This document shows, piece after piece, positions 1 to 64,000 of a stretch of DNA of 64,000 nucleotides; position 1 is the stretch's first letter, and every line of letters starts with the position of its first letter. The stretch is from the NCBI RefSeq assembly GCF_003044565.1, contig NZ_POXG01000004.1, positions 1-64,000 on the forward strand, written 5' to 3'. Position numbers and translations under genes: made by a program. The notes below the pieces were generated by a model, which was not told where the DNA came from, searched no databases, and was given only the letters and a program-made list of their open reading frames with translations. This DNA comes from Neisseria sicca (lineage in GTDB: Bacteria; Pseudomonadota; Gammaproteobacteria; Burkholderiales; Neisseriaceae).

Positions 1-1
1 T

Positions 2-439
2 GTCGTTACCGTCGGCAACGGCACGGACGAGACCCGTCAGGTACAAGGTGTGGCGGCAGGTGTGGTATCGGCGGATTCTACCGATGCGATCAACGGCAGC
101 CAGTTGTATTACACCAACCAGGCGATTAACCAAAGTGTGACCAACATCGGCAATTACGTGGTGAACATGGGCGACCAAATCAACCAACGTATCGACAATG
201 TTGAAAGCGACTCTAAAGCCGGTACCGCAGCAGCAATGGCGGTGGCCGGTCTGCCGCAAGCCTACCTGCCTGGTAAGAGCATGATGGCGGTTGCAGGCGG
301 CGTTTACCGCGGTGAAAGCGGTTATGCAGTCGGCTTCTCCAGCATCTCCGACGGCGGCAACTGGGTCATCAAAGGTACGGCTACCGGCAACTCACGCGGC
401 CACTACGGCGCGACCGCAGGTGTCGGCTACCAATGGTAA
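2..439 (+). CDS. Trimeric autotransporter adhesin (YadA family), C-terminal part
   Basis: The reading frame is open from the window edge, so only the last 145 residues or so are present. The stretch AGVVSADSTDAINGSQLY is the typical YadA-stalk/neck motif. It is followed by a short coiled coil (IGNYVVNMGDQINQRIDNVE) and a C-terminal anchor of four amphipathic beta strands ending in GYQW, the aromatic terminus of outer-membrane beta barrels. In this family three chains form one 12-strand barrel that exports and anchors the adhesin stalk. The passenger lies upstream, outside the window, so ligand and full size cannot be judged. A DUS-pair hairpin follows the stop. Confidence 0.93.
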   Translation, partial: VVTVGNGTDETRQVQGVAAGVVSADSTDAINGSQLYYTNQAINQSVTNIGNYVVNMGDQINQRIDNVESDSKAGTAAAMAVAGLPQAYLPGKSMMAVAGGVYRGESGYAVGFSSISDGGNWVIKGTATGNSRGHYGATAGVGYQW

Positions 440-470
440 TCCTGATCTAAAGCCTGTTTGAAGGCAAAGC

Positions 471-516
471 AAAGGTCGTCTGAAAACCCGAAACAGGGTT
501 TTCAGACGACCTTTTT
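471..516. terminator. DUS inverted-pair terminator
   Basis: Two opposed copies of AGGTCGTCTGAAA form a long stem around a short loop, followed by a T run. It lies 32 bp after the adhesin stop. Such pairs are known in Neisseria to serve both as rho-independent terminators and as DNA uptake sequences. Confidence 0.8.
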
Positions 517-683
517 CTATATCTGATTGAATGGGACGGGGTTTGCTTTCCGAACATGTTCGGTTTCACAAACACTCGCTTAACACAAAATGCTAAGGTT
601 TGTTTTCAGACGACCTTGCAACCATGTCTGACTATTTTTTGTGGCAAAATTCAGCCATGTTCCACATGGTCAGTCCGCGTATT

Positions 684-790
684 TATAGTGAATTAAATTT
701 AAATCAGGACAAGGCGACGAAGCCGCAGACAGTACAGATAGTACGGCAAGGCGAGGCAACGCCGTACTGGTTTAAAGTTAATTCACTATA
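684..790. repeat. Correia element (CREE), 107-bp deleted form
   Basis: Terminal inverted repeats TATAGTGAATTAA / TTAATTCACTATA enclose the Correia core (CAGGACAAGGCGACGAAGCC ... GGCGAGGCAACGCCGTAC). The internal ~50 bp found in the 156-bp form is absent. Both ends carry GAATTA/TAATTC instead of GGATTA, a matched substitution that preserves pairing. It lies 53 bp upstream of the nitronate monooxygenase start, where such elements can supply promoters or RNase III sites. The short ORF running through it is not a gene. Confidence 0.93.
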
Positions 791-843
791 AACTGAAGAA
801 ATTTCAAGCTGGCTGACCAAACAGATTACAAGGAGAAACTGAC

Positions 844-1887
844 ATGAGCCGTATTTTATCCTCGCTGCGTTATCCGCTGATTCAAGCGCCGATGGCGTTT
901 GCACATGATACAGAGCTGCCTTTGGCTGTCGGTAAAACCGGTGCTTTGGGTTCGTTGGCGGGGGCGATGTACGACGCGGCGGGTTTGGAAAAAGCGTTGG
1001 CACGGATGAAGCAGGAGGGCGGAGGCCGTCCGTACAACCTCAATTTTTTTGCCCACCGCACGCCGTCTGCCGACCGCGCGCAACAGAACGCATGGTTTGC
1101 CGTGTTGCGTCCGTATTTCGAGGCTTACGGGCTGACGGAAAACGACATTCCCAGCGGCGGCGGACGGCAGCCGTTTGATGCCGATGCGTTGGCATGTGTG
1201 GAGCGTTACCGCCCGCCTGTGGTCAGCTTCCACTTCGGCTTACCCGCGCCCGAATACTTGCAGCGCGTCAAAGCGACGGGCGCGGAAGTGTGGAGCAGCG
1301 TGACGACGGTCGAAGAAGCCGTCTGGCTGGAACAAAACGGCGCGGATGTCGTGATTGCCCAAGCGTGGGAAGCGGGCGGTCATCGGGGATGGTTTTTAAA
1401 CCGCCATCCCGACAGCCAAAGCGGCTTGTTCGCCCTGTTGCCCGCCATCCGTAACGCCGTGCGCCTGCCCGTTATAGCCGCAGGCGGCGTTTCCGATGCC
1501 GCTGCCGTCCGCGCCGCGCTGGAATTGGGCGCATCCGCAGTGCAGGTCGGAACCGCCTTCCTGCTCGCAGACGAAGCCCTGACCAAACCCGCCCACCGCG
1601 CCGCCATCCAAACCGCCCGTCCCGAAGATACCGTAGTGACCAACTTGTTCAGCGGCGGCGCGGCGCGCGGGCTTTACAACCGTTTCATACGCGAAGCCGG
1701 TCCGATGAATGACGCGGCACTCCCGTTTCCCTTGGCAGGCGCAGCCGTCGGCGCCTTGAAAGCCGCCGCCGAAAAACAAGGCTGCTATGACTTTTCCCCA
1801 TTTTGGGCAGGACAAAACGCAGGACTGTGCCGCCCCGGCAGCGCGGCGGAAATTGTCGAACGGCTGTGTGGCGGCATCGAGCGTTAG
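844..1887 (+). CDS. Nitronate monooxygenase / NAD(P)H-dependent flavin oxidoreductase family
   Basis: A 347-residue TIM-barrel flavoprotein of the NMO (former 2-nitropropane dioxygenase) family, probably FMN-dependent and cytoplasmic. The N-terminal strand YPLIQAPMA, the AGGHRG segment with the likely catalytic His at about residue 180, the PVIAAGGVSD phosphate-binding turn and AVQVGTAFLLADEA are all in the expected order. Family members detoxify propionate 3-nitronate or related nitronates; a quinone-reductase role is possible for some relatives. The start has a good ribosome site (AAGGAG, 8 bases upstream). The gene stands alone: a Correia element precedes it and a DUS hairpin follows it. 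Substrate is inferred from family only. Confidence 0.88.
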   Translation: MSRILSSLRYPLIQAPMAFAHDTELPLAVGKTGALGSLAGAMYDAAGLEKALARMKQEGGGRPYNLNFFAHRTPSADRAQQNAWFAVLRPYFEAYGLTENDIPSGGGRQPFDADALACVERYRPPVVSFHFGLPAPEYLQRVKATGAEVWSSVTTVEEAVWLEQNGADVVIAQAWEAGGHRGWFLNRHPDSQSGLFALLPAIRNAVRLPVIAAGGVSDAAAVRAALELGASAVQVGTAFLLADEALTKPAHRAAIQTARPEDTVVTNLFSGGAARGLYNRFIREAGPMNDAALPFPLAGAAVGALKAAAEKQGCYDFSPFWAGQNAGLCRPGSAAEIVERLCGGIER

Positions 1888-1921
1888 GACGGTTTGAATA
1901 CGGGCAAGGCGGACATGGCAA

Positions 1922-1969
1922 ACAAGGTCGTCTGAAAATGTGAACTAGGTTTCCAGACGACCTTGTTTT
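1922..1969. terminator. DUS-pair terminator after the flavin oxidoreductase
   Basis: Inverted AGGTCGTCTGAAA copies, the second with one mismatch (TTCCAGACGACC), followed by GTTTT. It lies 35 bp after the upstream stop and opens the repeat array that follows. Confidence 0.75.
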
Positions 1970-2131
1970 AACTTGCAACCTGCCCCCTCTCCCGTCTGGC
2001 GGGAGAGGGCTGGGGAGAGGGTGGTTCTGCGGATTGCACGAATTTGATTTTACCTAAACCTCAGAAGCCACCCCCATCCTAACCTTCCCCCGCCAGACGG
2101 GGGAAGGGACAGTTTGCTGTTGCTGCAACGA

Positions 2132-2237
2132 GTAGCGTGGGCTTTGCTCGCGAAATGGAAGCCAAAATGAATACCCATTCGGCTGTTGTCTGATTTTGAT
2201 TATTGGATGATAGATTCGTGGGCAAAGCCCATGCTAC
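2132..2237. repeat. GTAGCGTGGG/CCCACGCTAC palindromic element, copy A
   Basis: Ends GTAGCGTGGGCTTTG and CAAAGCCCATGCTAC are inverted repeats about 106 bp apart outer to outer, each also self-complementary. It belongs to the dispersed family described in the findings. Confidence 0.7.
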
Positions 2238-2269
2238 CTGATTTATCCCAAGCCTGTTTTGATTGAGTA

Positions 2270-2341
2270 AAGGTCGTCTGAAAAAATCGGGAACGAGTTT
2301 CTCCCAAACTCAAATCTCAAAGTTTTCAGACGACCTTGTTT
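2270..2341. terminator. DUS pair with long loop inside repeat array
   Basis: Inverted AGGTCGTCTGAAA copies separated by about 45 bp that include GAGTTT..AAACTC self-complementarity. It is part of the tandem repeat unit and belongs to no adjacent gene. Confidence 0.6.
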
Positions 2342-2509
2342 TAACTTGCAACCTGCCCCCTCTCCCGTCTGGCGGGAGAGGGCTGGGGAGAGGGTGGTTC
2401 TGCGGATTGCACGAATTTGATTTTACCTAAACCTCAGAAGCCACCCCCCCCCATCCTATCCCTTCCCCCGCTAGACGGGGGAAGGGATAGGTTGCTGTTG
2501 CTGCAATGA

Positions 2510-2616
2510 GTAGCGTGGGCTTTGCCCGCGAGATAAATGCCGAAATGGATGCCCATTCGGCTGTTGTCTGATTTGGATTTTTAGATAGCAGATTTCGTGG
2601 GCAAAGCCCACGCTAC
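2510..2616. repeat. GTAGCGTGGG/CCCACGCTAC palindromic element, copy B
   Basis: Same architecture as the copy at 2132, 107 bp, with near-perfect inverted ends (GTAGCGTGGGCTTTGCCCG and GGGCAAAGCCCACGCTAC). Confidence 0.7.
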
Positions 2617-2650
2617 TTGGGTTATCCCAAGCCTGTATTGATTGAATAAA

Positions 2651-2724
2651 CGAGGTCGTCTGAAAAATCGGGAGCGAGTTTCTCCAAAACTCAAATCTCA
2701 AAGTTTTCAGACGACCTCGTTTTT
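2651..2724. terminator. DUS pair with long loop inside repeat array
   Basis: Inverted ACGAGGTCGTCTGAAAA copies followed by a T run; the counterpart of the hairpin at 2270 in the next repeat unit. Confidence 0.6.
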
Positions 2725-2885
2725 ATCTGCAACCTGCTCCCTCTCCCGTCCGGCGGGAGAGGGCTGGGGAGAGGGTGGTTCTGCGGATTGCACGAATTTG
2801 ATTTTACCTAAACCTCAGAAGCCACCCCCATCTTAACCTTCCCCCGCCAGACGGGGGAAGGGACAGGTTGCTGTTGCTGCAACGG

Positions 2886-2976
2886 GTAGCGTGGGCTTTG
2901 CCCACGAAATGAATATAAAGATAACTGCTCGATTTGGATTGTCAGACAACAGGTTCACGGGCAAAGCCCACGCTAC
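2886..2976. repeat. GTAGCGTGGG/CCCACGCTAC palindromic element, copy C
   Basis: Third array copy, 91 bp, with the spacer shortened relative to copies A and B. Confidence 0.7.
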
Positions 2977-3011
2977 GGGCTGGGTTTATTTCGAGCTTGT
3001 AGAGTTAAATG

Positions 3012-3059
3012 AAAGGTCGTCTGAAAACTTGTTGTTTTAAGTTTTCAGACGACCTTTTT
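3012..3059. terminator. DUS-pair terminator downstream of glmU
   Basis: Strong inverted AAAGGTCGTCTGAAAAC copies with T runs on both strands. It lies 37 bp beyond the glmU stop and should end glmU transcription on the minus strand. Confidence 0.8.
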
Positions 3060-3096
3060 GGTTAGTACGAAGCTAGGAGAAAGGCGGTTTACTGCT

Positions 3097-4470
3097 CTAT
3101 TTCTCATCGCCTTTTTCCGGACGCACCCAGCCTTCGATCACGGTTTGGCGGGCGCGGGCGAGGGCGAGTTTGTTGTCTTCGACATTGCGGGTAATCGCGC
3201 TCCCTGCGCCTGTGGTTACTTTGTTGCCGAGGGTGACGGGGGCGACTAGGACGCAGTTGGAGCCGATGCGGACTTCGTCGCCGATGACGGTTTTGTATTT
3301 GTTCACGCCGTCGTAGTTGGCAATGATTGTGCCTGCGCCGAAGTTGGTTTTGCTGCCGACTTCGGCATCGCCGATGTAGGTGAGGTGGTTGGCTTTGGTG
3401 CCTTTGCCGATGGCGGCGTTTTTGATTTCAACGAAGTTGCCGACGTGTACGTCGTCTGAAAGGCGGGCTTGCGGACGCAGGCGGGCGTAGGGGCCGATTT
3501 GGTTGTTTTGTCCGACTTCGCAGTCTTCGAGGTGGGAGAAAGGGGCGATTTTGCTGTTTGCGCCGATTTTGGCGTTTTTGATGACGCAGTTTGCGCCGAT
3601 TTCGACGTTGTCGCCGATTTCGATGTCGCCTTCGAGGACGACGTTGACGTCAATCACGACGTCTTGTCCGTGTTTCAGACGACCTCTTAAGTCGAAGCGG
3701 GCGGGGTCGCGCAGGGTGACGCCTGCTTTGAGCAATTCTTGCGCCTGTTCGGTTTGGAAGATACGTTCGAGTTCGGCGAGCTGGAGTTTGTTGTTCACGC
3801 CGGCGGCGAGGTGGGAGGCGCGCACTTGGACGGGATGGACTTTGATGCCGTCGGCAACGGCTTTGGCGATGAGGTCGGTCAGGTAGTATTCGCCTTGGGC
3901 GTTGTTGCTGGAGAGGCTGTTCAACCAGTTTTCGAGTTTGGCGTTGGGCAGGACGAGGATGCCTGTGTTGATTTCGCGGACGGCTTTTTGGGCGGCGTCG
4001 GCGTCTTTTTCTTCGACGATGGCGGTTACGCTGCCTTGGCTGTCGCGGATGATGCGACCCAAGCCTGTCGGGTCGGCGGGAACGTCGGTCAACAGGCCGA
4101 CTTCGCTGCCGGCGGCTTCGAGCAGGGTTTCGAGGGTGGCGGTGTCAATCAGGGGAACGTCGCCGTACAGCACCAGCGTGCGACCTTCGGCGGCGAGGTG
4201 GGGCAGGGCAGTTTTGACGGCGTGGCCGGTGCCGAGTTGTTCGGTTTGTTCAACCCAAAAGACGTCGCGTTTGACGGTGTCCAAGACTTGGTCTTTGCCG
4301 TGTCCGATGACGACGCAGATGTTTTGGGGATGGAGCGCGGCGGCGGTGTCGATAACGCGCTCGACCATGGGCTTGCCGCCGACGCGGTGCAGCACTTTGG
4401 GCATTTTGGAATACATGCGCGTGCCTTTGCCGGCGGCGAGGATGACGATGTTGAGGGGTGTGGCGGACAT
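3097..4470 (-). CDS. glmU: Bifunctional UDP-N-acetylglucosamine pyrophosphorylase / glucosamine-1-phosphate N-acetyltransferase
   Basis: 457 residues. The N-terminal uridyltransferase domain has [15 protein letters not shown] near residue 11 and the product-binding YGDVPL. The C-terminal left-handed beta helix carries hexapeptide repeats ([13 protein letters not shown] onward), with [19 protein letters not shown] and [13 protein letters not shown] for acetyl-CoA and GlcN-1-P binding. It makes UDP-GlcNAc for peptidoglycan and lipooligosaccharide and uses the product of GlmS, encoded at 31.5 kb. I chose the internal Met (MSATPLN) because GAGAAAG lies 7 bases upstream and the family begins there; an upstream Met at 4491 would add 7 residues and lacks a ribosome site. 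DUS words occur inside the coding sequence near 3449 and 3675. Confidence 0.97.
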
Positions 4471-4512
4471 GATGGGCTTTCTCGAATGCAATGTTGATGA
4501 AGGGGGTATTTA

Positions 4513-4556
4513 GGGGTCGTCTGAACGGGGTTTTGGGGTTTCAGACGACCTTTTTA
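4513..4556. terminator. DUS-pair hairpin between glmU and the small lipoprotein
   Basis: Inverted GGTCGTCTGAA / TTTCAGACGACC with T run, downstream of the minus-strand lipoprotein at 4586 and upstream of the glmU start. Confidence 0.7.
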
Positions 4557-4585
4557 TTTGGGTTTGGCGTGTGGACGTTTGGAGG

Positions 4586-4777
4586 TTATGGTTTATTGGG
4601 TTTGGGGGTGAACCGGTAAGAGTCGGCATGGCTGCCGCGTTCCAAGCGGTCGAGTGTGGTCGGTTTCAGGGGCGTGCGTGCGGATGTGTCGGCAGGACGG
4701 CTGTCGAAGTCGTAGCGGTCTGTGGTGCAGCCGCTCAGGATGGCGGCGGTAACGAAAATCAGGGCGAGGGAACGCAT
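4586..4777 (-). CDS. Small lipoprotein, unknown function
   Basis: 63 residues. A short signal peptide ends in the lipobox LSGC (Cys at residue 17), so the mature chain is only about 47 residues, polar and Arg/Pro/Thr-rich, and probably anchored in an outer or inner membrane leaflet. A strong ribosome site (AAGGAG, 6 bases before the ATG) supports the start. The family is not recognised. It sits between glmU and another small lipoprotein on the same strand, each separated by DUS hairpins, so the three are probably separate transcripts. Confidence 0.82.
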   Translation of the reverse strand: MRSLALIFVTAAILSGCTTDRYDFDSRPADTSARTPLKPTTLDRLERGSHADSYRFTPKPNKP

Positions 4778-4834
4778 GGTTTTCTCCTTGTGAAGGACGG
4801 CAGATATGGGACGAACGGGATGGCGGTTATGTTT

Positions 4835-4874
4835 GAGGTCGTCTGAAACGGAAAAGACGGTTTCAGACGACCTC
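4835..4874. terminator. DUS-pair hairpin
   Basis: Inverted GAGGTCGTCTGAAAC copies with a GGAAAAGAC loop, 10 bp beyond the stop of the minus-strand lipoprotein at 4885. Confidence 0.75.
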
Positions 4875-4884
4875 TACGGGCGGA

Positions 4885-5175
4885 TTATTCCTCAGTTTGC
4901 GTTTCGGGCGCGGCTTGTCCGGCGCCTTGGGGTTTGTTCCATGTCGTGCCGCGTACGTTTTCTTGGTCGCCGTGCAGCGGTTTGAGGGTGCGGCGTTCGG
5001 GGCGGTATTGGTTGTAACGCATATCGCGGGAGTAGGTGCCGTCTTCGTAATAGATGCGCGTGCCTTTTTCGTATTTGGGGCGCAGGGAGGTGTGGCCGGA
5101 TTCGTTTTGGTAGGTTTCCCAAGTACAGCCGGTCAGGGCGGCTGCAGCGGCGAGGATGAGGGCGGTGTATCGCAT
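4885..5175 (-). CDS. Small lipoprotein, unknown function
   Basis: 96 residues with a signal peptide ending in LTGC (Cys at residue 17). The mature part is charged and tyrosine-rich (KYEKGTRIYYEDGTYSRDMR) and ends in an acidic tail EETQTEPA-like in composition. AAGGACA lies 6 bases upstream of the start. No family is recognised; the predicted location is the periplasmic face of a membrane. Its distinct sequence but similar layout to the lipoprotein at 4586 suggests chance adjacency, not duplication. Confidence 0.83.
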   Translation of the reverse strand: MRYTALILAAAAALTGCTWETYQNESGHTSLRPKYEKGTRIYYEDGTYSRDMRYNQYRPERRTLKPLHGDQENVRGTTWNKPQGAGQAAPETQTEE

Positions 5176-5237
5176 GATGGTTGTCCTTGTGGTCGGGCGG
5201 CTTGGTGCCGTTGTTCAAACCCGATATTGTAAAGGTT

Positions 5238-5894
5238 TCAGACGAGTGCCGACAGTTTTTCGGCACATTCGGCGAGCGCCTGCATATCTTTTGCAACGGC
5301 GTCGGTAAAGGGCAGGGGATGGGCTTTGCTGCCGAACCATACGGTTTTCATGCCCAGCTCTTTGGCTTGGTGCAGGTTGTCCGCGCTGTCGTCGATCATG
5401 ATGCACTGTTCGGGCGCAGCGTCGAGCAGGCGGCAGACGGTCAGGTAGGCTTGCGGGTCGGGCTTGTAGCGCAGCCCGAAGTCGTCCGTGCCGAAGAGTG
5501 CGTCAAAACGGTTTTCCAAACCCAATGCCCCGATGATGGCGTGGACGTAGAACGAAGGGCCGTTGGAAAAAACGGCTTTGCGTCCTTTCAGACGACCTAA
5601 AACGCTTTCGGTTCCCTCCATGCCCTCCAATTTTGCCAAGATTTGCGCGATGGGATGGCTTTCGCGCAGAAACTCGCGTATGTCGATTTCGGGATGGTGG
5701 ATTTGCAGGCCGGCAAGCGTCGCGCCGTACCGGTGCCAATAGTCCTGACGCAGGTCGGATGCCGCTTCTTCGGAAAGCTTAAGGCGTTGCGCCATGTAGT
5801 CGGTCATGGCGCGGTTGATGATATAGAAAATGCCGGCATCGGCGTTGTGCAGCGTGTTGTCGAGGTCAAAGAGCCAAACGGGAGAAAGGTTCAT
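5238..5894 (-). CDS. HAD-superfamily hydrolase, pyrimidine 5'-nucleotidase type
   Basis: 218 residues. HAD motif I WLFDLDNTLH (nucleophile and acid Asp at residues 9 and 11), motif II VFSNG, the conserved Lys in YKPDPQAY, and motif IV CIMIDDSADN are all present with an alpha-helical C1 cap between. This matches the subfamily annotated as pyrimidine 5'-nucleotidase (SDT1/YjjG-like), which dephosphorylates UMP, CMP or damaged nucleotides in the cytosol. An upstream Met at 6002 would overlap the divergent gene by 46 bp, so the Met next to the motif was chosen. It is divergent from the binding-protein gene at 5957 with a 62-bp shared promoter region. Confidence 0.88.
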   Translation of the reverse strand: MNLSPVWLFDLDNTLHNADAGIFYIINRAMTDYMAQRLKLSEEAASDLRQDYWHRYGATLAGLQIHHPEIDIREFLRESHPIAQILAKLEGMEGTESVLGRLKGRKAVFSNGPSFYVHAIIGALGLENRFDALFGTDDFGLRYKPDPQAYLTVCRLLDAAPEQCIMIDDSADNLHQAKELGMKTVWFGSKAHPLPFTDAVAKDMQALAECAEKLSALV

Positions 5895-5956
5895 GTCGTG
5901 TGTTGGTGCGGATTTTGTTATGATGTTTCTTATTTTACCCGTACAAAGGTTAGAGA

Positions 5957-6958
5957 ATGAAACTGAAATTATCCGCCCTCGCCCTCTTGCTGGCTTCGGC
6001 AAACTTATCCGCCCAAACCGAAGTGCGCCTTGCCGTACACAAATCCTTCAGCCTGCCCCAATCCGCCATCGCGCAGTTTGAAAAAGCCAACGACGCCAAA
6101 GTCTCCGTCATCAAAGCGGGCAGCGGCAACGAAATGCTCAACAAGCTGATTCTCAGCAAGGCAAACCCGATTGCCGACGCGGTGTACGGTTTGGACAACG
6201 CCAATATCGGCAAAGCGCGCGAAGCAGGCATACTGGCGGCGACGCAGCCCAAATCCTCGCCCGTTTCGGCGGGGATGCCCGTTATCGCGGCAGTCAATTA
6301 CGGCTACGTTACCATCAACTACGACAAAAAATGGTTTGAACAGAAAAAACTGCCGTTGCCCAAAACCTTGCAGGACTTGACCCGCCCCGAATATAAAAAC
6401 CTGCTGGTTACACCGTCGCCCGCCACGTCCTCGCCCGGACTTGCCTTCCTGATGGCAAACATCGGCGGCATGGGCGAAGAGGGCGCGTTCAAATGGTGGG
6501 CGCAGATGCGTCAAAACGGCGTGAAAGTCGCCAAAGGCTGGAGTGAAGCCTATTACACCGACTTCACCCAAAACGGCGGTGCCTACCCGCTCGTCGTCAG
6601 CTACGCCGCCAGCCCCGCCGCCGAAGTTCACTACTCCAAAGGCAAATACAGCGTGCCGCCGACCGGCAACCTCTTCCTCAAAGGCGGCGTGTTCCGCCAA
6701 GTCGAAGGCGCGGCAGTCTTGAAAGGCGCGAAACAACCCGAGCTGGCGGCGAAACTCGTACAGTGGCTGCAAAGCGGCGAAGTGCAAAAAGCCCTGCCGA
6801 CCGAAATGTGGGTCTATCCCGCCGTGAAAAACACGCCGCTGCCCAAAGTCTTCGAGTTCGCCCAAGCCCCGAAACACACCGACTCGCCCAGCCGCAACGA
6901 CATCGACACCAAACAGAAACAATGGGTCAGCCGTTGGACGAAGACCGTGTTAAGGTAA
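5957..6958 (+). CDS. ThiB-like thiamine ABC transporter substrate-binding protein
   Basis: 333 residues with a cleavable signal peptide (cleavage likely after NLSAQ). The mature chain has the periplasmic binding fold of the thiamine/iron-binding class: VRLAVHKSF start, VIKAGSGNEML, ADAVYGLDNANIG, the hinge segment VNYGYVTINYDKKWF and the C-terminal MWVYPAVKNT. ThiB-type proteins deliver thiamine to a ThiP permease and ThiQ ATPase, but no such genes lie nearby. An AGAGAATG context provides the start. Thiamine as ligand is a family-level inference; iron(III) or another cation cannot be excluded. Confidence 0.82.
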   Translation: MKLKLSALALLLASANLSAQTEVRLAVHKSFSLPQSAIAQFEKANDAKVSVIKAGSGNEMLNKLILSKANPIADAVYGLDNANIGKAREAGILAATQPKSSPVSAGMPVIAAVNYGYVTINYDKKWFEQKKLPLPKTLQDLTRPEYKNLLVTPSPATSSPGLAFLMANIGGMGEEGAFKWWAQMRQNGVKVAKGWSEAYYTDFTQNGGAYPLVVSYAASPAAEVHYSKGKYSVPPTGNLFLKGGVFRQVEGAAVLKGAKQPELAAKLVQWLQSGEVQKALPTEMWVYPAVKNTPLPKVFEFAQAPKHTDSPSRNDIDTKQKQWVSRWTKTVLR

Positions 6959-7047
6959 GCGGAAAGGTCGTCTGAAAACCGCTGCCTCATCCCGTCGGCT
7001 GGATATAGTCAAATGACTTTATTTTCGATACGCAACTTACCGGTTGT

Positions 7048-7098
7048 CGTCATTCCCGCCCCCGCCTGCGCGAGGACAGGCTAAGGCGGGAATGACGG
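7048..7098. repeat. dRS3-type palindromic repeat
   Basis: GTCATTCCCGCC and GGCGGGAATGAC flank a short GC-rich core. The following ~40 bp (AATTTGATGATATGCCGTATTT) recur after a related repeat at 30.6 kb, so the repeated unit is larger than the palindrome. dRS3 repeats are insertion and recombination targets in Neisseria. Confidence 0.75.
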
Positions 7099-7162
7099 AA
7101 TTTGATGATATGCCGTATTTAAAGTTAAGGATGTTGGCGATAAAAAGGGTCGTCTGAAAACC

Positions 7163-7269
7163 TATAGTAGATTAAATTTAAATCAGGACAAGGCGACGAA
7201 GCCGCAGACAGTACAGATAGTACGGCAAGGCGAGGCAACGCCGTACTGGTTTAAAGTTAATCCACTATA
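7163..7269. repeat. Correia element (CREE), 107-bp deleted form
   Basis: TATAGTAGATTAA ... TTAATCCACTATA ends around the same core as the copy at 684. Inverted DUS copies flank it (AGGGTCGTCTGAAA near 7148 and TTTCAGACGACC near 7300), so it appears to have inserted into a former DUS-pair loop. It lies about 70 bp upstream of the next lipoprotein gene. Confidence 0.92.
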
Positions 7270-7342
7270 AAAGCGGTTTCAAACTTATCGAAACCATGTT
7301 TCAGACGACCCCTTACCGTTTCGTTATGAATGAAGGAAACCC

Positions 7343-7597
7343 ATGAAGAAGCTCCTGCTCTACGCCTTCACGCTGACCGCACTTGGCGGCTGTTTCTACA
7401 CCGAAACCCCTTACGGGCGCACTGCCGTCCTCGACCTGCCCGTCCATTCCCAAACCACCATCAACAAAACCGTTACCGTCAACGCCCCGCCGGGAACGAC
7501 CGTCATTTATCAAGACAGCGAGTCGGTCCACCGCTACGGCTATCCCTACCCGCCTTACCCGCGCCCGTATCCCGCGCGTCGGGTTTACCGGTATTGA
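7343..7597 (+). CDS. Small lipoprotein with Pro/Tyr-rich tail
   Basis: 84 residues. The signal peptide ends in LGGC (Cys at residue 17). The mature part has a beta-strand-like segment (TVTVNAPPGTTVIYQD) and a C-terminal proline/tyrosine/arginine-rich tail (YPYPPYPRPYPARR), which could bind envelope polymers. GAAGGAAA lies just upstream of the ATG. No family is recognised. It is the last core gene before the AT-rich restriction island; a DUS hairpin ends it. Confidence 0.83.
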   Translation: MKKLLLYAFTLTALGGCFYTETPYGRTAVLDLPVHSQTTINKTVTVNAPPGTTVIYQDSESVHRYGYPYPPYPRPYPARRVYRY

Positions 7598-7630
7598 GCA
7601 AGCGTAGTTTGGATTGGAAATCCAACAATC

Positions 7631-7672
7631 AAAAGGTCGTCTGAAACCGTGTTTGGTTTTAGACGACCTTTT
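7631..7672. terminator. DUS-pair terminator at left edge of the restriction island
   Basis: AAAAGGTCGTCTGAAACC paired with GGTTTTAGACGACCTTTT (one mismatch). Base composition falls sharply immediately to its right. Confidence 0.75.
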
Positions 7673-7674
7673 GA

Positions 7675-7833
7675 TATGAAGTTGGCAAACTAAAGCATCC
7701 AAAGACAGGTGTACCTTTTGACTGTCAAGGATTTCCAAATTTTGATAAAGATACAAAATGCGACACGAAGATTAATGCCAAAGAATTCAGTATGATACTC
7801 TTTTTTCAAAATCATACAATTTTAGATTCATAA
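7675..7833 (+). pseudogene. Start-less ORF relic resembling a polymorphic-toxin C-terminal segment
   Basis: A 52-codon open frame without a proper start, entered directly after an in-frame stop. It reads GKLKHPKTGVPFDCQGFPNF then DKDTKCDTKINAKEF. From memory, an HPxTGVPFDxxGFPxF segment is typical of linkers in secreted nuclease toxins of the polymorphic-toxin type, including Neisseria maf-like cassettes, but no catalytic residues remain here. It lies between a DUS hairpin and the 3' end of the restriction endonuclease gene. The simplest reading is a scar of an earlier toxin cassette at this hotspot. Assignment is tentative. Confidence 0.35.
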
Positions 7834-7853
7834 AATCACCTCTTAACAGAAAT

Positions 7854-8810
7854 TTATTCCCATCTACAATCTATCGAAACAATAGTGATAGGCATCCCTA
7901 TAATTTGGATATCAAACTTCAAACTTGGTTCTACTTTAGTCGAAGCATTATGAATTCTGAAACTAAATTGCCAACCCCCATCAAGATACAACTCCAATGT
8001 ATTTTTACTATCTGGTTTATATTCTAAACTTACAATTCGTGTCGGAAGTGTTGATATTGGCAATTCAATGCTTCTCTTTTTCTTATTCCCCTGCTGATTT
8101 AAAGTGCCTCTTAAATTATAACTTTGAATTTGAGTTGTTCGTTTGCTATCAATTCCAATAACTTTGTAAAAATCAAATTCTCCAAGCAAATACTCAACCA
8201 TAAGTCTTGGTATATCTTTTCCAAACAAACTGTTTTGTCGTTCTAGTTCACCTTTAAAAGCGTTCAACAGTGGGATATATACATCATTTTCTTTGTTAGG
8301 TAAATCGCTCCACTTAGAGCCCTTTTGTTTCTCAATATCAAGATATTCAAATACAGGTTTAATATCTTTCCAATATTGTTTGGAACAATTCACCCCATAC
8401 CATTTGTTTCCAAAATCCAAGTTCTTTGACAGCCTACTATGTTTAACAGCAAAATGATTATGCTTAACACTTAAACCAATTTCCCATTCAATACCTCGTC
8501 TGATAATCAAAACATCTCTTACGTCGCCTTCCTTGCCTTTATCGTCCGATTGAATTTTTAGTTCAAGCTCATCATCACCATCATCTAAAATCAAAGGCTC
8601 AAGGTCAAATATAGTATTGACTCCTGCCAAGGCACTAACTTTATATATCGTTTTTTCAGATTCAGTTAAAGTATTCCACGCTCTTTTTGCTGCAAAGTAA
8701 CTACTATTTTCTTCAATTTTCGCCGGTCTTTTTTCAGATATTTTTTCAAATAATGTAATTAAATAAGAGTATTCATATGTTCTTCCTTGATTATTACTTT
8801 TATTGCTCAT
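7854..8810 (-). CDS. HaeIII-family type II restriction endonuclease (predicted GGCC)
   Basis: 318 residues. The whole chain resembles the HaeIII endonuclease family as I recall it: MSNKSNNQGRTYEY start, FDLEPLILDDGDDELELKIQ, GKEGDVRDVLIIRR, and GLSVKHNHFAVKHSRLS, which carries the probable D..(x)K catalytic residues; the tail repeats the YLLGEFDFYKV segment. It would cut unmethylated GGCC. The start at 8810 was chosen because GGAGGT lies 6 bases upstream; the open frame extends 7 codons further into the methylase stop. Only 13 bp separate it from the methylase stop, so the two are co-transcribed. Base composition is far more AT-rich than the flanks. Confidence 0.88.
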   Translation of the reverse strand: MSNKSNNQGRTYEYSYLITLFEKISEKRPAKIEENSSYFAAKRAWNTLTESEKTIYKVSALAGVNTIFDLEPLILDDGDDELELKIQSDDKGKEGDVRDVLIIRRGIEWEIGLSVKHNHFAVKHSRLSKNLDFGNKWYGVNCSKQYWKDIKPVFEYLDIEKQKGSKWSDLPNKENDVYIPLLNAFKGELERQNSLFGKDIPRLMVEYLLGEFDFYKVIGIDSKRTTQIQSYNLRGTLNQQGNKKKRSIELPISTLPTRIVSLEYKPDSKNTLELYLDGGWQFSFRIHNASTKVEPSLKFDIQIIGMPITIVSIDCRWE

Positions 8811-8823
8811 GACTAACCTCCAA

Positions 8824-9846
8824 TTAATCATCTGTTCCGGTTTTTAATATATTACTATTTACACTTGAATTATCTAAAGCGGATATAATCGCTTTAGCCA
8901 TTTCATATGCAAGATTTACCGGTACAGCATTGCCAATCATTTTATAGGCATCATTTAAATTCGTATAGTAAAATTTGAAATCATCAGGAAACCCCTGAAC
9001 TCTGGCACACTCTCGCACTGTTAATCGTCTGTAAAGTATTTCTTTTCCCGGCTCAAATATATTCTTATTTTTTTCTATTTTAGGCATCACCGGTGCCTGA
9101 GGATGTAGCTGACATTGCCTTCCTGAAGCTTGAACTGTAAATGCCTGCTCATCCCATTGTCTAACTCTATTTCTACTCATAAAAATAGGTGAATATTCAC
9201 CAATAAAATATTCATGATTCAAGACTTTGCAATTATCTCCATTAGTTTTATTTTTTTCTAATGCCGGCATTGCAGAATCTTTCAAATCAAAAATTGTATC
9301 TTTAAAAGTTAATTTAGTTTCATAGGGTTTTGGAGGTTCAAATTTAACTCTCATATCCTTCCTAAAACCTACATAAAAAACTCTTTTTCTATCTTGTGGA
9401 ACACCATAGTCACTTGCATTTAACAAATGAATAAAAACATCATATCCAGCTTCCTCAAATTGAGAAACTATATTCTCAACCGCATCATTATGTCGTCTTG
9501 CCATCATTCCCTTAACATTCTCAGCAAGGAAAAACTTAGGGCTTTTATCCTTTAAAATGCGTATATATTGATAAAATAATTGTCCTCTCGGATCATTAAT
9601 ACCTTTTAAAGAACCTGCTTCACTCCATGATTGACACGGTGGTCCTCCTATAATTCCATCACAGTCCGGAAACATGTCTGAAGGAATATTAGAAATATCT
9701 CCTTTTATAAGTTTTGTTTTATGATTTTTTTCATATGTTTCCCAAATCGTTTTATCATATTCATTTGCTGCGACTACATTAAATCCGGCTTTTTCAAAAC
9801 CTAAATCTAATCCACCAGCTCCCGAAAACAAGCTAATTAAATTCAT
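8824..9846 (-). CDS. HaeIII-type DNA (cytosine-5) methyltransferase
   Basis: 340 residues with the canonical m5C methylase motifs: I ([16 protein letters not shown]), IV with catalytic Cys in [14 protein letters not shown] (FLAENVKG), VIII ([11 protein letters not shown]), a target-recognition region containing [33 protein letters not shown] ([15 protein letters not shown]) and X ([14 protein letters not shown]). Sequence agreement with M.HaeIII, including the recognition domain, is strong as I recall it, predicting methylation of the inner C of GGCC. It protects host DNA from the neighbouring endonuclease. GGAGGAAA precedes the chosen Met, 10 codons inside the longest frame; that ribosome site lies in the end of the upstream regulator gene, so translation is probably coupled. 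Confidence 0.93.
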
Positions 9847-9847
9847 C

Positions 9848-10069
9848 TTATATTTCCTCCAAAGAATCATTAACACATTCTACAATCTCTGAAATATCAC
9901 ATTCCAATACATTGCATATTCTTAGTAGAACATCAGTAGTAACGTTTTTACCATTTTTTATTTTATAAAATGTACTTTTACTTACCTTTGCTTTTTCCAT
10001 GAGTTCTGTATTTTTCATTTCTATATCTATCAATTTCTTAAACAATTTTTTATAGCTGAATTTTGACAT
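9848..10069 (-). CDS. XRE/Cro-type small regulator, probable controller protein of the restriction system
   Basis: 73 residues, essentially one helix-turn-helix domain: [39 protein letters not shown]. It is the first gene of a three-gene minus-strand unit (regulator, methylase, endonuclease). Its stop lies 1 base from the methylase ATG. Size and position match controller (C) proteins, which delay endonuclease expression after entry into a naive cell. It may instead act as a simple repressor of the shared promoter. It has the same AT-rich composition as the two enzymes. Confidence 0.8.
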
Positions 10070-10410
10070 TACTATTCTCCGGTATTTTTACCAATTCCAT
10101 ATGCCTTCTATATATATCATAAAAATATAACTTCTTATAGTATTTTATTCTTTTTTCTCGAACTTAAAGTCAGCACCATCAGTTCTGTTGTTGATTTGTG
10201 TAAGCCCTTTTGTGGCTTGTTGTGTTCCCGTCTAAATTAGACGACCTCTCATCAATCACGGCACTTTGTCCGTCCCGACTTCTTTACGGTGTCTTCCCGC
10301 CGTTTTTTCCCGTAAAATAATGCCTTTAACTCACGATACTTGTTTTCAGACGACCCGTCCCCACCGTAGAGGTCGTCTGAAATCCACTCTATCTCAATCA
10401 AAACAATACA
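10070..10410. other. Intergenic: right edge of restriction island and promoter region
   Basis: The first ~110 bp are very AT-rich (TATATATATCATAAAAATATAAC) and should hold the minus-strand promoter and operator of the regulator-methylase-endonuclease unit. I see no clear C-box-like inverted repeat. Composition returns to the Neisseria norm near 10170-10200. Two outward-facing DUS copies occur at about 10343-10382. No gene is seen; a 72-residue ORF starting at 10266 has no support. Confidence 0.6.
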
Positions 10411-12267
10411 ATGATTCAAAAAATATTCTCATGGTTCGAATCCCGAATCGACCCCTATCCCGAAGCCGCCCCGAAAACGCCTGAAAAAGGGCTGTGGCGG
10501 TTTGTCTGGAGCAATATCGAAGGCTTGCGCAAATGGATTGCCGTTTTGGCGGTGTTTACCGCCGGTATCGGCATTATGGAAGCCCTGCTGTTTCAATTTA
10601 TGGGCAAAGTCGTGGACTGGCTCGGCAAATACACGCCCGCCACCCTGTTTGCCGAAAAAGGCTGGGCATTGACGGCAATGGCGGGGATGATGGTGTTTTT
10701 CGCCCTTTGGACCTTCCTCGCATCCAACGTGCGCCTGCAAACCCTGCAAGGCGTGTTCCCCATGCGCCTGCGCTGGAATTTCCACCGCCTGATGCTGGGG
10801 CAGAGCCTCGGTTTCTATCAGGACGAATTTGCCGGCCGCGTGTCCGCCAAAGTCATGCAAACCGCGCTGGCGATGCGCGACGTGGTGATGACGGTTGCCG
10901 ACATGGTTGTGTATGTGCTGGTGTATTTCATCACCTCCGGCGTGATTTTGGTTTCGTTCGACAGCTGGCTGCTGCTGCCCTTTATCGGCTGGATTATCGG
11001 CTTCGCCTTGGTGATGCGCTTCCTGATTCCCAAGCTCGGCAAAACCGCCGCGCGGCAGGCGGATGCGCGTTCGCTGATGACCGGCCGCATTACCGACGCC
11101 TATTCCAACATCACCACCGTCAAACTCTTCTCCCACGGCGCGCGCGAAGCGGCCTACGCCAAGCAGTCGATGGAAGAATTTATGGTTACGGTACACGCCC
11201 AAATGCGTTTGGCGACGCTCCTGTACACTTGCAGCTTCATCGTCAACAGCTCGCTGACCGCCGGCACGACCGCGTTGGGCATCTGGCTTTGGTATCACGG
11301 ACAAGTCGGCGTCGGCGCAGTTGCCACCGCCACCGCCATGGCGTTGCGCGTCAACGGCCTGTCGCAACACATCATGTGGGAATCCGCCCGATTGTTTGAA
11401 AACATCGGCACCGTCAACGACGGCATGGCAACCCTGTCCAAACCGCACACCATCCTCGACAAGCCCAAAGCCCTGCCGTTGAAAGTATCACAAGGCGAAA
11501 TCAAGTTCGAACACGTCGATTTCTCCTACGAAGCCGGCAAACCGCTGCTCAACGGCTTCAACCTCACCATCCGCCCGGGCGAAAAAGTCGGCTTGATCGG
11601 ACGCAGCGGCGCGGGCAAATCCACCATCGTCAACCTGCTTTTGCGCTTCTACGAACCGCAAAGCGGCACGATTTCGATTGACGGGCAAAACGTCGACAGC
11701 GTAACCCAAGAAAGTCTGCGCGCCCAAATCGGTTTGGTGACGCAAGACACCTCGCTGCTGCACCGTTCCGTGCGCGACAACATCGTTTACGGCCGTCCCG
11801 ATGCGACTGATGCCGAAATGATTTCCGCCGCCGAACGCGCCGAAGCCGCCGATTTTATCCCCAACCTTTCCGACGCCAAAGGGCGGCGCGGCTATGATGC
11901 CCACGTCGGCGAACGCGGCGTGAAACTCTCCGGCGGACAACGCCAACGCATCGCCATCGCCCGCGTCATGCTCAAAGACGCGCCCATCCTGCTGCTTGAC
12001 GAAGCCACCAGCGCGCTCGACTCCGAAGTCGAAGCCGCCATCCAAGAAAGCCTCGACAAAATGATGGACGGCAAAACCGTCATCGCCATCGCCCACCGCC
12101 TCTCCACCATCGCCGCGATGGACAGGCTCATCGTCTTGGACAAAGGCCGCATCATCGAAGAAGGCAGTCACACCGAGTTGCTCGAGAAACAAGGCCTCTA
12201 CGCCAAACTCTGGGCGCACCAAAGCGGCGGTTTCTTGAGCGAACACGTCGATTGGGAACATAATTGA
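10411..12267 (+). CDS. ABC exporter, fused permease and ATPase
   Basis: 618 residues. The N-terminal half is a six-helix type IV exporter transmembrane domain (about residues 35-330). The C-terminal ATPase has Walker A GRSGAGKST, Q-loop LVTQD, signature LSGGQRQRIAIARVML, Walker B ILLLDEATSALD and H-loop IAHRLSTI. It probably works as a homodimer in the inner membrane. Members of this neisserial group are annotated as lipid or multidrug exporters; the substrate is not visible from sequence. No convincing ribosome site precedes the ATG. The gene is monocistronic, with a rho-independent terminator 80 bp downstream. Confidence 0.92.
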   Translation: MIQKIFSWFESRIDPYPEAAPKTPEKGLWRFVWSNIEGLRKWIAVLAVFTAGIGIMEALLFQFMGKVVDWLGKYTPATLFAEKGWALTAMAGMMVFFALWTFLASNVRLQTLQGVFPMRLRWNFHRLMLGQSLGFYQDEFAGRVSAKVMQTALAMRDVVMTVADMVVYVLVYFITSGVILVSFDSWLLLPFIGWIIGFALVMRFLIPKLGKTAARQADARSLMTGRITDAYSNITTVKLFSHGAREAAYAKQSMEEFMVTVHAQMRLATLLYTCSFIVNSSLTAGTTALGIWLWYHGQVGVGAVATATAMALRVNGLSQHIMWESARLFENIGTVNDGMATLSKPHTILDKPKALPLKVSQGEIKFEHVDFSYEAGKPLLNGFNLTIRPGEKVGLIGRSGAGKSTIVNLLLRFYEPQSGTISIDGQNVDSVTQESLRAQIGLVTQDTSLLHRSVRDNIVYGRPDATDAEMISAAERAEAADFIPNLSDAKGRRGYDAHVGERGVKLSGGQRQRIAIARVMLKDAPILLLDEATSALDSEVEAAIQESLDKMMDGKTVIAIAHRLSTIAAMDRLIVLDKGRIIEEGSHTELLEKQGLYAKLWAHQSGGFLSEHVDWEHN

Positions 12268-12288
12268 GAGCATTAAGGAAAAGGCAAA

Positions 12289-12326
12289 AGGTCGTCTGAA
12301 AATCCGTTTTTGAGTTTCAGACGACC
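12289..12326. terminator. DUS-pair hairpin after ABC exporter
   Basis: Inverted AAAGGTCGTCTGAAA / TTTCAGACGACC copies, weak T run. Confidence 0.6.
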
Positions 12327-12348
12327 CCAGTTCAAAATCATCTCGTCA

Positions 12349-12375
12349 GGGCGCAAGATTGCGCCCTTCTTTTTT
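12349..12375 (+). terminator. Rho-independent terminator
   Basis: Stem GGGCGCA / TGCGCCC with a 3-base loop followed by TTCTTTTTT. No uptake word is involved. Confidence 0.8.
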
Positions 12376-12407
12376 GGTTATAAATTACGAATCTGACCGA
12401 AGGATGG

Positions 12408-12452
12408 AAAGGTCGTCTGAAACCGAAAATCAGGTTTCAGACGACCTTTTTT
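12408..12452. terminator. DUS-pair hairpin
   Basis: Inverted AAAGGTCGTCTGAAACC copies with a T run; third hairpin in series after the ABC exporter. Confidence 0.65.
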
Positions 12453-12691
12453 GATTTCGGCATAACGATGCGCTAAACTTCCCGCTTGTGCCGCCTGACA
12501 GGGCGGATGGCAGATTGCCCTTGTTTTCCTGATTTCGCCTGTTTCCATGAGCAAGCGGGAAACAGATTTCTGCCGCTTTACCGCAGCCGAGCCGATAAAA
12601 ACACGACGCAGCGCATACCGCGACAGGTTTCGCGCCGTTCGGCTGAATATATGTTCCAAACCAAAAATTTATCTATAAAGGTCGTCTGAAA

Positions 12692-13606
12692 ATGAAACCA
12701 TTGCTGATTCAAACACTGCGCACTACGCTGACTGCGTCTGTCGTGCTCATGCTCGCTGCCTGTCCGAGCCATACCTCCGACAAATCGGGTGCCAAGCCGC
12801 ATACCCATACCGCGAATACCGCCAAGCCCAAAGCCGTGGTCGCGCTTGCGCTTGGTGGCGGCGCATCCAAAGGCTTTGCCCATATCGGCATTATCAAGGT
12901 ATTGAAAGAAAACAATATTCCTGTCAAAGTTGTGACCGGCACATCCGCAGGCTCCATCGTCGGCAGCCTGTACGCTTCAGGCATGTCGCCCGACCGCCTC
13001 GAACTCGAAGCCGAAATTTTGGGCAAAACCGACTTGGTTGACCTGACCCTCTCCAGCAGCGGCTTCATCAAAGGCGAAAAACTGCAAAACTACATCAACT
13101 ACAAAGTCGGCAACCGCCCCATCCAACAATTTCCGATCAAATTCGCCGCCGTCGCCACCGATTTTGAAAGCGGCAAAGCCGTCGCCTTCAATAGGGGCAA
13201 CGTCGGACAGGCAGTCCGCGCGTCCGCTTCCATTCCCAACGTGTTCCAGCCCACCGTGATTGGCGGCCGCCGATATGTGGATGGTGGTCTGTCGCAACCC
13301 GTTCCCGTCAGCGCGGCTAAAAAACAAGGTGCCAATTTCATTATCGCCGTCGATATTTCCGCCCGTCCGGTGAAAAACGTCAACAAAAGCTTTTTCTCTT
13401 ATCTCGACCAAACGTTCAACGTCATGAGCATTCCGTTGCTCCAACATGAATTGGGTCAGGCAAACGTCGTAATCAAACCGCAAGTGTTGGATATGGGTTC
13501 TATCGGCGGTTTCGACCAAAAACAACGCGCCATCCAACTGGGTGAGGAAGCCGCCCGCGCCGCCCTGCCAGAAATCAAGCGCAAACTCGCCGCCTATCAA
13601 TATTAA
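12692..13606 (+). CDS. Patatin-like phospholipase lipoprotein (RssA/NTE type)
   Basis: 304 residues. A signal peptide ends in LAAC (Cys near residue 24), so it is a predicted lipoprotein. The patatin domain starts near residue 48 with the oxyanion loop LGGGASKG, the nucleophile elbow GTSAGS (Ser near residue 91) and the DGG of the Ser-Asp dyad (RYVDGGLSQPVP), giving a likely active lipid acyl hydrolase facing the periplasm. The 15 bases immediately before the ATG are a full uptake word (AAAGGTCGTCTGAAA), whose AAAGG is the only Shine-Dalgarno-like sequence. It is a single gene ended by a DUS hairpin. Confidence 0.88.
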   Translation: MKPLLIQTLRTTLTASVVLMLAACPSHTSDKSGAKPHTHTANTAKPKAVVALALGGGASKGFAHIGIIKVLKENNIPVKVVTGTSAGSIVGSLYASGMSPDRLELEAEILGKTDLVDLTLSSSGFIKGEKLQNYINYKVGNRPIQQFPIKFAAVATDFESGKAVAFNRGNVGQAVRASASIPNVFQPTVIGGRRYVDGGLSQPVPVSAAKKQGANFIIAVDISARPVKNVNKSFFSYLDQTFNVMSIPLLQHELGQANVVIKPQVLDMGSIGGFDQKQRAIQLGEEAARAALPEIKRKLAAYQY

Positions 13607-13624
13607 CCAACAGCCTATCGCAGC

Positions 13625-13668
13625 AAAAAGGTCGTCTGAAAACAGCTTTTCCGTTTTCAGACGACCTC
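13625..13668. terminator. DUS-pair terminator
   Basis: Inverted AGGTCGTCTGAAAAC copies 18 bp after the patatin gene stop; a Correia element follows at once. Confidence 0.75.
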
Positions 13669-13671
13669 TAA

Positions 13672-13827
13672 TATAGTGGATTAACAAAAATCAGGACAAG
13701 GCGACGAAGCCGCAGACAGTACAGATAGTACGGAACCGATTCACTTGGTGCTTCAGCACCTTAGAGAATCGTTCTCTTTGAGCTAAGGCGAGGCAACGCC
13801 GTACTGGTTTAAAGTTAATCCACTATA
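13672..13827. repeat. Full-length Correia element (156 bp)
   Basis: TATAGTGGATTAACAAAAATC end, complete core including the segment ACCGATTCACTTGGTGCTTC, and ...TTAATCCACTATA end. The left end has the ACAAAAA variant and the right end TTTAAAG, a hybrid of the two end types seen in the other copies. It lies 29 bp upstream of the next ATG and may supply its promoter. The internal segment contains an IHF-type region in known copies; I did not verify one here. Confidence 0.95.
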
Positions 13828-13856
13828 CATAGCGGGACAGCATCAAAGGATGTTTT

Positions 13857-14198
13857 ATGAACAACAAACTCATCGCCTTGATATTAATCGGCGTTTCGCT
13901 GAACGCAGCGGCAGACAGCGCGGAAGACAATTTGATGAACGCCCGTTCCGCCTACCGCGCCGTACTGAAACAGCAAACCGGCAACGACAGCAAAATCATT
14001 TCCCTGCAAAGCGACCTTGAAGACGCGCAATACCGCCTGCAAAAAGCCCAAACCGACATCGTCCGCTTGCAGGGCGAGCTTCAGGCGGCAATGAATGTGA
14101 AAAGCCAGCAGGCGGAAACCTTGAGGCAGGCTGGGCAGCAGCTCGATGCCGCGTGGGGTGCCGTGTACGGACCGGGCGGAACCAAAGCAGGGCGGTAA
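13857..14198 (+). CDS. Secreted coiled-coil protein, unknown function
   Basis: 113 residues with a signal peptide (likely cleavage after NAAAD) and then a single long heptad-containing helix from about residue 25 to 95 (SLQSDLEDAQYRLQKAQTDI). No lipobox is present, so it is probably a soluble periplasmic or exported protein. AAAGGA precedes the ATG. The family is not recognised. The promoter is probably within or next to the upstream Correia element. Confidence 0.72.
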   Translation: MNNKLIALILIGVSLNAAADSAEDNLMNARSAYRAVLKQQTGNDSKIISLQSDLEDAQYRLQKAQTDIVRLQGELQAAMNVKSQQAETLRQAGQQLDAAWGAVYGPGGTKAGR

Positions 14199-14246
14199 AC
14201 GGTTTGCCGCTTCGATGGACACGTTGTCCATTCTTTCCATTCAAAC

Positions 14247-14291
14247 AAAAGGTCGTCTGAAATCGGTTTCCCGTTTTCAGACGACCTTTTT
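14247..14291. terminator. Bidirectional DUS-pair terminator
   Basis: Inverted AAAAGGTCGTCTGAAA copies with T run between the convergent coiled-coil gene and luxS. Confidence 0.8.
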
Positions 14292-14304
14292 CAATACCTA
14301 TCGT

Positions 14305-14811
14305 TTAAGCGTTCAGCAAACTTTCATCCAGCGTCAGCTCTTCATTTTTGTTCACCGCTACTTTGCGCGTCAGGACGTTTTGCGCGATTTCCTGCGCTTC
14401 GGCGAGCGAGTGCATCATGTAAGTGCCGCATTGGTATTCGTTCAATTCGGGGATTTTGCTTTGATCTTTGACATTGACCACATCCTGCATCGAAGCGAGC
14501 CATGCGTCGGCGACCTGCTGCTCGTCGGGCGTGCCGATAAGGCTCATGTAGAAACCGGTGCGGCAGCCCATCGGGGAAATGTCGATGATTTCGACGCCGT
14601 TGCCGTTCAAGTGGTCGCGCATAAAACCTGCGAACAAATGCTCCAGCGTGTGGATGCCTTTTTCGGACAGGATTTCTTTGTTGGGAACGCAAAAGCGCAG
14701 GTCGAATACGGTAATGGTGTCGCCTTTGGGCGTGGTCATGGTTTTCGCCACACGCACGGCGGGGGCGTGCATACGGGTGTGGTCGACTTTGAAGCTGTCT
14801 AACAGGGGCAT
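14305..14811 (-). CDS. luxS: S-ribosylhomocysteine lyase
   Basis: 168 residues, the full family length. It has the Fe/Zn-binding HTLEH motif (His near residues 54 and 58), the catalytic Cys in [10 protein letters not shown] (near residue 84) and the third metal ligand region EYQCGTYM. It cleaves S-ribosylhomocysteine to homocysteine and DPD, the autoinducer-2 precursor, in the activated methyl cycle. AAGGATA lies 6 bases before the ATG. It is followed by a DUS terminator. The next minus-strand gene upstream is cyaY, 54 bp away, so co-transcription is possible. Confidence 0.97.
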
Positions 14812-14865
14812 TGGGTTATCCTTTTGGGTAAATGTTTTGGGAGTGAGATGGGCTTCTGAGTCCGA

Positions 14866-15189
14866 TCACAATTCGATAATCTCAACCGCTTCGCCCGAAG
14901 CCGCGCTCAGTGCTTCGTTCAAAACGTCGTAGAAATCGCGGCTGTCGCGCGTTGCCAGCCATTTGCCGTTTTGCTCGGCGAAATGGTAGCCGCCGCTTTT
15001 TGCGGCAATCCATAATTCCTGATTGGGCGTGTGGCGGTTGACGATGATTTGCGTGCCGTCCGCCGCTTCGATGGTCAGGACGTTTCCGGCAAACTGGCAG
15101 TCGAAATCCCAGCCGTTTTCGTCAATTTGGTCTTCGATGTGTTCGAACAATTCTTCGCTCATGCGGATGAATTCGCTTTCGGTCATCAT
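14866..15189 (-). CDS. cyaY: Iron-sulfur assembly protein, frataxin homologue
   Basis: 107 residues with the frataxin fold: acidic first helix ([20 protein letters not shown]), [36 protein letters not shown] and DVLNEALS. It binds iron and tunes the IscS/IscU cluster machinery. It begins with two Met codons in tandem; the start choice shifts the length by one. It is divergent from lptM and lysA, the arrangement commonly seen in beta- and gammaproteobacteria. Confidence 0.93.
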
Positions 15190-15259
15190 GGCTTTTTGTG
15201 TGTTTTTTGTTTAAGATACCGAATCTTGCCACATTCGCGCTTATGAAGGAAGTTTACCG

Positions 15260-15430
15260 ATGAAATACGGCGTATTTTTTGCTGCGGCAACCGCCCTCCT
15301 GCTTTCAGCCTGCGGTTACAAAGGCGACCTCTACTTGCCCAAAGAAGGCGACAAGGCGCGTTTCGGCGTGATCCAAACCGGCTTAAAAGTCCATTCTTCC
15401 AAAGAGCCGACCAATCAAACCAACGACTAA
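15260..15430 (+). CDS. lptM: LPS translocon maturation chaperone-type small lipoprotein (LptM/YifL)
   Basis: A 56-residue gene. The signal peptide MKYGVFFAAATALLLSAC ends in the lipobox LSAC, and GYKGDLYLPKE follows immediately, the hallmark of the YifL/LptM family. LptM assists disulfide maturation of the LptD outer-membrane LPS translocon. GAAGGAAG lies about 8 bases upstream. The gene is 11 bp before lysA and divergent from cyaY, the conserved context of this family. Confidence 0.9.
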   Translation: MKYGVFFAAATALLLSACGYKGDLYLPKEGDKARFGVIQTGLKVHSSKEPTNQTND

Positions 15431-15441
15431 GTCTTACCACC

Positions 15442-16662
15442 ATGACCCTGCATTGCGAACAAGTCCCTTACCCCCGCCTTGCCGAAGAATTCGGCACACC
15501 GCTTTATGTGTACAGCCAATCCGCGCTGACCGAAGCATTTGAAAATTATCAAACCGCGTTTGCCGCGCTTTCCCCGCTCGTCTGCTACGCCGTCAAGGCA
15601 AATGGCAATCTGAGCATCATCAAACACTTCGCTTCGTTGGGCAGCGGTTTCGACATCGTCTCCGGCGGCGAATTGGCGCGCGTTTTGGCGGCGGGCGGCG
15701 ACGCGGCGAAAACCATATTTTCAGGCGTGGGCAAAAGCGAGGCGGAAATTGAGTTCGCGCTGCATGCCGGCGTGAAATGCTTCAATATGGAAAGCATCCC
15801 CGAAATCGACCGCATTCAAAAGGTTGCCGAACGCTTGGGCAAAACCGCGTTCGTCTCCCTGCGTGTCAACCCCGATGTCGATGCCAAAACCCATCCTTAC
15901 ATCTCCACCGGTCTGAAAGCCAACAAATTCGGCATCGCCTACGCCGACGCGCTCGAAGCCTACCGCCACGCCGCCCGCCAAAGCCACCTCAAAATAATCG
16001 GCATCGACTGCCACATCGGTTCGCAACTGACCGACCTCAGCCCGCTCATCGAAGCCTGCGAACGCATTTTGATTTTGGTTGACGCACTTGCCGCCGAAGG
16101 CATCGTTTTGGAACATTTAGACTTAGGCGGCGGCGTCGGCATCGTTTATCAAGACGAAACCGTCCCCGATTTGGGCGCGTATGCCCAAGCGGTTCAAAAA
16201 CTGATCGGCACACGTCGTCTGAAACTCATCCTCGAGCCCGGCCGCAGCTTGGTCGGCAACGCAGGCTCGCTGCTGACGCGCGTCGAGTTCGTCAAACACG
16301 GCGAAGAGAAAAACTTCGTCATGGTCGATGCCGCCATGAACGACCTCATGCGCCCCGCCCTCTATGACGCCTATCACCATATCGAAGCGGTAGAACCAAA
16401 AAACATCCCGTCGCTGACCGCCAACATCGTCGGCCCGATTTGCGAAACCGGCGACTTCCTCGGCAAAGACCGCACCCTTGCCTGCGAAGAAGGCGATTTG
16501 CTGGTCATCCGCAGCGCAGGCGCATACGGCGCCAGCATGGCAAGCAATTACAACACGCGCAACCGGGCGGCGGAAGTCTTGGTGGACGGCAACGAATACC
16601 GGCTTATCCGCCGACGCGAAACCTTAGAACAGCAAATGGCAAACGAAATGGCTTGTTTGTAA
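15442..16662 (+). CDS. lysA: Diaminopimelate decarboxylase
   Basis: 406 residues. PLP-dependent fold III enzyme: CYAVKANGN with the Schiff-base Lys near residue 52, the ICHIGSQ-like segment GIDCHIGSQ, LDLGGGVGI, the phosphate-binding LEPGRSLVGNAG and the active-site CETGDFLGKDR. It makes L-lysine from meso-DAP and so balances peptidoglycan and protein synthesis. The ribosome site is weak; coupling to lptM 11 bp upstream is likely. A uptake-like GTCGTCTGAAA lies in frame near 16214 within the coding sequence. A stem-loop follows the stop. Confidence 0.96.
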   Translation: MTLHCEQVPYPRLAEEFGTPLYVYSQSALTEAFENYQTAFAALSPLVCYAVKANGNLSIIKHFASLGSGFDIVSGGELARVLAAGGDAAKTIFSGVGKSEAEIEFALHAGVKCFNMESIPEIDRIQKVAERLGKTAFVSLRVNPDVDAKTHPYISTGLKANKFGIAYADALEAYRHAARQSHLKIIGIDCHIGSQLTDLSPLIEACERILILVDALAAEGIVLEHLDLGGGVGIVYQDETVPDLGAYAQAVQKLIGTRRLKLILEPGRSLVGNAGSLLTRVEFVKHGEEKNFVMVDAAMNDLMRPALYDAYHHIEAVEPKNIPSLTANIVGPICETGDFLGKDRTLACEEGDLLVIRSAGAYGASMASNYNTRNRAAEVLVDGNEYRLIRRRETLEQQMANEMACL

Positions 16663-16676
16663 GGTTTGATCGTTTA

Positions 16677-16710
16677 TAGCCCATAAACCACCAAGCGGGT
16701 TTATGGGCTA
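16677..16710 (+). terminator. Stem-loop after lysA
   Basis: TAGCCCATAAACC pairs with GGGTTTATGGGCTA around a short loop. No long T run follows, so termination efficiency is uncertain. Confidence 0.6.
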
Positions 16711-16811
16711 AAGATTAATTAAATCAAGGTATTTTAGTTTTAGGATATGACCCTCCATACGTTTTCAGACGACCCCTCACCATTCCCCGTACAAACTCAG
16801 GACAAACAAAC

Positions 16812-17639
16812 ATGACCTTAGACCAATGGCTGCGCCATTCGCAGTTGCCGAGACTTGAAGCCCGTATGTTGCTGCAACATGCAGGCGGGTATAGTCGTGT
16901 GCAGTTGGTCACGCAAGGTGCCGATCCGCTGCCGGAAGCAGTAGCCGCGCAACTGGATATCCTTCAGACACGTCGTCTGAAAGGCGAGCCGATGGCGTAT
17001 ATTTTGGGCGGACGCGAGTTTTACGGACGATGGTTTGAAGTCAGCCCCGACGTGTTGATTCCCCGTCCCGAAACCGAGCATTTGGTGGAGGCGGTGATCG
17101 AACATCTCCCGGCAAACGGGCAGGTTTGGGATTTGGGAACGGGCAGCGGGGCAGTTGCCGTGACGGTGGCGTTGGAAAGAACGGATGCGGCAGTGCGCGC
17201 TTCCGACATCAGCGGCGGAGCATTGGCGATTGCCCGTAAAAACGCGGAAACTTTGGGCGCAAGGGTCGAGTTTGCATTGGGTTCGTGGTTTGAGACGGAT
17301 AAGACGTCGTCTGAAGACAAACACCGCTTTGATGTCATCGTTTCCAATCCGCCTTACATCGAAGCCGACGACGAACATTTGAGCCAAGGGGATTTGAGAT
17401 TCGAGCCGCAAACGGCGTTGACAGATTTTGCCGACGGCTTGACCTGCATTCGAGAACTGGCGCAGCGTGCGCCGGCATTTTTGAAAGAGGGCGGATGGCT
17501 GCTGCTGGAGCATGGTTACAACCAAGGCGCAGCAGCGCGGCATATTTTGACGGCAAACGGGTTTGCCGAAGTCCGTACGCAACAAGATTTGGCAGGGCTG
17601 GACAGATTGACCTTAGGCATGTTCCGCCATGTTGAATAA
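16812..17639 (+). CDS. prmC: Peptide chain release factor N5-glutamine methyltransferase
   Basis: 275 residues. An N-terminal helical domain (LRHSQLPRLEARMLLQH; PMAYILGGREFYG near residue 60) precedes a SAM-binding domain with DLGTGSGAVAV and the catalytic VSNPPYIE near residue 180. It methylates the Gln of the GGQ motif in RF1 and RF2. The internal AGACGTCGTCTGAAG near 17300 and CGTCGTCTGAAAGG near 16973 are uptake words inside the coding sequence. It is convergent with folD across 67 bp; no clear hairpin separates them. Confidence 0.95.
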   Translation: MTLDQWLRHSQLPRLEARMLLQHAGGYSRVQLVTQGADPLPEAVAAQLDILQTRRLKGEPMAYILGGREFYGRWFEVSPDVLIPRPETEHLVEAVIEHLPANGQVWDLGTGSGAVAVTVALERTDAAVRASDISGGALAIARKNAETLGARVEFALGSWFETDKTSSEDKHRFDVIVSNPPYIEADDEHLSQGDLRFEPQTALTDFADGLTCIRELAQRAPAFLKEGGWLLLEHGYNQGAAARHILTANGFAEVRTQQDLAGLDRLTLGMFRHVE

Positions 17640-17706
17640 TGTTTTTAGTGGCTGAAAGTGAAACCGCCAATCTGCCACCTGCCGCATCAAGTCAGTTTAT
17701 AGCGGT

Positions 17707-18558
17707 TTAATCATGCAGCGTCGCGGCATGCAAAGTATTTTCCAATAAAGTAGCAATCGTCATCGGACCAACTCCGCCGGGTACAGGGGTAATCATACCG
17801 GCACGTTCTTTTGCTACATCAAACTCCACATCGCCGCACAAACTGCCGTCTTCCAAACGGTTAATCCCGACATCAATCACCACCGCGCCGGGTTTAATCC
17901 ACTCCCCTTTGACAAAATTGGGAATCCCGACGCCCACCACCACAATATCGGCAGCCCCGACTTCTTTGTCCAAGTTTTCCGTCGCGCTGTGGCAAATCGT
18001 TACCGTGGCGCGGGCAAGCAGCAGCTCCAATGCCTGCGGGCGTCCGACAATATTCGATGCCCCGACGACTACCGCTTTCTTACCTTTCGGATCGATACCG
18101 TAAGCCTCCAGCAGCGTCATTACACCCTTGGGCGTACAAGGGCGCATCAGCGGCATTTTTACCACCAAACGACCCACGTTATAAGGATGGAAACCGTCCA
18201 CATCTTTGTCCGGATGGATACGTTCCAAAACAGCCTGACTGTCCAAGCCTTCAGGAAGCGGAAGCTGCACCAAAATACCGTCTACTTCCGCGTTCGCGTT
18301 CAATTCATCAATCAGTTTCAATAAATCTTCCTGAGAAGTTGACGCAGGCAGTTCATAAGACAAAGACCGGATGCCGCATTTTTGGCAGGCGGATTTCTTG
18401 TTGCGGACATATACCGCGCTGGCAGGATTGTCCCCGACCAATACTACCGCCAAACAAGGCGCACGCAATCCCGACTCAAGCCGTTTGGCTACCGCAGCGG
18501 ACACCAGCTGCAAACGTTCCTGCGATATTTTCTTACCGTCAATCAATTGAGCTGTCAT
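17707..18558 (-). CDS. folD: Bifunctional methylenetetrahydrofolate dehydrogenase / methenyl-THF cyclohydrolase
   Basis: 283 residues. The family motifs are complete: [14 protein letters not shown] with the catalytic Lys, [15 protein letters not shown], the NADP-binding [24 protein letters not shown] and the C-terminal [19 protein letters not shown]. It interconverts one-carbon folates for purine and formyl-Met synthesis. It is a single gene, divergent from the tRNA cluster; the start is followed directly by the canonical [12 protein letters not shown]. Confidence 0.97.
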
Positions 18559-18754
18559 GAAAGTTCCATTCGGTTATGAATAAATAGCAAGGGCAATTAT
18601 CGCATTTTTAAACCGATTTGGCAGTCGGATAACAGCAAAAACCGGAGCCATATTTTTGAACTGTATTACACCCGGTATGAAGTAGGTAAAAAATTAAATT
18701 TTAAATAAAAATAAACAGATAATTTAGGAAAAAGAAAAAATAGCTCAAATTGAA

Positions 18755-18783
18755 TTGACAGGATTTCGGCGTATCTGTATATT
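18755..18783 (+). promoter_or_regulatory. Sigma-70 promoter of the tRNA cluster
   Basis: TTGACA at 18755 and TATATT at 18778 with a 17-bp spacer. The predicted start of transcription is a few bases before tRNA-Pro at 18797. Confidence 0.75.
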
Positions 18784-18796
18784 TTCATTCTTCAGT

Positions 18797-18874
18797 CGGG
18801 GCGTAGCGCAGCCCGGTTAGCGCATCTGCTTTGGGAGCAGAGGGTCGTGAGTTCGAATCCCACCGCCCCGACCA
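18797..18874 (+). tRNA. tRNA-Pro (TGG)
   Basis: Acceptor CGGGGCG / CGCCCCG with encoded ACCA; anticodon loop TTTGGGA gives TGG; T-loop TTCGAAT. One A-C mismatch in the T stem (GTGAG / CCCAC). Confidence 0.93.
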
Positions 18875-18900
18875 CCAAAATTCAGCACGAATCGGCATGA

Positions 18901-18977
18901 GCGCCCGTAGCTCAACCGGATAGAGCACCGACCTTCTAAGTCGGGGGTTACAGGTTCGATTCCTGTCGGGCGTGCCA
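18901..18977 (+). tRNA. tRNA-Arg (TCT)
   Basis: Acceptor GCGCCCG / CGGGCGT with encoded CCA; anticodon stem CCGAC / GTCGG around CTTCTAA gives TCT; T-loop TTCGATT. Confidence 0.94.
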
Positions 18978-18987
18978 AAAGTTAATG

Positions 18988-19063
18988 GTGGCTGTAGCTC
19001 AGTTGGTAGAGCCCTGGATTGTGATTCCAGTTGTCGTGGGTTCGAGCCCCATCAGCCACCCCA
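18988..19063 (+). tRNA. tRNA-His (GTG)
   Basis: Acceptor GTGGCTG / CAGCCAC with encoded CCCA; anticodon loop ATTGTGATT gives GTG; T-loop TTCGAGC. The base before it (18987) is G, as needed for the extra G-1 that defines histidine tRNA. Confidence 0.95.
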
Positions 19064-19066
19064 AAT

Positions 19067-19100
19067 AAAAAATCCTGCATAGCAATATGCAGGATTTTTT
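19067..19100 (+). terminator. Rho-independent terminator of the tRNA cluster
   Basis: AAAAAATCCTGCAT paired with ATGCAGGATTTTTT, tetraloop-like turn, T run. Confidence 0.88.
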
Positions 19101-19285
19101 ATTGTCTATTACATTTCAAATAGCGATCGGACTTACGCATCATCCGTGAGAATTGAAGTATTTGGCTTGTGAATTGTCGTTGTATGCAGGATAAACTTTT
19201 AGGTAATCTCAAGGTCGTCTGAAAAGGCTCTTTGAAAGTTATCCCTAACAAAACGGAATTTTCATACGATTTCAAAAGGAAATCC

Positions 19286-19546
19286 ATGCACATTACATTT
19301 CCTGAATGGTTTGATGATCTTGCTGAATTTGAAGCTGAAAATAAAGGTTGTCTATTGGATTTTCCATTGTGTATCAATGGGCAAGATTTTGTTTTTACCT
19401 TCTACGATTTGTGCCGCCTCAACCAAACCTGTGTCGATGAATCTGACTCAGTCGGTTTTTTGAAAAACGAAGCGGTCGTTGTGCAGCAAGCGGTAAATCG
19501 GGCAAACATCACCCGCTTTGTCCAAGCGTTTTTTCAGTTAGGGTGA
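19286..19546 (+). CDS. Small protein, unknown function
   Basis: About 86 residues from the Met at 19286 (MHITFPEWFDDLAEFEAEN); an upstream GTG or TTG at 19232 gives 104. It is acidic, with no signal peptide or membrane segment: a soluble cytosolic protein. The family is not recognised, though its size, acidity and linkage to a second small acidic ORF recall immunity proteins of interbacterial toxins. No toxin gene is adjacent. It ends 11 bp before the next small ORF. Confidence 0.55.
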   Translation: MHITFPEWFDDLAEFEAENKGCLLDFPLCINGQDFVFTFYDLCRLNQTCVDESDSVGFLKNEAVVVQQAVNRANITRFVQAFFQLG

Positions 19547-19557
19547 AAAATGAAACC

Positions 19558-19894
19558 ATGAAAAAGCACATCGACGACTTGCGCAATGTCCTGTATATCC
19601 ATGACTTAACCGTCGTCTTAGAAGAAGATATCCCTGCCTTCCCCGCTACGTGGACGCTGGCTCATCCTTATTTCACGCTGCCGATGACCATATAATGTGA
19701 ACGATATCAGCGTGATACTGCTGCACGAGAGTTTCGGTTGCTATCAGATGGAGCAGCCCGAAATATCACTGTATTTCACCAAAACCAACCGCCATTCGTG
19801 GCAGCGTGATTTGACCGTTTTTATTAAAACGCTGATGCAATACATTCACTCAACCAAAGCGAAACGCGACAAGGCTATTCGGAAGGACATTTGA
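19558..19894 (+). pseudogene. Small gene, frameshifted at a TA run
   Basis: The first 45 codons from ATG 19558 (MKKHIDDLRNVLYIHDLTVV ... LPMTI) end at TAA 19693. The frame at 19697 continues with NDISVILLHESFGCYQM and 65 residues to 19894. Inserting TA into ACCATATAATG would give ACC ATA TAT AAT GTG, joining both into one protein of about 112 residues. This points to loss of a dinucleotide in a TATA run. Translation restart at the GTG cannot be excluded. The family is unknown; it forms a pair with the gene at 19286. Confidence 0.5.
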
Positions 19895-19931
19895 ACAAAC
19901 AGTCTTCCGATAAACACGGTTTTCCAAACAG

Positions 19932-19978
19932 AAAGACGTCGTCTGAAAAACAGTAAAGGGTTTTCAGACGACGTCTTT
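19932..19978. terminator. Bidirectional hairpin with variant uptake word
   Basis: AAAGACGTCGTCTGAAAA paired with TTTTCAGACGACGTCTTT between the convergent small gene and fetA. The word is ACGTCGTCTGAAA, not AGGTCGTCTGAAA, changed symmetrically on both arms. Confidence 0.75.
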
Positions 19979-19993
19979 GTTTTTACGCGGTTC

Positions 19994-22039
19994 TTAGAAG
20001 CGGTAGTTAACGCTTAGACGAACATCGCGGCCGATGCCCGGCAAGGTTTCGCCGCGTTGGCTGTGCGGATAGTAGAACTTGTTGAACACGTTGTTGACTG
20101 CGAAGTTGACGTTGAGCGTGTCTTTGCCCAGCGGTTTCCAGTTGGCGAATATGTCGTTCACGCCGTAGCCTTTGCGTTTGACTTCACCCTTGTCGCGAAC
20201 CAATACCGAACCGGAGGCTTTTTGGAGGTAACGACCACGCCAGCCGATTTCCAAATTCGGATTTTGGAAGCGGTAGGAGAGGGAGGTTGTCCAAGTGCGG
20301 CCGGTCTGTACGGCAAATTCGGGGTTTGCGCTTAACAGGTTTTCAGGATGGGTGTCGTAGATGCGCGGTTTGCTGTGGCTTACGCCGACTTTAGCCAGCA
20401 GACCGCCTGTGCGGTAGGATGCGCCCAATTCATAGCCATGGTTTTTGATGTAGCCCGCATTGACGATTTCGCGTACGCCTGCAATCGGATTGCCTGCGGC
20501 ATCATGGCGTTGCTGCGGACCTGCGACGGCATCTTTGATTTTTTGCCAGAAGTAGCTACCGTTGGCGGCAAAGCTGCCGTTGTTGTAGTTGAAGCCGATT
20601 TCGGTATTGCGGGCGCGTTCGGCTTTGGTGCCGTCTGCAATCGACGTGATGGCGTTTCTGCGTCCATGTTGGCGCATCGCATCGTAAAGACGCGGGCTGC
20701 GGGATGCGTAGTTGTGGCTGGCACTGAGATTCCAGTGTTCGTGCGGCTGCCAAATCACGCCGAAGCTCGGGTTGACTGTGCCGTCGGAAACGGATTTGCC
20801 GTCATGGGTTTTGATGTTGAAATGGTCGTAGCGTAAGCCGCCTGTAAGGGTAAAGTCGCCGATGTCGTGGATGGCTTCGGCGTAAATGCCAGCATCGCTT
20901 TTCTTCGGATTGCTCAAGGCAGGATTGAAGAATACCGGTGGTTTGATTTCTTGATGGCGGTAGTTGACGCCGTATTTGATTAATGTGTTTTCGCCAATGC
21001 GGCTGTCCAGATTGAAATTCGCGCCTTTGGTTTCGATAACGGTCGTACTCGGGCCGGGCAGATTGCCTGCGTAGCCGTTTTTGCTGTCATCGGCGGAATA
21101 GCGTTCGTTTTTCATGAGGTAGGCGTTGGCATCCAGTTTTTCAACAAAGCCCAAGTTGCGCGCCGTCCATTCCAAATTGGTGTTAGAGAGGCTGGTTTCG
21201 CGGTAGGCCGGGGCTTGGCGTGCCAAAGTCAGACGAGGATTATCGGTGGCGGTAAATTCTTCACGGACGGTGCGGATGCCTCGGTGTTGATCATTCATGT
21301 GGCTTAATACTAAGCGGTGGTCGCCGAAGTTTGCGCCGATTTTGGCAAGATAGCTGCGCTTGTCTAGCGCGCTGAATGGTACGGTTTTGCCGCCGTTGCT
21401 GTTTGTATAGCCTTTGCCGGGTTTGTAATCTTTTTCATCGTTGCGGCTGTAAGAGAACAAACCGTCGAAGTTGCCGGCTTTTCCGAACACACTTGCACCG
21501 TAGCTTACGCCGTCATTAGAGGCATAGCCGCTGTTGAGGCGTACACCCCAGTTTTTGTCCAAACCTTTGAGCAAGTCTTCGGCATCGACGGTTTTGGTAA
21601 TAATCGCACCGTTGGTCGCGCCGATACCGGCAGATGCGGAGCCCGCGCCTTTCTGTACGGAGACGATTTTGACCAGCGCGGGGTCGATGATGAAACGACC
21701 TTGGTGATACAGCATTTGGCTGTCGGAATAGGCGTTGTCCACCTTAATATCCACTGAGTTCTGTCCCATGCCGCGCAGCGTCAGGAATTGGGACGAGCCG
21801 TTGCCGCCGCCGAAATCGATGGCAGGTTCGTCTTTCAATAATGCGCGCAAATCGGTTGCCGTGTTTTCGTCTTTTTGCTGAAGGGTAACAATGTTGGTTC
21901 TAATTTTGCTGCCTTGTCGGTCGCCTTTCACAGTAACAGTATCAAGGGTAACGCTTTCTTTCGCTTCGTTTTCCGCGTGGGCAAAACCGGCGGCGAGTGC
22001 CAATGAAAGCAGGCTGAAGCGGAACAGGGGTGAGGTCAT
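19994..22039 (-). CDS. fetA: TonB-dependent ferric siderophore receptor FetA (FrpB)
   Basis: 681 residues with a signal peptide (cleavage after GFAHA), TonB-box/N-terminal TVTVKGDRQGSKIRTNIVTL, plug domain (LRALLKDEPAIDF; FLTLRGMGQNSVDIKVDNAY; SVQKGAGSASAGIGATNGAI) and a 22-strand barrel ending VRLSVNYRF. The plug agrees closely with meningococcal FetA as I recall it; that receptor takes up ferric enterobactin and related catecholates. AAGGAAA supports the start at 22039, 8 codons inside the longest frame. The following gene is not fetB, so the periplasmic binding protein and ABC genes are elsewhere or missing. An AT palindrome resembling a Fur site lies upstream. Confidence 0.93.
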   Translation of the reverse strand: MTSPLFRFSLLSLALAAGFAHAENEAKESVTLDTVTVKGDRQGSKIRTNIVTLQQKDENTATDLRALLKDEPAIDFGGGNGSSQFLTLRGMGQNSVDIKVDNAYSDSQMLYHQGRFIIDPALVKIVSVQKGAGSASAGIGATNGAIITKTVDAEDLLKGLDKNWGVRLNSGYASNDGVSYGASVFGKAGNFDGLFSYSRNDEKDYKPGKGYTNSNGGKTVPFSALDKRSYLAKIGANFGDHRLVLSHMNDQHRGIRTVREEFTATDNPRLTLARQAPAYRETSLSNTNLEWTARNLGFVEKLDANAYLMKNERYSADDSKNGYAGNLPGPSTTVIETKGANFNLDSRIGENTLIKYGVNYRHQEIKPPVFFNPALSNPKKSDAGIYAEAIHDIGDFTLTGGLRYDHFNIKTHDGKSVSDGTVNPSFGVIWQPHEHWNLSASHNYASRSPRLYDAMRQHGRRNAITSIADGTKAERARNTEIGFNYNNGSFAANGSYFWQKIKDAVAGPQQRHDAAGNPIAGVREIVNAGYIKNHGYELGASYRTGGLLAKVGVSHSKPRIYDTHPENLLSANPEFAVQTGRTWTTSLSYRFQNPNLEIGWRGRYLQKASGSVLVRDKGEVKRKGYGVNDIFANWKPLGKDTLNVNFAVNNVFNKFYYPHSQRGETLPGIGRDVRLSVNYRF

Positions 22040-22085
22040 GTAAATTTCCTTCGTTGGGGACAAGTTTCAGTTCTTTGGTTAAACT

Positions 22086-22113
22086 CATTATTAATAATGA
22101 TTTCTATTTATTT
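22086..22113 (-). promoter_or_regulatory. Candidate Fur operator upstream of fetA
   Basis: CATTATTAATAATGATTTCTATTTATT: overlapping NATWAT-type hexamers 50-75 bp before the fetA start. No poly-C tract, the phase-variable element of meningococcal fetA, is seen here. Function inferred from position and gene type. Confidence 0.45.
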
Positions 22114-22208
22114 TAAAGATGAGATGCTATTTTGTAAAGGCGTGTTTATGTTTGCGCTGATAGTGTCTGGTTTTTTCTTGATTGAACCATTTGAAGTTTG
22201 CCGACTAT

Positions 22209-22302
22209 AAAAGGTCGTCTGAAAATATCTGTCTGCTTGGGCAGCATTGAACGTAGGGCGGGGATGGTGCGCAACCTGTTATGCCCGTTTTCAGACGACC
22301 TT
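22209..22302. repeat. Widely spaced inverted DUS pair
   Basis: AAAAGGTCGTCTGAAAA and TTTTCAGACGACCTT separated by about 60 bp, between the divergent fetA and groES promoters. The loop is long for a terminator. Confidence 0.6.
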
Positions 22303-22326
22303 AAGCGGAAAATTTTTGCTTCTTCC

Positions 22327-22354
22327 CTTGAATTTATCGGGCTGAACCCTAATT
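22327..22354 (+). promoter_or_regulatory. Sigma-32-type heat-shock promoter of groES-groEL
   Basis: CTTGAA at 22327 and CCCTAATT at 22347 separated by 14 bp, close to the sigma-32 consensus CTTGAAA-N(11-15)-CCCCATNT. It is about 110 bp upstream of groES. No CIRCE inverted repeat was found. Confidence 0.65.
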
Positions 22355-22466
22355 TGCCGCTGTGTTAAGGTAAGTTTGTTGACAAACTTGCCGCCTTCTT
22401 TTTCAAACCGCATCTGCCGGATGAAGGCAGATGATTGTTTTCAAACTATTTATCGGAGCATAAAAC

Positions 22467-22754
22467 ATGACCATCCGTCCTTTACACGACCGCGTCGTCG
22501 TCAAACGCTTGGAAGCTGAAGAGAAAACCGCATCAGGCATCGTCTTGCCGGGCGCAGCCGCTGAAAAACCCGACATGGGCGAAGTGATCGCCGTGGGTGC
22601 AGGCAAAATCGGTAAAGACGGCGAACGCCGTCCGCTGGATGTCAAAGTCGGCGACAAAGTCATTTTCGGCAAATACAGCGGTCAAACCGTTAAAGCCGAC
22701 GGCGAAGAGCTGTTGGTTATGCGCGAAGAAGACATCTTCGGTATCGTTGAATAA
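22467..22754 (+). CDS. groES: Co-chaperonin GroES
   Basis: 95 residues, full length. [31 protein letters not shown] includes the mobile loop that docks on GroEL; the beta-roof and the C-terminal [12 protein letters not shown] are present. It caps the GroEL folding chamber. GGAG lies 9 bases upstream. It is first in the groES-groEL operon behind a heat-shock-type promoter. Confidence 0.98.
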
Positions 22755-22776
22755 ACATTCCGTGTATTCAGAACAA

Positions 22777-22816
22777 CAGGTCGTTTGAAAAGGCGTACAA
22801 GGTTTTCAGACGACCT
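22777..22816. terminator. Imperfect DUS hairpin between groES and groEL
   Basis: ACAGGTCGTTTGAAAA pairs imperfectly with TTTTCAGACGACCT; the left copy carries a C-to-T change in the uptake core and no T run follows. It could partly attenuate read-through into groEL or protect mRNA ends. Confidence 0.55.
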
Positions 22817-22859
22817 CAGACAGAATTAAATGTATTAAACAATTTTGGAGAATCAAAAC

Positions 22860-24494
<1,635 letters not shown>

Positions 24495-24518
24495 GGTTGC
24501 CCAAACCTGAACGCAAAC

Positions 24519-24552
24519 AAAAACCTGCACGGACAACCGTGCAGGTTTTTTC
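24519..24552 (+). terminator. Rho-independent terminator of groESL
   Basis: AAAAACCTGCACGG paired with CCGTGCAGGTTTTTT. Confidence 0.9.
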
Positions 24553-24562
24553 TTATTTGAAA

Positions 24563-24605
24563 GAAGGTCGTCTGAAAACGGGTAGGGCGGATTTTCAGAC
24601 GACCC
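24563..24605. terminator. DUS-pair hairpin
   Basis: Inverted AAGGTCGTCTGAAAA copies with a GC-rich loop, between groEL and the convergent membrane protein gene. Confidence 0.7.
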
Positions 24606-24610
24606 CTAGC

Positions 24611-25180
24611 TTATCTTGCCTGCTCCATAGCAGCCATTAATGCATTAAAATTTTGCATCAGCGTTGCTTTATCGAACCAGCCAGCCAGTGTAAACAGCTG
24701 TATAAAAATCCCTATAATCACAACCATACAGCAGAAATACAAAAGATAGCCTTTGAATACCGTCCAGACTTTGACCTGACCCATTTGCATCAAGCCGACA
24801 GCCTGCGCCCAAAACGCCCAAGTCTTCCAAAACATCAACAGCGGCGTAATCTGCGGGATATAAAACACAAGCAGCGCCGGAATCATCAAAGCTTCCGATG
24901 CCAAGATGAATCCCCATAAAGGCAGGCGCGGCGCGCCGTTTATACTTAAAACATAACGCATCACACGGCTCAAAATCAGCCACTTTATGACGGTAACCAA
25001 CACGCCAAAGACGACAGCCGCAGTGCTGACGCCAAGCAAGGGAGACATGTCTGCCGCATTAATCATGCCCAACAACAGCAAAATTGCCAAAATGACAGGC
25101 AGCGTATAGAAATAATCAGCAGGATTCTTATAGCGCAGGCGCAGAATATCCCACATATCTTTTAAAAAAACATACAACAT
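24611..25180 (-). CDS. Integral membrane protein, YIP1-like layout, unknown function
   Basis: About 189 residues from the Met at 25180 (MLYVFLKDMWDILRLRYKNP). Five hydrophobic segments are seen at about 28-45, 55-80, 93-120, 128-150 and 152-175. The layout (cytosolic N-terminus with NPADYF, then five helices) resembles YIP1-type inner-membrane proteins. The longest frame starts at 25318, but its first 46 residues contain an uptake word and lack membrane-protein character, so the shorter start is preferred. Function unknown. Confidence 0.75.
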   Translation of the reverse strand: MLYVFLKDMWDILRLRYKNPADYFYTLPVILAILLLLGMINAADMSPLLGVSTAAVVFGVLVTVIKWLILSRVMRYVLSINGAPRLPLWGFILASEALMIPALLVFYIPQITPLLMFWKTWAFWAQAVGLMQMGQVKVWTVFKGYLLYFCCMVVIIGIFIQLFTLAGWFDKATLMQNFNALMAAMEQAR

Positions 25181-25382
25181 CAAACAGATATCTTCAGAAA
25201 CAAAAAAGCGATTGTATCTTAAAACGACACATAGGTCGTCTGAAATCGACAATCCATCCCCGATGGAAAAATTGTGGATGCCAACGGTCGATATCCGGCG
25301 GATTTCGTTGAAAATCATCGAAATTTAATTTAAGTTAAAACAAAAGTTTATAAAATATCTCCGCACCATTTCAAAATAAACC

Positions 25383-25411
25383 TTGCATGAACCGGTTGTT
25401 TTTGGTTTAAT
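25383..25411 (+). promoter_or_regulatory. Candidate sigma-70 promoter of tRNA-Phe
   Basis: TTGCAT at 25383 and TTTAAT at 25406 with a 17-bp spacer, about 26 bp upstream of the tRNA. Confidence 0.5.
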
Positions 25412-25436
25412 GATCACTTCCCTGCAATGCAGATAA

Positions 25437-25512
25437 GGCCAGATAGCTCAGTTGGTAGAGCAACGGATTGAAAATCCGTGTGTCGGCGGTTCGATTCCGC
25501 CTCTGGCCACCA
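25437..25512 (+). tRNA. tRNA-Phe (GAA)
   Basis: Acceptor GGCCAGA / TCTGGCC with encoded ACCA; anticodon stem CGGAT / ATCCG around TGAAA gives GAA; T-loop TTCGATT. Confidence 0.96.
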
Positions 25513-25514
25513 TA

Positions 25515-25541
25515 AAAACCGCCTAAGGCGGTTATTTTTTT
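25515..25541 (+). terminator. Rho-independent terminator of tRNA-Phe
   Basis: AAAACCGCC / GGCGGTT with a TAA loop and TATTTTTTT. Confidence 0.88.
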
Positions 25542-25690
25542 ATCTCATGCCATCAAGCATCATCAAACCAATCCCTGTCGATAAGATATCACACAGTTTT
25601 CAGTTTCACTCTGTTATCTGATTCCCCCCTTTCCGCTAATCAAAACGTCTTTTATGTTTGAAATACAAAAACGAAGGTCGTCTGAAAACA

Positions 25691-25846
25691 TATAGTGGAT
25701 TAAATTTAAACCAGTACGGCGTTGCCTCGCCTTAGCTCAAAGAGAACGATTCTCTAAGGTGCTGAAGCACCAAGTGAATCGGTTCCGTACTATTTGTACT
25801 GTCTGCGGCTTCGTCGTCTTGTCCTGATTTTTGTTAATCCACTATA
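25691..25846. repeat. Full-length Correia element (156 bp), inverted orientation
   Basis: TATAGTGGATTAAATTTAAACC ... TTTTTGTTAATCCACTATA with the complete internal segment (CTTAGCTCAAAGAGAACG). It is the mirror orientation of the copy at 13672 and also has one TTTAAA-type and one ACAAAAA-type end. An uptake word lies immediately to its left and another 30 bp to its right, so it probably interrupted a DUS pair at the 3' end of the gene at 25899. Confidence 0.95.
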
Positions 25847-25898
25847 AAAGCCAGTTTTAAACTTCCCCCCAACTTCATTTTCAGACGACCTTTTTGTC

Positions 25899-26992
25899 TT
25901 AATCTTTGCGTGGCGCCCAATAGACATCTTCTTTTTTGACAATGCCTCGTCTGAGGATATCGGCGGCTAAGGCTGCGGTGTCGGGCGGATTTTGATAGAA
26001 CGCCGCATCTTCCTTGCTCATCGCCGAGTAGATGCCTTTCCAATGGGTTTTGGCTGGAGGCAGGGGCAGGACTTCGTCTAGGTGCGGGAAGGTGTAGAAG
26101 GGGTTGCCGCTTTTTGTGCCTGTGCCCATAATGGCTTTTTCTAGCTCGACATAGGCTGCTTCGCGAACAGGATCAGCAGGTGTAGCCGAAAATTCCTTCA
26201 TATAGGCATATAGGCTTTTGACTTACCATAAACTTTCCTTAAAGATAAAGCAGCAGTCCCTCCTCCTTCACCACCTTGACGTACAGCATTATGCATTAAT
26301 TGTAAGGACTCTTTTAGGTTGCCGCGTATTGAATATATCACACCTAATCTGTTCATTGCGGTAGAAAACCCTTGCTTCGCAGCACAGCTCAATAACAGTT
26401 CTCGAACCTTTTTATTATTAAACTGTTTATCGTAAATTAAAGACAACTCATATTGCGCCAGCGGCACGCCCAAATCCACAGCCTTTTGCAAATAGGCAAG
26501 ACCAAGTTGTGGGTTGCGGCGATAACCTGCATTGCCTTCGTACAGCGCGTCAAACAACCAGTAGTTCGCCATTGCCCAATTTTTATCTAAACCGTAGTGC
26601 AGCCATTTGCGGGCACGGTTGTGCAAGGGGTCGTACATAATGCCGGTCGAACCTTGAACATGGGTGTAGAGCAGGTAGAGATTGTTAATTGCCTGATAAT
26701 GCCCCTTTGATGCCGCCGCTTCGTACAAGACAATCATGTCCTGAAATTCCTCTTTATTCATACGCCAGTCTTTGGCATCAAGCAGGGTAGCAGCGCGATA
26801 CCAAAGATGGGATTCGGCATCGGGTGGGGACGGCGGCGTCCAAGTGGCGCAGGTATATTGGGTACGCTTGGAATCAAAGGCTTTGGGTGCTGGATGGGTT
26901 TGAGTGTAATCGCGGTCGGATTGGGACGGAGAGACCGAACCGCAAGAAGTCAGCAGGGGGATAAGTAGGGCGATGAAAGTGAGTTTGTTCAT
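25899..26992 (-). pseudogene. Sel1-type lipoprotein, frameshifted by an 8-bp duplication
   Basis: A paralogue of the intact gene at 27065. The first part (26198-26992, 264 residues) has the lipobox LTSC, Sel1-like repeats and then reads KSKAYMPI-stop. The rest (25899-26201, 100 residues, MKEFSATPADPV ... WAPRKD) continues in another frame. The cause is visible: the coding strand reads GCCTATATGCCTATATGAAGG, a tandem copy of CCTATATG, where the intact paralogue has GCCTATATGAAGG. Removing 8 bp restores one frame. The stop and the next ATG overlap as ATGA, so the C-terminal part could still be made by coupling. Reversible slippage is possible. Confidence 0.85.
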
Positions 26993-27017
26993 GGTATGTG
27001 TTTTATTATGGTTCAGG

Positions 27018-27060
27018 GAGGTCGTCTGAAAACGGATTTCGGATTTCAGACGACCTTTTT
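27018..27060. terminator. DUS-pair terminator after the intact Sel1 lipoprotein
   Basis: Inverted GAGGTCGTCTGAAAAC / ATTTCAGACGACCTTTTT, almost identical to the hairpin at 28176, consistent with duplication of the gene with its terminator. Confidence 0.75.
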
Positions 27061-27064
27061 GCCT

Positions 27065-28150
27065 TTAGTCTTTGCGCGGCGACCAATAGACGTCTTCTTT
27101 TTTGACAATGCCGCGTTTGAGAATCTCGGCGGCTAAGGCTGCGGTGTCAGGCGGGTTTTGATAGAACGCTGCGTCTTCTTTACTCATTGCAGAGTAGATG
27201 CCTTTCCAATGGGTTTTGGCGGGTGGCAGGGGCAGGACTTCGTCTAGGCGCGGGAAAGTATAGAAGGGGTTGCCGCTTTTGGTGCCTGTGCCTGTAAGTG
27301 CTGTATACAACTCGTTGTAAGCTGCTTCAAGGACTGGATCAGCGGGGGTGGAAACGAATTCCTTCATATAGGCTTTCGTTTTGCCATAAACGTGGCTCAA
27401 ACGTAAAGCTGATTCTCCCCCACTTTCTCCTCCATAGCGCACGGCATTGTGCATTAACCGCAAGGATTCTTTCAAATCACCATCAATAGCTTTAAACGAA
27501 GATAATTGCTTCATTGCTGCAGAGAAGCCTTGTTTGGAAGCGCAACCAAGAAGCAATTCCTGAGTTTTTAAATCCTTTGTCTGATTTCTATAAATGAGAG
27601 ACAGTTCATACTGCGCCAGCGGCACGCCCAAATCCACCGCCTTTTGCAAATAGGCAAGACCAAGTTGCGGGTTGCGACGATAACCTGCATTGCCTTCGTA
27701 CAGCGCGTCAAACAGCCAGTAGTTCGCCATTGCCCAATTTTTATCTAAACCGTAGTGCAGCCATTTGCGGGCACGGTTGTGCAAGGGGTTGTACATAATG
27801 CCGGTCGAACCTTGAACATGGGTGTAGAGCAGGTAGAGATTGTTAATTGCCTGATAATGCCCCTTTGATGCCGCCGCTTCGTACAAGACAATCATGTCCT
27901 GAAATTCCTCTTTATTCATACGCCAGTCTTTGGCATCAAGCAGGGTAGCAGCGCGATACCAAAGATGGGATTCGGCATCGGGCGGGGACGGTGGTGTCCA
28001 AGTCGCGCAGGTGTATTGGGTGCGGTTGGGGTCGAATGCTTTGGGTGCGGGATGGGTTTGGACGTAATCGCGGTCGGGCATGTTGGGAGATGCCGAACCG
28101 CAGGAAATCAGCAGGGGGATAAGCAGGGCGATGAAAGTGAGTTTGTTCAT
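27065..28150 (-). CDS. Sel1-repeat lipoprotein, intact paralogue
   Basis: 361 residues. Signal peptide MNKLTFIALLIPLLISC with lipobox LISC. Sel1-like alpha/alpha repeats follow (MIVLYEAAASKGHYQAINNL; LGLAYLQKAVDLGVPLAQYE; LLLGCASKQGFSAAMKQL). The C-terminal ~100 residues, with LDEVLPLPPAKTHWKGIYSA, form a separate domain I know only as associated with such proteins. It is probably a periplasmic or surface-anchored adaptor. It is about 80% identical by eye to the frameshifted copy upstream; divergence is concentrated at about residues 185-260, while residues 40-185 are almost unchanged, as expected from gene conversion. Confidence 0.85.
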   Translation of the reverse strand: MNKLTFIALLIPLLISCGSASPNMPDRDYVQTHPAPKAFDPNRTQYTCATWTPPSPPDAESHLWYRAATLLDAKDWRMNKEEFQDMIVLYEAAASKGHYQAINNLYLLYTHVQGSTGIMYNPLHNRARKWLHYGLDKNWAMANYWLFDALYEGNAGYRRNPQLGLAYLQKAVDLGVPLAQYELSLIYRNQTKDLKTQELLLGCASKQGFSAAMKQLSSFKAIDGDLKESLRLMHNAVRYGGESGGESALRLSHVYGKTKAYMKEFVSTPADPVLEAAYNELYTALTGTGTKSGNPFYTFPRLDEVLPLPPAKTHWKGIYSAMSKEDAAFYQNPPDTAALAAEILKRGIVKKEDVYWSPRKD

Positions 28151-28175
28151 GGTATGTGTTGATTGTGTTTGTGTT

Positions 28176-28218
28176 GAGGTCGTCTGAAAACGGATTTCGG
28201 ATTTCAGACGACCTTTTT
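28176..28218. terminator. DUS-pair terminator after dinG
   Basis: Inverted GAGGTCGTCTGAAAAC / ATTTCAGACGACCTTTTT, 8 bp beyond the dinG stop on the minus strand. Confidence 0.78.
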
Positions 28219-28225
28219 ATGAGTT

Positions 28226-30376
28226 TCAACCTATCCTTTTAAACGGCGGCAGGCTGGCTAGTAATTGTTGGCCGTATCGCTGCGTTTTGACGCGGTTGTC
28301 GAGAATGGTTACGCGGCCGTAGTCTTGTTCGGTGCGGATGAGGCGGCCGACGGCTTGGATGAGTTTGATGCCGGCTTCGGGGACGGTGATTTCGATGAAG
28401 GGGTTGCCGCCGCGCTGTTCTATCCAGCGGTTTTGGGTTTTTTCAATGGGGTTGTCGGGCATGGCGAAGGGGAGTTTGGCGATGATGACTTGAACGCAGG
28501 CGGTGCCGGGCAGGTCGAGTCCTTCGGCGAAGCTGTCGAGTCCGAAGATGATGCTGGCTTTGCCTTCTTCTATGGCTTGGTGGTGTTTTTGCAGGAGGAC
28601 GGCTTTGGGCAATTCGCCTTGTACGAGCAGGAGCGGCAGGTAGTCTTCTGGCAGGCGCAGGGCGACATCCTGCATTTGTTTGCGCGAGGAAAACAGGACG
28701 AGTGTGCCGATGGCTTCGGTGGGCGAAATGAGCTTGGGCAGCCATTCGACGATGGCGGCGGTGTGCGCGGCGGGGTCTTTGGGGCTGGCGTGTACGGGCG
28801 GAATGTAGAGTTCGCCTTGCGCGTCGAAATCAAACGGGCTTTCTAGGGCAAGGGTGGTGGTTTCGGGCAGCCATTGCAGTCCAGTTTGGCGCAGGATCAG
28901 GTTGAAGCTGCCCAAGGATTGCAGGGTGGCGGAGGTCAACACTGCGCCTGCCGCGCGCCGCCACAGGCTGTTGGCGAGGTGGGACGCGCTGCTGATGGGG
29001 CTGGCGTTGAAAATGTAGTCGTTTTTGTCGTCGGCGCGGCGGGTTATCCATTTTGCCAGCGGTTCTTCGCCCTCGAGGGGGACGGTGGAAAGCAAGTCCC
29101 ATGTGGCGGTGATTTGTTCGACGCGGGCGCGGAATACGCCGAATTCGGTACTCAGGCGGTCGATTTGCGCGCTGTTTTGGTCTTTGTCGCGGCGGGCGGC
29201 GGACAAGGCGTCGTTGAGGCTGTTGACGTGTTTGTAGAGGCTGCGAGCGGCAATGGCGGTGTTGGAAACGGTGGTTTCGAGGCCTTCGGGGATTTTGCCG
29301 TCTTCCCACAGCCAAGTCGGTTCGCTGTTGGTCCGTCTGTCGTTTTCAGACGACCCCAAGCTCAAAGACGGCTCTTCGGCGAGGTGGAACTGCCATTCGT
29401 GCAGGCTTTCGAGCAGCGCGGCGGCGGCTTCGTCGGCAAGGTTCGCCAACTCGCCTTTGTCGGTGAGCGTGGCGATTTTGCTGGTAACCTGCGGCAGTTT
29501 TTCCAACGCCCACACGGCTTGGTTCCACGAATGCTCGGCGGCAAACTGGCTGAGTGCTTTTTTGGGCAGGTGGTGCGCCTCGTCGATGCAGTAGAAGCTG
29601 TTTTCAGGGTCGGGCAAAATCACGCCGCCGCCCATGCTGATGTCGACCATCAGCAAATCGTGGTTGGTTACGACGACATCGACGGTCTCCAGCGTGTCGC
29701 GGGCAAGGTAAAACGGGCATTCCGGACGGTTGGGGCAGGCGGCTTTGAGGCAGCCGTAGTTGTCGTTGTTCACCTTCATCCAGATGGTGTCGTCGATTTT
29801 TTCCGGCCAAGTGTCACGGTCGCCGTTGAACCGTCGGGCGGAAAATTCGTCGGCGATGTCGCGCAGCAGCTTCAATTCTTCGGGCTTGGGTTTGCTGTCC
29901 CACAACACGGCGGGGGCTTCGAAACCGAGCAGGTTTTGCTGGGCGTTGCTTTGCGTGAGTTGGTAGAGTTTGTAGGGGCAGAGATAGCGGCCGCGCCCTT
30001 TGGCAAGTGCAAAGGTCAGTTCCAAACCGCTTTTTTCAACCAAAAACGGCAGATCGCGGTCCACCAGCTGCTCCTGCAAGGCAACCGTCGCGCTGCTCAC
30101 AATCAGCCGCTTGCCGCGCGTCTGCGCCATAATGCCGCCCGCCAGCAGGTAGGCAAGCGATTTGCCCACGCCGGTCGGCCCTTCGATCACGGCAATGCTC
30201 TCGCCCTCGCGCTTGGGCGGCTCGCCGCCTTCTTCGCGCGTCAACGTCCGCGAAAAAGCGTTGGCAACCGCCGCAATCATTTCCCGCTGCGAAGCGCGCG
30301 GACGGAAACCGGGCAAGTTTTTGCCGATATTTTGGTAATGGTCGCGGATGGCGTTTTTTTCTAAATCGGTGAGCAT
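28226..30376 (-). CDS. dinG: ATP-dependent DNA helicase DinG
   Basis: 716 residues. XPD-like superfamily 2 helicase: Walker A GPTGVGKSLAY, four Fe-S cysteines (RYLCPYK at about residue 139, then GCLKAACPNRPEC), DEAH box CIDEAHH, and motif VI AVGRLIRTEQDYG. It unwinds forked DNA, R-loops and other structures 5' to 3' in damage repair. An uptake word lies directly before the ATG (TTTTCAGACGACCTCGATG), leaving no normal Shine-Dalgarno sequence. A further uptake word is inside the gene near 29345. Confidence 0.95.
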   Translation of the reverse strand: MLTDLEKNAIRDHYQNIGKNLPGFRPRASQREMIAAVANAFSRTLTREEGGEPPKREGESIAVIEGPTGVGKSLAYLLAGGIMAQTRGKRLIVSSATVALQEQLVDRDLPFLVEKSGLELTFALAKGRGRYLCPYKLYQLTQSNAQQNLLGFEAPAVLWDSKPKPEELKLLRDIADEFSARRFNGDRDTWPEKIDDTIWMKVNNDNYGCLKAACPNRPECPFYLARDTLETVDVVVTNHDLLMVDISMGGGVILPDPENSFYCIDEAHHLPKKALSQFAAEHSWNQAVWALEKLPQVTSKIATLTDKGELANLADEAAAALLESLHEWQFHLAEEPSLSLGSSENDRRTNSEPTWLWEDGKIPEGLETTVSNTAIAARSLYKHVNSLNDALSAARRDKDQNSAQIDRLSTEFGVFRARVEQITATWDLLSTVPLEGEEPLAKWITRRADDKNDYIFNASPISSASHLANSLWRRAAGAVLTSATLQSLGSFNLILRQTGLQWLPETTTLALESPFDFDAQGELYIPPVHASPKDPAAHTAAIVEWLPKLISPTEAIGTLVLFSSRKQMQDVALRLPEDYLPLLLVQGELPKAVLLQKHHQAIEEGKASIIFGLDSFAEGLDLPGTACVQVIIAKLPFAMPDNPIEKTQNRWIEQRGGNPFIEITVPEAGIKLIQAVGRLIRTEQDYGRVTILDNRVKTQRYGQQLLASLPPFKRIG

Positions 30377-30456
30377 CGAGGTCGTCTGAAAAGGTGGATT
30401 TGCTTATGAATTTGTTATTTTAGCATTTTTCGGGGGCGGGTTCGGGAGAGATGGGA

Positions 30457-30500
30457 GAGGTCGTCTGAAAAGCATATTTTGGCGTTTTCAGACGACCTTT
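30457..30500. terminator. DUS-pair hairpin
   Basis: Inverted GAGGTCGTCTGAAAA / TTTTCAGACGACCTTT between dinG and the DUF3079 gene. Confidence 0.7.
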
Positions 30501-30552
30501 GGTAAGGGAAGTTGTATCGGGACAGGAGGTTTGAACCTTTGTCGTTTCTGTT

Positions 30553-30595
30553 GCCGTCATTCCCGCCCTCGCGTAGGCGGGGGCGGGAATGACGG
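30553..30595. repeat. dRS3-type palindromic repeat
   Basis: CCGTCATTCCCGCCC / GGGCGGGAATGACGG with a short core. The next ~40 bp (AATTTGATGACATACCATATTTAAAG) match the sequence after the repeat at 7048. Confidence 0.78.
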
Positions 30596-30760
30596 AATTT
30601 GATGACATACCATATTTAAAGTTAAGTATGTTTGCTAGGGAGATGGGCAGCGGCGGTTTGGCGCGGGTGGGGTCAATTTCTTGGGGCATCGTTGAAATAA
30701 AGATAAGGGCGCATGACTGCGCCCCTTCGGTTTTCAGACGACCCCTTAAGCTTGGCGGGA

Positions 30761-31027
30761 TTAAGCCGTTTTGTTCCGCAACGGCAGTTTGATATGCGGC
30801 TTGGCGGGTTTGGGCGCTTCTTTCAAGCCCAGTTCGATTTGCTGCTCTTCGCTCAACAAATTGCTCCAGTCGCCTTTTTTATACCACTCGCGCCCGTCCA
30901 ATTCGATGGGGTGCTGGATGCGCTCGCAGCCGTTGCCGCATTGCAAATCGTCTTCTTTACAATATTTGTCGCAACCCCAGCAGATGCGCTCCGGCGCTTT
31001 GGGGAAGATGGGGAATTTTTTTGCCAT
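30761..31027 (-). CDS. DUF3079 family small Cys-rich protein
   Basis: 88 residues. The N-terminal half carries FPIFPKAPERICWGCDKYCKEDDLQCGNGCERIQHP with five cysteines and a conserved HP, which matches DUF3079 from memory. The Cys pattern (CWGCDKYC...CGNGC) suggests metal or cluster binding. The C-terminal third is polar and variable. There is no signal peptide. The start is supported by AAGGATT about 8 bases upstream. Function unknown; monocistronic. Confidence 0.85.
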   Translation of the reverse strand: MAKKFPIFPKAPERICWGCDKYCKEDDLQCGNGCERIQHPIELDGREWYKKGDWSNLLSEEQQIELGLKEAPKPAKPHIKLPLRNKTA

Positions 31028-31239
31028 GGTGTGAAATCCTTGCTTTTATTTTCATGAAATTATAAATGATTCGATTGCGGCAGCTTGGTTTTTGTACGTC
31101 TTTTTACGCTGGACAGTTAAGAAATGTATAAGGTCGTCTGAAATAGCCAGCCGATTCATGTTATATTTATACAGACAGCATATCAACCTATTCGATAAAA
31201 CTAATCCGCCATATGGCACTCAAACGGCGCGAAGCCTGA

Positions 31240-31346
31240 TATAGTGGATTAAATTTAAACCAGTACGGCGTTGCCTCGCCTTGCCGTACTATTTGTACTG
31301 TCTGCGGCTTCGTCGCCTTGTCCTGATTTAAATTTAATCCACTATA
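31240..31346. repeat. Correia element (CREE), 107-bp deleted form
   Basis: TATAGTGGATTAAATTTAAACC ... GGATTTAAATTTAATCCACTATA-type ends with the short core. Both ends are the AAATTTAAA type, fully palindromic. It lies 154 bp before glmS. Confidence 0.93.
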
Positions 31347-31426
31347 TTTGAAACTATTTTTAAAGCAATCAATCAGTTGGATTTACTGTTAATTTCTTTA
31401 AAATTCAGTATGATATATTTTGCTCT

Positions 31427-31434
31427 GATATAAT
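31427..31434 (+). promoter_or_regulatory. Extended -10 promoter candidate for glmS
   Basis: TGATATAAT about 67 bp upstream of the ATG. No good -35 hexamer is present, as is usual with a TGn extension. Confidence 0.5.
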
Positions 31435-31500
31435 GTGCGGGCAAGGCGTACGGAAGCCGGCGTCTTGTCTTTTTTCAACTTTAGATACTAAGGAACTTAT

Positions 31501-33339
31501 ATGTGCGGTATCGTCGGCGCCATCCGCGCCAATCACAATGTAGTCGATTTTCTGACCGACGGTCTCAAACGCCTTGAATATCGGGGCTACGACTCGTCGG
31601 GTATCGCCGTGAACACGGACGGCAAAATCAAGCGCGTGCGCCGTGTTGGCCGCGTGCAGCTGATGGAAGATGCGGCGCGCGAAAAAGGCGTGTTCGGCCA
31701 TATAGGCATCGGCCATACCCGCTGGGCGACCCACGGAGGCGTAACCGAACCCAACGCCCACCCCCACATCTCCGGCGGCATGATTGCCGTCGTCCACAAC
31801 GGCATCATCGAAAACTTCGAAGCCGAACGCGAACGCCTCAAAGCCTTGGGTTACACCTTCGAATCGCAAACCGACACCGAAGTCATCGCCCACAGCGTCA
31901 ATCACGAATACACCCAAAACGGCGGCAAACTGTTTGAAGCCGTCCGCGCAGCCACCGCCCGTTTCCACGGCGCGTATGCCATCGCCGTGATGGCGCAGGA
32001 CAAACCCGAAGAAATGGTCGTTGCACGCATGGGCTGCCCGCTCTTGGTGGCATTGGGCGACCAAGAAACCTTCATCGCCTCCGACGTATCCGCCGTCATC
32101 GCCTTTACCCGCCGCATCGCCTATTTGGAAGACGGCGACATTGCCCTTCTAAGCGCAAACGGCATCGACAAACTCATTGACAAAACCGGTACTGAAACCC
32201 AACGCACCGTCAAAGTATCCGAACTGTCGCTCGCGTCGCTGGAATTAGGCCCTTACAGCCACTTCATGCAAAAAGAAATCCACGAACAACCGCGCGCCAT
32301 CGCCGATACCGCCGAAGTCTTCCTTGACGGCGGCTTCGAACCCGAAAACTTCGGCGCGAATGCACGCGAAGTGTTCGACGATATCCACAGCATCAAAATC
32401 CTTGCCTGCGGTACGTCCTACTATGCCGCGCTGACCGCCAAATACTGGCTCGAATCCATCGCCAAAGTGCCGACCGACGTCGAAATCGCCAGCGAATACC
32501 GCTACCGCGACGTGATTGCCGATCCAATGCAATTGGTCATCACCATCTCCCAATCCGGCGAAACCTTGGACACGATGGAAGCCCTGAAATACGCGCAGTC
32601 TTTGGGACACAAACACAGCCTGTCCATTTGCAACGTCATGGAATCCGCCCTGCCGCGCGAAAGCGAATTGGTGCTGTACACCCGCGCCGGTGCAGAAATC
32701 GGCGTCGCCTCTACCAAAGCGTTTACCACGCAACTGGTCGTCCTCTTCGGCTTGGCGGTTACCTTGGGCAAACAGCGCGGCTTAATATCCGAAGAACAAG
32801 CGCACGCCTATATCGAAGAATTACGCCAACTGCCCGGCAGTGTACAACATGCCCTTAACCTCGAGCCTCAGATTGCCGCCTGGGCGCAGAAATTCGCCAA
32901 GAAAAACAGCGCACTCTTCCTTGGACGCGGCATCCATTTCCCGATTGCCCTCGAAGGCGCGTTGAAGCTGAAAGAAATCACCTATATCCACGCCGAAGCC
33001 TACCCCGCAGGTGAGTTGAAACACGGCCCGCTGGCATTGGTGGACGAAAACATGCCCGTTGTCGTCATCGCCCCCAACGACAGTCTCTTAGACAAAGTCA
33101 AAGCCAATATGCAGGAAGTCGGCGCACGCGGCGGCGAACTCTTCGTCTTCGCCGATTTGGACAGCAATTTCAACGCCACCGACGGCGTGCATGTCATCCG
33201 CGCCCCGCGCCACGTCGGTGTACTCTCGCCGATCGTGCACACCATCCCCGTGCAGCTCTTGTCCTACCACGCCGCCCTCGCACGCGGCACGGACGTGGAC
33301 AAACCGCGCAATCTGGCGAAATCGGTTACAGTTGAATAA
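31501..33339 (+). CDS. glmS: Glutamine--fructose-6-phosphate aminotransferase (isomerizing)
   Basis: 612 residues. The N-terminal glutaminase begins MCGIVGAI with Cys1 as nucleophile after Met removal; GYDSSGIAV and HTRWATHGG follow. Two SIS domains bind fructose-6-phosphate (ACGTSYYAA near residue 301; SQSGETLDT near residue 348), and the C-terminal [12 protein letters not shown] is canonical. It makes GlcN-6-P, the first step to UDP-GlcNAc, completed by GlmU at 3.1-4.5 kb. AAGGA precedes the start. I see no glmS ribozyme, which is expected outside Firmicutes. Confidence 0.97.
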
Positions 33340-33356
33340 AGCCTGATTGGAACGGT

Positions 33357-33405
33357 AAAAGGTCGTCTGAAAACTGGGAAATCCAAGTTTCAGACGACCT
33401 TTTTT
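33357..33405. terminator. DUS-pair terminator after glmS
   Basis: Inverted AAAAGGTCGTCTGAAAAC copies with T run, 18 bp after the stop. Confidence 0.8.
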
Positions 33406-33490
33406 AAATCGACGCGAACTTGAGATAAGCCGAACCCGTAACGTGGGCTTTGCCCGCTGAATATAGTCAATTCAAATCAGCAATGTCCAC

Positions 33491-33600
33491 GCCGTCATTC
33501 CCGCGCAGGCGGGAATCCATTTTTGAATTTTGGCAAATGTTTTTCAAGCGCCTGTTTCTTCAAATTTCCGATGGATTCCCACCTGCGCGGGAATGACGGC
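33491..33600. repeat. NIME-like unit bounded by dRS3 repeats
   Basis: GCCGTCATTCCCGCGCAGGC ... CCTGCGCGGGAATGACGGC: two inverted dRS3 copies enclose about 70 bp (ATCCATTTTTGAATTTTGG onward). A close relative is at 42131. Matches the known neisserial intergenic mosaic element arrangement. Confidence 0.8.
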
Positions 33601-33632
33601 TGGTGGCGGGTTCCGTATCAAAAACTAAGCCC

Positions 33633-33716
33633 GTAGCGTGGGTTTTACCCACGAGTGAATAGAAATGATTGGACTCGGATATTTGGGCTGAAAGTCGCGG
33701 GCAAAGCCCACGCTAC
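33633..33716. repeat. GTAGCGTGGG/CCCACGCTAC palindromic element, copy D
   Basis: 84 bp; GTAGCGTGGGTTTTACCC left end and GGGCAAAGCCCACGCTAC right end. The spacer GAATAGAAATGATTGGACTC is shared with copies E and F. Confidence 0.75.
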
Positions 33717-33728
33717 TCTTAATATGAC

Positions 33729-33775
33729 GAAAGGTCGTCTGAAAACCATCAGTTTTGGTTTTCAGACGACCTTTT
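33729..33775. terminator. DUS-pair terminator downstream of purB
   Basis: Inverted AAAGGTCGTCTGAAAACC copies with T run, 34 bp beyond the purB stop on the minus strand. Confidence 0.78.
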
Positions 33776-33808
33776 GTGTCGATTCAATCTCAAATCATTA
33801 AGACGGTA

Positions 33809-35203
<1,395 letters not shown>

Positions 35204-35279
35204 TCAAACGGTTAAATCAAACAGTCAAATTGTTTGCAATTATACATGATTTGACTCGGCAACTTGGGGTCGTCTGAAA

Positions 35280-35873
35280 CTACAACCTGCCCTTCAAAGC
35301 GTTTTTGATAAACGCCGCCGACTCGCGCAATACCGTGTAACCATAACCGCCGTAAGGCTCGGAACAAAACGGCGCGGCATACACCTGAATATCGTGTCCC
35401 TGCCACTGCCTGTCCGCCATCATGCGCGCCCGCGCCAAGTGAAAACCGGCGCTGACAATGACGACGCGCGGGCTGTTTTCAATAAAATCGCGGCTGAACA
35501 CAATGTTCTCAAACGTATTTTCCGCCCGCCGTTCTTGGATAATGTCCTCCTTCGGTACGCCCATCTTCTCCGCAATCGCCTGCATATTGCCCGAAGCAGA
35601 CTGAAAATCACGGCTGAGTCCGCCCGACATCACCAGTTTCTTCACCTTGCCGGCACGATACAGCTCGACAGCCGCTTCAACGCGCGCCACCAAACAAGGA
35701 TTCAGACGACCCCCTTCATAAGAACGGGTCGAAAGCACAACCGCAGCATCCGCCGGACGCACCGTATCCGCATCCAGCCGCGACACCTGGAAATCGCGCC
35801 ACATGATCCACAGCGGCAAAAGCGCGGCGGTAAAGAATAAAATCAATATAAAAACAAGGACTTTTTTGAACAT
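35280..35873 (-). CDS. YdcF/SanA-type membrane-anchored DUF218 protein
   Basis: 197 residues. One N-terminal membrane anchor (about 5-25) is followed by a DUF218 domain with the ADAAVVLSTRSY strand, RVEAAVELYRAGKVKKLVMSGG and the RAENTFENIVFS helix, then VVIVSAGFHLARARMM. DUF218 proteins such as SanA and ElyC act in envelope integrity or undecaprenyl-linked sugar metabolism; the exact role here is unknown. An uptake word lies inside the coding sequence near 35702. It is upstream of purB on the same strand, 100 bp apart. Confidence 0.85.
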   Translation of the reverse strand: MFKKVLVFILILFFTAALLPLWIMWRDFQVSRLDADTVRPADAAVVLSTRSYEGGRLNPCLVARVEAAVELYRAGKVKKLVMSGGLSRDFQSASGNMQAIAEKMGVPKEDIIQERRAENTFENIVFSRDFIENSPRVVIVSAGFHLARARMMADRQWQGHDIQVYAAPFCSEPYGGYGYTVLRESAAFIKNALKGRL

Positions 35874-36278
35874 CCGAATCCTAAAATGATGAAAGTAGTT
35901 GGAACGCGGCTGTACAGGCAGGTTCCGATTATTCCTTAATTTTACGAAATTTATACAGCCATTTAGCTATATTTTTTAGTAACCGATTGTTTCCATGCTG
36001 ACCAAGTACGAATTTTGTCGGAGGAGGCAGTTTTTATGGAGCGTCGTGATCAGACATTATTTAAATTGGTAATTATGCTAATGCGTATTCTGAGAATATG
36101 ATAATCAGTATTGACATGGCGTATGATGTAAATATATTATCAAAAACAGATTTTTGTAAAAGTTGCATAAAGTCGGCAATATAATATCAACGCCATAAGC
36201 ATCATCATCTTGAATGATATGTAGGCTATATTCAATTTTGAAGACTTTTTCTCTTCGTTCAATTATTAGAGAGTAAAC
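35874..36278. other. AT-rich intergenic region
   Basis: About 400 bp without a gene or a recognisable repeat. It separates two divergent genes and probably holds both promoters. Base composition is more AT-rich than the flanking core genes and continues into the lipoprotein that follows. Confidence 0.6.
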
Positions 36279-37013
36279 ATGAAAAAAGCTTTATCAGTTA
36301 TTTCCGTAGGTTTTTTATCTCTGTCTCTGCTTGCTGCCTGTAATGGTGGAGAAAGTGAAACTCAAAAAGAGTTGGCTGCATTGAAAGAACAATTGGCGCA
36401 GCAACAAAAGCAACAAGCTGAACGCGAAAATCAAGAACAAGAACACCGGAAACAAATTGAGCAACAGCAAAGAGAAGACGAACTCTATCAAAAAGCCTAC
36501 CAAGATGCCCAAGAAGACTTACAGATGAAACAAATGCTGGAAGAAGAGAAAAAACAGGAAGAGGCAAAGAAAAAACAGGCTGCTGAGGAACGTAAACGCG
36601 AAGAAGCTAAAAAGAAACAAGCTTTAGAAGAGGAACCTAAGCAAAAAGAAGAGGCCAGAATAAAAAAAGAAGAACCCAGAATTAGACAAGAAGAATCCCC
36701 AAAAGCTACTGCAAAACCGGCTGCTTCACAACAAGCGTCCAAAGTTACCGAAAAACTCGTTCGTTACCCTGCTTTTGTGATTTCGGAATCTGGTAGCGGT
36801 TCGTTAAATCTTAGAGGAGGACCGTCTATTTCAGCAGTTTCTGTTACCCAATTGAAAGACGGTCAGCAACTTCAAGTGGTGGCTGAAACCAACGCCTGTA
36901 CCAATGCCAACGGTGGCTGCTGGGTTAAAGTTCAAGTCGGCGGATTGACTGGTTATGTGTCTAATGCCTACCTGCAAAAAGGTCATGTACGAGATAGCGC
37001 TTATGCATATTAA
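36279..37013 (+). CDS. Lipoprotein with long charged coiled coil and SH3 domain
   Basis: 244 residues. Signal peptide with lipobox LAAC (Cys at residue 21). Residues about 30-150 are an extremely Glu/Lys/Gln-rich helix (KEQLAQQQKQQAERENQEQ; runs of EEAKKKQ), followed by a short Ala/Ser linker and a C-terminal bacterial SH3-like domain (LNLRGGPSISAVSVTQLKDG; GCWVKVQVGGLTGYVSNAYL). This suggests an envelope spacer that reaches peptidoglycan through the SH3 domain. GAGAG lies 8 bases upstream. A truncated copy of its coiled coil lies at 37774. Confidence 0.83.
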   Translation: MKKALSVISVGFLSLSLLAACNGGESETQKELAALKEQLAQQQKQQAERENQEQEHRKQIEQQQREDELYQKAYQDAQEDLQMKQMLEEEKKQEEAKKKQAAEERKREEAKKKQALEEEPKQKEEARIKKEEPRIRQEESPKATAKPAASQQASKVTEKLVRYPAFVISESGSGSLNLRGGPSISAVSVTQLKDGQQLQVVAETNACTNANGGCWVKVQVGGLTGYVSNAYLQKGHVRDSAYAY

Positions 37014-37155
37014 TATCGGATAGATTTGATTGGTGACTTTCTGTATCAACTAGAATAGAAATGATGGGAAAGTGAAAGAATATTTGGGGCTGTTCTAAAT
37101 TATTTTAGGATGAAGTCCTTTCAATAATCTATCCAATTCCGACTGTAAAAAAGTC

Positions 37156-37188
37156 AAAAGGTCGTCTGAAATTTCAGACGACCTTTTT
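37156..37188. terminator. Compact DUS-pair hairpin
   Basis: AAAAGGTCGTCTGAAATTTCAGACGACCTTTTT, two uptake words back to back with almost no loop. An identical hairpin is at 37987. Confidence 0.75.
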
Positions 37189-37196
37189 AACGTTTT

Positions 37197-37269
37197 GAGA
37201 CCTTTGCAAAATTCCCCAAAATCCCCACCAAGACATTTAGGGGATTTTGGGGAATTTTGCAAAGGTTTC
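37197..37269. mobile_element. MITE-like palindrome with IS5/IS1106-type ends
   Basis: About 73 bp. GAGACCTTTGCAAAATTCCCC at the left and its inverted copy GGGGAATTTTGCAAAGGTTTC at the right; the inner bases AAAATCCCC / GGGGATTTT extend the stem to about 30 bp around a 13-bp centre. The end sequence resembles, from memory, termini of neisserial IS5-family elements (IS1106-like). No coding capacity. Direct repeats at the ends are not clear. Confidence 0.65.
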
Positions 37270-37321
37270 GATATATTTGGTTGTTGCACAAGAAAGGTTA
37301 GATGCTAAAAACACAAGCGAA

Positions 37322-37358
37322 AAAGACCGCACCTTATAAAAAGTGCGGTCTTTTTTTG
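37322..37358 (-). terminator. Terminator containing a Haemophilus-type uptake word
   Basis: Stem AAAGACCGCACCTT / AAGTGCGGTCTTT with T runs, positioned 32 bp beyond the stop of the minus-strand gene at 37390. The right arm has AAGTGCGGT (37341-37349), the 9-base uptake core of Haemophilus influenzae and relatives. The left arm has its complement with one extra base. All other hairpins in this window with uptake words use the neisserial one. Confidence 0.75.
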
Positions 37359-37389
37359 TAATGTTTTGATAGCGTGGTTTCAAACCCCG

Positions 37390-37773
37390 TTATTGGATGA
37401 GTCCTTCATTCCATAATGCGATAACCACATCAAGTTGGCTATTATGTTTCTTTTCTTCTCCAATGATTTTTTGAATTTCTGCCCAAAGTTCAGCTTTTTT
37501 ATTTGCCCAAGACATATCTTTTTTTAATAAATGGATGGCAAGAATTGCATATTCTGCATTTTTAGATTCTTTCTCTTGTGGTGTTGGAATAGAAATTCCT
37601 TTTATTTTTCCCGCGTAGCACAGCCCGAAAAAGGCATTTTTAGGACATCCTTTCACTCTAGCTGAATAACTGTTAGTAAACTCTTGAACTGCTCCCGTCC
37701 ATGCTTTTTTAATATCGTGTGTATAAGCGAATAGCTCTACGGCTTTTACAGCTGTTTTTCCATATAAATTCAT
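37390..37773 (-). CDS. Small soluble protein, probably acquired; function unknown
   Basis: 127 residues, no signal peptide. It reads MNLYGKTAVKAVELFAYTHD near the start, KGCPKNAFFGLCYAGKIKGI in the middle and a helical C-terminus. The CPKNAFFGLC motif resembles a small conserved family of unknown function that I recall only as a DUF (DUF6979-like); this is not firm. The gene is AT-rich, and its terminator carries a Haemophilus uptake word. Its 5' end abuts the truncated lipoprotein copy at 37774 exactly, so it seems to have entered there and removed that copy's promoter and signal peptide. Confidence 0.7.
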   Translation of the reverse strand: MNLYGKTAVKAVELFAYTHDIKKAWTGAVQEFTNSYSARVKGCPKNAFFGLCYAGKIKGISIPTPQEKESKNAEYAILAIHLLKKDMSWANKKAELWAEIQKIIGEEKKHNSQLDVVIALWNEGLIQ

Positions 37774-37965
37774 ATGTTCAACTCACGCAAAGCGCGGATT
37801 TTAGCATTGGCAGAACAGCAAAAACAACAAATCGCCCGAGAAAATCAAGAGCAGAAACATCGTAAACGGCTCGAGCAACAAGAGCGTGAGACCGCGCTTT
37901 ATGAAAAGGCATGCCAGAATGCGCAAGAAGACTTGAATATGTTCGTGAAATGTTGGACTCAATAA
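37774..37965 (+). pseudogene. Truncated copy of the coiled-coil lipoprotein
   Basis: Reads AEQQKQQIARENQEQKHRKR then LEQQERETALYEKACQNAQE, aligning with about residues 36-85 of the protein at 36279. The signal peptide and lipobox are absent on the left, and on the right the frame is lost after DLNM, with a stop nine codons later; the SH3 domain is missing. A compact DUS hairpin like the one after the intact gene follows. It is a decayed tandem duplicate, not a functional gene. Confidence 0.8.
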
Positions 37966-37986
37966 TCTAATTTATATGTGTTATAG

Positions 37987-38020
37987 AAAAAAGGTCGTCT
38001 GAAATTTCAGACGACCTTTT
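37987..38020. terminator. Compact DUS-pair hairpin, sstT terminator
   Basis: AAAAGGTCGTCTGAAATTTCAGACGACCTTTTG, 26 bp beyond the sstT stop on the minus strand; same form as at 37156. Confidence 0.78.
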
Positions 38021-38045
38021 GACTTTTTGCGAAACAACCGGCTCT

Positions 38046-39269
38046 TTAACCTTTACGGCGGCTGCCTAAGTCGGCGGCGGCGGTAAAGAGTACGTCGGTG
38101 GAGGAGTTGAGGGCGGTTTCGGCGGAGTCTTGGATAACGCCGATAATCATGCCGACGCCGACGACGCGCATGGCGAAGTCGTTGTCGATGCCCAAGAGGC
38201 TGCAGGCGACGGGGATCAGCAGCAGCGAGCCGCCGGCAACGCCGGATGCGCCGCATGCGCCGACGGTGGCGACGAGGCTCAGGAGCAGGGCGGTGGGGTA
38301 ATCGACGACGATGCCTTTGGTGTAGGCGGCCGCCATGGCTAAGACGGTGATGGTAATCGCCGCGCCTGCCATGTTGATGGTTGCGCCCAGCGGGATGGAG
38401 ACGGAGTAGGTGTCTTCATGCAAGCCGAGTTTTTTTGCCAATGCCATGTTGACGGGGATGTTGGCGGCGGAGGAGCGGGTGAAGAAGGCGTAGAGTCCGC
38501 TTTCGCGCAGGCAGGTGAAGACCAGTCCGTAGGGGTTTTTGCGGGTTTGCGACCAGACGATGAGCGGGTTTACGACGAGGGCGATGAATGCCATGCTGCC
38601 GAGCAGGACTGCCAGCAGGCGTCCGTAACTGAGGAAGGCGGCAAAGCCGGTTTCGGCGACGGTTTGGGAGACCAGTCCGAAAATGCCCAAGGGGGCGAAG
38701 CGGATAACCCATTGTACGACGGTGGTCACGGCTTCGGAGAGGTCGGAGACGACTTGGCGGGTGGTGTCGGAGCCGTGGTGGCGCAATGCGGAGCCTAAAA
38801 CCAATGCCCATGCGAGAATGCCGATGTAGTTGGCTTGTGCGATGGCGTTAATCGGATTGGACACGAGCTTCATCAAAAGTTCTTTGAGGACTTGGACGAT
38901 GCCGGAGGGTGGTGCGAGGGTGGAGGTGGCTACGTCTTTAAACACCAGTGCGGTCGGGAATGCCATACTGGCGGCAACGGCGACTGCGGCGGCGGCAAAT
39001 GTGCCAATAAGATACAGAATAATGATGGGTTTGATTTTGGCTTCGCCGCCTTTGCGGTATTGCACCAGCGCGGCGGTCACTAAGACAAACACCAATACGG
39101 GGGCGACGGCTTTCAATGCGCCGACGAACAATTCGCCGAGCAGCCCGACGTTCATGCCTGCTTTCGGGGAGATGGTACCGACCAATACGCCCAACATTAA
39201 ACCGATGATGATTTGCGGTACGAGTCCGATACGGTTGACTGCGTTCAGCAGTGGATTACCACTTGCCAT
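38046..39269 (-). CDS. sstT: Serine/threonine:sodium symporter SstT
   Basis: 407 residues of the dicarboxylate/amino acid:cation symporter (DAACS) fold: helices from about residue 12 onward, the serine-rich re-entrant loop ([20 protein letters not shown]) and the substrate helix [21 protein letters not shown], then [19 protein letters not shown] and the terminal [17 protein letters not shown]. It imports serine and threonine with sodium. The start at 39269 follows AGAGGAT; 19 further upstream codons in the open frame lack support. Confidence 0.95.
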
Positions 39270-39567
39270 GATACATCCTCTTACTTTATGTGTTAAGAAA
39301 CGTTGCATTTTAAAAGAAAATATCAATTATTGTGCAGGTTTACATATTGAATTGATTATCGTGGCGCAAAATGCTTGATTTTTTGGAGAATTGGGCAGTT
39401 TGTGCCATATTTTTCGGTTTGAAAGGAGTTAATGTGTTTGACTTCTGTGGTGCAGAGGCAGGTGCATCCGCCTTTTCAGACGACCCCTCCGCCTTGGGCG
39501 GGTTTTAAACCCGATTGAAAATAATGGTAGAATTTAAAACTCTTCTGTCGTTGAAACATTTTTTGCC

Positions 39568-41406
39568 ATGACCAGACTGACTTCGCCCATTTTGATTGTT
39601 TCACTCGCCCTTGCCTACGGACACGCAGCCGCAGCCGATCTGCCGCGTGCCGAAGACTACGAACCGATTCCCGGCTTCAAGCAGGGCGGGCAATCCGAGC
39701 AGGCCGACAAAGTAGGCAAACTGACGCCCAAGTTTCCCGTCAAAATCGAAACCAAAAACAGCGAAGTCAAATCCATGCTCGAAGAATACCTGCCGCTGAT
39801 TACCCAGCAGCAGGACGAAGAGTTGGACAAAGAGCAGGTCGGCTTCCTCGCCGAAGAAGCACCCGACAACGTCAAAACCATGCTCAAAACCAAAGGCTAT
39901 TTCAACGGCAGTGTCAACGTCCACGACAACGGTTCGAGCTATACCGTCGCCGTCAATCCCGGTCCGCGCACCAAAGTCGACAACGTCAGCGTCGCCATCC
40001 TCGGCGACATCCTTTCAGACGACAACCTTGCCGAGTATTACCAAAAAGCCATGCTCAATTGGCAGCAGCCCGTCGGCGAATACTTTGACCAAGACGGCTG
40101 GAGCGGCAGCAAAACCTCCGTCCTCAGCGCAGTAACCCGTAAAAAATACCCGCTTGCCAAACTCAGCAACACCCAAGCCACCGTCAATCCCAACAACAAC
40201 ACCGCCGATCTGAACGTGATCGTCGAAAGCAACCGCCCCATTTATTTCGGCGACTTTGAAATCACCGGCACCCGCCGCTATCCCGACAACGTCGTTGCCG
40301 GTCTGGCACGCTTCAAACCCGGCGCGCCTTACGACCTCGACCTCTTGCTCGACTTCCAACAAGCGCTCGAACAAAACGGACATTACTCCGGCGCATCCGT
40401 CCAAGCCGACTTCGACCGGCTCCAAGGCGACCGCGTGCCCGTCAAAGTCAACGTCACCGAAGTCAAACGCCACAAACTCGAAACCGGTATCCGCTACGAT
40501 TCCGAATACGGCCTCGGCGGACGCATCGGTTACGACTACTACAACCTCTTCAACAAAGGCTATATCGGTTCCGTCGTTTGGGACATGGACAAATACGAAA
40601 CCACCCTTGCCGCCGGTATCAGCCAGCCGCGCAACAGCAAAGGCAAATATTGGACGACCAACACATCCTACAACCGCTCGACCACCCAAAACCTTGAAAA
40701 ACGCGCCCTGACCAGCGGTATTTGGCGCGTACGCGACCGCAACGGCATCGAATCGCGCCTCGGTATCGAATTTATTACCGAAGACCGCAAAGTCCCCGAT
40801 GCCAATTACGACCTCGGCCGCAGCCACGCCACCATGCTGACCGCCTCGTGGAAACGCCAAAACATCGAAACCGAACTGCGTCCCGAAAACGGCTACTACC
40901 TCGACGGCAAAATCGGCGTAACGCTGGGCAAGCTCCTTTCCTCCACCGCCATGGCGCGCGCGACCGCCCGCGCAGGCTATTTCTACACACCTGAAAACAA
41001 AAAACTCGGTACCTTCATCGTCCGCGGACAGGCAGGCTACGTTTACGCCCGCGAAGGCGAAGACGTACCTTCCAGCCTCATGTTCCGCACCGGCGGCGCA
41101 TCTTCTATCCGCGGTTACGAACTCGACAGCATCGGCTTGGAAGGTCCGAAAAATTCAGTCCTACCCGATAGGGCGTTACTGGTCGGCAGCCTCGAATACC
41201 AATTCCCAATTACCAAAAGCGTATCCGGCGCCATCTTCCACGATGTCGGCGACGTTACCAGCAATTTCAAAAACATGAGTATGCAACACGGTACCGGTGT
41301 CGGCGTGCGCTGGTTCAGCCCCGTCGCCCCGTTCTCCTTCGACGTCGCCTACGGACACCAAGACAAGAAGCTCCGTTGGCACATCAGCTTGGGTACAAGG
41401 TTTTAA
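39568..41406 (+). CDS. tamA: Omp85-family autotransporter assembly factor TamA
   Basis: 612 residues with a signal peptide (cleavage after HAAAA). Three POTRA-like domains lie at about residues 55-290 (GYFNGSVNVHDNG; IYFGDFEITGTRRYPDNVV; LDLLLDFQQALEQNGHYSGA). The C-terminal 16-strand barrel has the Omp85 lid motif FRTGGASSIRGYELDSIG (about residues 510-527), and ends GTRF. With TamB it inserts autotransporters and other outer-membrane proteins; the trimeric adhesin at the left edge of this window is of a kind handled by such machinery. No tamB follows. There is no clear ribosome site. The hairpin after the stop is strong. Confidence 0.9.
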   Translation: MTRLTSPILIVSLALAYGHAAAADLPRAEDYEPIPGFKQGGQSEQADKVGKLTPKFPVKIETKNSEVKSMLEEYLPLITQQQDEELDKEQVGFLAEEAPDNVKTMLKTKGYFNGSVNVHDNGSSYTVAVNPGPRTKVDNVSVAILGDILSDDNLAEYYQKAMLNWQQPVGEYFDQDGWSGSKTSVLSAVTRKKYPLAKLSNTQATVNPNNNTADLNVIVESNRPIYFGDFEITGTRRYPDNVVAGLARFKPGAPYDLDLLLDFQQALEQNGHYSGASVQADFDRLQGDRVPVKVNVTEVKRHKLETGIRYDSEYGLGGRIGYDYYNLFNKGYIGSVVWDMDKYETTLAAGISQPRNSKGKYWTTNTSYNRSTTQNLEKRALTSGIWRVRDRNGIESRLGIEFITEDRKVPDANYDLGRSHATMLTASWKRQNIETELRPENGYYLDGKIGVTLGKLLSSTAMARATARAGYFYTPENKKLGTFIVRGQAGYVYAREGEDVPSSLMFRTGGASSIRGYELDSIGLEGPKNSVLPDRALLVGSLEYQFPITKSVSGAIFHDVGDVTSNFKNMSMQHGTGVGVRWFSPVAPFSFDVAYGHQDKKLRWHISLGTRF

Positions 41407-41421
41407 GGTCGTCTGAAAATC

Positions 41422-41458
41422 AAAAAGCAGGGGTGCATGATCGCATCCCTGCTTTTTT
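41422..41458. terminator. Bidirectional terminator between tamA and pncC
   Basis: AAAAAGCAGGGGTGC / GCATCCCTGCTTTTTT hairpin with A and T runs on both sides; a single uptake word precedes it at 41405. Confidence 0.88.
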
Positions 41459-41481
41459 ACGTTGCTATCTGATGGAACCGC

Positions 41482-41949
41482 TCAGACCAAATGTTTTGCC
41501 AAAAGATTCAGGGCAAACTCGACAGCTTGCGTTCTGACCGCTTCGCGGTCGCCGCTGAAGACTTGCATCTCTTCCAGCGATTCGGTCGGCGTAGACAAGC
41601 CGAACCAGACCGTGCCGACAGGTTTCGCCGCGCTGCCGCCGCCCGGGCCTGCGATGCCGGAAATACTGAGGGCGTAGTCGGCTTGGGCGACGGCTTTGGC
41701 ACCGCGCGCCATTTCGTACACGGTTTCGCGGCTGACCGCGCCGTGTTGCAGAAGCGTGTCGGGCATCACTCCGAGGCGTTCTTCTTTGGCTTGGTTGCTG
41801 TAAGTGACGAAACTTTGATGAAACCATTGCGAGCTGCCCGCAATGCTGGTGAACGCGCCCGCCAGCAGCCCGCCGGTGCAGGATTCGGCACAGGTTACGG
41901 TTTGGCGACGTCGGGTCAGATGTTCGGCGATGGTTTGCAGAGCGGTCAT
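41482..41949 (-). CDS. pncC: Nicotinamide-nucleotide amidohydrolase (CinA C-terminal family)
   Basis: 155 residues, the stand-alone CinA C-terminal domain. VTCAESCTGGLLAGAFTSI with the catalytic Ser/Cys cluster (about residues 19-24), SYSNQAKEERLGV-like FVTYSNQAKEERLGV, and the GIAGPGGGSAAKPVGTVWFG loop are all present. It recycles NMN to nicotinate mononucleotide. The competence-induced N-terminal (MoaB-like) domain of full CinA is absent, as usual in this genus. Divergent flanks; terminated by the hairpin shared with tamA. Confidence 0.93.
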   Translation of the reverse strand: MTALQTIAEHLTRRRQTVTCAESCTGGLLAGAFTSIAGSSQWFHQSFVTYSNQAKEERLGVMPDTLLQHGAVSRETVYEMARGAKAVAQADYALSISGIAGPGGGSAAKPVGTVWFGLSTPTESLEEMQVFSGDREAVRTQAVEFALNLLAKHLV

Positions 41950-42030
41950 GAGATGTCCTTTCGTGGGGCTGGTGTGTTGCTTGGTCTATTAGGCTTGGCA
42001 GAACTCTATTATAGAAGGATTGCGGAGAGT

Positions 42031-42075
42031 GGGGTCGTCTAAAAATCGGAATACTCGGTTTTCAGACGACCTTTT
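42031..42075. terminator. DUS pair, one arm mutated
   Basis: GGGGTCGTCTAAAAATC on the left (core G lost) pairs with TTTTCAGACGACCTTTT. It lies 82 bp upstream of the pncC start and ends no obvious gene. Confidence 0.5.
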
Positions 42076-42130
42076 GATTATTTATCCCAGCTTCGAAACC
42101 GTTTCCAATACTGAATTCACAAATACTCAT

Positions 42131-42260
42131 GCCGTCATTCCCGCCCCGCCTACGCGAGGACAGGCTACGGCGGGAATCCATTTTTGAATTTTGGAAACTG
42201 TTTTTCAAATATCTGCTTCTTAAAATTTCCGATGGATTCCTGCCTGCGCGGGAATGATGG
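42131..42260. repeat. NIME-like unit bounded by dRS3 repeats
   Basis: GCCGTCATTCCCGCC ... TGCGCGGGAATGATGGCG with an interior closely related to the unit at 33491 (ATCCATTTTTGAATTTTGG; GATGGATTCC). The left repeat carries the same CGAGGACAGGCTA insertion as the repeat at 7048. Confidence 0.78.
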
Positions 42261-42292
42261 CGGATGATGCTGTATCAAAAATTCAGCCGCCC

Positions 42293-42376
42293 GTAGCGTG
42301 GGTTTTACCCACGAATGAACAGAGATGATTGGATTCAGATGTTCGGACGTGAGGTCGTGGGCGAAGCCCACGCTAC
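42293..42376. repeat. GTAGCGTGGG/CCCACGCTAC palindromic element, copy E
   Basis: 84 bp, same length and spacer type as copy D, directly following the NIME-like unit; the same order of repeats is found at 33.5-33.7 kb. Confidence 0.75.
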
Positions 42377-42455
42377 GATTTGCTGCAATGGCAATTTGTT
42401 CCTTCCCCCGTCCGGCGGGGGAAGGTTAGGATGGGGGTGGCTTTGTGGGTTTAGG

Positions 42456-42562
42456 TATAGTGGATTAAATTTAAACCAGTACGGCGTTACCTCGCCTTGC
42501 CGTACTATTTGTACTGTCTGCGGCTTCGTCGCCTTGTCCTGATTTAAATTTAATCCACTATA
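42456..42562. repeat. Correia element (CREE), 107-bp deleted form
   Basis: TATAGTGGATTAAATTTAAACC ... TTTAAATTTAATCCACTATA, almost identical to the copy at 31240. It has inserted into the middle of a CCTTCCCCCG..GATTGCACGAATTTG-type repeat: AAATCAAATTCGTGCAA resumes directly to its right, so the target was the same composite repeat that forms the array at 2-3 kb. Confidence 0.93.
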
Positions 42563-42622
42563 AAATCAAATTCGTGCAAGCCGTAGAACCACCTTCTCCC
42601 CCAGACGGGAGAGCCAGCCGCC

Positions 42623-42707
42623 CGCAACGTGGGTTCTACCCACGAATAAACAGAGATGATTGGGTTCGGATGTTCGGGCGGCAGGTCGTGGGCGAAGCCC
42701 ACGCTAC
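42623..42707. repeat. GTAGCGTGGG/CCCACGCTAC palindromic element, copy F
   Basis: Left end GCAACGTGGGTTCTACCC (two changes), right end GGGCGAAGCCCACGCTAC, spacer as in copies D and E. Confidence 0.7.
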
Positions 42708-42744
42708 GGGTTTGGTTTATCCCAAGTCTGCGTCCATTTGACGG

Positions 42745-42790
42745 AAAGGTCGTCTGAAAACCGGAATACTTGATTTTCAGACGACCTTTT
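42745..42790. terminator. DUS-pair terminator downstream of efeB
   Basis: Inverted AAAGGTCGTCTGAAAA copies with T run, 58 bp beyond the efeB stop on the minus strand. Confidence 0.75.
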
Positions 42791-42847
42791 ACAGGGAGAG
42801 GTTGACGGATAGAGCCTGTGCGCCGTCGAGTTTCAGACGACCTGTGT

Positions 42848-44119
42848 TCACGAGCTGAGCAGGGTTTGGGCGAGGAAGCCGCCTTTTTCTACACCGGGCA
42901 GGATGAAGAAATAGCCGCCGCCGAAGGGGCTGATGTATTCTTCCAGCGGTTCGCCGTTGAGCAGGTTTTGGACGAAGATGAAGCCGTCGGCGAGGTTGGC
43001 TTGGTAGCAGATGAACACTAAGCCGACGTCGAGCTGACCGTTGGCGGCGAGGCCGCGGGAGTAGTTGAAGGCGCGGCGGTAGAGCAGGTGTTTTTTCATG
43101 AACTCGGGGTCGCGCGGGTTGGCGAGCCTCATGTGGCTGTCTTTGGGGGTGGTTTTGCCGTCGGGGTCTTTGGCGAAGTCGGCGGTGTCTCCTTCTTTTT
43201 TGCCGTCCATGGGGGCGCCGCTGTATTTGCGTCTGCCGAAGATTTCGGTTTGTTCCTGCAAGGGTGTCCTGTCCCAGAATTCGACGAAGTGGCGGATGAG
43301 GCGGACGGCTTGGTAGCTGCCGTTTTTCGTCCAGGCGGGTTCGTCTTGGCTGTTGGCGGCGATGCCTGTCCAGAGGACTTGGTCGGCAATTTTGGGATCG
43401 GATACGTCGGGGTTGCCGGAGCCGTCGCGGAAACCTAAGAGGTTGCGGGCGGCGATGGCGCCGGGTTCGGCTTTGGGCAGCCAGCCGTCTATGCTCCAGC
43501 GGATGACGGCGGTTTGGGCGGTGTTTTTGATGATGTCGCGCAGGGCGGCTTGGCAGGTTTCGGGGGTGAAGGCGCAGATTTGGAGGCTGAGGTCGCCGTC
43601 GCACCATGATTTTTGGAGGCGGTCGTTGGGGAAGTCGCGCATTTCTTGGAGGTGGCGGGGTTTTTTGTCTTTGAGTCCGAAGCGGTCGTCAAAGAGGCTG
43701 CTGCCGACGCCGACGGTGATGGTGAGGCCGTCGGGACGGAAGGTTTTGCCGAGCAGTCCGCTGCCTGCGGGGGGGAGTTTTTCGTCGCCGTCTTGGTATT
43801 CGCCGCCTTGGGTGAGGAATTCGATGCGGGCGGTGAGGGTGCGGAAGAGGTTTTCGAGTTGTTTGGGGTCTTTGGCGGTGACGTCGAAGGCGCACATGAT
43901 GCCGAAGAGTTGGTGCGGGGTGGTGATGCCGGCTTGGTGGGTGCCGTAGCAGGGGTAGGCTTGCGGGGAGTGTTCGTTGTGGCGGGTCTCGGCGGCGGTT
44001 TCGCTTTGTTGTTTGCCGGCAAACCAGCCTGCCGCGCCGGCTGCGCCTGCGGCGAGGACGGTTTTGAACAGGGTGCGTTTGGTCGGTTGGGCAGGTTGTA
44101 GGTTGTTGTCTTGGCTCAT
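42848..44119 (-). CDS. efeB: Dyp-type heme peroxidase EfeB (deferrochelatase)
   Basis: 423 residues. The N-terminus TKRTLFKTVLAAGAAGAAGWFAG looks like a Tat signal, but with Lys-Arg in place of the twin arginines. Dyp motifs: GFRDGSGNPD (distal Asp region, near residue 228) and SHMRLANPRD, whose His is the expected heme ligand, then FNYSRG. EfeB works with EfeU and EfeO in ferrous-iron import at acidic pH and can release iron from heme. It is third in the order efeU-efeO-efeB, but 473 bp of repeats and uptake words lie between efeO and efeB, so it may be transcribed separately. Confidence 0.92.
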   Translation of the reverse strand: MSQDNNLQPAQPTKRTLFKTVLAAGAAGAAGWFAGKQQSETAAETRHNEHSPQAYPCYGTHQAGITTPHQLFGIMCAFDVTAKDPKQLENLFRTLTARIEFLTQGGEYQDGDEKLPPAGSGLLGKTFRPDGLTITVGVGSSLFDDRFGLKDKKPRHLQEMRDFPNDRLQKSWCDGDLSLQICAFTPETCQAALRDIIKNTAQTAVIRWSIDGWLPKAEPGAIAARNLLGFRDGSGNPDVSDPKIADQVLWTGIAANSQDEPAWTKNGSYQAVRLIRHFVEFWDRTPLQEQTEIFGRRKYSGAPMDGKKEGDTADFAKDPDGKTTPKDSHMRLANPRDPEFMKKHLLYRRAFNYSRGLAANGQLDVGLVFICYQANLADGFIFVQNLLNGEPLEEYISPFGGGYFFILPGVEKGGFLAQTLLSS

Positions 44120-44592
44120 AGTGGAGTCCTTTGCGGGGGATTCGGGCGGCGGTAGGTACGCGGTTGTTGCGTTTACAGTTTGCTATGTCGAATGTTCAGA
44201 CGACGTTTAAGGTCGTCTGAAAACTTTGAATTGTCGGTCAATCCGATACACGGTAAGCAATGTACGATTCCTGAATGTATTTTGGTATGGCGGCAAGGTG
44301 TGCCGCGGTTTTAGTTTTTTTGTGGGCAAAGCCTACGTTACGGGCTGACGGCAGAGTTAGGTTGGGTTGGTAAACCTGACAAAACGTTGGAATGAAGAGG
44401 TTTTGTTGGGTCTCGACCCAACCTACGATTGCTTTGTCGGATACAAGTGTCCGACCCACACGGCTTTGGTTTTTTCGTGGGCAAGGCCCACGCTACGACT
44501 GCGATTGCCGCGCGGACATGACTGCTGTCAGCGATAAGTTTTCAGACGACCCCTTGTGTCTCAAAAGGTCGTCTGAAACGGTCGGGTCAGGT
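44120..44592. other. Repeat-rich gap between efeB and efeO
   Basis: Contains an outward-facing DUS pair at 44194-44224, a GTGGGCAAAGCCTACGTTAC fragment near 44321, an imperfect inverted repeat GTTGGGTC..GACCCAAC near 44406, a GTCGGATACAAGTGTCCGAC palindrome near 44437, a GTGGGCAAGGCCCACGCTAC half-element ending at 44496, and a second outward-facing DUS pair at 44538-44580. No gene is seen. Confidence 0.65.
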
Positions 44593-45756
44593 TTATTTGA
44601 GACCCAGTGTGCCGCGCAGTTGGCTCAGGTCTTCGGCAAGGGCGTTAATCGGTGCCTGAAGGGTTTTGCGGTCTGCGTCGCTGAGTTTGTCGTAGGTTTC
44701 AAAGCCGTCTTTGGTTTTGTATTTGGCGAGGATGTCGGTCACTTGTTTGAAGTTGGCATCGACTTTCTCGAGCAGGGCTTTGTTTTTCTCGGCAATCATC
44801 GGACTGAAGAGTTCGACGATTTTTTGCGCGCCTTCGATGTTGGCTTGGAAGTCGCTCAAGTCGGTGTGGCTGTAACGGTCTTCTTCGCCGCTGATTTTGC
44901 TGCCGGCAACTTCTTCAATCAACACTGCCGCGCCGCCGACGACTTTGTTTGGCGGGAAGGAGAGGGCGTCGATTTCTTTTTGCAGGGCTTCAACGTCTTT
45001 CATGAGTTTGTCAGCAATGTCTTTCACGCCGGAGACGTCTTTTTTGACCCACAGGGCGTGTTCGATGCGGTGGAAACCGGTGAAGGCCGCGTCTTCGGTT
45101 TTGTCTTTGAAGTCGTCTTCACGCGCGTCGATGGCGGGGTCGAGTTCGTTGAAGAGTTCGGCAATCGGCTCGATGCGTTCGTAGTGGATGCGGGTGGCGG
45201 CAAACAGGGATTTGGCTTTTTCGATGTCGCCCGCTTTGACGGCGTCGGTGAAGGCTTTGGTTTTGGCAACCAGCTCTTTGGCTTCGCCTTGAACGTAAAC
45301 TTTATAGTCGGCAAGCGGTTTGGCGAGTTTTTCCAAATCGGCTTCGTTGCCGGTGTCTTTAAAGCCGCTGTCGGTTACCACCAGCTTGCCACGCGGGTTG
45401 GTCAAAAGGCCGCAGGTCATTTCGTATTCGCCCGGCAGCAGGGTGACGGTCATTTTGTCGGAAAGTCCGGGGGCGATGTTTTCGCGTTCGTCAACCACCA
45501 TCACGCCTTTGAGGATTTCCCATTCCAGCTTGCGGCCGCTGTTGTTTTTGATGTTGAACACGACTTGTCCGCTCGGTACGGTCAGTTCCATCGGTTCGCA
45601 GGCGGTGTCGTTCACGCCGACGTTGACGGTGCCGTCGGCATTCGCGCTTGATGCACCCGATGCGGCAGGCGCGGATTTTTCCGCTTCAGGCGGCTGACAC
45701 GCGGTCAGACCCAAAGCCAGCATCACGGATAAAGCAGTTATATTGAGTTTTTTCAT
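44593..45756 (-). CDS. efeO: Iron uptake system component EfeO
   Basis: 387 residues. Signal peptide with a lipobox LTAC (Cys near residue 20), so this version is a predicted lipoprotein. Next is a cupredoxin-like domain (about 45-125, [29 protein letters not shown]), then the M75 domain with the metal-binding HxxE in IHYERIEP (near residue 205) and HRIEHALW. It binds Fe or Cu in the periplasm and passes iron to EfeU. The start follows AGAGG. It is 54 bp from efeU and on the same strand, clearly one operon. Confidence 0.93.
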
Positions 45757-45810
45757 TTCAAACCTCTTTGGCATGTTGATAAGAATGAGATACGGAATTT
45801 TTAAGCGCCA

Positions 45811-46647
45811 CTAATGGCTTTCAGACGACCTCTGCACTGCGGCGGGCTTGCTGCCGTGCAGAAACCAAATCATGACCGGAACCAAATACAGCAGCCACGC
45901 CAGCACCTCGCCCTGCGTCGGGTGGTCAGTATAGCCGAAGAAGCCGCCGAGCAGCACGCCCAGCGGGCTGTCTTCATGCAGGTATTTGGAAGAATCAAAC
46001 ACCACCTCTTGCAGGTGGTTCCACACGCCCGCCTCATGCAGCGCGCGCAGCGAACCGGCCACCAAACCGGCGGCCACCACAATCAAAAACGCGCCCGTCC
46101 AGCGGAAAAACTTCCCCAGATTCAGACGCATACCGCCCTGATAAATCAGCGCGCCGATGACCACTGCGGCCAGCAGCCCCAATACCGCGCCGACAGGCAT
46201 AGACCAAGTCGGACTCTGCTGAAACACCGCCAAGAGGAAAAACACACTCTCCAGCCCCTCGCGCGCCACGGCCAAAAACGCCATGCCGACCAAAGCCCAG
46301 CCTTGACCGTTGCCGCGGTTTAAGGCGGTCTGAACCGAATCCTGAAGCTGCTGCTTCATCGAACGGGCGGCTTTTTTCATCCATAAAATCATATAAGTCA
46401 GCATCGCCACCGCCACCAAACCGATAACGCCGACCACAAATTCCTGCTCCTTCTGTGGAATCTCGCCCGTTGCCGAATGGATGCCGTATCCGATGCCCAA
46501 ACACATCAGCGCAGCCAAAGCCACACCCAGCCACACCTTAGGCATCAGCCGCGAATGTCCCGACTGTTTCAAAAAACCCGCGACGATACCGACGATCAAA
46601 GCCGCCTCGATACCCTCGCGCAACATAATCAAAAAAGCAATCAACAT
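45811..46647 (-). CDS. efeU: FTR1-family iron permease EfeU
   Basis: 278 residues, seven predicted membrane helices. The two iron-binding helices carry REGIEAAL (residues 10-17) and REGLESVF (about 129-136), the REXXE motifs of yeast Ftr1 and bacterial EfeU. It is the inner-membrane channel of the EfeUOB system. The gene follows the small membrane protein at 46662 by only 14 bp, so the operon probably begins there. No frameshift is present, unlike E. coli K-12 efeU. Confidence 0.94.
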   Translation of the reverse strand: MLIAFLIMLREGIEAALIVGIVAGFLKQSGHSRLMPKVWLGVALAALMCLGIGYGIHSATGEIPQKEQEFVVGVIGLVAVAMLTYMILWMKKAARSMKQQLQDSVQTALNRGNGQGWALVGMAFLAVAREGLESVFFLLAVFQQSPTWSMPVGAVLGLLAAVVIGALIYQGGMRLNLGKFFRWTGAFLIVVAAGLVAGSLRALHEAGVWNHLQEVVFDSSKYLHEDSPLGVLLGGFFGYTDHPTQGEVLAWLLYLVPVMIWFLHGSKPAAVQRSSESH

Positions 46648-46661
46648 ATATAAAACAAACC

Positions 46662-47108
46662 TTAAAACTTAATATCAATATGAAGACCAAAACCGGTCCA
46701 TTTAGCCTTTACCGCATTCGGATTCACGCGCAGCATATGTTTATGAAGCCTGTCGAAACCTTCATGACCGAACCACAGGCTTCCCCTCGGACAAAATGTA
46801 TACCGCGCATGTTTACCGCCCGATACGCATTCGATTTCCCAAACGCTGATTTTGTTGATGTGCCAACCGGTTTTCGCCAGTTTGACGACCTCTTCAAATC
46901 GGTAATGCGCGATCAAAGTCCGTCCGCGATAAACAAACACGCCCTGCGTTCCGCAATATAAAAGCTCACGGCTGAAAAACTTGTTACGGCTAAAACAAAT
47001 GAGTGTGTCACCGTTCAACACCCTATCGGGCGCGGGCGCGATAGAGCGGTATAAGGCAAAAAAGAAGAAAGAGAAGAAAAGAATCGTTGGTATCAGCATT
47101 GAAGACAT
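46662..47108 (-). CDS. Small membrane-anchored protein at the head of the efe operon
   Basis: 148 residues from the Met at 47108, which follows AGAGAGG. One N-terminal membrane helix (MLIPTILFFSFFFFALYRSI) precedes a soluble domain with about six short beta segments (YCGTQGVFVYRGRTLIAHYR; KISVWEIECVSGGKHARYTF). It looks like a small PH-like or similar beta domain, but I do not recognise the family. Its stop is 14 bp from efeU on the same strand, so it probably shares the iron-regulated transcript. The longer frame to 47177 contains an uptake word and is not preferred. Confidence 0.75.
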   Translation of the reverse strand: MSSMLIPTILFFSFFFFALYRSIAPAPDRVLNGDTLICFSRNKFFSRELLYCGTQGVFVYRGRTLIAHYRFEEVVKLAKTGWHINKISVWEIECVSGGKHARYTFCPRGSLWFGHEGFDRLHKHMLRVNPNAVKAKWTGFGLHIDIKF

Positions 47109-47177
47109 GACAAACCTCTCTGAAAAATTCAGACGACCCCGGTTAGACAGGGCAGTAGAAATTTTGTTTGAACACAT

Positions 47178-47491
47178 CGGGTTTAAAATGCTATTTGATA
47201 CGCCAAAAATCTTTACAAGATATTTGATTTCGCCGTCTCTTTATCCCAAGTCTGACAAAGTGTCGTGATTTGTCTGCCTTGAAAAGCAAGAGTTTATAAA
47301 TTGAATCATACAAATGCAAATAATTTTTATTATTTCATCAGTAAGCCGTTATTTAAGCAAGCCAAAAAGTAACGGCAAAATTTACCGTAAAGTAAGGAGA
47401 ATCAACGTTATAGCGATTTCCTAGAGACGCTGTTTATCCGCATAGAAATATAAGCACACCAACAAGCCAAACAAAAAGGTCGTCTGAAAAC
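47178..47491. other. AT-rich leader of the efe operon
   Basis: About 310 bp without a gene. It holds a Fur-like palindrome (separate entry) and ends in the left half of a DUS pair that is split by the insertion sequence to the right. Confidence 0.6.
47316..47335 (-). promoter_or_regulatory. Candidate Fur operator of the efe operon
   Basis: GCAAATAATTTTTATTATTT: AAATAAT and ATTATTT arms around a short A/T centre, about 210 bp upstream of the first operon gene. It fits the AT-rich NATWAT-repeat form of Fur sites. Inferred from symmetry, location and gene function. Confidence 0.45.
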
Positions 47492-47531
47492 TGAACTGGC
47501 CCCCAAATCTTGGACACTCATAAAAGCCTTT

Positions 47532-48389
47532 TCAGGCGCTCTGTGCAAGCTGGGTTCTGTATGCGACAGGACTCAGCTTTTTCAATTTCAAACTGCAACG
47601 CTCGTGGTTGTAGTAATCCATATAGTCATCTATCTGTTTCATCAATTCGTCCACCGTCAATTCTCCTGCGTTATAGAAACACTCCGTCTTCAACACCGCA
47701 AAGAAGCTCTCCATCGGTGCATTGTCCCAACAGTTTGCCTTACGCGACATGCTTTGAACCATGGAATGTTCCGCCAGCAATTCCCTATATCCCGCCGTAC
47801 GGTACAGCACGCCTTGGTCGGAATGAAGCATCGTTCCTTTGCCGGTCAGCCGAGGTGCGGCTTTTTCGAGCATTTCCTTCACCATTTCGCTGTTAGCATT
47901 GCGGCTCATGGCGTAGGCGACGATTTCTCGGTTGAACAAGTCCAAGATTGGCGAGAGGTACAGTTTGCCGTCCTTTCCTTTGAGTTCGGTTACGTCGGTC
48001 AGCCATTTTTCGTTGGGCTTTCGGGCTGTGAACCGGCGTTTGAGGAGGTTTTCCGATATTTCGCCCATGGCGGGATGGCGGTAGGCTTTTTTCGCCCGTA
48101 TTTTGGCTTTCAGCCCCATCTGTTTCATCAACCGCGCCGCTTTTTTGTGGTTCCAACACAATGCTGCGGCAATGCGCCTTTGCCCGTAGCGTCCTTTGTG
48201 CCGTTCGTAGATTTCGGCGATAAGGTCTTTGTCGGCTTCATCGGGGTCGGGCCGGTCTTGGTGATGGTAGTAAAAGCTGCTTTTGGGCAGGTTTGCGATG
48301 TGCAGCAGGTATTTGAGCGGGTGTTGCGCCCTCAGTGTTTGGACGGTTTGGCGTTGTCCTTTGCGGTCTGCTTTTGGCTGAGGGCTTTT
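47532..48389 (-). CDS. IS3-family transposase OrfB (DDE integrase)
   Basis: About 285 residues in the -1 frame relative to OrfA. HTH_21-type segment (LKYLLHIANLPKSSFYYHHQ), then an rve integrase core with DDE residues: WLTDVTELKG, MLHSDQGVLYRT and the C-terminal Glu in NAPMESFFAVLKTE, followed by YYNHERCSLKLKKLSPVAYR. No independent start was chosen: it is probably made as an OrfAB fusion by -1 frameshifting in the A-rich overlap (TTAAAAGCC or CAAAAG near 48360-48390). All catalytic residues are present. Confidence 0.9.
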   Translation of the reverse strand, partial: KSPQPKADRKGQRQTVQTLRAQHPLKYLLHIANLPKSSFYYHHQDRPDPDEADKDLIAEIYERHKGRYGQRRIAAALCWNHKKAARLMKQMGLKAKIRAKKAYRHPAMGEISENLLKRRFTARKPNEKWLTDVTELKGKDGKLYLSPILDLFNREIVAYAMSRNANSEMVKEMLEKAAPRLTGKGTMLHSDQGVLYRTAGYRELLAEHSMVQSMSRKANCWDNAPMESFFAVLKTECFYNAGELTVDELMKQIDDYMDYYNHERCSLKLKKLSPVAYRTQLAQSA

Positions 48390-48682
48390 AACTCCTTTAG
48401 GTAGGCGACCTCTGCGCGCATATAGCACAACTCTTCGATAAGCTCTGCCTGTGTTTTTTCGTGGTCGGGTTTGTCGGCGATGAAGGGGTTTTTGCGGTGG
48501 TCGGTCATGGTTTTGGATTGGGGATGTTTGAGTGCGCCGATGCCGCCTTCTTGATAGGCGGTTATCCATCGTCGCAGGTGGGTTCGGGAGATGCCGTAGT
48601 GGTCTGCGGTACGCTGTTGGCTGCGTATGTGCAGGTAGTGGAGTACGGCTTGGTATTTGAAGTGTAATGTATATTTGGTCAT
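48332..48682 (-). CDS. IS3-family transposase OrfA (helix-turn-helix)
   Basis: 116 residues. A helix-turn-helix similar to IS150 OrfA: VLHYLHIRSQQRTADHYGIS and RTHLRRWITAYQEGG, then a leucine-zipper-like helix (ELIEELCYMRAEVAYLKELKAL). It binds the element ends and joins OrfB by frameshifting. It overlaps orfB by about 58 bp. Confidence 0.88.
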   Translation of the reverse strand: MTKYTLHFKYQAVLHYLHIRSQQRTADHYGISRTHLRRWITAYQEGGIGALKHPQSKTMTDHRKNPFIADKPDHEKTQAELIEELCYMRAEVAYLKELKALSQKQTAKDNAKPSKH

Positions 48683-48790
48683 AAAAAAACTGCACCTTGT
48701 GAGTTGGAGGGGATGTGTCCAACTTTTGGGGTGCAGTTCAAACCTTGATATCGGTTTTCAGACGACCTTTTGATGTCGGCGCCAAACGGC

Positions 48791-50203
48791 TTACTTGAAT
48801 TTGTAAGTGTATTGCAGGCCGATGATGTCGGCGTGGTTTTTGAAACGCGCGCTGGATGCGCCTTTGCTGTCCACATCGCTACCGGTGGCGCGAGCGGTGT
48901 GGTAGCGGGTGTCGTTGATGTGGATGTGGCTGTAAGCGGCATCGAGGACGTGGTTTTTGCCGATATGGTATTTCGCACCGAGCGAGAACCAGATGCGGTT
49001 GCCGTCGGGCAGGCTGTTCATGCGGTAGCCGGCGTTTTTGACGGGCGAGCGGTCAAAGGCGATACCTGCACGCAGTTGCAGCGGGTCGGTCACTTGGTAA
49101 GAACCGCCGAGCGCGACTTTGTAAGTGTTGCGCCAGTTGGGCGTGATGACCGTGCGGTCGGATTTGCCGTTGACGATGTTTTTGGTGTTTTCAAAAACCA
49201 GTTCCGCTTTGTTGAAGCGGCTGTGGCGCGTCCAAGTCACATCGCTGAACAGGTTGAATTTGTCGGTGGCTTTGTACATGCCGTGAACGGACAAGGATTC
49301 GGGCGTTACGATTTTGACGCTTGCTTTTTCATGCGGAACGTAACCGCGGGCGGCAAGCGCGCCCAAATCCCAAGCGCGGCGGGCGTATGCGCCATCGGCT
49401 TCCCATTCCGCTGAGCCTTTGAGGGTGTGGGTTACTTTGGAACGGTAGTTCACGCCGACCCGTGCGCGGTCATTGATGTCCCACATCCAGGCAAGTTGAT
49501 AGCCGAAGCCCCAGTCGTGACCTTTAACTTCGGCGTGTCCGTCAGATTTGCCTTGCGCGCTGACGGAAACAGGACGGCCGGCTGCGCGTGAGGCAAGGCC
49601 GCTGGCGAGTTGGCTGATGGAGCCGGAGGCATCCCAGTCGGAATATTTGCGCAATTCGGCTTTGGAATATTGGGCGATCAGACCTGCACCGAAAGCATGG
49701 TTTTCATTGGCTTTCCAAGCGACGACCGGTTCGATGTCGATGCTGGTGAGGCTGAGTTTGTTGATGTTGTGGCGCAGTACGGAATCTTTTTCGTATTCGG
49801 TGGCAGAGCCGAAGGGGACGTAAACGCCCAAGCCCAAAGTTACATCGTCATTGACTTTGTATGCGCCGTAGAGGTGCGGGGCGACGGTGGTTTTGGTGAT
49901 TTTGCCGCTTTTCGAGCCGGAAACATCGCCGCCTTGATAGTATTGGGCGGAATCGGCTTCGTAGCGGATGCTGGGCATGACGATGTTGGCGTTAACGGAA
50001 ACTTGGCTGCTGTCAAGTTTGGACAGACCGGCGGGGTTGTAGAAGATGGTCGATGCGTCGGCGGCTTCCGCGCCGGAAGAGTTGGCAGTGCCTTGCGCGT
50101 TGACCGACTGCGTACCGAAGTGGTAGCCCGAAGCGTGGACTGCGCCGGAAAAGAAGACTGCGCTGAGTAAGATTACGGTTTGTTTGATGGGTGAGTGTGT
50201 CAT
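48791..50203 (-). CDS. FadL/OmpP1-family outer-membrane transporter
   Basis: 470 residues with a signal peptide (cleavage near AVHASGY). The mature N-terminus YHFGTQSVNAQGTANSSGAE and DASTIFYNPAGLSKL are the FadL hatch and NPA motif. The following barrel has 14 strands and ends GLQYTYKFK, with a terminal Lys after the aromatic residue. Members carry long-chain fatty acids or other hydrophobic compounds; the meningococcal relative is known as an OmpP1-like vaccine antigen. The start at 50203 follows CAGGTA. Its downstream DUS terminator is split by the insertion sequence. Confidence 0.92.
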   Translation of the reverse strand: MTHSPIKQTVILLSAVFFSGAVHASGYHFGTQSVNAQGTANSSGAEAADASTIFYNPAGLSKLDSSQVSVNANIVMPSIRYEADSAQYYQGGDVSGSKSGKITKTTVAPHLYGAYKVNDDVTLGLGVYVPFGSATEYEKDSVLRHNINKLSLTSIDIEPVVAWKANENHAFGAGLIAQYSKAELRKYSDWDASGSISQLASGLASRAAGRPVSVSAQGKSDGHAEVKGHDWGFGYQLAWMWDINDRARVGVNYRSKVTHTLKGSAEWEADGAYARRAWDLGALAARGYVPHEKASVKIVTPESLSVHGMYKATDKFNLFSDVTWTRHSRFNKAELVFENTKNIVNGKSDRTVITPNWRNTYKVALGGSYQVTDPLQLRAGIAFDRSPVKNAGYRMNSLPDGNRIWFSLGAKYHIGKNHVLDAAYSHIHINDTRYHTARATGSDVDSKGASSARFKNHADIIGLQYTYKFK

Positions 50204-50636
50204 TTTCTTGTACCTGCGTGTAAATAATAAAGAGGTCGTCTGAAACAAACGCCTCCGTATCTGGAGCGGGCTGACGGTTTGGAATCGGTATTTTGAATAG
50301 AAACGATGGGCTTCAAGGCAAAAAGATGCAGCAAATGACTGGCTGGCATGAATTTTGGGCTGAAGGGCAACGGTTTTTCAATCAAAGTACAGTTGTTTCC
50401 TAGCGGTCATTCCGTTTGATTAGTGTAGGTGCTCGATTCTATACCACGTTATCGCTTTTGCCTAATATTTTTGGACGCTTTCGGAAAAACTTGCATGTTG
50501 CGCAGATAGGAGGGGGCGGGACTGTGGTAAAGATGCCATGGTGGGATTGTTTGATAGAAAAAAACGAAAAGGTCGTCTGAAAACCCGTTCCCAAGTTTTC
50601 AGACGACCTCTTGTTTATCTGCCGTTTGCGTGTCTA
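50204..50636. other. Promoter region of the porin; no gene seen
   Basis: About 430 bp including single uptake words near 50231 and the pyk terminator at 50577. No ORF with coding character. The minus-strand porin promoter should lie here. Confidence 0.55.
50577..50609. terminator. DUS-pair terminator of pyruvate kinase
   Basis: Inverted AAAAGGTCGTCTGAAAAC / TTTTCAGACGACCT copies, 28 bp beyond the stop on the minus strand. Confidence 0.75.
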
Positions 50637-52109
50637 TTATTTAACGCGCAACACTTCCAGCGTATTGGTCGAACCGGATTCACGCATTTGCGAACCGCTG
50701 GTGATGATGTATTGGTCGCCGGATCTTAAGATTTTATGTTCGACCAACATGGCTTCCACTTCGTTCAGCGCGGTATCGTGGTCGGTGCTGGTCGCCAAAA
50801 TCAACGGGCGAACGCCGCGGTACATCGCCATACGGCGTTGGGCGGAAATGCTCGGGGTCAGTGCGAAAATCGGCAATGTGATGTTGTGGCGGCTGACTTC
50901 GAAGGCGGTCGAACCGCTTTCCGTCAGGGCAACGATGGCTTTGGCGTGAACCGCGCGCGCCACGCTGACTGCGCCGCCGGCAATCGCCAAGTTGGTGCTG
51001 ACGGCTTCGGGATAATCGACCTGTTCGGCAACGCCGTTGAGCGAATCTTGTTCTTTTTCCGCAGCGGCGCAAATAATCGCCATTTGGCTGACGGTTTCAA
51101 ACGGATACGCGCCGACGGCGGTTTCGGCGGAACACATCACCGCATCGGTGCCGTCCAATACCGCGTTTGCCACGTCGCTGACTTCCGCGCGGGTCGGGAC
51201 GGGGTTGGTGATCATGGATTCCATCATTTGGGTTGCCGTAATGCTGAAGCGGCGCAACTCGCGTGCACGGCGGATCATGCGTTTTTGCAGGGCGGGGACG
51301 GCTGCGTGTCCGACTTCGACCGCCAAGTCGCCGCGCGCTACCATGATACCGTCGCTGGCGAGGATGATTTCGTCCAAGTTTTCAATCGCTTCCACACGTT
51401 CGATTTTGGAAACCAAGCCGGGGCGAACGGCAGTGCTGCCTTTCATTTCTTCTTCGACTTTGGCGCGGGCAGTGTGCAAATCTTCGGCGGATTTCACAAA
51501 GCTGATGGCGAGGTAGTCGCAACCGATGGCAATCGCGGTTTTCAGGTCGCGGAAGTCTTTCTCGGTCAACGCGCCTGCGGACAAACCGCCACCGCGTTTA
51601 TTGATGCCTTTGTTGCTTTTCAACACATGGCTGTTTTCAACTTTAGTAACAATCTTACTACCTTCAACGGATTCCACGGTCAAAGTCAGCAAACCGTCAT
51701 CCAACCACAAAACATCGCCCGCAACGACATCATTAGGCAGGTCGCGGTAGTCCAAACCGACCGCGTCGCGCGTGCCTTCGCCTTCGAGTGCGGCATCAAG
51801 AACCAGCGTTTCTCCTTTGTTCAATTCGATGCTGCCACCGGCGATTTTGCCGACGCGGATTTTCGGACCTTGCAAGTCGGCGAGGATGGCGATTTCCTGT
51901 CCGGCGCGTTTTGCCGCTTCACGCACGATGCGGGCGTTTTCCTGATGAAATTCAGGCGTACCGTGGCTGAAATTGAAACGGACGACATTCAGACCGCCTA
52001 CACGGATCATGTCTTCCAACAACTGGACATTGTTGCTGCCCGGCCCCAACGTGGCGACGATTTTGGTGTTGTGGCTGATGCGGGTTACATCGCGTTTTGC
52101 ATTACTCAT
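50637..52109 (-). CDS. pyk: Pyruvate kinase
   Basis: 490 residues, E. coli PykA type. TKIVATLGPGS start, FNFSHGTPEFH, ADLQGPKIRVG, the active-site Lys/Glu region VSKIERVEAIENLDEI and the substrate site ATQMMESMITNPVPTRAEVSDVANAV, then a C-terminal allosteric domain (ALTESGSTAFEVSR). It makes pyruvate and ATP from PEP. The start at 52109 follows AAGGACG. Single gene; DUS terminator behind it. Confidence 0.97.
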   Translation of the reverse strand: MSNAKRDVTRISHNTKIVATLGPGSNNVQLLEDMIRVGGLNVVRFNFSHGTPEFHQENARIVREAAKRAGQEIAILADLQGPKIRVGKIAGGSIELNKGETLVLDAALEGEGTRDAVGLDYRDLPNDVVAGDVLWLDDGLLTLTVESVEGSKIVTKVENSHVLKSNKGINKRGGGLSAGALTEKDFRDLKTAIAIGCDYLAISFVKSAEDLHTARAKVEEEMKGSTAVRPGLVSKIERVEAIENLDEIILASDGIMVARGDLAVEVGHAAVPALQKRMIRRARELRRFSITATQMMESMITNPVPTRAEVSDVANAVLDGTDAVMCSAETAVGAYPFETVSQMAIICAAAEKEQDSLNGVAEQVDYPEAVSTNLAIAGGAVSVARAVHAKAIVALTESGSTAFEVSRHNITLPIFALTPSISAQRRMAMYRGVRPLILATSTDHDTALNEVEAMLVEHKILRSGDQYIITSGSQMRESGSTNTLEVLRVK

Positions 52110-52389
52110 GTGAAGCGTCCTTTCGGTCAATCCGTTGATAAATGGCATACGACTTTGTTAGAAAATTACAAAATTTCATCCAAACGTCGTCTGAAATTTG
52201 TAGAGTAAAATCCTGCGTTGAGACAGTTAAGCCGTAAATTATGATACAAATTAATATTTTGGCATTCTACTCCCAAAGCCAAACAACTGGTAGAAAATTA
52301 CAGAATTTTCTGACTTAGGCTAAATTTAATTTTACATACGTTCGAGCCGGCAATCCGCTACAATACCGTCTGCAACTTTTCAGACGACC

Positions 52390-52427
52390 TCCCTAATAGA
52401 TATATATAGATATATATAGATATAGAG
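52390..52427. repeat. AT-rich 10-bp tandem repeat
   Basis: ATAGATATAT repeated about two and a half times with further TAGATA units, about 70-100 bp upstream of the membrane protein at 52495. Such runs slip readily during replication and could alter promoter spacing. An uptake word lies on each side (near 52378 and 52434). Confidence 0.6.
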
Positions 52428-52494
52428 TGAATACGTCGTCTGAAACGACATCATCTTCCATTCCTACCTTATTTCATCATTATCTGACACAACC

Positions 52495-53010
52495 ATGCTA
52501 AGACGAATGCTCACTTCCTTGCCCATAGGCATTATGCTTGCCGATATGGTTTATGGTTTCGTTTTAAATATCATTCAAGGGCTTAACCTTCAGCAGCAAG
52601 CGGCGCCTGCTTCAGACGGCGGTCTGGCGGTAACGCCCGACATCGCTTTCAACAGCCTGCAAATCGTTGCAAACGGCGGCATGGTCCTCACCATCGGGTT
52701 TGGATTGATTGTCTTGTTACAGCTAAACCGTACGGTGCTAAAACGGCAGATTTTGCCTATCGGTATTTTTCGAACGCTGGGATTGATTGCTGTGTTGGCT
52801 TTCAGCGTGCCTTCGTTGTGGGAGTGGTTTAATGCTGCATTGTCCCTGTCGGCGGGCGGGAATGTCCTCAATACCAATAATCCGCGCTATTTGGTTTCCG
52901 CCTTATGCATGCCGTTTATTGCCTTTTTGTGTTTGGTGCGGCTGTTTGGCTGGTATAAGTTACACACGCGCCAGTCCGAACAAACTCCACCGACGGAGTT
53001 GCAGAAATAG
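52495..53010 (+). CDS. Four-helix membrane protein, unknown function
   Basis: 171 residues. Hydrophobic segments at about 8-30, 55-80, 88-112 and 133-155, with a polar loop after the first (QQQAAPASDGG) and a polar tail. Probably inner-membrane. No family recognised. It lies on the plus strand upstream of the ribosomal protein cluster but is separated from it by a DUS terminator and a new promoter, so it is not part of that operon. The ATG context is weak. Confidence 0.68.
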   Translation: MLRRMLTSLPIGIMLADMVYGFVLNIIQGLNLQQQAAPASDGGLAVTPDIAFNSLQIVANGGMVLTIGFGLIVLLQLNRTVLKRQILPIGIFRTLGLIAVLAFSVPSLWEWFNAALSLSAGGNVLNTNNPRYLVSALCMPFIAFLCLVRLFGWYKLHTRQSEQTPPTELQK

Positions 53011-53066
53011 CAGTTTCGGTATGAAGCGCATCCGAGTGGATTAAAATAAACCATATATATTGAGAA

Positions 53067-53110
53067 GAGGTCGTCTGAAATTTCGTGGATGAAGTTTCAG
53101 ACGACCTTTT
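53067..53110. terminator. DUS-pair terminator before the ribosomal cluster
   Basis: Inverted GAGGTCGTCTGAAAT / AGTTTCAGACGACCTTTT with T run. Confidence 0.75.
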
Positions 53111-53226
53111 ATGTTGTTGAGTGATAATTGAGACTGTCAAAATTTGGAACGGAATATCGATGAATTTGGTAAAACTCAAATCTGCCGGATGACAGTAAAT
53201 AATCTGCGGCAAGCCTAAGATTTTGC

Positions 53227-53256
53227 TTGAAAACTTCTTTATTGTCGTGGTATAGT
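53227..53256 (+). promoter_or_regulatory. Promoter of the rplC-led ribosomal protein operon
   Basis: TTGAAA at 53227 and TATAGT at 53251, 18-bp spacer, preceded by AT-rich sequence. It gives a leader of about 85 nucleotides before rplC. Confidence 0.65.
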
Positions 53257-53262
53257 CCAGGG

Positions 53263-53290
53263 CTTGGTACAAATGTGCCAAGTTTTATCT
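53263..53290 (+). promoter_or_regulatory. Leader stem-loop before rplC
   Basis: CTTGGTAC / GTGCCAAG around an AAAT loop (one G-U pair), followed by TTTTATCTTT. It starts a few bases after the predicted transcription start and resembles a small attenuator. It could mediate autogenous control, as the L4-responsive leader does in E. coli, but structure and position differ. Confidence 0.45.
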
Positions 53291-53346
53291 TTGTCCGAAG
53301 GCAGGCCAATCGTAGCCCGCCCCTTTACTTTAAAAGGAAAATAATC

Positions 53347-53991
53347 ATGACTTTAGGTCTGGTTGGACGCAAAGTTGGTATGACCCGCGTGTTCGACGAA
53401 CAGGGTGTTTCTGTTCCGGTGACCGTTTTGGATATGTCTGCCAACCGCGTTACACAAGTAAAATCCAAAGATGCTGACGGCTATACTGCCGTTCAAGTTA
53501 CCTTTGGTCAGAAAAAAGCTAACCGTGTCAACAAAGCCGAAGCTGGGCACTTTGCAAAAGCAGGTGTTGAAGCCGGTCGCGGTTTGATGGAGTTTGCTTT
53601 GACTGAAGAAAAACTGGCTGAATTGAAAGCCGGTGACGAAATCACCGTTTCTATGTTTGAAGTCGGTCAACTGGTCGATGTAACTGGTACCTCTAAAGGT
53701 AAAGGTTTCTCCGGTACGATCAAACGTCATAACTTCGGTGCCCAACGTACTTCCCACGGTAACTCCCGTTCTCACCGTGTTCCAGGTTCTATCGGTATGG
53801 CGCAAGACCCAGGTCGCGTGTTCCCCGGTAAACGCATGGCCGGTCAATACGGTAACACCAAAGCAACTGTCCAAAAACTGGAAGTTGTACGTGTTGATGC
53901 AGAACGCCAACTGCTGTTGGTTAAGGGTGCTGTTCCGGGTGCGGTCAACAGCGATGTTGTAGTTCGTCCTAGCGTGAAAGTAGGTGCGTAA
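53347..53991 (+). CDS. rplC: 50S ribosomal protein L3
   Basis: 214 residues. [20 protein letters not shown] start; [17 protein letters not shown], the [14 protein letters not shown] loop that reaches toward the peptidyl transferase centre, and [20 protein letters not shown] precedes the ATG. It is the first gene of the cluster here; S10 (rpsJ), which normally leads it, is absent upstream. The stop overlaps the rplD start (TAATG). Confidence 0.98.
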
Positions 53992-54611
53992 TGGAATTGA
54001 AAGTAATTGACGCTAAAGGACAAGTTTCAGGCAGTCTGTCTGTTTCTGATGCTTTGTTCGCTCGCGAATACAATGAAGCGTTGGTTCATCAGCTGGTAAA
54101 TGCCTACTTGGCAAACGCCCGCTCTGGCAACCGCGCTCAAAAAACCCGTGCCGAAGTAAAACACTCAACCAAAAAACCATGGCGTCAAAAAGGTACCGGT
54201 CGTGCCCGTTCCGGTATGACTTCTTCTCCGCTGTGGCGTAAAGGTGGTCGCGCGTTCCCGAACAAACCCGACGAAAACTTCACTCAAAAAGTAAACCGTA
54301 AAATGTACCGTGCCGGTATGGCGACTATCCTGTCCCAATTGGCCCGTGACGAGCGTTTGTTTGCTATCGAAGCGTTGACTGCTGAAACTCCTAAAACCAA
54401 AGTTTTTGCTGAACAAGTGAAAAATCTGGGTCTGGAGCAAGTGCTGTTTGTAACCAAACAGCTCGATGAGAATGTTTACTTGGCTTCACGCAACTTGCCA
54501 AACGTGTTGGTTTTGGAAGCTCAACAAGTTGATCCTTACAGCTTGCTGCGTTACAAAAAAGTAATCATCACTAAAGATGCAGTTGCACAATTAGAGGAGC
54601 AATGGGTATGA
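53991..54611 (+). CDS. rplD: 50S ribosomal protein L4
   Basis: 206 residues. The central loop region ([21 protein letters not shown] and RGGRAFP-like [10 protein letters not shown]), which lines the exit tunnel, and the C-terminal [14 protein letters not shown] are present. In E. coli L4 represses its own operon through the leader RNA. It overlaps rplC and rplW by a few bases. Confidence 0.97.
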
Positions 54612-54922
54612 ATCAACAACGTTTGACTCAAGTGATTTTGGCACCTATCGTTTCTGAAAAAAGCAACGTATTGGCTGAAAAACGCAACCAAATGACGTTT
54701 AAAGTTTTGGCAAATGCAACCAAACCTGAAATCAAAGCTGCTGTTGAGCTGCTGTTCGGTGTTCAAGTTGCTTCTGTAACTACCGTTACTACTAAAGGTA
54801 AAACTAAGCGTTTTGGTCGTACTTTGGGCCGCCGCAGCGATGTTAAAAAGGCTTATGTAAGCTTGGCTGCCGGTCAAGAGTTGGATTTGGAAGCCGCTGC
54901 TGCAGCTGCAGATAAGGAATAA
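54608..54922 (+). CDS. rplW: 50S ribosomal protein L23
   Basis: 104 residues from the Met at 54608, which has GAGGAG 8 bases upstream and overlaps the rplD stop as ATGA. The alternative ATG at 54602 adds two residues but leaves almost no spacing to the ribosome site. [12 protein letters not shown], the extended loop [18 protein letters not shown] and a short Ala-rich tail. L23 is the docking site for trigger factor and SRP at the tunnel exit. Confidence 0.95.
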
Positions 54923-54927
54923 ACAAA

Positions 54928-55761
54928 ATGGCAATCGTTAAAATGAAGCCAACTTCTGCAGGCCGTCGCGGCATGGTTCGCGTGGTAACAGAAGGTTTGC
55001 ACAAAGGTGCGCCTTATGCACCTTTGCTCGAAAAGAAAAATTCTACTGCCGGTCGTAACAATAATGGTCATATCACCACCCGTCACAAAGGCGGCGGTCA
55101 TAAACACCATTACCGTGTTGTAGACTTTAAACGTAACAAAGACGGTATCCCTGCAAAAGTAGAGCGTATCGAATACGATCCTAACCGTACTGCCTTCATT
55201 GCACTGTTGTGCTATGCAGACGGTGAGCGTCGCTACATCATCGCTCCTCGCGGTATTCAAGCTGGTGCTGTATTGGTTTCCGGTGCTGAAGCTGCCATCA
55301 AAGTAGGTAACACCCTGCCGATCCGCAACATCCCCGTTGGTACGACTATCCACTGTATCGAAATGAAACCTGGTAAAGGTGCACAAATTGCACGTTCTGC
55401 CGGTGCTTCTGCGGTATTGTTGGCTAAAGAAGGTGCATACGCTCAAGTCCGTCTGCGCTCTGGCGAAGTTCGTAAAATCAACGTAGATTGCCGTGCAACT
55501 ATCGGTGAGGTTGGTAACGAAGAGCAAAGCCTTAAGAAAATCGGTAAGGCCGGTGCTAATCGTTGGCGCGGTATTCGTCCGACCGTTCGTGGTGTTGTCA
55601 TGAACCCTGTCGATCACCCTCATGGTGGTGGTGAAGGTCGTACCGGTGAAGCTCGCGAACCAGTTAGCCCATGGGGTACTCCTGCTAAAGGCTACCGCAC
55701 TCGTAATAACAAACGCACGGATAACATGATTGTTCGTCGTCGTTACTCAAATAAAGGTTAA
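54928..55761 (+). CDS. rplB: 50S ribosomal protein L2
   Basis: 277 residues. [20 protein letters not shown] start, [20 protein letters not shown], and the peptidyl-transferase-region signature [20 protein letters not shown] with the conserved His. Tight spacing on both sides. Confidence 0.98.
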
Positions 55762-55766
55762 TTAGT

Positions 55767-56045
55767 ATGGCTCGTTCATTGAAAAAAGGCCCATATGTAG
55801 ACCTGCATTTGCTGAAAAAAGTAGATGCTGCTCGTGCAAGCAACGACAAGCGCCCGATTAAAACTTGGTCTCGTCGTTCTACCATTCTGCCTGACTTTAT
55901 CGGTCTGACCATTGCTGTACACAACGGTCGCACTCATGTGCCCGTTTTTATCAGTGATAACATGGTTGGTCATAAATTAGGTGAATTCTCATTGACCCGT
56001 ACCTTTAAAGGCCACTTGGCTGATAAAAAGGCTAAAAAGAAATAA
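55767..56045 (+). CDS. rpsS: 30S ribosomal protein S19
   Basis: 92 residues: [40 protein letters not shown] and [15 protein letters not shown]. It binds the 16S head with S13. Confidence 0.98.
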
Positions 56046-56053
56046 GGTGAATC

Positions 56054-56383
56054 ATGAGAGTAAATGCACAACATAAAAATGCCCGTATTTCAGCTCAAAA
56101 AGCTCGTTTGGTAGCTGATTTGATTCGTGGTAAAGACGTTGCCCAGGCTTTGAATATCTTGACTTTCAGCCCTAAAAAAGGTGCTGAGTTGATTAAAAAA
56201 GTATTGGAATCAGCTATTGCAAATGCCGAGCACAATAACGGTGCCGACATTGATGAGTTGAAAGTGGTAACTATCTTTGTTGACAAAGGTCCAAGCTTGA
56301 AACGATTCCAAGCTCGTGCCAAAGGTCGCGGTAACCGCATTGAAAAACAAACTTGTCATATCAACGTGACAGTGGGCAACTAA
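56054..56383 (+). CDS. rplV: 50S ribosomal protein L22
   Basis: 109 residues: the beta hairpin that lines the exit tunnel is included in [40 protein letters not shown] at the start is typical. Confidence 0.98.
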
Positions 56384-56392
56384 GGAAAAGCT

Positions 56393-57088
56393 ATGGGACA
56401 AAAGATTAACCCTACAGGCTTTCGCCTGGCGGTAACTAAAGACTGGGCTTCAAAATGGTTTGCTAAAAGCACCGACTTTTCTGCTGTTTTGAAACAAGAC
56501 ATTGATGTTCGTAACTACCTGCGTAAAAAATTGGCGAATGCTTCTGTTGGTCGCGTAGTTATTGAACGTCCTGCAAAATCTGCACGCATTACCATCTACT
56601 CTGCCCGTCCGGGTGTTGTAATTGGTAAAAAAGGTGAGGATATCGAAGTTTTGAAACGTGATTTGCAAGCCCTGATGGGTGTGCCTGTTCATGTCAATAT
56701 CGAAGAAATTCGTAAACCTGAATTAGATGCGCAAATTATTGCTGATGGTATTGCACAGCAATTAGAAAAACGTGTTCAATTCCGCCGTGCTATGAAGCGC
56801 GCAATGCAAAATGCTATGCGTTCAGGAGCAAAAGGTATCAAGATTATGACTTCAGGTCGTCTGAATGGTGCGGATATTGCTCGTAGCGAATGGTATCGTG
56901 AAGGTCGTGTACCTCTGCATACTTTGCGTGCAAACGTAGATTATGCAACTAGCGAAGCCCATACTACTTATGGCGTGCTGGGTCTGAAAGTTTGGGTCTA
57001 TACTGAAGGTAATGTAAAGACTTCAGCTAAACCTGAGCATGAAAAGAAACAAAGAAAGGCAGGTGGACGTAATGCTGCAGCCAACTAG
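56393..57088 (+). CDS. rpsC: 30S ribosomal protein S3
   Basis: 231 residues: [20 protein letters not shown] domain with the GxxG in [17 protein letters not shown], and the S3 C-terminal domain with [13 protein letters not shown]. An AGGTCGTCTGAA uptake word lies within the coding sequence near 56855, encoding GRLN of that domain. The end overlaps rplP by 17 bp. Confidence 0.98.
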
Positions 57089-57488
57089 ACTGAAATACCG
57101 CAAGCAACAAAAAGGTCGCAATACTGGTATTGCTACTCGCGGTAACAAAGTAAGTTTCGGTGAGTTCGGTTTGAAAGCCGTTGGTCGTGGTCGTTTGACT
57201 GCCCGCCAAATCGAAGCTGCTCGTCGTACAATGACTCGCCACATTAAACGTGGTGGTCGTATTTGGATTCGTGTATTCCCTGATAAACCAATTACTGAAA
57301 AACCTATTCAAGTTCGTATGGGTGGCGGTAAAGGTAACGTGGAATATTACATTGCCGAAATTAAACCAGGCAAAGTGTTGTATGAAATGGACGGTGTTCC
57401 AGAGGCTCTGGCTCGTGAAGCATTTGAATTGGCTGCTGCCAAATTGCCTATTCCTACGACCTTTGTAGTAAGACAGGTAGGTCAATAA
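57072..57488 (+). CDS. rplP: 50S ribosomal protein L16
   Basis: 138 residues from [19 protein letters not shown]; the upstream in-frame Met at 57039 lies inside rpsC and is not used. AGGTGG precedes the chosen [23 protein letters not shown] is the family core. Confidence 0.97.
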
Positions 57489-57679
57489 TGAAAGCAAATG
57501 AATTGAAAGACAAATCTATTGAGCAATTAAATGCAGATTTGTTGGACTTGTTGAAGGCTCAGTTTGGCTTACGTATGCAAAACGCAACTGGTCAATTGGG
57601 TAAACCAAGCGAATTAAAACGTGTACGTCGCGATATTGCTCGTATTAAAACCATTTTAACTGAAAAAGGTGCTAAGTAA
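57488..57679 (+). CDS. rpmC: 50S ribosomal protein L29
   Basis: 63 residues, two-helix protein: [20 protein letters not shown] and [21 protein letters not shown] overlap with rplP. Confidence 0.97.
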
Positions 57680-57942
57680 TGAGCGAAAATAAAAATGTTC
57701 GTACTTTGCAAGGCAAAGTGGTAAGCGACAAAATGGACAAAACTGTCACAGTGTTGGTTGAGCGTAAAGTAAAACACCCTCTGTACGGTAAAATTATCCG
57801 TTTATCAACTAAAATCCATGCCCATGATGAAAATAATCAATATGGAATTGGTGATGTAGTGGTAATTGCGGAATCTCGTCCACTGTCAAAAACCAAATCT
57901 TGGGTTGTTAAAGAACTGGTTGAGAAAGCACGTACTGTTTAA
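57679..57942 (+). CDS. rpsQ: 30S ribosomal protein S17
   Basis: 87 residues: [35 protein letters not shown] and the typical [12 protein letters not shown]. It is the last gene before a 225-bp gap at the S10/spc boundary. Confidence 0.97.
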
Positions 57943-58167
57943 AATTTAAGACAGTTAGCTTCAATAAGAAACGAAGTGTTGCGCCAAAGTGAATTTGCGT
58001 GTAAACTTCGTTTCTTATCTTTCAGTTTCTTCTGGAAGTTTCTTCCCTTCGGGATCCAAGACTGGTTTACTAGAACCGTGATGGTTTCATTTAGTTAGCT
58101 TAATTTAAATAGGTGAGCGAGCTATATGAAAATGGTAAATTAAGTTGGTTAATTTAAAGGTACTAAT
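57943..58167 (+). promoter_or_regulatory. S10/spc boundary region with a strong stem-loop
   Basis: The only large gap in the cluster. ATAAGAAACGAAGT (57964) pairs perfectly over 14 bp with ACTTCGTTTCTTAT (58005) across a 27-base loop, followed by TTTC. A shorter inverted repeat (GAAGTTTCTTCCC / GGGATCC region) follows. The last ~100 bp are AT-rich and likely contain the spc promoter. In E. coli a promoter lies at this same junction. Terminator-then-promoter or mRNA processing are both possible. Confidence 0.65.
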
Positions 58168-58536
58168 ATGATTCAAATGCAGACCATCTTAGATGTGGCT
58201 GATAACTCTGGTGCGCGTCGCGTGATGTGTATCAAGGTATTGGGCGGATCTAAGCGTCGCTACGCTTCTGTTGGCGATATTATTAAAGTCGCAGTTAAAG
58301 ATGCGGCCCCACGTGGTCGTGTCAAAAAAGGTGATGTGTACAATGCAGTTGTTGTTCGTACTGCTAAAGGTGTGCGTCGTCCTGATGGTGCGTTGATTAA
58401 ATTCGATAACAACGCCGCCGTGTTGTTAAACAATAAACTTGAACCTCTGGGTACCCGTATTTTTGGTCCGGTAACCCGTGAGTTGCGTACTGAGCGATTT
58501 ATGAAAATCGTTTCATTGGCGCCTGAAGTGTTATAA
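58168..58536 (+). CDS. rplN: 50S ribosomal protein L14
   Basis: 122 residues: [40 protein letters not shown] and [13 protein letters not shown]. First gene of the spc-type segment. Confidence 0.98.
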
Positions 58537-58547
58537 GGAATAGCGCG

Positions 58548-58871
58548 ATGAATAAAATCATTAAAGGTGACCAAGTTGTTGTGATCACTGGTAAGGATAA
58601 AGGTAAGCAAGGTCAAGTAGTTCGCGTATTAGGCGGTAAAGTTGTTGTTGAAGGTGTTAACGTTGTAAAACGTCATCAAAAACCTAATCCGATGCGTGGT
58701 GTTGAGGGTGGTATTGTTTCGAAAGAAATGCCGTTGGATATTTCTAATGTTGCAATTCTGAATCCGGAAACTAATAAAGCAGACCGTGTTGGTGTTAAAC
58801 TGATTGAAAATGAAGGCAAAGTGAAGCGCGTTCGTTTCTTCAAATCAAATGGCTCTGTTATTGGAGCATAA
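58548..58871 (+). CDS. rplX: 50S ribosomal protein L24
   Basis: 107 residues with the KOW motif near the start ([20 protein letters not shown]) and [20 protein letters not shown]. An early assembly protein. Confidence 0.98.
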
Positions 58872-58880
58872 GGAGATAAC

Positions 58881-59420
58881 ATGGCTCGTTTGAGAGAGTT
58901 TTATAAAGATACAGTTGTTCCTGAATTGGTTAAGCAGTTTGGTTACAAATCAGTAATGGAAGTTCCTCGTATTGAAAAAATCACTTTAAATATGGGTGTT
59001 AGAGAGGCTGTTGCTGATAAAAAAGTTATGGAGCATGCGGTATCTGATTTGGAAAAAATTGCTGGTCAAAAGCCAGTAGTTACTGTTGCTCGTAAATCTA
59101 TCGCTGGCTTTAAAATTCGCGATAATTATCCTGTAGGTTGCAAAGTAACATTACGTCGTGATCAAATGTTCGAATTCTTGGATCGTTTGATTACTATTGC
59201 ATTACCTCGAGTGCGTGACTTCCGTGGTGTAAGTGGCAAATCTTTTGATGGCCGTGGTAATTACAATATGGGTGTTCGCGAGCAAATCATTTTCCCGGAA
59301 ATTGAATACGATAAAATTGATGCTTTGCGTGGTTTGAATATTACTATTACAACTACTGCAAAAACTGATGAAGAAGCTAAAGCTTTATTGTCGCTGTTCA
59401 AGTTTCCGTTTAAAGGATAA
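58881..59420 (+). CDS. rplE: 50S ribosomal protein L5
   Basis: 179 residues: [40 protein letters not shown] and the C-terminal [20 protein letters not shown]. It binds 5S rRNA and contacts S13. Confidence 0.98.
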
Positions 59421-59422
59421 TC

Positions 59423-59728
59423 ATGGCTAAGAAAGCACTTATTAATCGTGAACTGAAACGTCAAGCTTTGGCGAAAAAGTTTGCAGCCAAACGTGAGGAA
59501 ATTTTTGCTGTTATTAATGATGCGAATGCAACTGAAGAGGAGCGTTTTGAAGCTCGTCTGAAATTCCAATCCATTCCACGTAATGCAGCTCCTGTACGTC
59601 AACGCCGTCGTTGTGCTTTGACAGGTCGTCCTCGTGGTACTTTCCGTAAATTCGGTTTGGGTCGTATTAAAATCCGTGAAATCGCTATGCGTGGCGAGAT
59701 TCCGGGTGTTGTTAAAGCTAGCTGGTAA
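59423..59728 (+). CDS. rpsN: 30S ribosomal protein S14, long zinc-free form
   Basis: 101 residues: [40 protein letters not shown]. The CxxC zinc pairs of the short form are absent, so this is the C- (zinc-independent) paralogue. A CGTCTGAAA uptake fragment lies near 59555. Confidence 0.97.
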
Positions 59729-59742
59729 TAGGAGTATTAATA

Positions 59743-60135
59743 ATGAGTATGCATGATCCTATTTCCGATATGTTGACTCGTATTCGTAATGCGCAACGTG
59801 CCAATAAGGTAGTAGTTGCCATGCCTTCTTCCAAATTAAAGTGTGCAATTGCAAAAGTCTTGAAAGAAGAGGGTTATATCGAGGATTTTTCGGTTTCTGC
59901 TGATGCGAAACCGGTATTGGAAATTCAATTGAAATACTATGCAGGTCGCCCTGTGATTGAGCAAATTAAACGTGTTTCACGTCCAGGTTTGCGTATTTAC
60001 AAAGCTTCTAGCGAAATTCCTAATGTTATGAATGGCTTAGGTATCGCTATTGTTAGTACTTCTAAAGGTGTGATGACTGACCGCAAGGCTCGTTCTGAGG
60101 GTGTTGGTGGTGAGTTGTTGTGCATCGTAGCCTAG
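59743..60135 (+). CDS. rpsH: 30S ribosomal protein S8
   Basis: 130 residues: [20 protein letters not shown] and [20 protein letters not shown]. In E. coli S8 represses the spc operon through the L5 region mRNA. Confidence 0.98.
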
Positions 60136-60148
60136 TGGAGAAAAGTAA

Positions 60149-60682
60149 ATGTCACGTGTCGCAAAAAACCCAGTGACTGTTCCTGCTGGTGTAGAAGTAA
60201 AATTTGGAACAGAAGCATTGGTTATCAAGGGTAAGAATGGTGAGTTGTCTTTCCCTTTGCATTCTGATGTAGCCATTGAATTAAACGATGGTAAATTGAC
60301 TTTTGCTGCAAAAAATGACAGTAAACAGGCAAATGCTATGTCTGGTACTGCCCGTGCATTAGTTAATAATATGGTTAAAGGTGTTTCTGAAGGTTTTGAG
60401 AAAAAACTGCAGTTGATTGGTGTGGGTTACCGTGCTCAAGCTCAAGGCAAAGTTTTAAACTTGTCTTTAGGTTTTTCCCATCCAATCGTATATGAAATGC
60501 CTGAAGGTGTTTCTGTTCAAACCCCTAGCCAAACAGAAATCGTTTTGACTGGTGCAGATAAACAAGTGATTGGTCAAGTTGCTGCTGAAATTCGTGCTTT
60601 CCGTTCTCCTGAACCTTATAAAGGTAAAGGTGTTCGTTATGTAGGCGAAGTGGTAGTGATGAAAGAAGCCAAGAAAAAATAA
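60149..60682 (+). CDS. rplF: 50S ribosomal protein L6
   Basis: 177 residues, two duplicated domains: [20 protein letters not shown] start and the signature [20 protein letters not shown]. It lies near the sarcin-ricin loop. Confidence 0.98.
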
Positions 60683-60695
60683 TTGAGGTTCACTA

Positions 60696-61049
60696 ATGGA
60701 TAAACATGCAACCCGACTCCGTCGTGCACGCAAAACCCGTGCGCGAATTGCGGACTTGAAAATGGTAAGATTATGTGTGTTCCGTAGCAATAATCATATT
60801 TATGCTCAAGTAATTAGTGCTGAAGGTGATAAAGTATTGGCTCAAGCCTCTACATTGGAAGCTGAGGTACGTGGTAGCCTGAAATCTGGTAGCAACGTCG
60901 AAGCAGCTGCAGTGGTTGGCAAGCGTATTGCTGAGAAAGCTAAAGCAGTAGGTGTAGAAAAAGTTGCTTTTGATCGTTCAGGTTTCCAATATCACGGTCG
61001 TGTGAAAGCTTTGGCTGAAGCTGCACGTGAAAATGGTTTAAGCTTCTAA
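60696..61049 (+). CDS. rplR: 50S ribosomal protein L18
   Basis: 117 residues: [20 protein letters not shown] basic start and [20 protein letters not shown]. It binds 5S rRNA. Confidence 0.98.
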
Positions 61050-61066
61050 TAATTGGAGACTTTCAG

Positions 61067-61585
61067 ATGGCAAAACATGAAATTGAAGAACGCGGTGACG
61101 GCCTGATTGAAAAAATGGTCGCAGTTAATCGTGTGACTAAAGTAGTTAAAGGTGGTCGTATCATGGCTTTCTCTGCACTAACTGTTGTTGGTGATGGAGA
61201 TGGTCGTATTGGTATGGGCAAAGGTAAGTCAAAAGAAGTGCCGGTAGCTGTTCAAAAAGCAATGGATCAGGCTCGTCGCTCTATGATTAAAGTACCTCTA
61301 AAAAATGGTACGATTCATCATGAGGTTATTGGACGTCATGGCGCTACCAAAGTCTTTATGCAGCCTGCTAAAGAAGGTAGTGGTGTAAAGGCGGGTGGTC
61401 CTATGCGCTTAGTTTTTGATGCTATGGGTATTCATAACATTTCTGCTAAAGTGCATGGTTCTACAAATCCTTATAACATTGTACGAGCTACATTAGACGG
61501 TTTGTCTAAGTTGTATACACCTGCAGATATTGCTGCTAAACGTGGCTTAACAGTAGAAGACATTTTAGGAGCAAGCCATGACTGA
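61067..61585 (+). CDS. rpsE: 30S ribosomal protein S5
   Basis: 172 residues: the spectinomycin-site loop [20 protein letters not shown] is wild type in appearance, and [20 protein letters not shown] is typical. It overlaps rpmD by 8 bp. Confidence 0.98.
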
Positions 61586-61763
61586 GCAAAAAAAGATTAA
61601 AGTTACATTGGTGAAGAGCCTGATTGGTACAATTGAATCTCATCGTGCATGTGCTCGTGGTTTAGGTTTGCGTCATCGTGAGCATACAGTAGAGGTTTTA
61701 GATACCCCTCAAAACCGTGGCATGATTAACAAAATCAGCTACTTGTTGAAAGTGGAGTCTTGA
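61578..61763 (+). CDS. rpmD: 50S ribosomal protein L30
   Basis: 61 residues: [20 protein letters not shown] and [20 protein letters not shown]. Confidence 0.97.
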
Positions 61764-61764
61764 T

Positions 61765-62199
61765 ATGTTTCTAAATTCTATTCAACCTGCTGAGGGTGCT
61801 ACCTACGCCCGTCGTCGTGTGGGTCGTGGTATTGGTAGCGGTTTAGGTAAAACCGGTGGTCGTGGTCATAAAGGTCAAAAAAGCCGTTCTGGTGGTTTTC
61901 ATAAAGTAGGTTTTGAAGGTGGTCAAATGCCTTTACAACGTCGCCTGCCAAAACGTGGTTTTAAATCATTGACTGCTGCTGCAAATGCTGAGATTCGTTT
62001 GAGTGAATTGAACTTACTGGCTGTAAATGAGATTGATGTATTGGTTCTCAAGCAAGCTGGGTTGGTTTCTGCAGCTGTTTCTAATGTGAAAGTTATTGCC
62101 TCTGGTGAGCTTTCAAAAGCTGTTGTCCTGAAAGGCATTAAGGCCACTAAGGGTGCTAAAGCAGCGATTGAAGCTGCTGGTGGTAAAGTGGAAGAATAA
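61765..62199 (+). CDS. rplO: 50S ribosomal protein L15
   Basis: 144 residues: [40 protein letters not shown] and [16 protein letters not shown]. Tight 1-bp spacing to rpmD. Confidence 0.98.
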
Positions 62200-62212
62200 G
62201 GCTTGCATTATA

Positions 62213-63526
62213 GTGGCTAATCAACAATCTTTATCAGGCTTGTCCAAATTTGGAGATCTGAAAAAACGCCTAACGTTTCTTTTAGGGGCGTTAGTTGTTT
62301 TTCGTATTGGTGCTCATATCCCAGTACCCGGCGTAGATGCTGTTGCTTTAGCTAAATTATATGAAAGCGCTGGGAACGGCATACTAGGCATGTTGAACAT
62401 GTTTTCTGGTGGTTCGTTAGAGCGCTTTAGTATATTTGCAATTGGCATAATGCCATATATTTCAGCATCAATAATTATTCAGCTGGCCTCGGAAATTATT
62501 CCTTCTTTAAAGGCTTTAAAAAAGGAAGGAGAGGCGGGTCGAAAAGTTATTACAAAATATACAAGATATGGTACGGTGCTATTGGCCATCTTACAGAGTT
62601 TTGGTGTAGCTACTTTTGTATTCCAGCAAGGCGTGGTTGTTACTAATTCTTTGGAGTTCCATATTTCTACTGTAGTCAGCTTAGTCACAGGTACAATGTT
62701 CCTGATGTGGTTAGGTGAGCAGATTACAGAGCGAGGGATTGGGAATGGTATTTCCTTGATTATTACTGCTGGTATTGCTGCCGGTATACCTTCCGGTATC
62801 GCAAGATTATTAGCTTTAACGAGTCAAGGGGCAATTGGTATGCCGACGGCTGTGTCAATTGTTATTGGTGCGTTACTGTTAATTTATATTGTTGTATATT
62901 TTGAAAGTGCTCAGCGTAAAGTTCCTGTGCATTATGCAAAACGCCAAGTTGGCAGTGGTGTAATGCAGGGTTCAAATACGCATATGCCCTTTAAGTTGAA
63001 TATGGCAGGCGTAATACCTCCCATTTTTGCGTCAAGTATTATTTTGTTTCCGTCCACTTTGTTAAGTTGGTTTGGTTCTAGTGATACAGGCAGTTTGTTG
63101 CATAAAATTGCTGGTTTGCTTCAGCATGGACAAGCTTTGTATATTTTGCTATTTACAGTAGCAATTATTTTCTTCTGCTATTTTTATACAGCCTTAGTTT
63201 TTAGTCCAAAAGAAATGGCGGAGAATTTGAAGAAAAGTGGCGCTTTCGTGCCAGGAATTCGACCTGGTAAGCAAACTTCGCAATATCTGGAACAGGTTGT
63301 GTTGCGTCTCACTTTATTTGGTGCGTTATATATTACAACTATTTGTTTAATTCCAGAGTTCTTGACAACAGCTTTGAATGTTCCTTTTTATTTGGGTGGT
63401 ACATCTTTACTAATTTTAGTTGTAGTGACAATGGACTTTAGTACCCAAATTAACTCTTACCGCATGACTCAGCAATATGAGAGTTTAATGAGCGGTCTTG
63501 ATATGAAATCTTTATCACGTAAGTAG
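62213..63526 (+). CDS. secY: Preprotein translocase subunit SecY
   Basis: 437 residues, ten membrane helices. I start it at GTG 62213 ([20 protein letters not shown]), the conserved N-terminus; the open frame runs back into rplO from an ATG at 62153, which would add 20 residues of shadow sequence. The plug helix region ([17 protein letters not shown]), [20 protein letters not shown] and the C-terminal [11 protein letters not shown] are present. It forms the Sec channel with SecE and SecG. The start codon and weak AAGG site suggest reduced translation relative to the ribosomal genes. Confidence 0.97.
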
Positions 63527-63530
63527 AATT

Positions 63531-63749
63531 ATGGCTAAAGAAGATACCATACAAATGCAGGGGGAGATTCTTGAAACTCTGCCTAACGCAACTTTTAAAG
63601 TAAAGCTTGAGAATGACCATGTTGTATTAGGTCATATTTCCGGGAAAATGCGTATGCACTATATCCGGATCTCTCCAGGGGATAAGGTGACGGTAGAACT
63701 GACACCTTATGATTTAACTCGAGCTCGGATTGTCTTCCGAGCTAGATAA
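63531..63749 (+). CDS. infA: Translation initiation factor IF-1
   Basis: 72 residues, OB fold: [40 protein letters not shown] and [16 protein letters not shown]. Located between secY and rpmJ, the usual betaproteobacterial position. Confidence 0.98.
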
Positions 63750-63768
63750 AACGATATAAGGAAATATA

Positions 63769-63882
63769 ATGCGTGTACAACCGTCTGTAAAGAAAATTTG
63801 CCGCAACTGTAAGATTATCCGTCGTAATCGAGTAGTTCGTGTAATTTGTACTGATCCTCGTCACAAACAACGTCAAGGCTAA
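63769..63882 (+). CDS. rpmJ: 50S ribosomal protein L36, zinc-binding form
   Basis: 37 residues: [20 protein letters not shown] followed by [17 protein letters not shown]. The CxxC...C...H set forms the zinc ribbon (C+ form). AAGGAAA lies just before the ATG. Confidence 0.97.
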
Positions 63883-63947
63883 GGGAACTTTTCTTTTAGT
63901 AAGACTTTGTGGTATAGTGACGAACTTTGCCGTTTAAAGGAAAAAAT

Positions 63948-64000
63948 ATGGCTCGTATTGCAGGGGTGAATATCCCTAATAATGCACATATCGTAATTGG
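63948..64000 (+). CDS. rpsM: 30S ribosomal protein S13, 5' end only
   Basis: The first 17 codons (MARIAGVNIPNNAHIVI) are present before the window ends; the start matches the conserved S13 N-terminus. AAAGGAAAA precedes the ATG. A TATAGT hexamer 35 bp upstream may mark a separate promoter for the alpha-type segment. Confidence 0.95.
   Translation, partial: MARIAGVNIPNNAHIVI

Follow-up and report, generated by a model that had tools for sequence, protein, structure and literature searches.

The end of an ftsX gene, a terminator carrying a Haemophilus-type uptake word and a convergent gene of the DUF6979 family lie side by side in a variable locus of Neisseria sicca, within the 64,000-nucleotide stretch of DNA analysed here (the window). 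Sequence comparison makes it highly likely that this segment is a fragment of a Pasteurellaceae chromosome that was joined to a cassette in a Neisseria of the mucDUS type. The features of the locus are collected in Table 1.

Table 1. Features at the locus, with positions in the window
Feature	Position	Strand	Remarks
Intact lipoprotein gene, coiled coil and SH3_3 domain	36279–37013	+	Left neighbour; 99% identical in G028
Left mucDUS-type (AGGTCGTCTGAA) inverted-pair terminator	37148–37188		41 bp recurring exactly, inverted, at 37988–38028
MITE-like 73-bp element	37197–37269		Inverted arms of 30 bp (97% complementary); many Neisseria-genus genomes have matches
Last 33 bp of Pasteurellaceae-type ftsX	37269–37301	+	RYIWLLHKKG-stop, RYIRLLDKKG-stop in G463; decayed tail
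Terminator with AAGTGCGGT (Hin-type uptake word)	37320–37355	-	One-base variant in other arm; 16-pair stem, T tail
DUF6979 gene (PF22399)	37390–37773	-	Intact ORF, 127 aa, 34.9% G+C
Start of XRE-type helix-turn-helix gene, 28-bp remnant	37775–37802	-	27/28 bases as in G031
Lipoprotein fragment, both ends cut	37803–37965	+	Similar over 37807–37941
Right mucDUS-type inverted-pair terminator	37988–38028		Adjoins symporter gene
Sodium:dicarboxylate symporter (SstT-like) gene	38046–39326	-	Right neighbour

The ftsX tail and its match to genus g309

The DNA from 37270 to 37785 was searched against 140 genomes, one per species, of the family of G331, which was treated as Pasteurellaceae because G331 holds 379 + 389 copies of an extended uptake-word pattern. 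The best match was found in G463 (91% identity over 88 bp, E 1.1e-28), followed by four genomes of the same genus, here g309 (G464, G466, G467 and G468, 84–87%, E 4.9e-28 to 1.0e-22), and these five align over 87–103 bp, at 84–91% identity, to the end of ftsX and the adjoining terminator. Two more g309 genomes match at 71–76% (G462, 76%; G465, about 72%), and the remaining two of the nine only weakly (G460 and G461, best E 1.4e-4 and 6.6e-6), their ftsX loci lying outside the set of seven compared.

The pairwise alignment with G463 starts at 37269 and is identical at 57 of its first 60 bases, and at 48 of the 51 placed before the stem. The counterpart gene in G463 encodes FtsX (Pfam FtsX_ECD and FtsX), and the same C-terminal motif is present in all seven g309 genomes fetched of the nine in the search. 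The similarity to g309 stops near 37367, 23 bp short of the stop codon of the DUF6979 gene, and on the sequence the border between the ftsX-terminator DNA and the DNA of the gene cannot be placed. Among the matches listed for the 46 genomes of the genus Neisseria (own genome included), the best non-self one covers the terminator only (E 1.2e-5) and none spans the ftsX tail.

Genus g309 is of the Hin type, with 20–29 copies of AAGTGCGGT per 20 kb in each of the seven genomes and 0–1 of the reversed word; from its uptake-word type and G+C content it is presumably Aggregatibacter, an oral genus. The seven loci (L127–L133) share one layout, in which ftsX is followed by a spacer, an uptake-word terminator and then a gene facing ftsX. 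The gene placed in this last slot is of four kinds: DNA alkylation repair in G463 and G465, cation efflux in G464, G466 and G467, DeoR-like in G468 and HAD-like in G462 (assigned with Pfam for one alkylation-repair and one cation-efflux gene, the others by reading), and the slot thus forms a small hotspot across the common terminator. The DUF6979 gene occupies the same ftsX-facing position in the window, where it would be a fifth kind. The distance from the last codon of the facing gene to one fixed codon of ftsX is 98–197 bp in g309 and, by reading, about 127 bp in the window.

The DUF6979 gene and its distribution

A first-pass annotation of this DNA had pointed out a small AT-rich gene on the opposite strand, and this gene is indeed intact and poor in G+C (34.9%, compared with 50.1% for the whole window). 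Its product matches the Pfam profile PF22399 over residues 1–127 of 127 (141.9 bits, cut-off 27) and also phrog_5039 (E 4.6e-23), being an ordinary full-length member of the family with no deviation seen. The AlphaFold model consists of eight helices (pLDDT 95). A Foldseek search of the PDB and BFVD gave it no match with an E of 0.001 or below, and it never reached Z 5 in a comparison with 254 chains; a sequence search of the PDB returned a single row, at E 0.48. When the first half of the family profile is aligned against the second, they match over 48 columns (hhalign P 5.4e-5; reversed control 0.27), which suggests that the protein is built of two copies of a helical unit of about 60 residues that would have arisen by internal duplication.

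No match to the gene was obtained with the NCBIfam and PADLOC profiles, and the text string "DUF6979" returned nothing from open-licence papers. Around DUF6979 loci elsewhere, five of ten hand-chosen neighbour proteins (nine loci, no control) belong to families also seen in defence systems, according to Pfam and PADLOC: AbiV, a type I methylase, a PDC-S06 ATPase and two Sir2-like proteins, of which Sir2 may be housekeeping. As a guess, the protein may be a phage- or defence-linked accessory protein, the defence neighbours serving as a lead only. The codon-usage score of the gene (+0.117) lies just above the maximum of 40 mechanically called ORFs of the window (+0.113) and falls among the scores spanned by 117 g309 ORFs. 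This fit to g309 is weak, as the DUF6979 gene of the Neisseria-genus genome G006 has a still higher score (+0.146).

Expression of the gene is doubtful from its surroundings. A promoter scan of the kilobase around it gave one site, on the opposite strand, where 2.1 were expected by chance, and since the XRE-derived sequence starts one base before the start codon, the native 5' flank is gone and the native promoter appears to have been lost.

Among 80 relatives, counting the own genome, a search detected the gene in six, each of them one of the 46 Neisseria-genus genomes, and the five other copies are 42–54% identical to that of the window. In a sample of the class it was seen in 1 of 369 genomes, the own one. 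It was detected in none of the 140 genomes of the Pasteurellaceae-type family, in a search with one genome per species, in which accessory genes can be missed, and with no positive control of its own, although the same query did match the Neisseria copies at 42–54%. In the genome_contigs collection the single protein retrieved nothing as a query, whereas a pattern scan built from alignment A1 brought up 34 relatives; going by their titles, many belong to Bacillota and Bacteroidota and none to Pasteurellaceae. The best partial match is from Algibacter (53% over residues 24–127). Six Escherichia phage records carry the family at 31% identity, just after Rz in the one inspected, and one match was found among plasmids (Deinococcus). 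In viral_contigs a first search gave no match and a later one three, and the stretches examined around these three contain no AAGTGCGGT, ACAAGCGGT or GCCGTCTGAA.

This distribution bears on the proposal, made in the first-pass annotation, that the gene came from Pasteurellaceae together with its own terminator. The terminator and the ftsX tail speak strongly for such a transfer; for the gene itself the evidence is indirect, namely its position and the convergent layout, and its best full-length relatives among the 80 genomes are three Neisseria genes (53–54%) that by reading end in inverted DUS pairs of Neisseria. Of the protein and its flanking DNA, for both of which a search of Pasteurellaceae genomes had been suggested, the flank found relatives there and the protein did not. 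It is conceivable, then, that only the ftsX tail and the terminator are of Pasteurellaceae origin and that the DUF6979 gene had a source of its own, another Neisseria or a phage, with the fusion taking place in Neisseria. The failure to find the gene in the 140 genomes, its presence in five other Neisseria-genus genomes and its occurrence in phages, once just after Rz, are all in keeping with such a course. The Neisseria copies are nevertheless rather distant, and the two whose neighbours were scanned adjoin other genes (ribonucleotide reductase in one case, a Mur-ligase-type gene in the other). The gene also sits, at a like spacing, in what is the variable slot of g309, facing ftsX across this very terminator. 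A separate origin of the gene is therefore unlikely, and common descent of ftsX tail, terminator and gene from one Pasteurellaceae chromosome is preferred, the donor of the gene being deduced from the layout because the gene was found in none of the 140 genomes of the family.

The insertion site

The locus lies between a DUF218 gene and the SstT-like symporter gene and shows three arrangements in four genomes, one in the window, one in G028 and one in G010 and G031. The sister genome G028, a relative of the kind proposed at first pass for an alignment of the locus, presents the empty site: the left lipoprotein gene (99% identical), a single DUS terminator and the symporter gene, with neither the insert nor a second lipoprotein. 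In the window there are two DUS terminators and the insert is placed between them. In G010 and G031, an XRE gene and lipoproteins lie between DUS pairs at the same locus (L048 8983–10800 and L049 5608–7929, respectively, in these two sister genomes), and the lipoprotein in G031 matches the TbpB and FHBP families. Elsewhere in the genus the locus is not kept: in 38 further genomes, a stretch of mostly 7 kb on the corresponding flank of the symporter gene gave no match to the XRE gene, the lipoprotein or DUF6979. A DUF218 relative is on that side in 3 of the 38, and the gene pair is near each other in three at most. These 38 are the 46 genomes minus the four close ones treated apart, two with no symporter match and two in which the contig ends there.

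A closer look at the right part of the insert revealed a mosaic of remnants. Between the DUF6979 gene and the lipoprotein piece, which had been described as abutting base to base, there are about 28 bp from the beginning of a helix-turn-helix gene of the XRE type, matching the locus of G031 (E 9e-7), where, as in G010, the full XRE gene is intact at the same place. The lipoprotein piece, previously taken for one copy of a duplicated gene into which the insertion had occurred, lacks both ends and shares no more than 71% protein identity (45 aa) and 70% DNA identity with its neighbour. These identities, together with the XRE fragment lying between, rule out a recent lipoprotein duplication, and the empty site of G028 lacks a second lipoprotein. 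The insert is flanked by a DUS terminator on either side and does not lie inside a lipoprotein pair.

The MITE-like element ends at 37269, where the ftsX remnant begins. This shared boundary would fit with the block having been brought in by a transposable element, either the MITE itself (37197–37269) or a parent insertion sequence. However, the far side of the block showed no further copy of the element, there is no transposase-sized ORF in the insert, and the repeats that actually bracket the insert are the DUS terminators, all of which makes a transposon-borne arrival very improbable.

The uptake word in the terminator

The terminator, towards which both the ftsX remnant and the DUF6979 gene run, is a hairpin with a fold z of -5.6 (37355–37320; none of 200 shuffles was as good) in which AAGTGCGGT occupies positions 37341–37349 of the stem, just past the DUF6979 stop codon. 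The Haemophilus uptake core reported at first pass in this stem, with a near complement opposite, is confirmed, the other arm being one base off. Read on the minus strand, the differing base still forms a G-U pair, whereas the plus-strand hairpin has a C-A mismatch there, and the hairpin is thus better suited to the DUF6979 transcript. Uptake words acting as terminators are established in both Neisseria and Pasteurellaceae, according to the portion of PMC1852404 consulted.

The caution, given with the original observation, that one such 9-mer may be due to chance was justified: the window holds two copies of AAGTGCGGT against 0.56 expected, at least two are reached in 12 of 100 shuffles, and the 2.78-Mb genome has 19, with 28 of the reversed word. 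The 9-mer by itself is no more than chance, and its weight derives from its placement in a terminator and from the adjoining ftsX tail. The reading that the word is fortuitous, in a normal Neisseria terminator beside a native accessory gene, agrees with this lack of enrichment in window and genome, but it is scarcely credible and was dropped on finding the ftsX tail, which largely refutes it, as the homology runs about 50 bp past the hairpin into g309 ftsX coding sequence and no other Neisseria-genus genome covers the ftsX part among the matches listed.

The uptake word of the genome itself, AGGTCGTCTGAA, is present in 67 copies in the window. It is read as the AG-mucDUS of N. mucosa, N. sicca and N. 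macacae on the basis of parts of PMC3630211, a text search of which did not return the 12-mer itself.

Proposed course of events

The arrangement could have arisen in three steps. A Pasteurellaceae fragment would have entered first, from a donor closest to g309 and presumably by transformation, bringing the 3' end of ftsX, an uptake-word terminator working in both directions and, convergent to ftsX, the DUF6979 gene. It would then have been fused by illegitimate recombination to the local cassette of XRE and lipoprotein genes, possibly in two steps. In the simplest account, the hybrid would finally have been set beside an arrangement of the G028 type by homologous recombination across the DUS-terminator repeats. 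This order of events, like the joint travel of gene and terminator, is inferred.

Uptake probably did not proceed via the uptake word, since in the sections of PMC3630211 available DNA with the USS gave no significant transformation of N. meningitidis and DNA binding by N. mucosa was independent of the DUS. Tentatively, DUS terminators might also act as recombination handles: identical palindromes at the ends of cassettes could allow foreign DNA without a DUS, once joined to a cassette, to stack and spread as a DUS-bracketed module, and the locus would be a snapshot of such a process. This is possible rather than likely.

Relation to known systems

Minimal mobile elements of Neisseria, as defined in the part of PMC3082526 seen, resemble the locus in that related genomes hold differing whole-gene cassettes between one pair of conserved genes. 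They differ in that the present locus was found in four genomes only, is bracketed by DUS terminators and has partly decayed cassettes. The second copy of the DUS terminator is no more than a hint of incorporation by homologous recombination in the flanking genes, as holds for those elements.

The transfer of sodC from Haemophilus to Neisseria is a known case (PMC3088665, in the extract consulted, citing Kroll et al. 1998, PNAS 95:12381). Both there and here, Pasteurellaceae chromosomal DNA in Neisseria is betrayed by an uptake-word terminator; unlike the sodC case, the segment of the window is nearest to g309, includes a piece of the core gene ftsX and has DUF6979 as its passenger. No report of the present locus was noticed in the open-licence literature when looked up via ftsX or DUF6979. 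The segment very probably came from a Haemophilus-related neighbour and adds a clear case to a kind of gene exchange that is rare but already known, that between N. meningitidis and H. influenzae being called rare in the excerpts of PMC3630211.

Uptake words are a supposed barrier between Neisseria and Pasteurellaceae. Counting the sodC case described below, the present segment is the second of Pasteurellaceae type in one commensal genome, and the ftsX scrap, which points to the source locus, provides an exact marker for studying the frequency and the route of such crossings.

In the same genome, sodC (Cu,Zn superoxide dismutase) is followed by an inverted AAAGTGCGGTTAAAA pair, also written AAAGTGCGGT (G000:C3:219226–219265; L045 2139–2770), which constitutes a second Pasteurellaceae-type terminator. 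The presence of sodC in this mucDUS-type genome contradicts the statement, in the passage of PMC3088665 available, that sodC is encountered in no Neisseria except N. meningitidis. By reading, the same kind of terminator lies beside an apparent sodC end in G010, G031 and G008. Another Neisseria-genus genome, G026, has an ACCGCAC/GTGCGGT hairpin resembling an uptake-word terminator (L155, about 1519–1538), possibly marking a further import.
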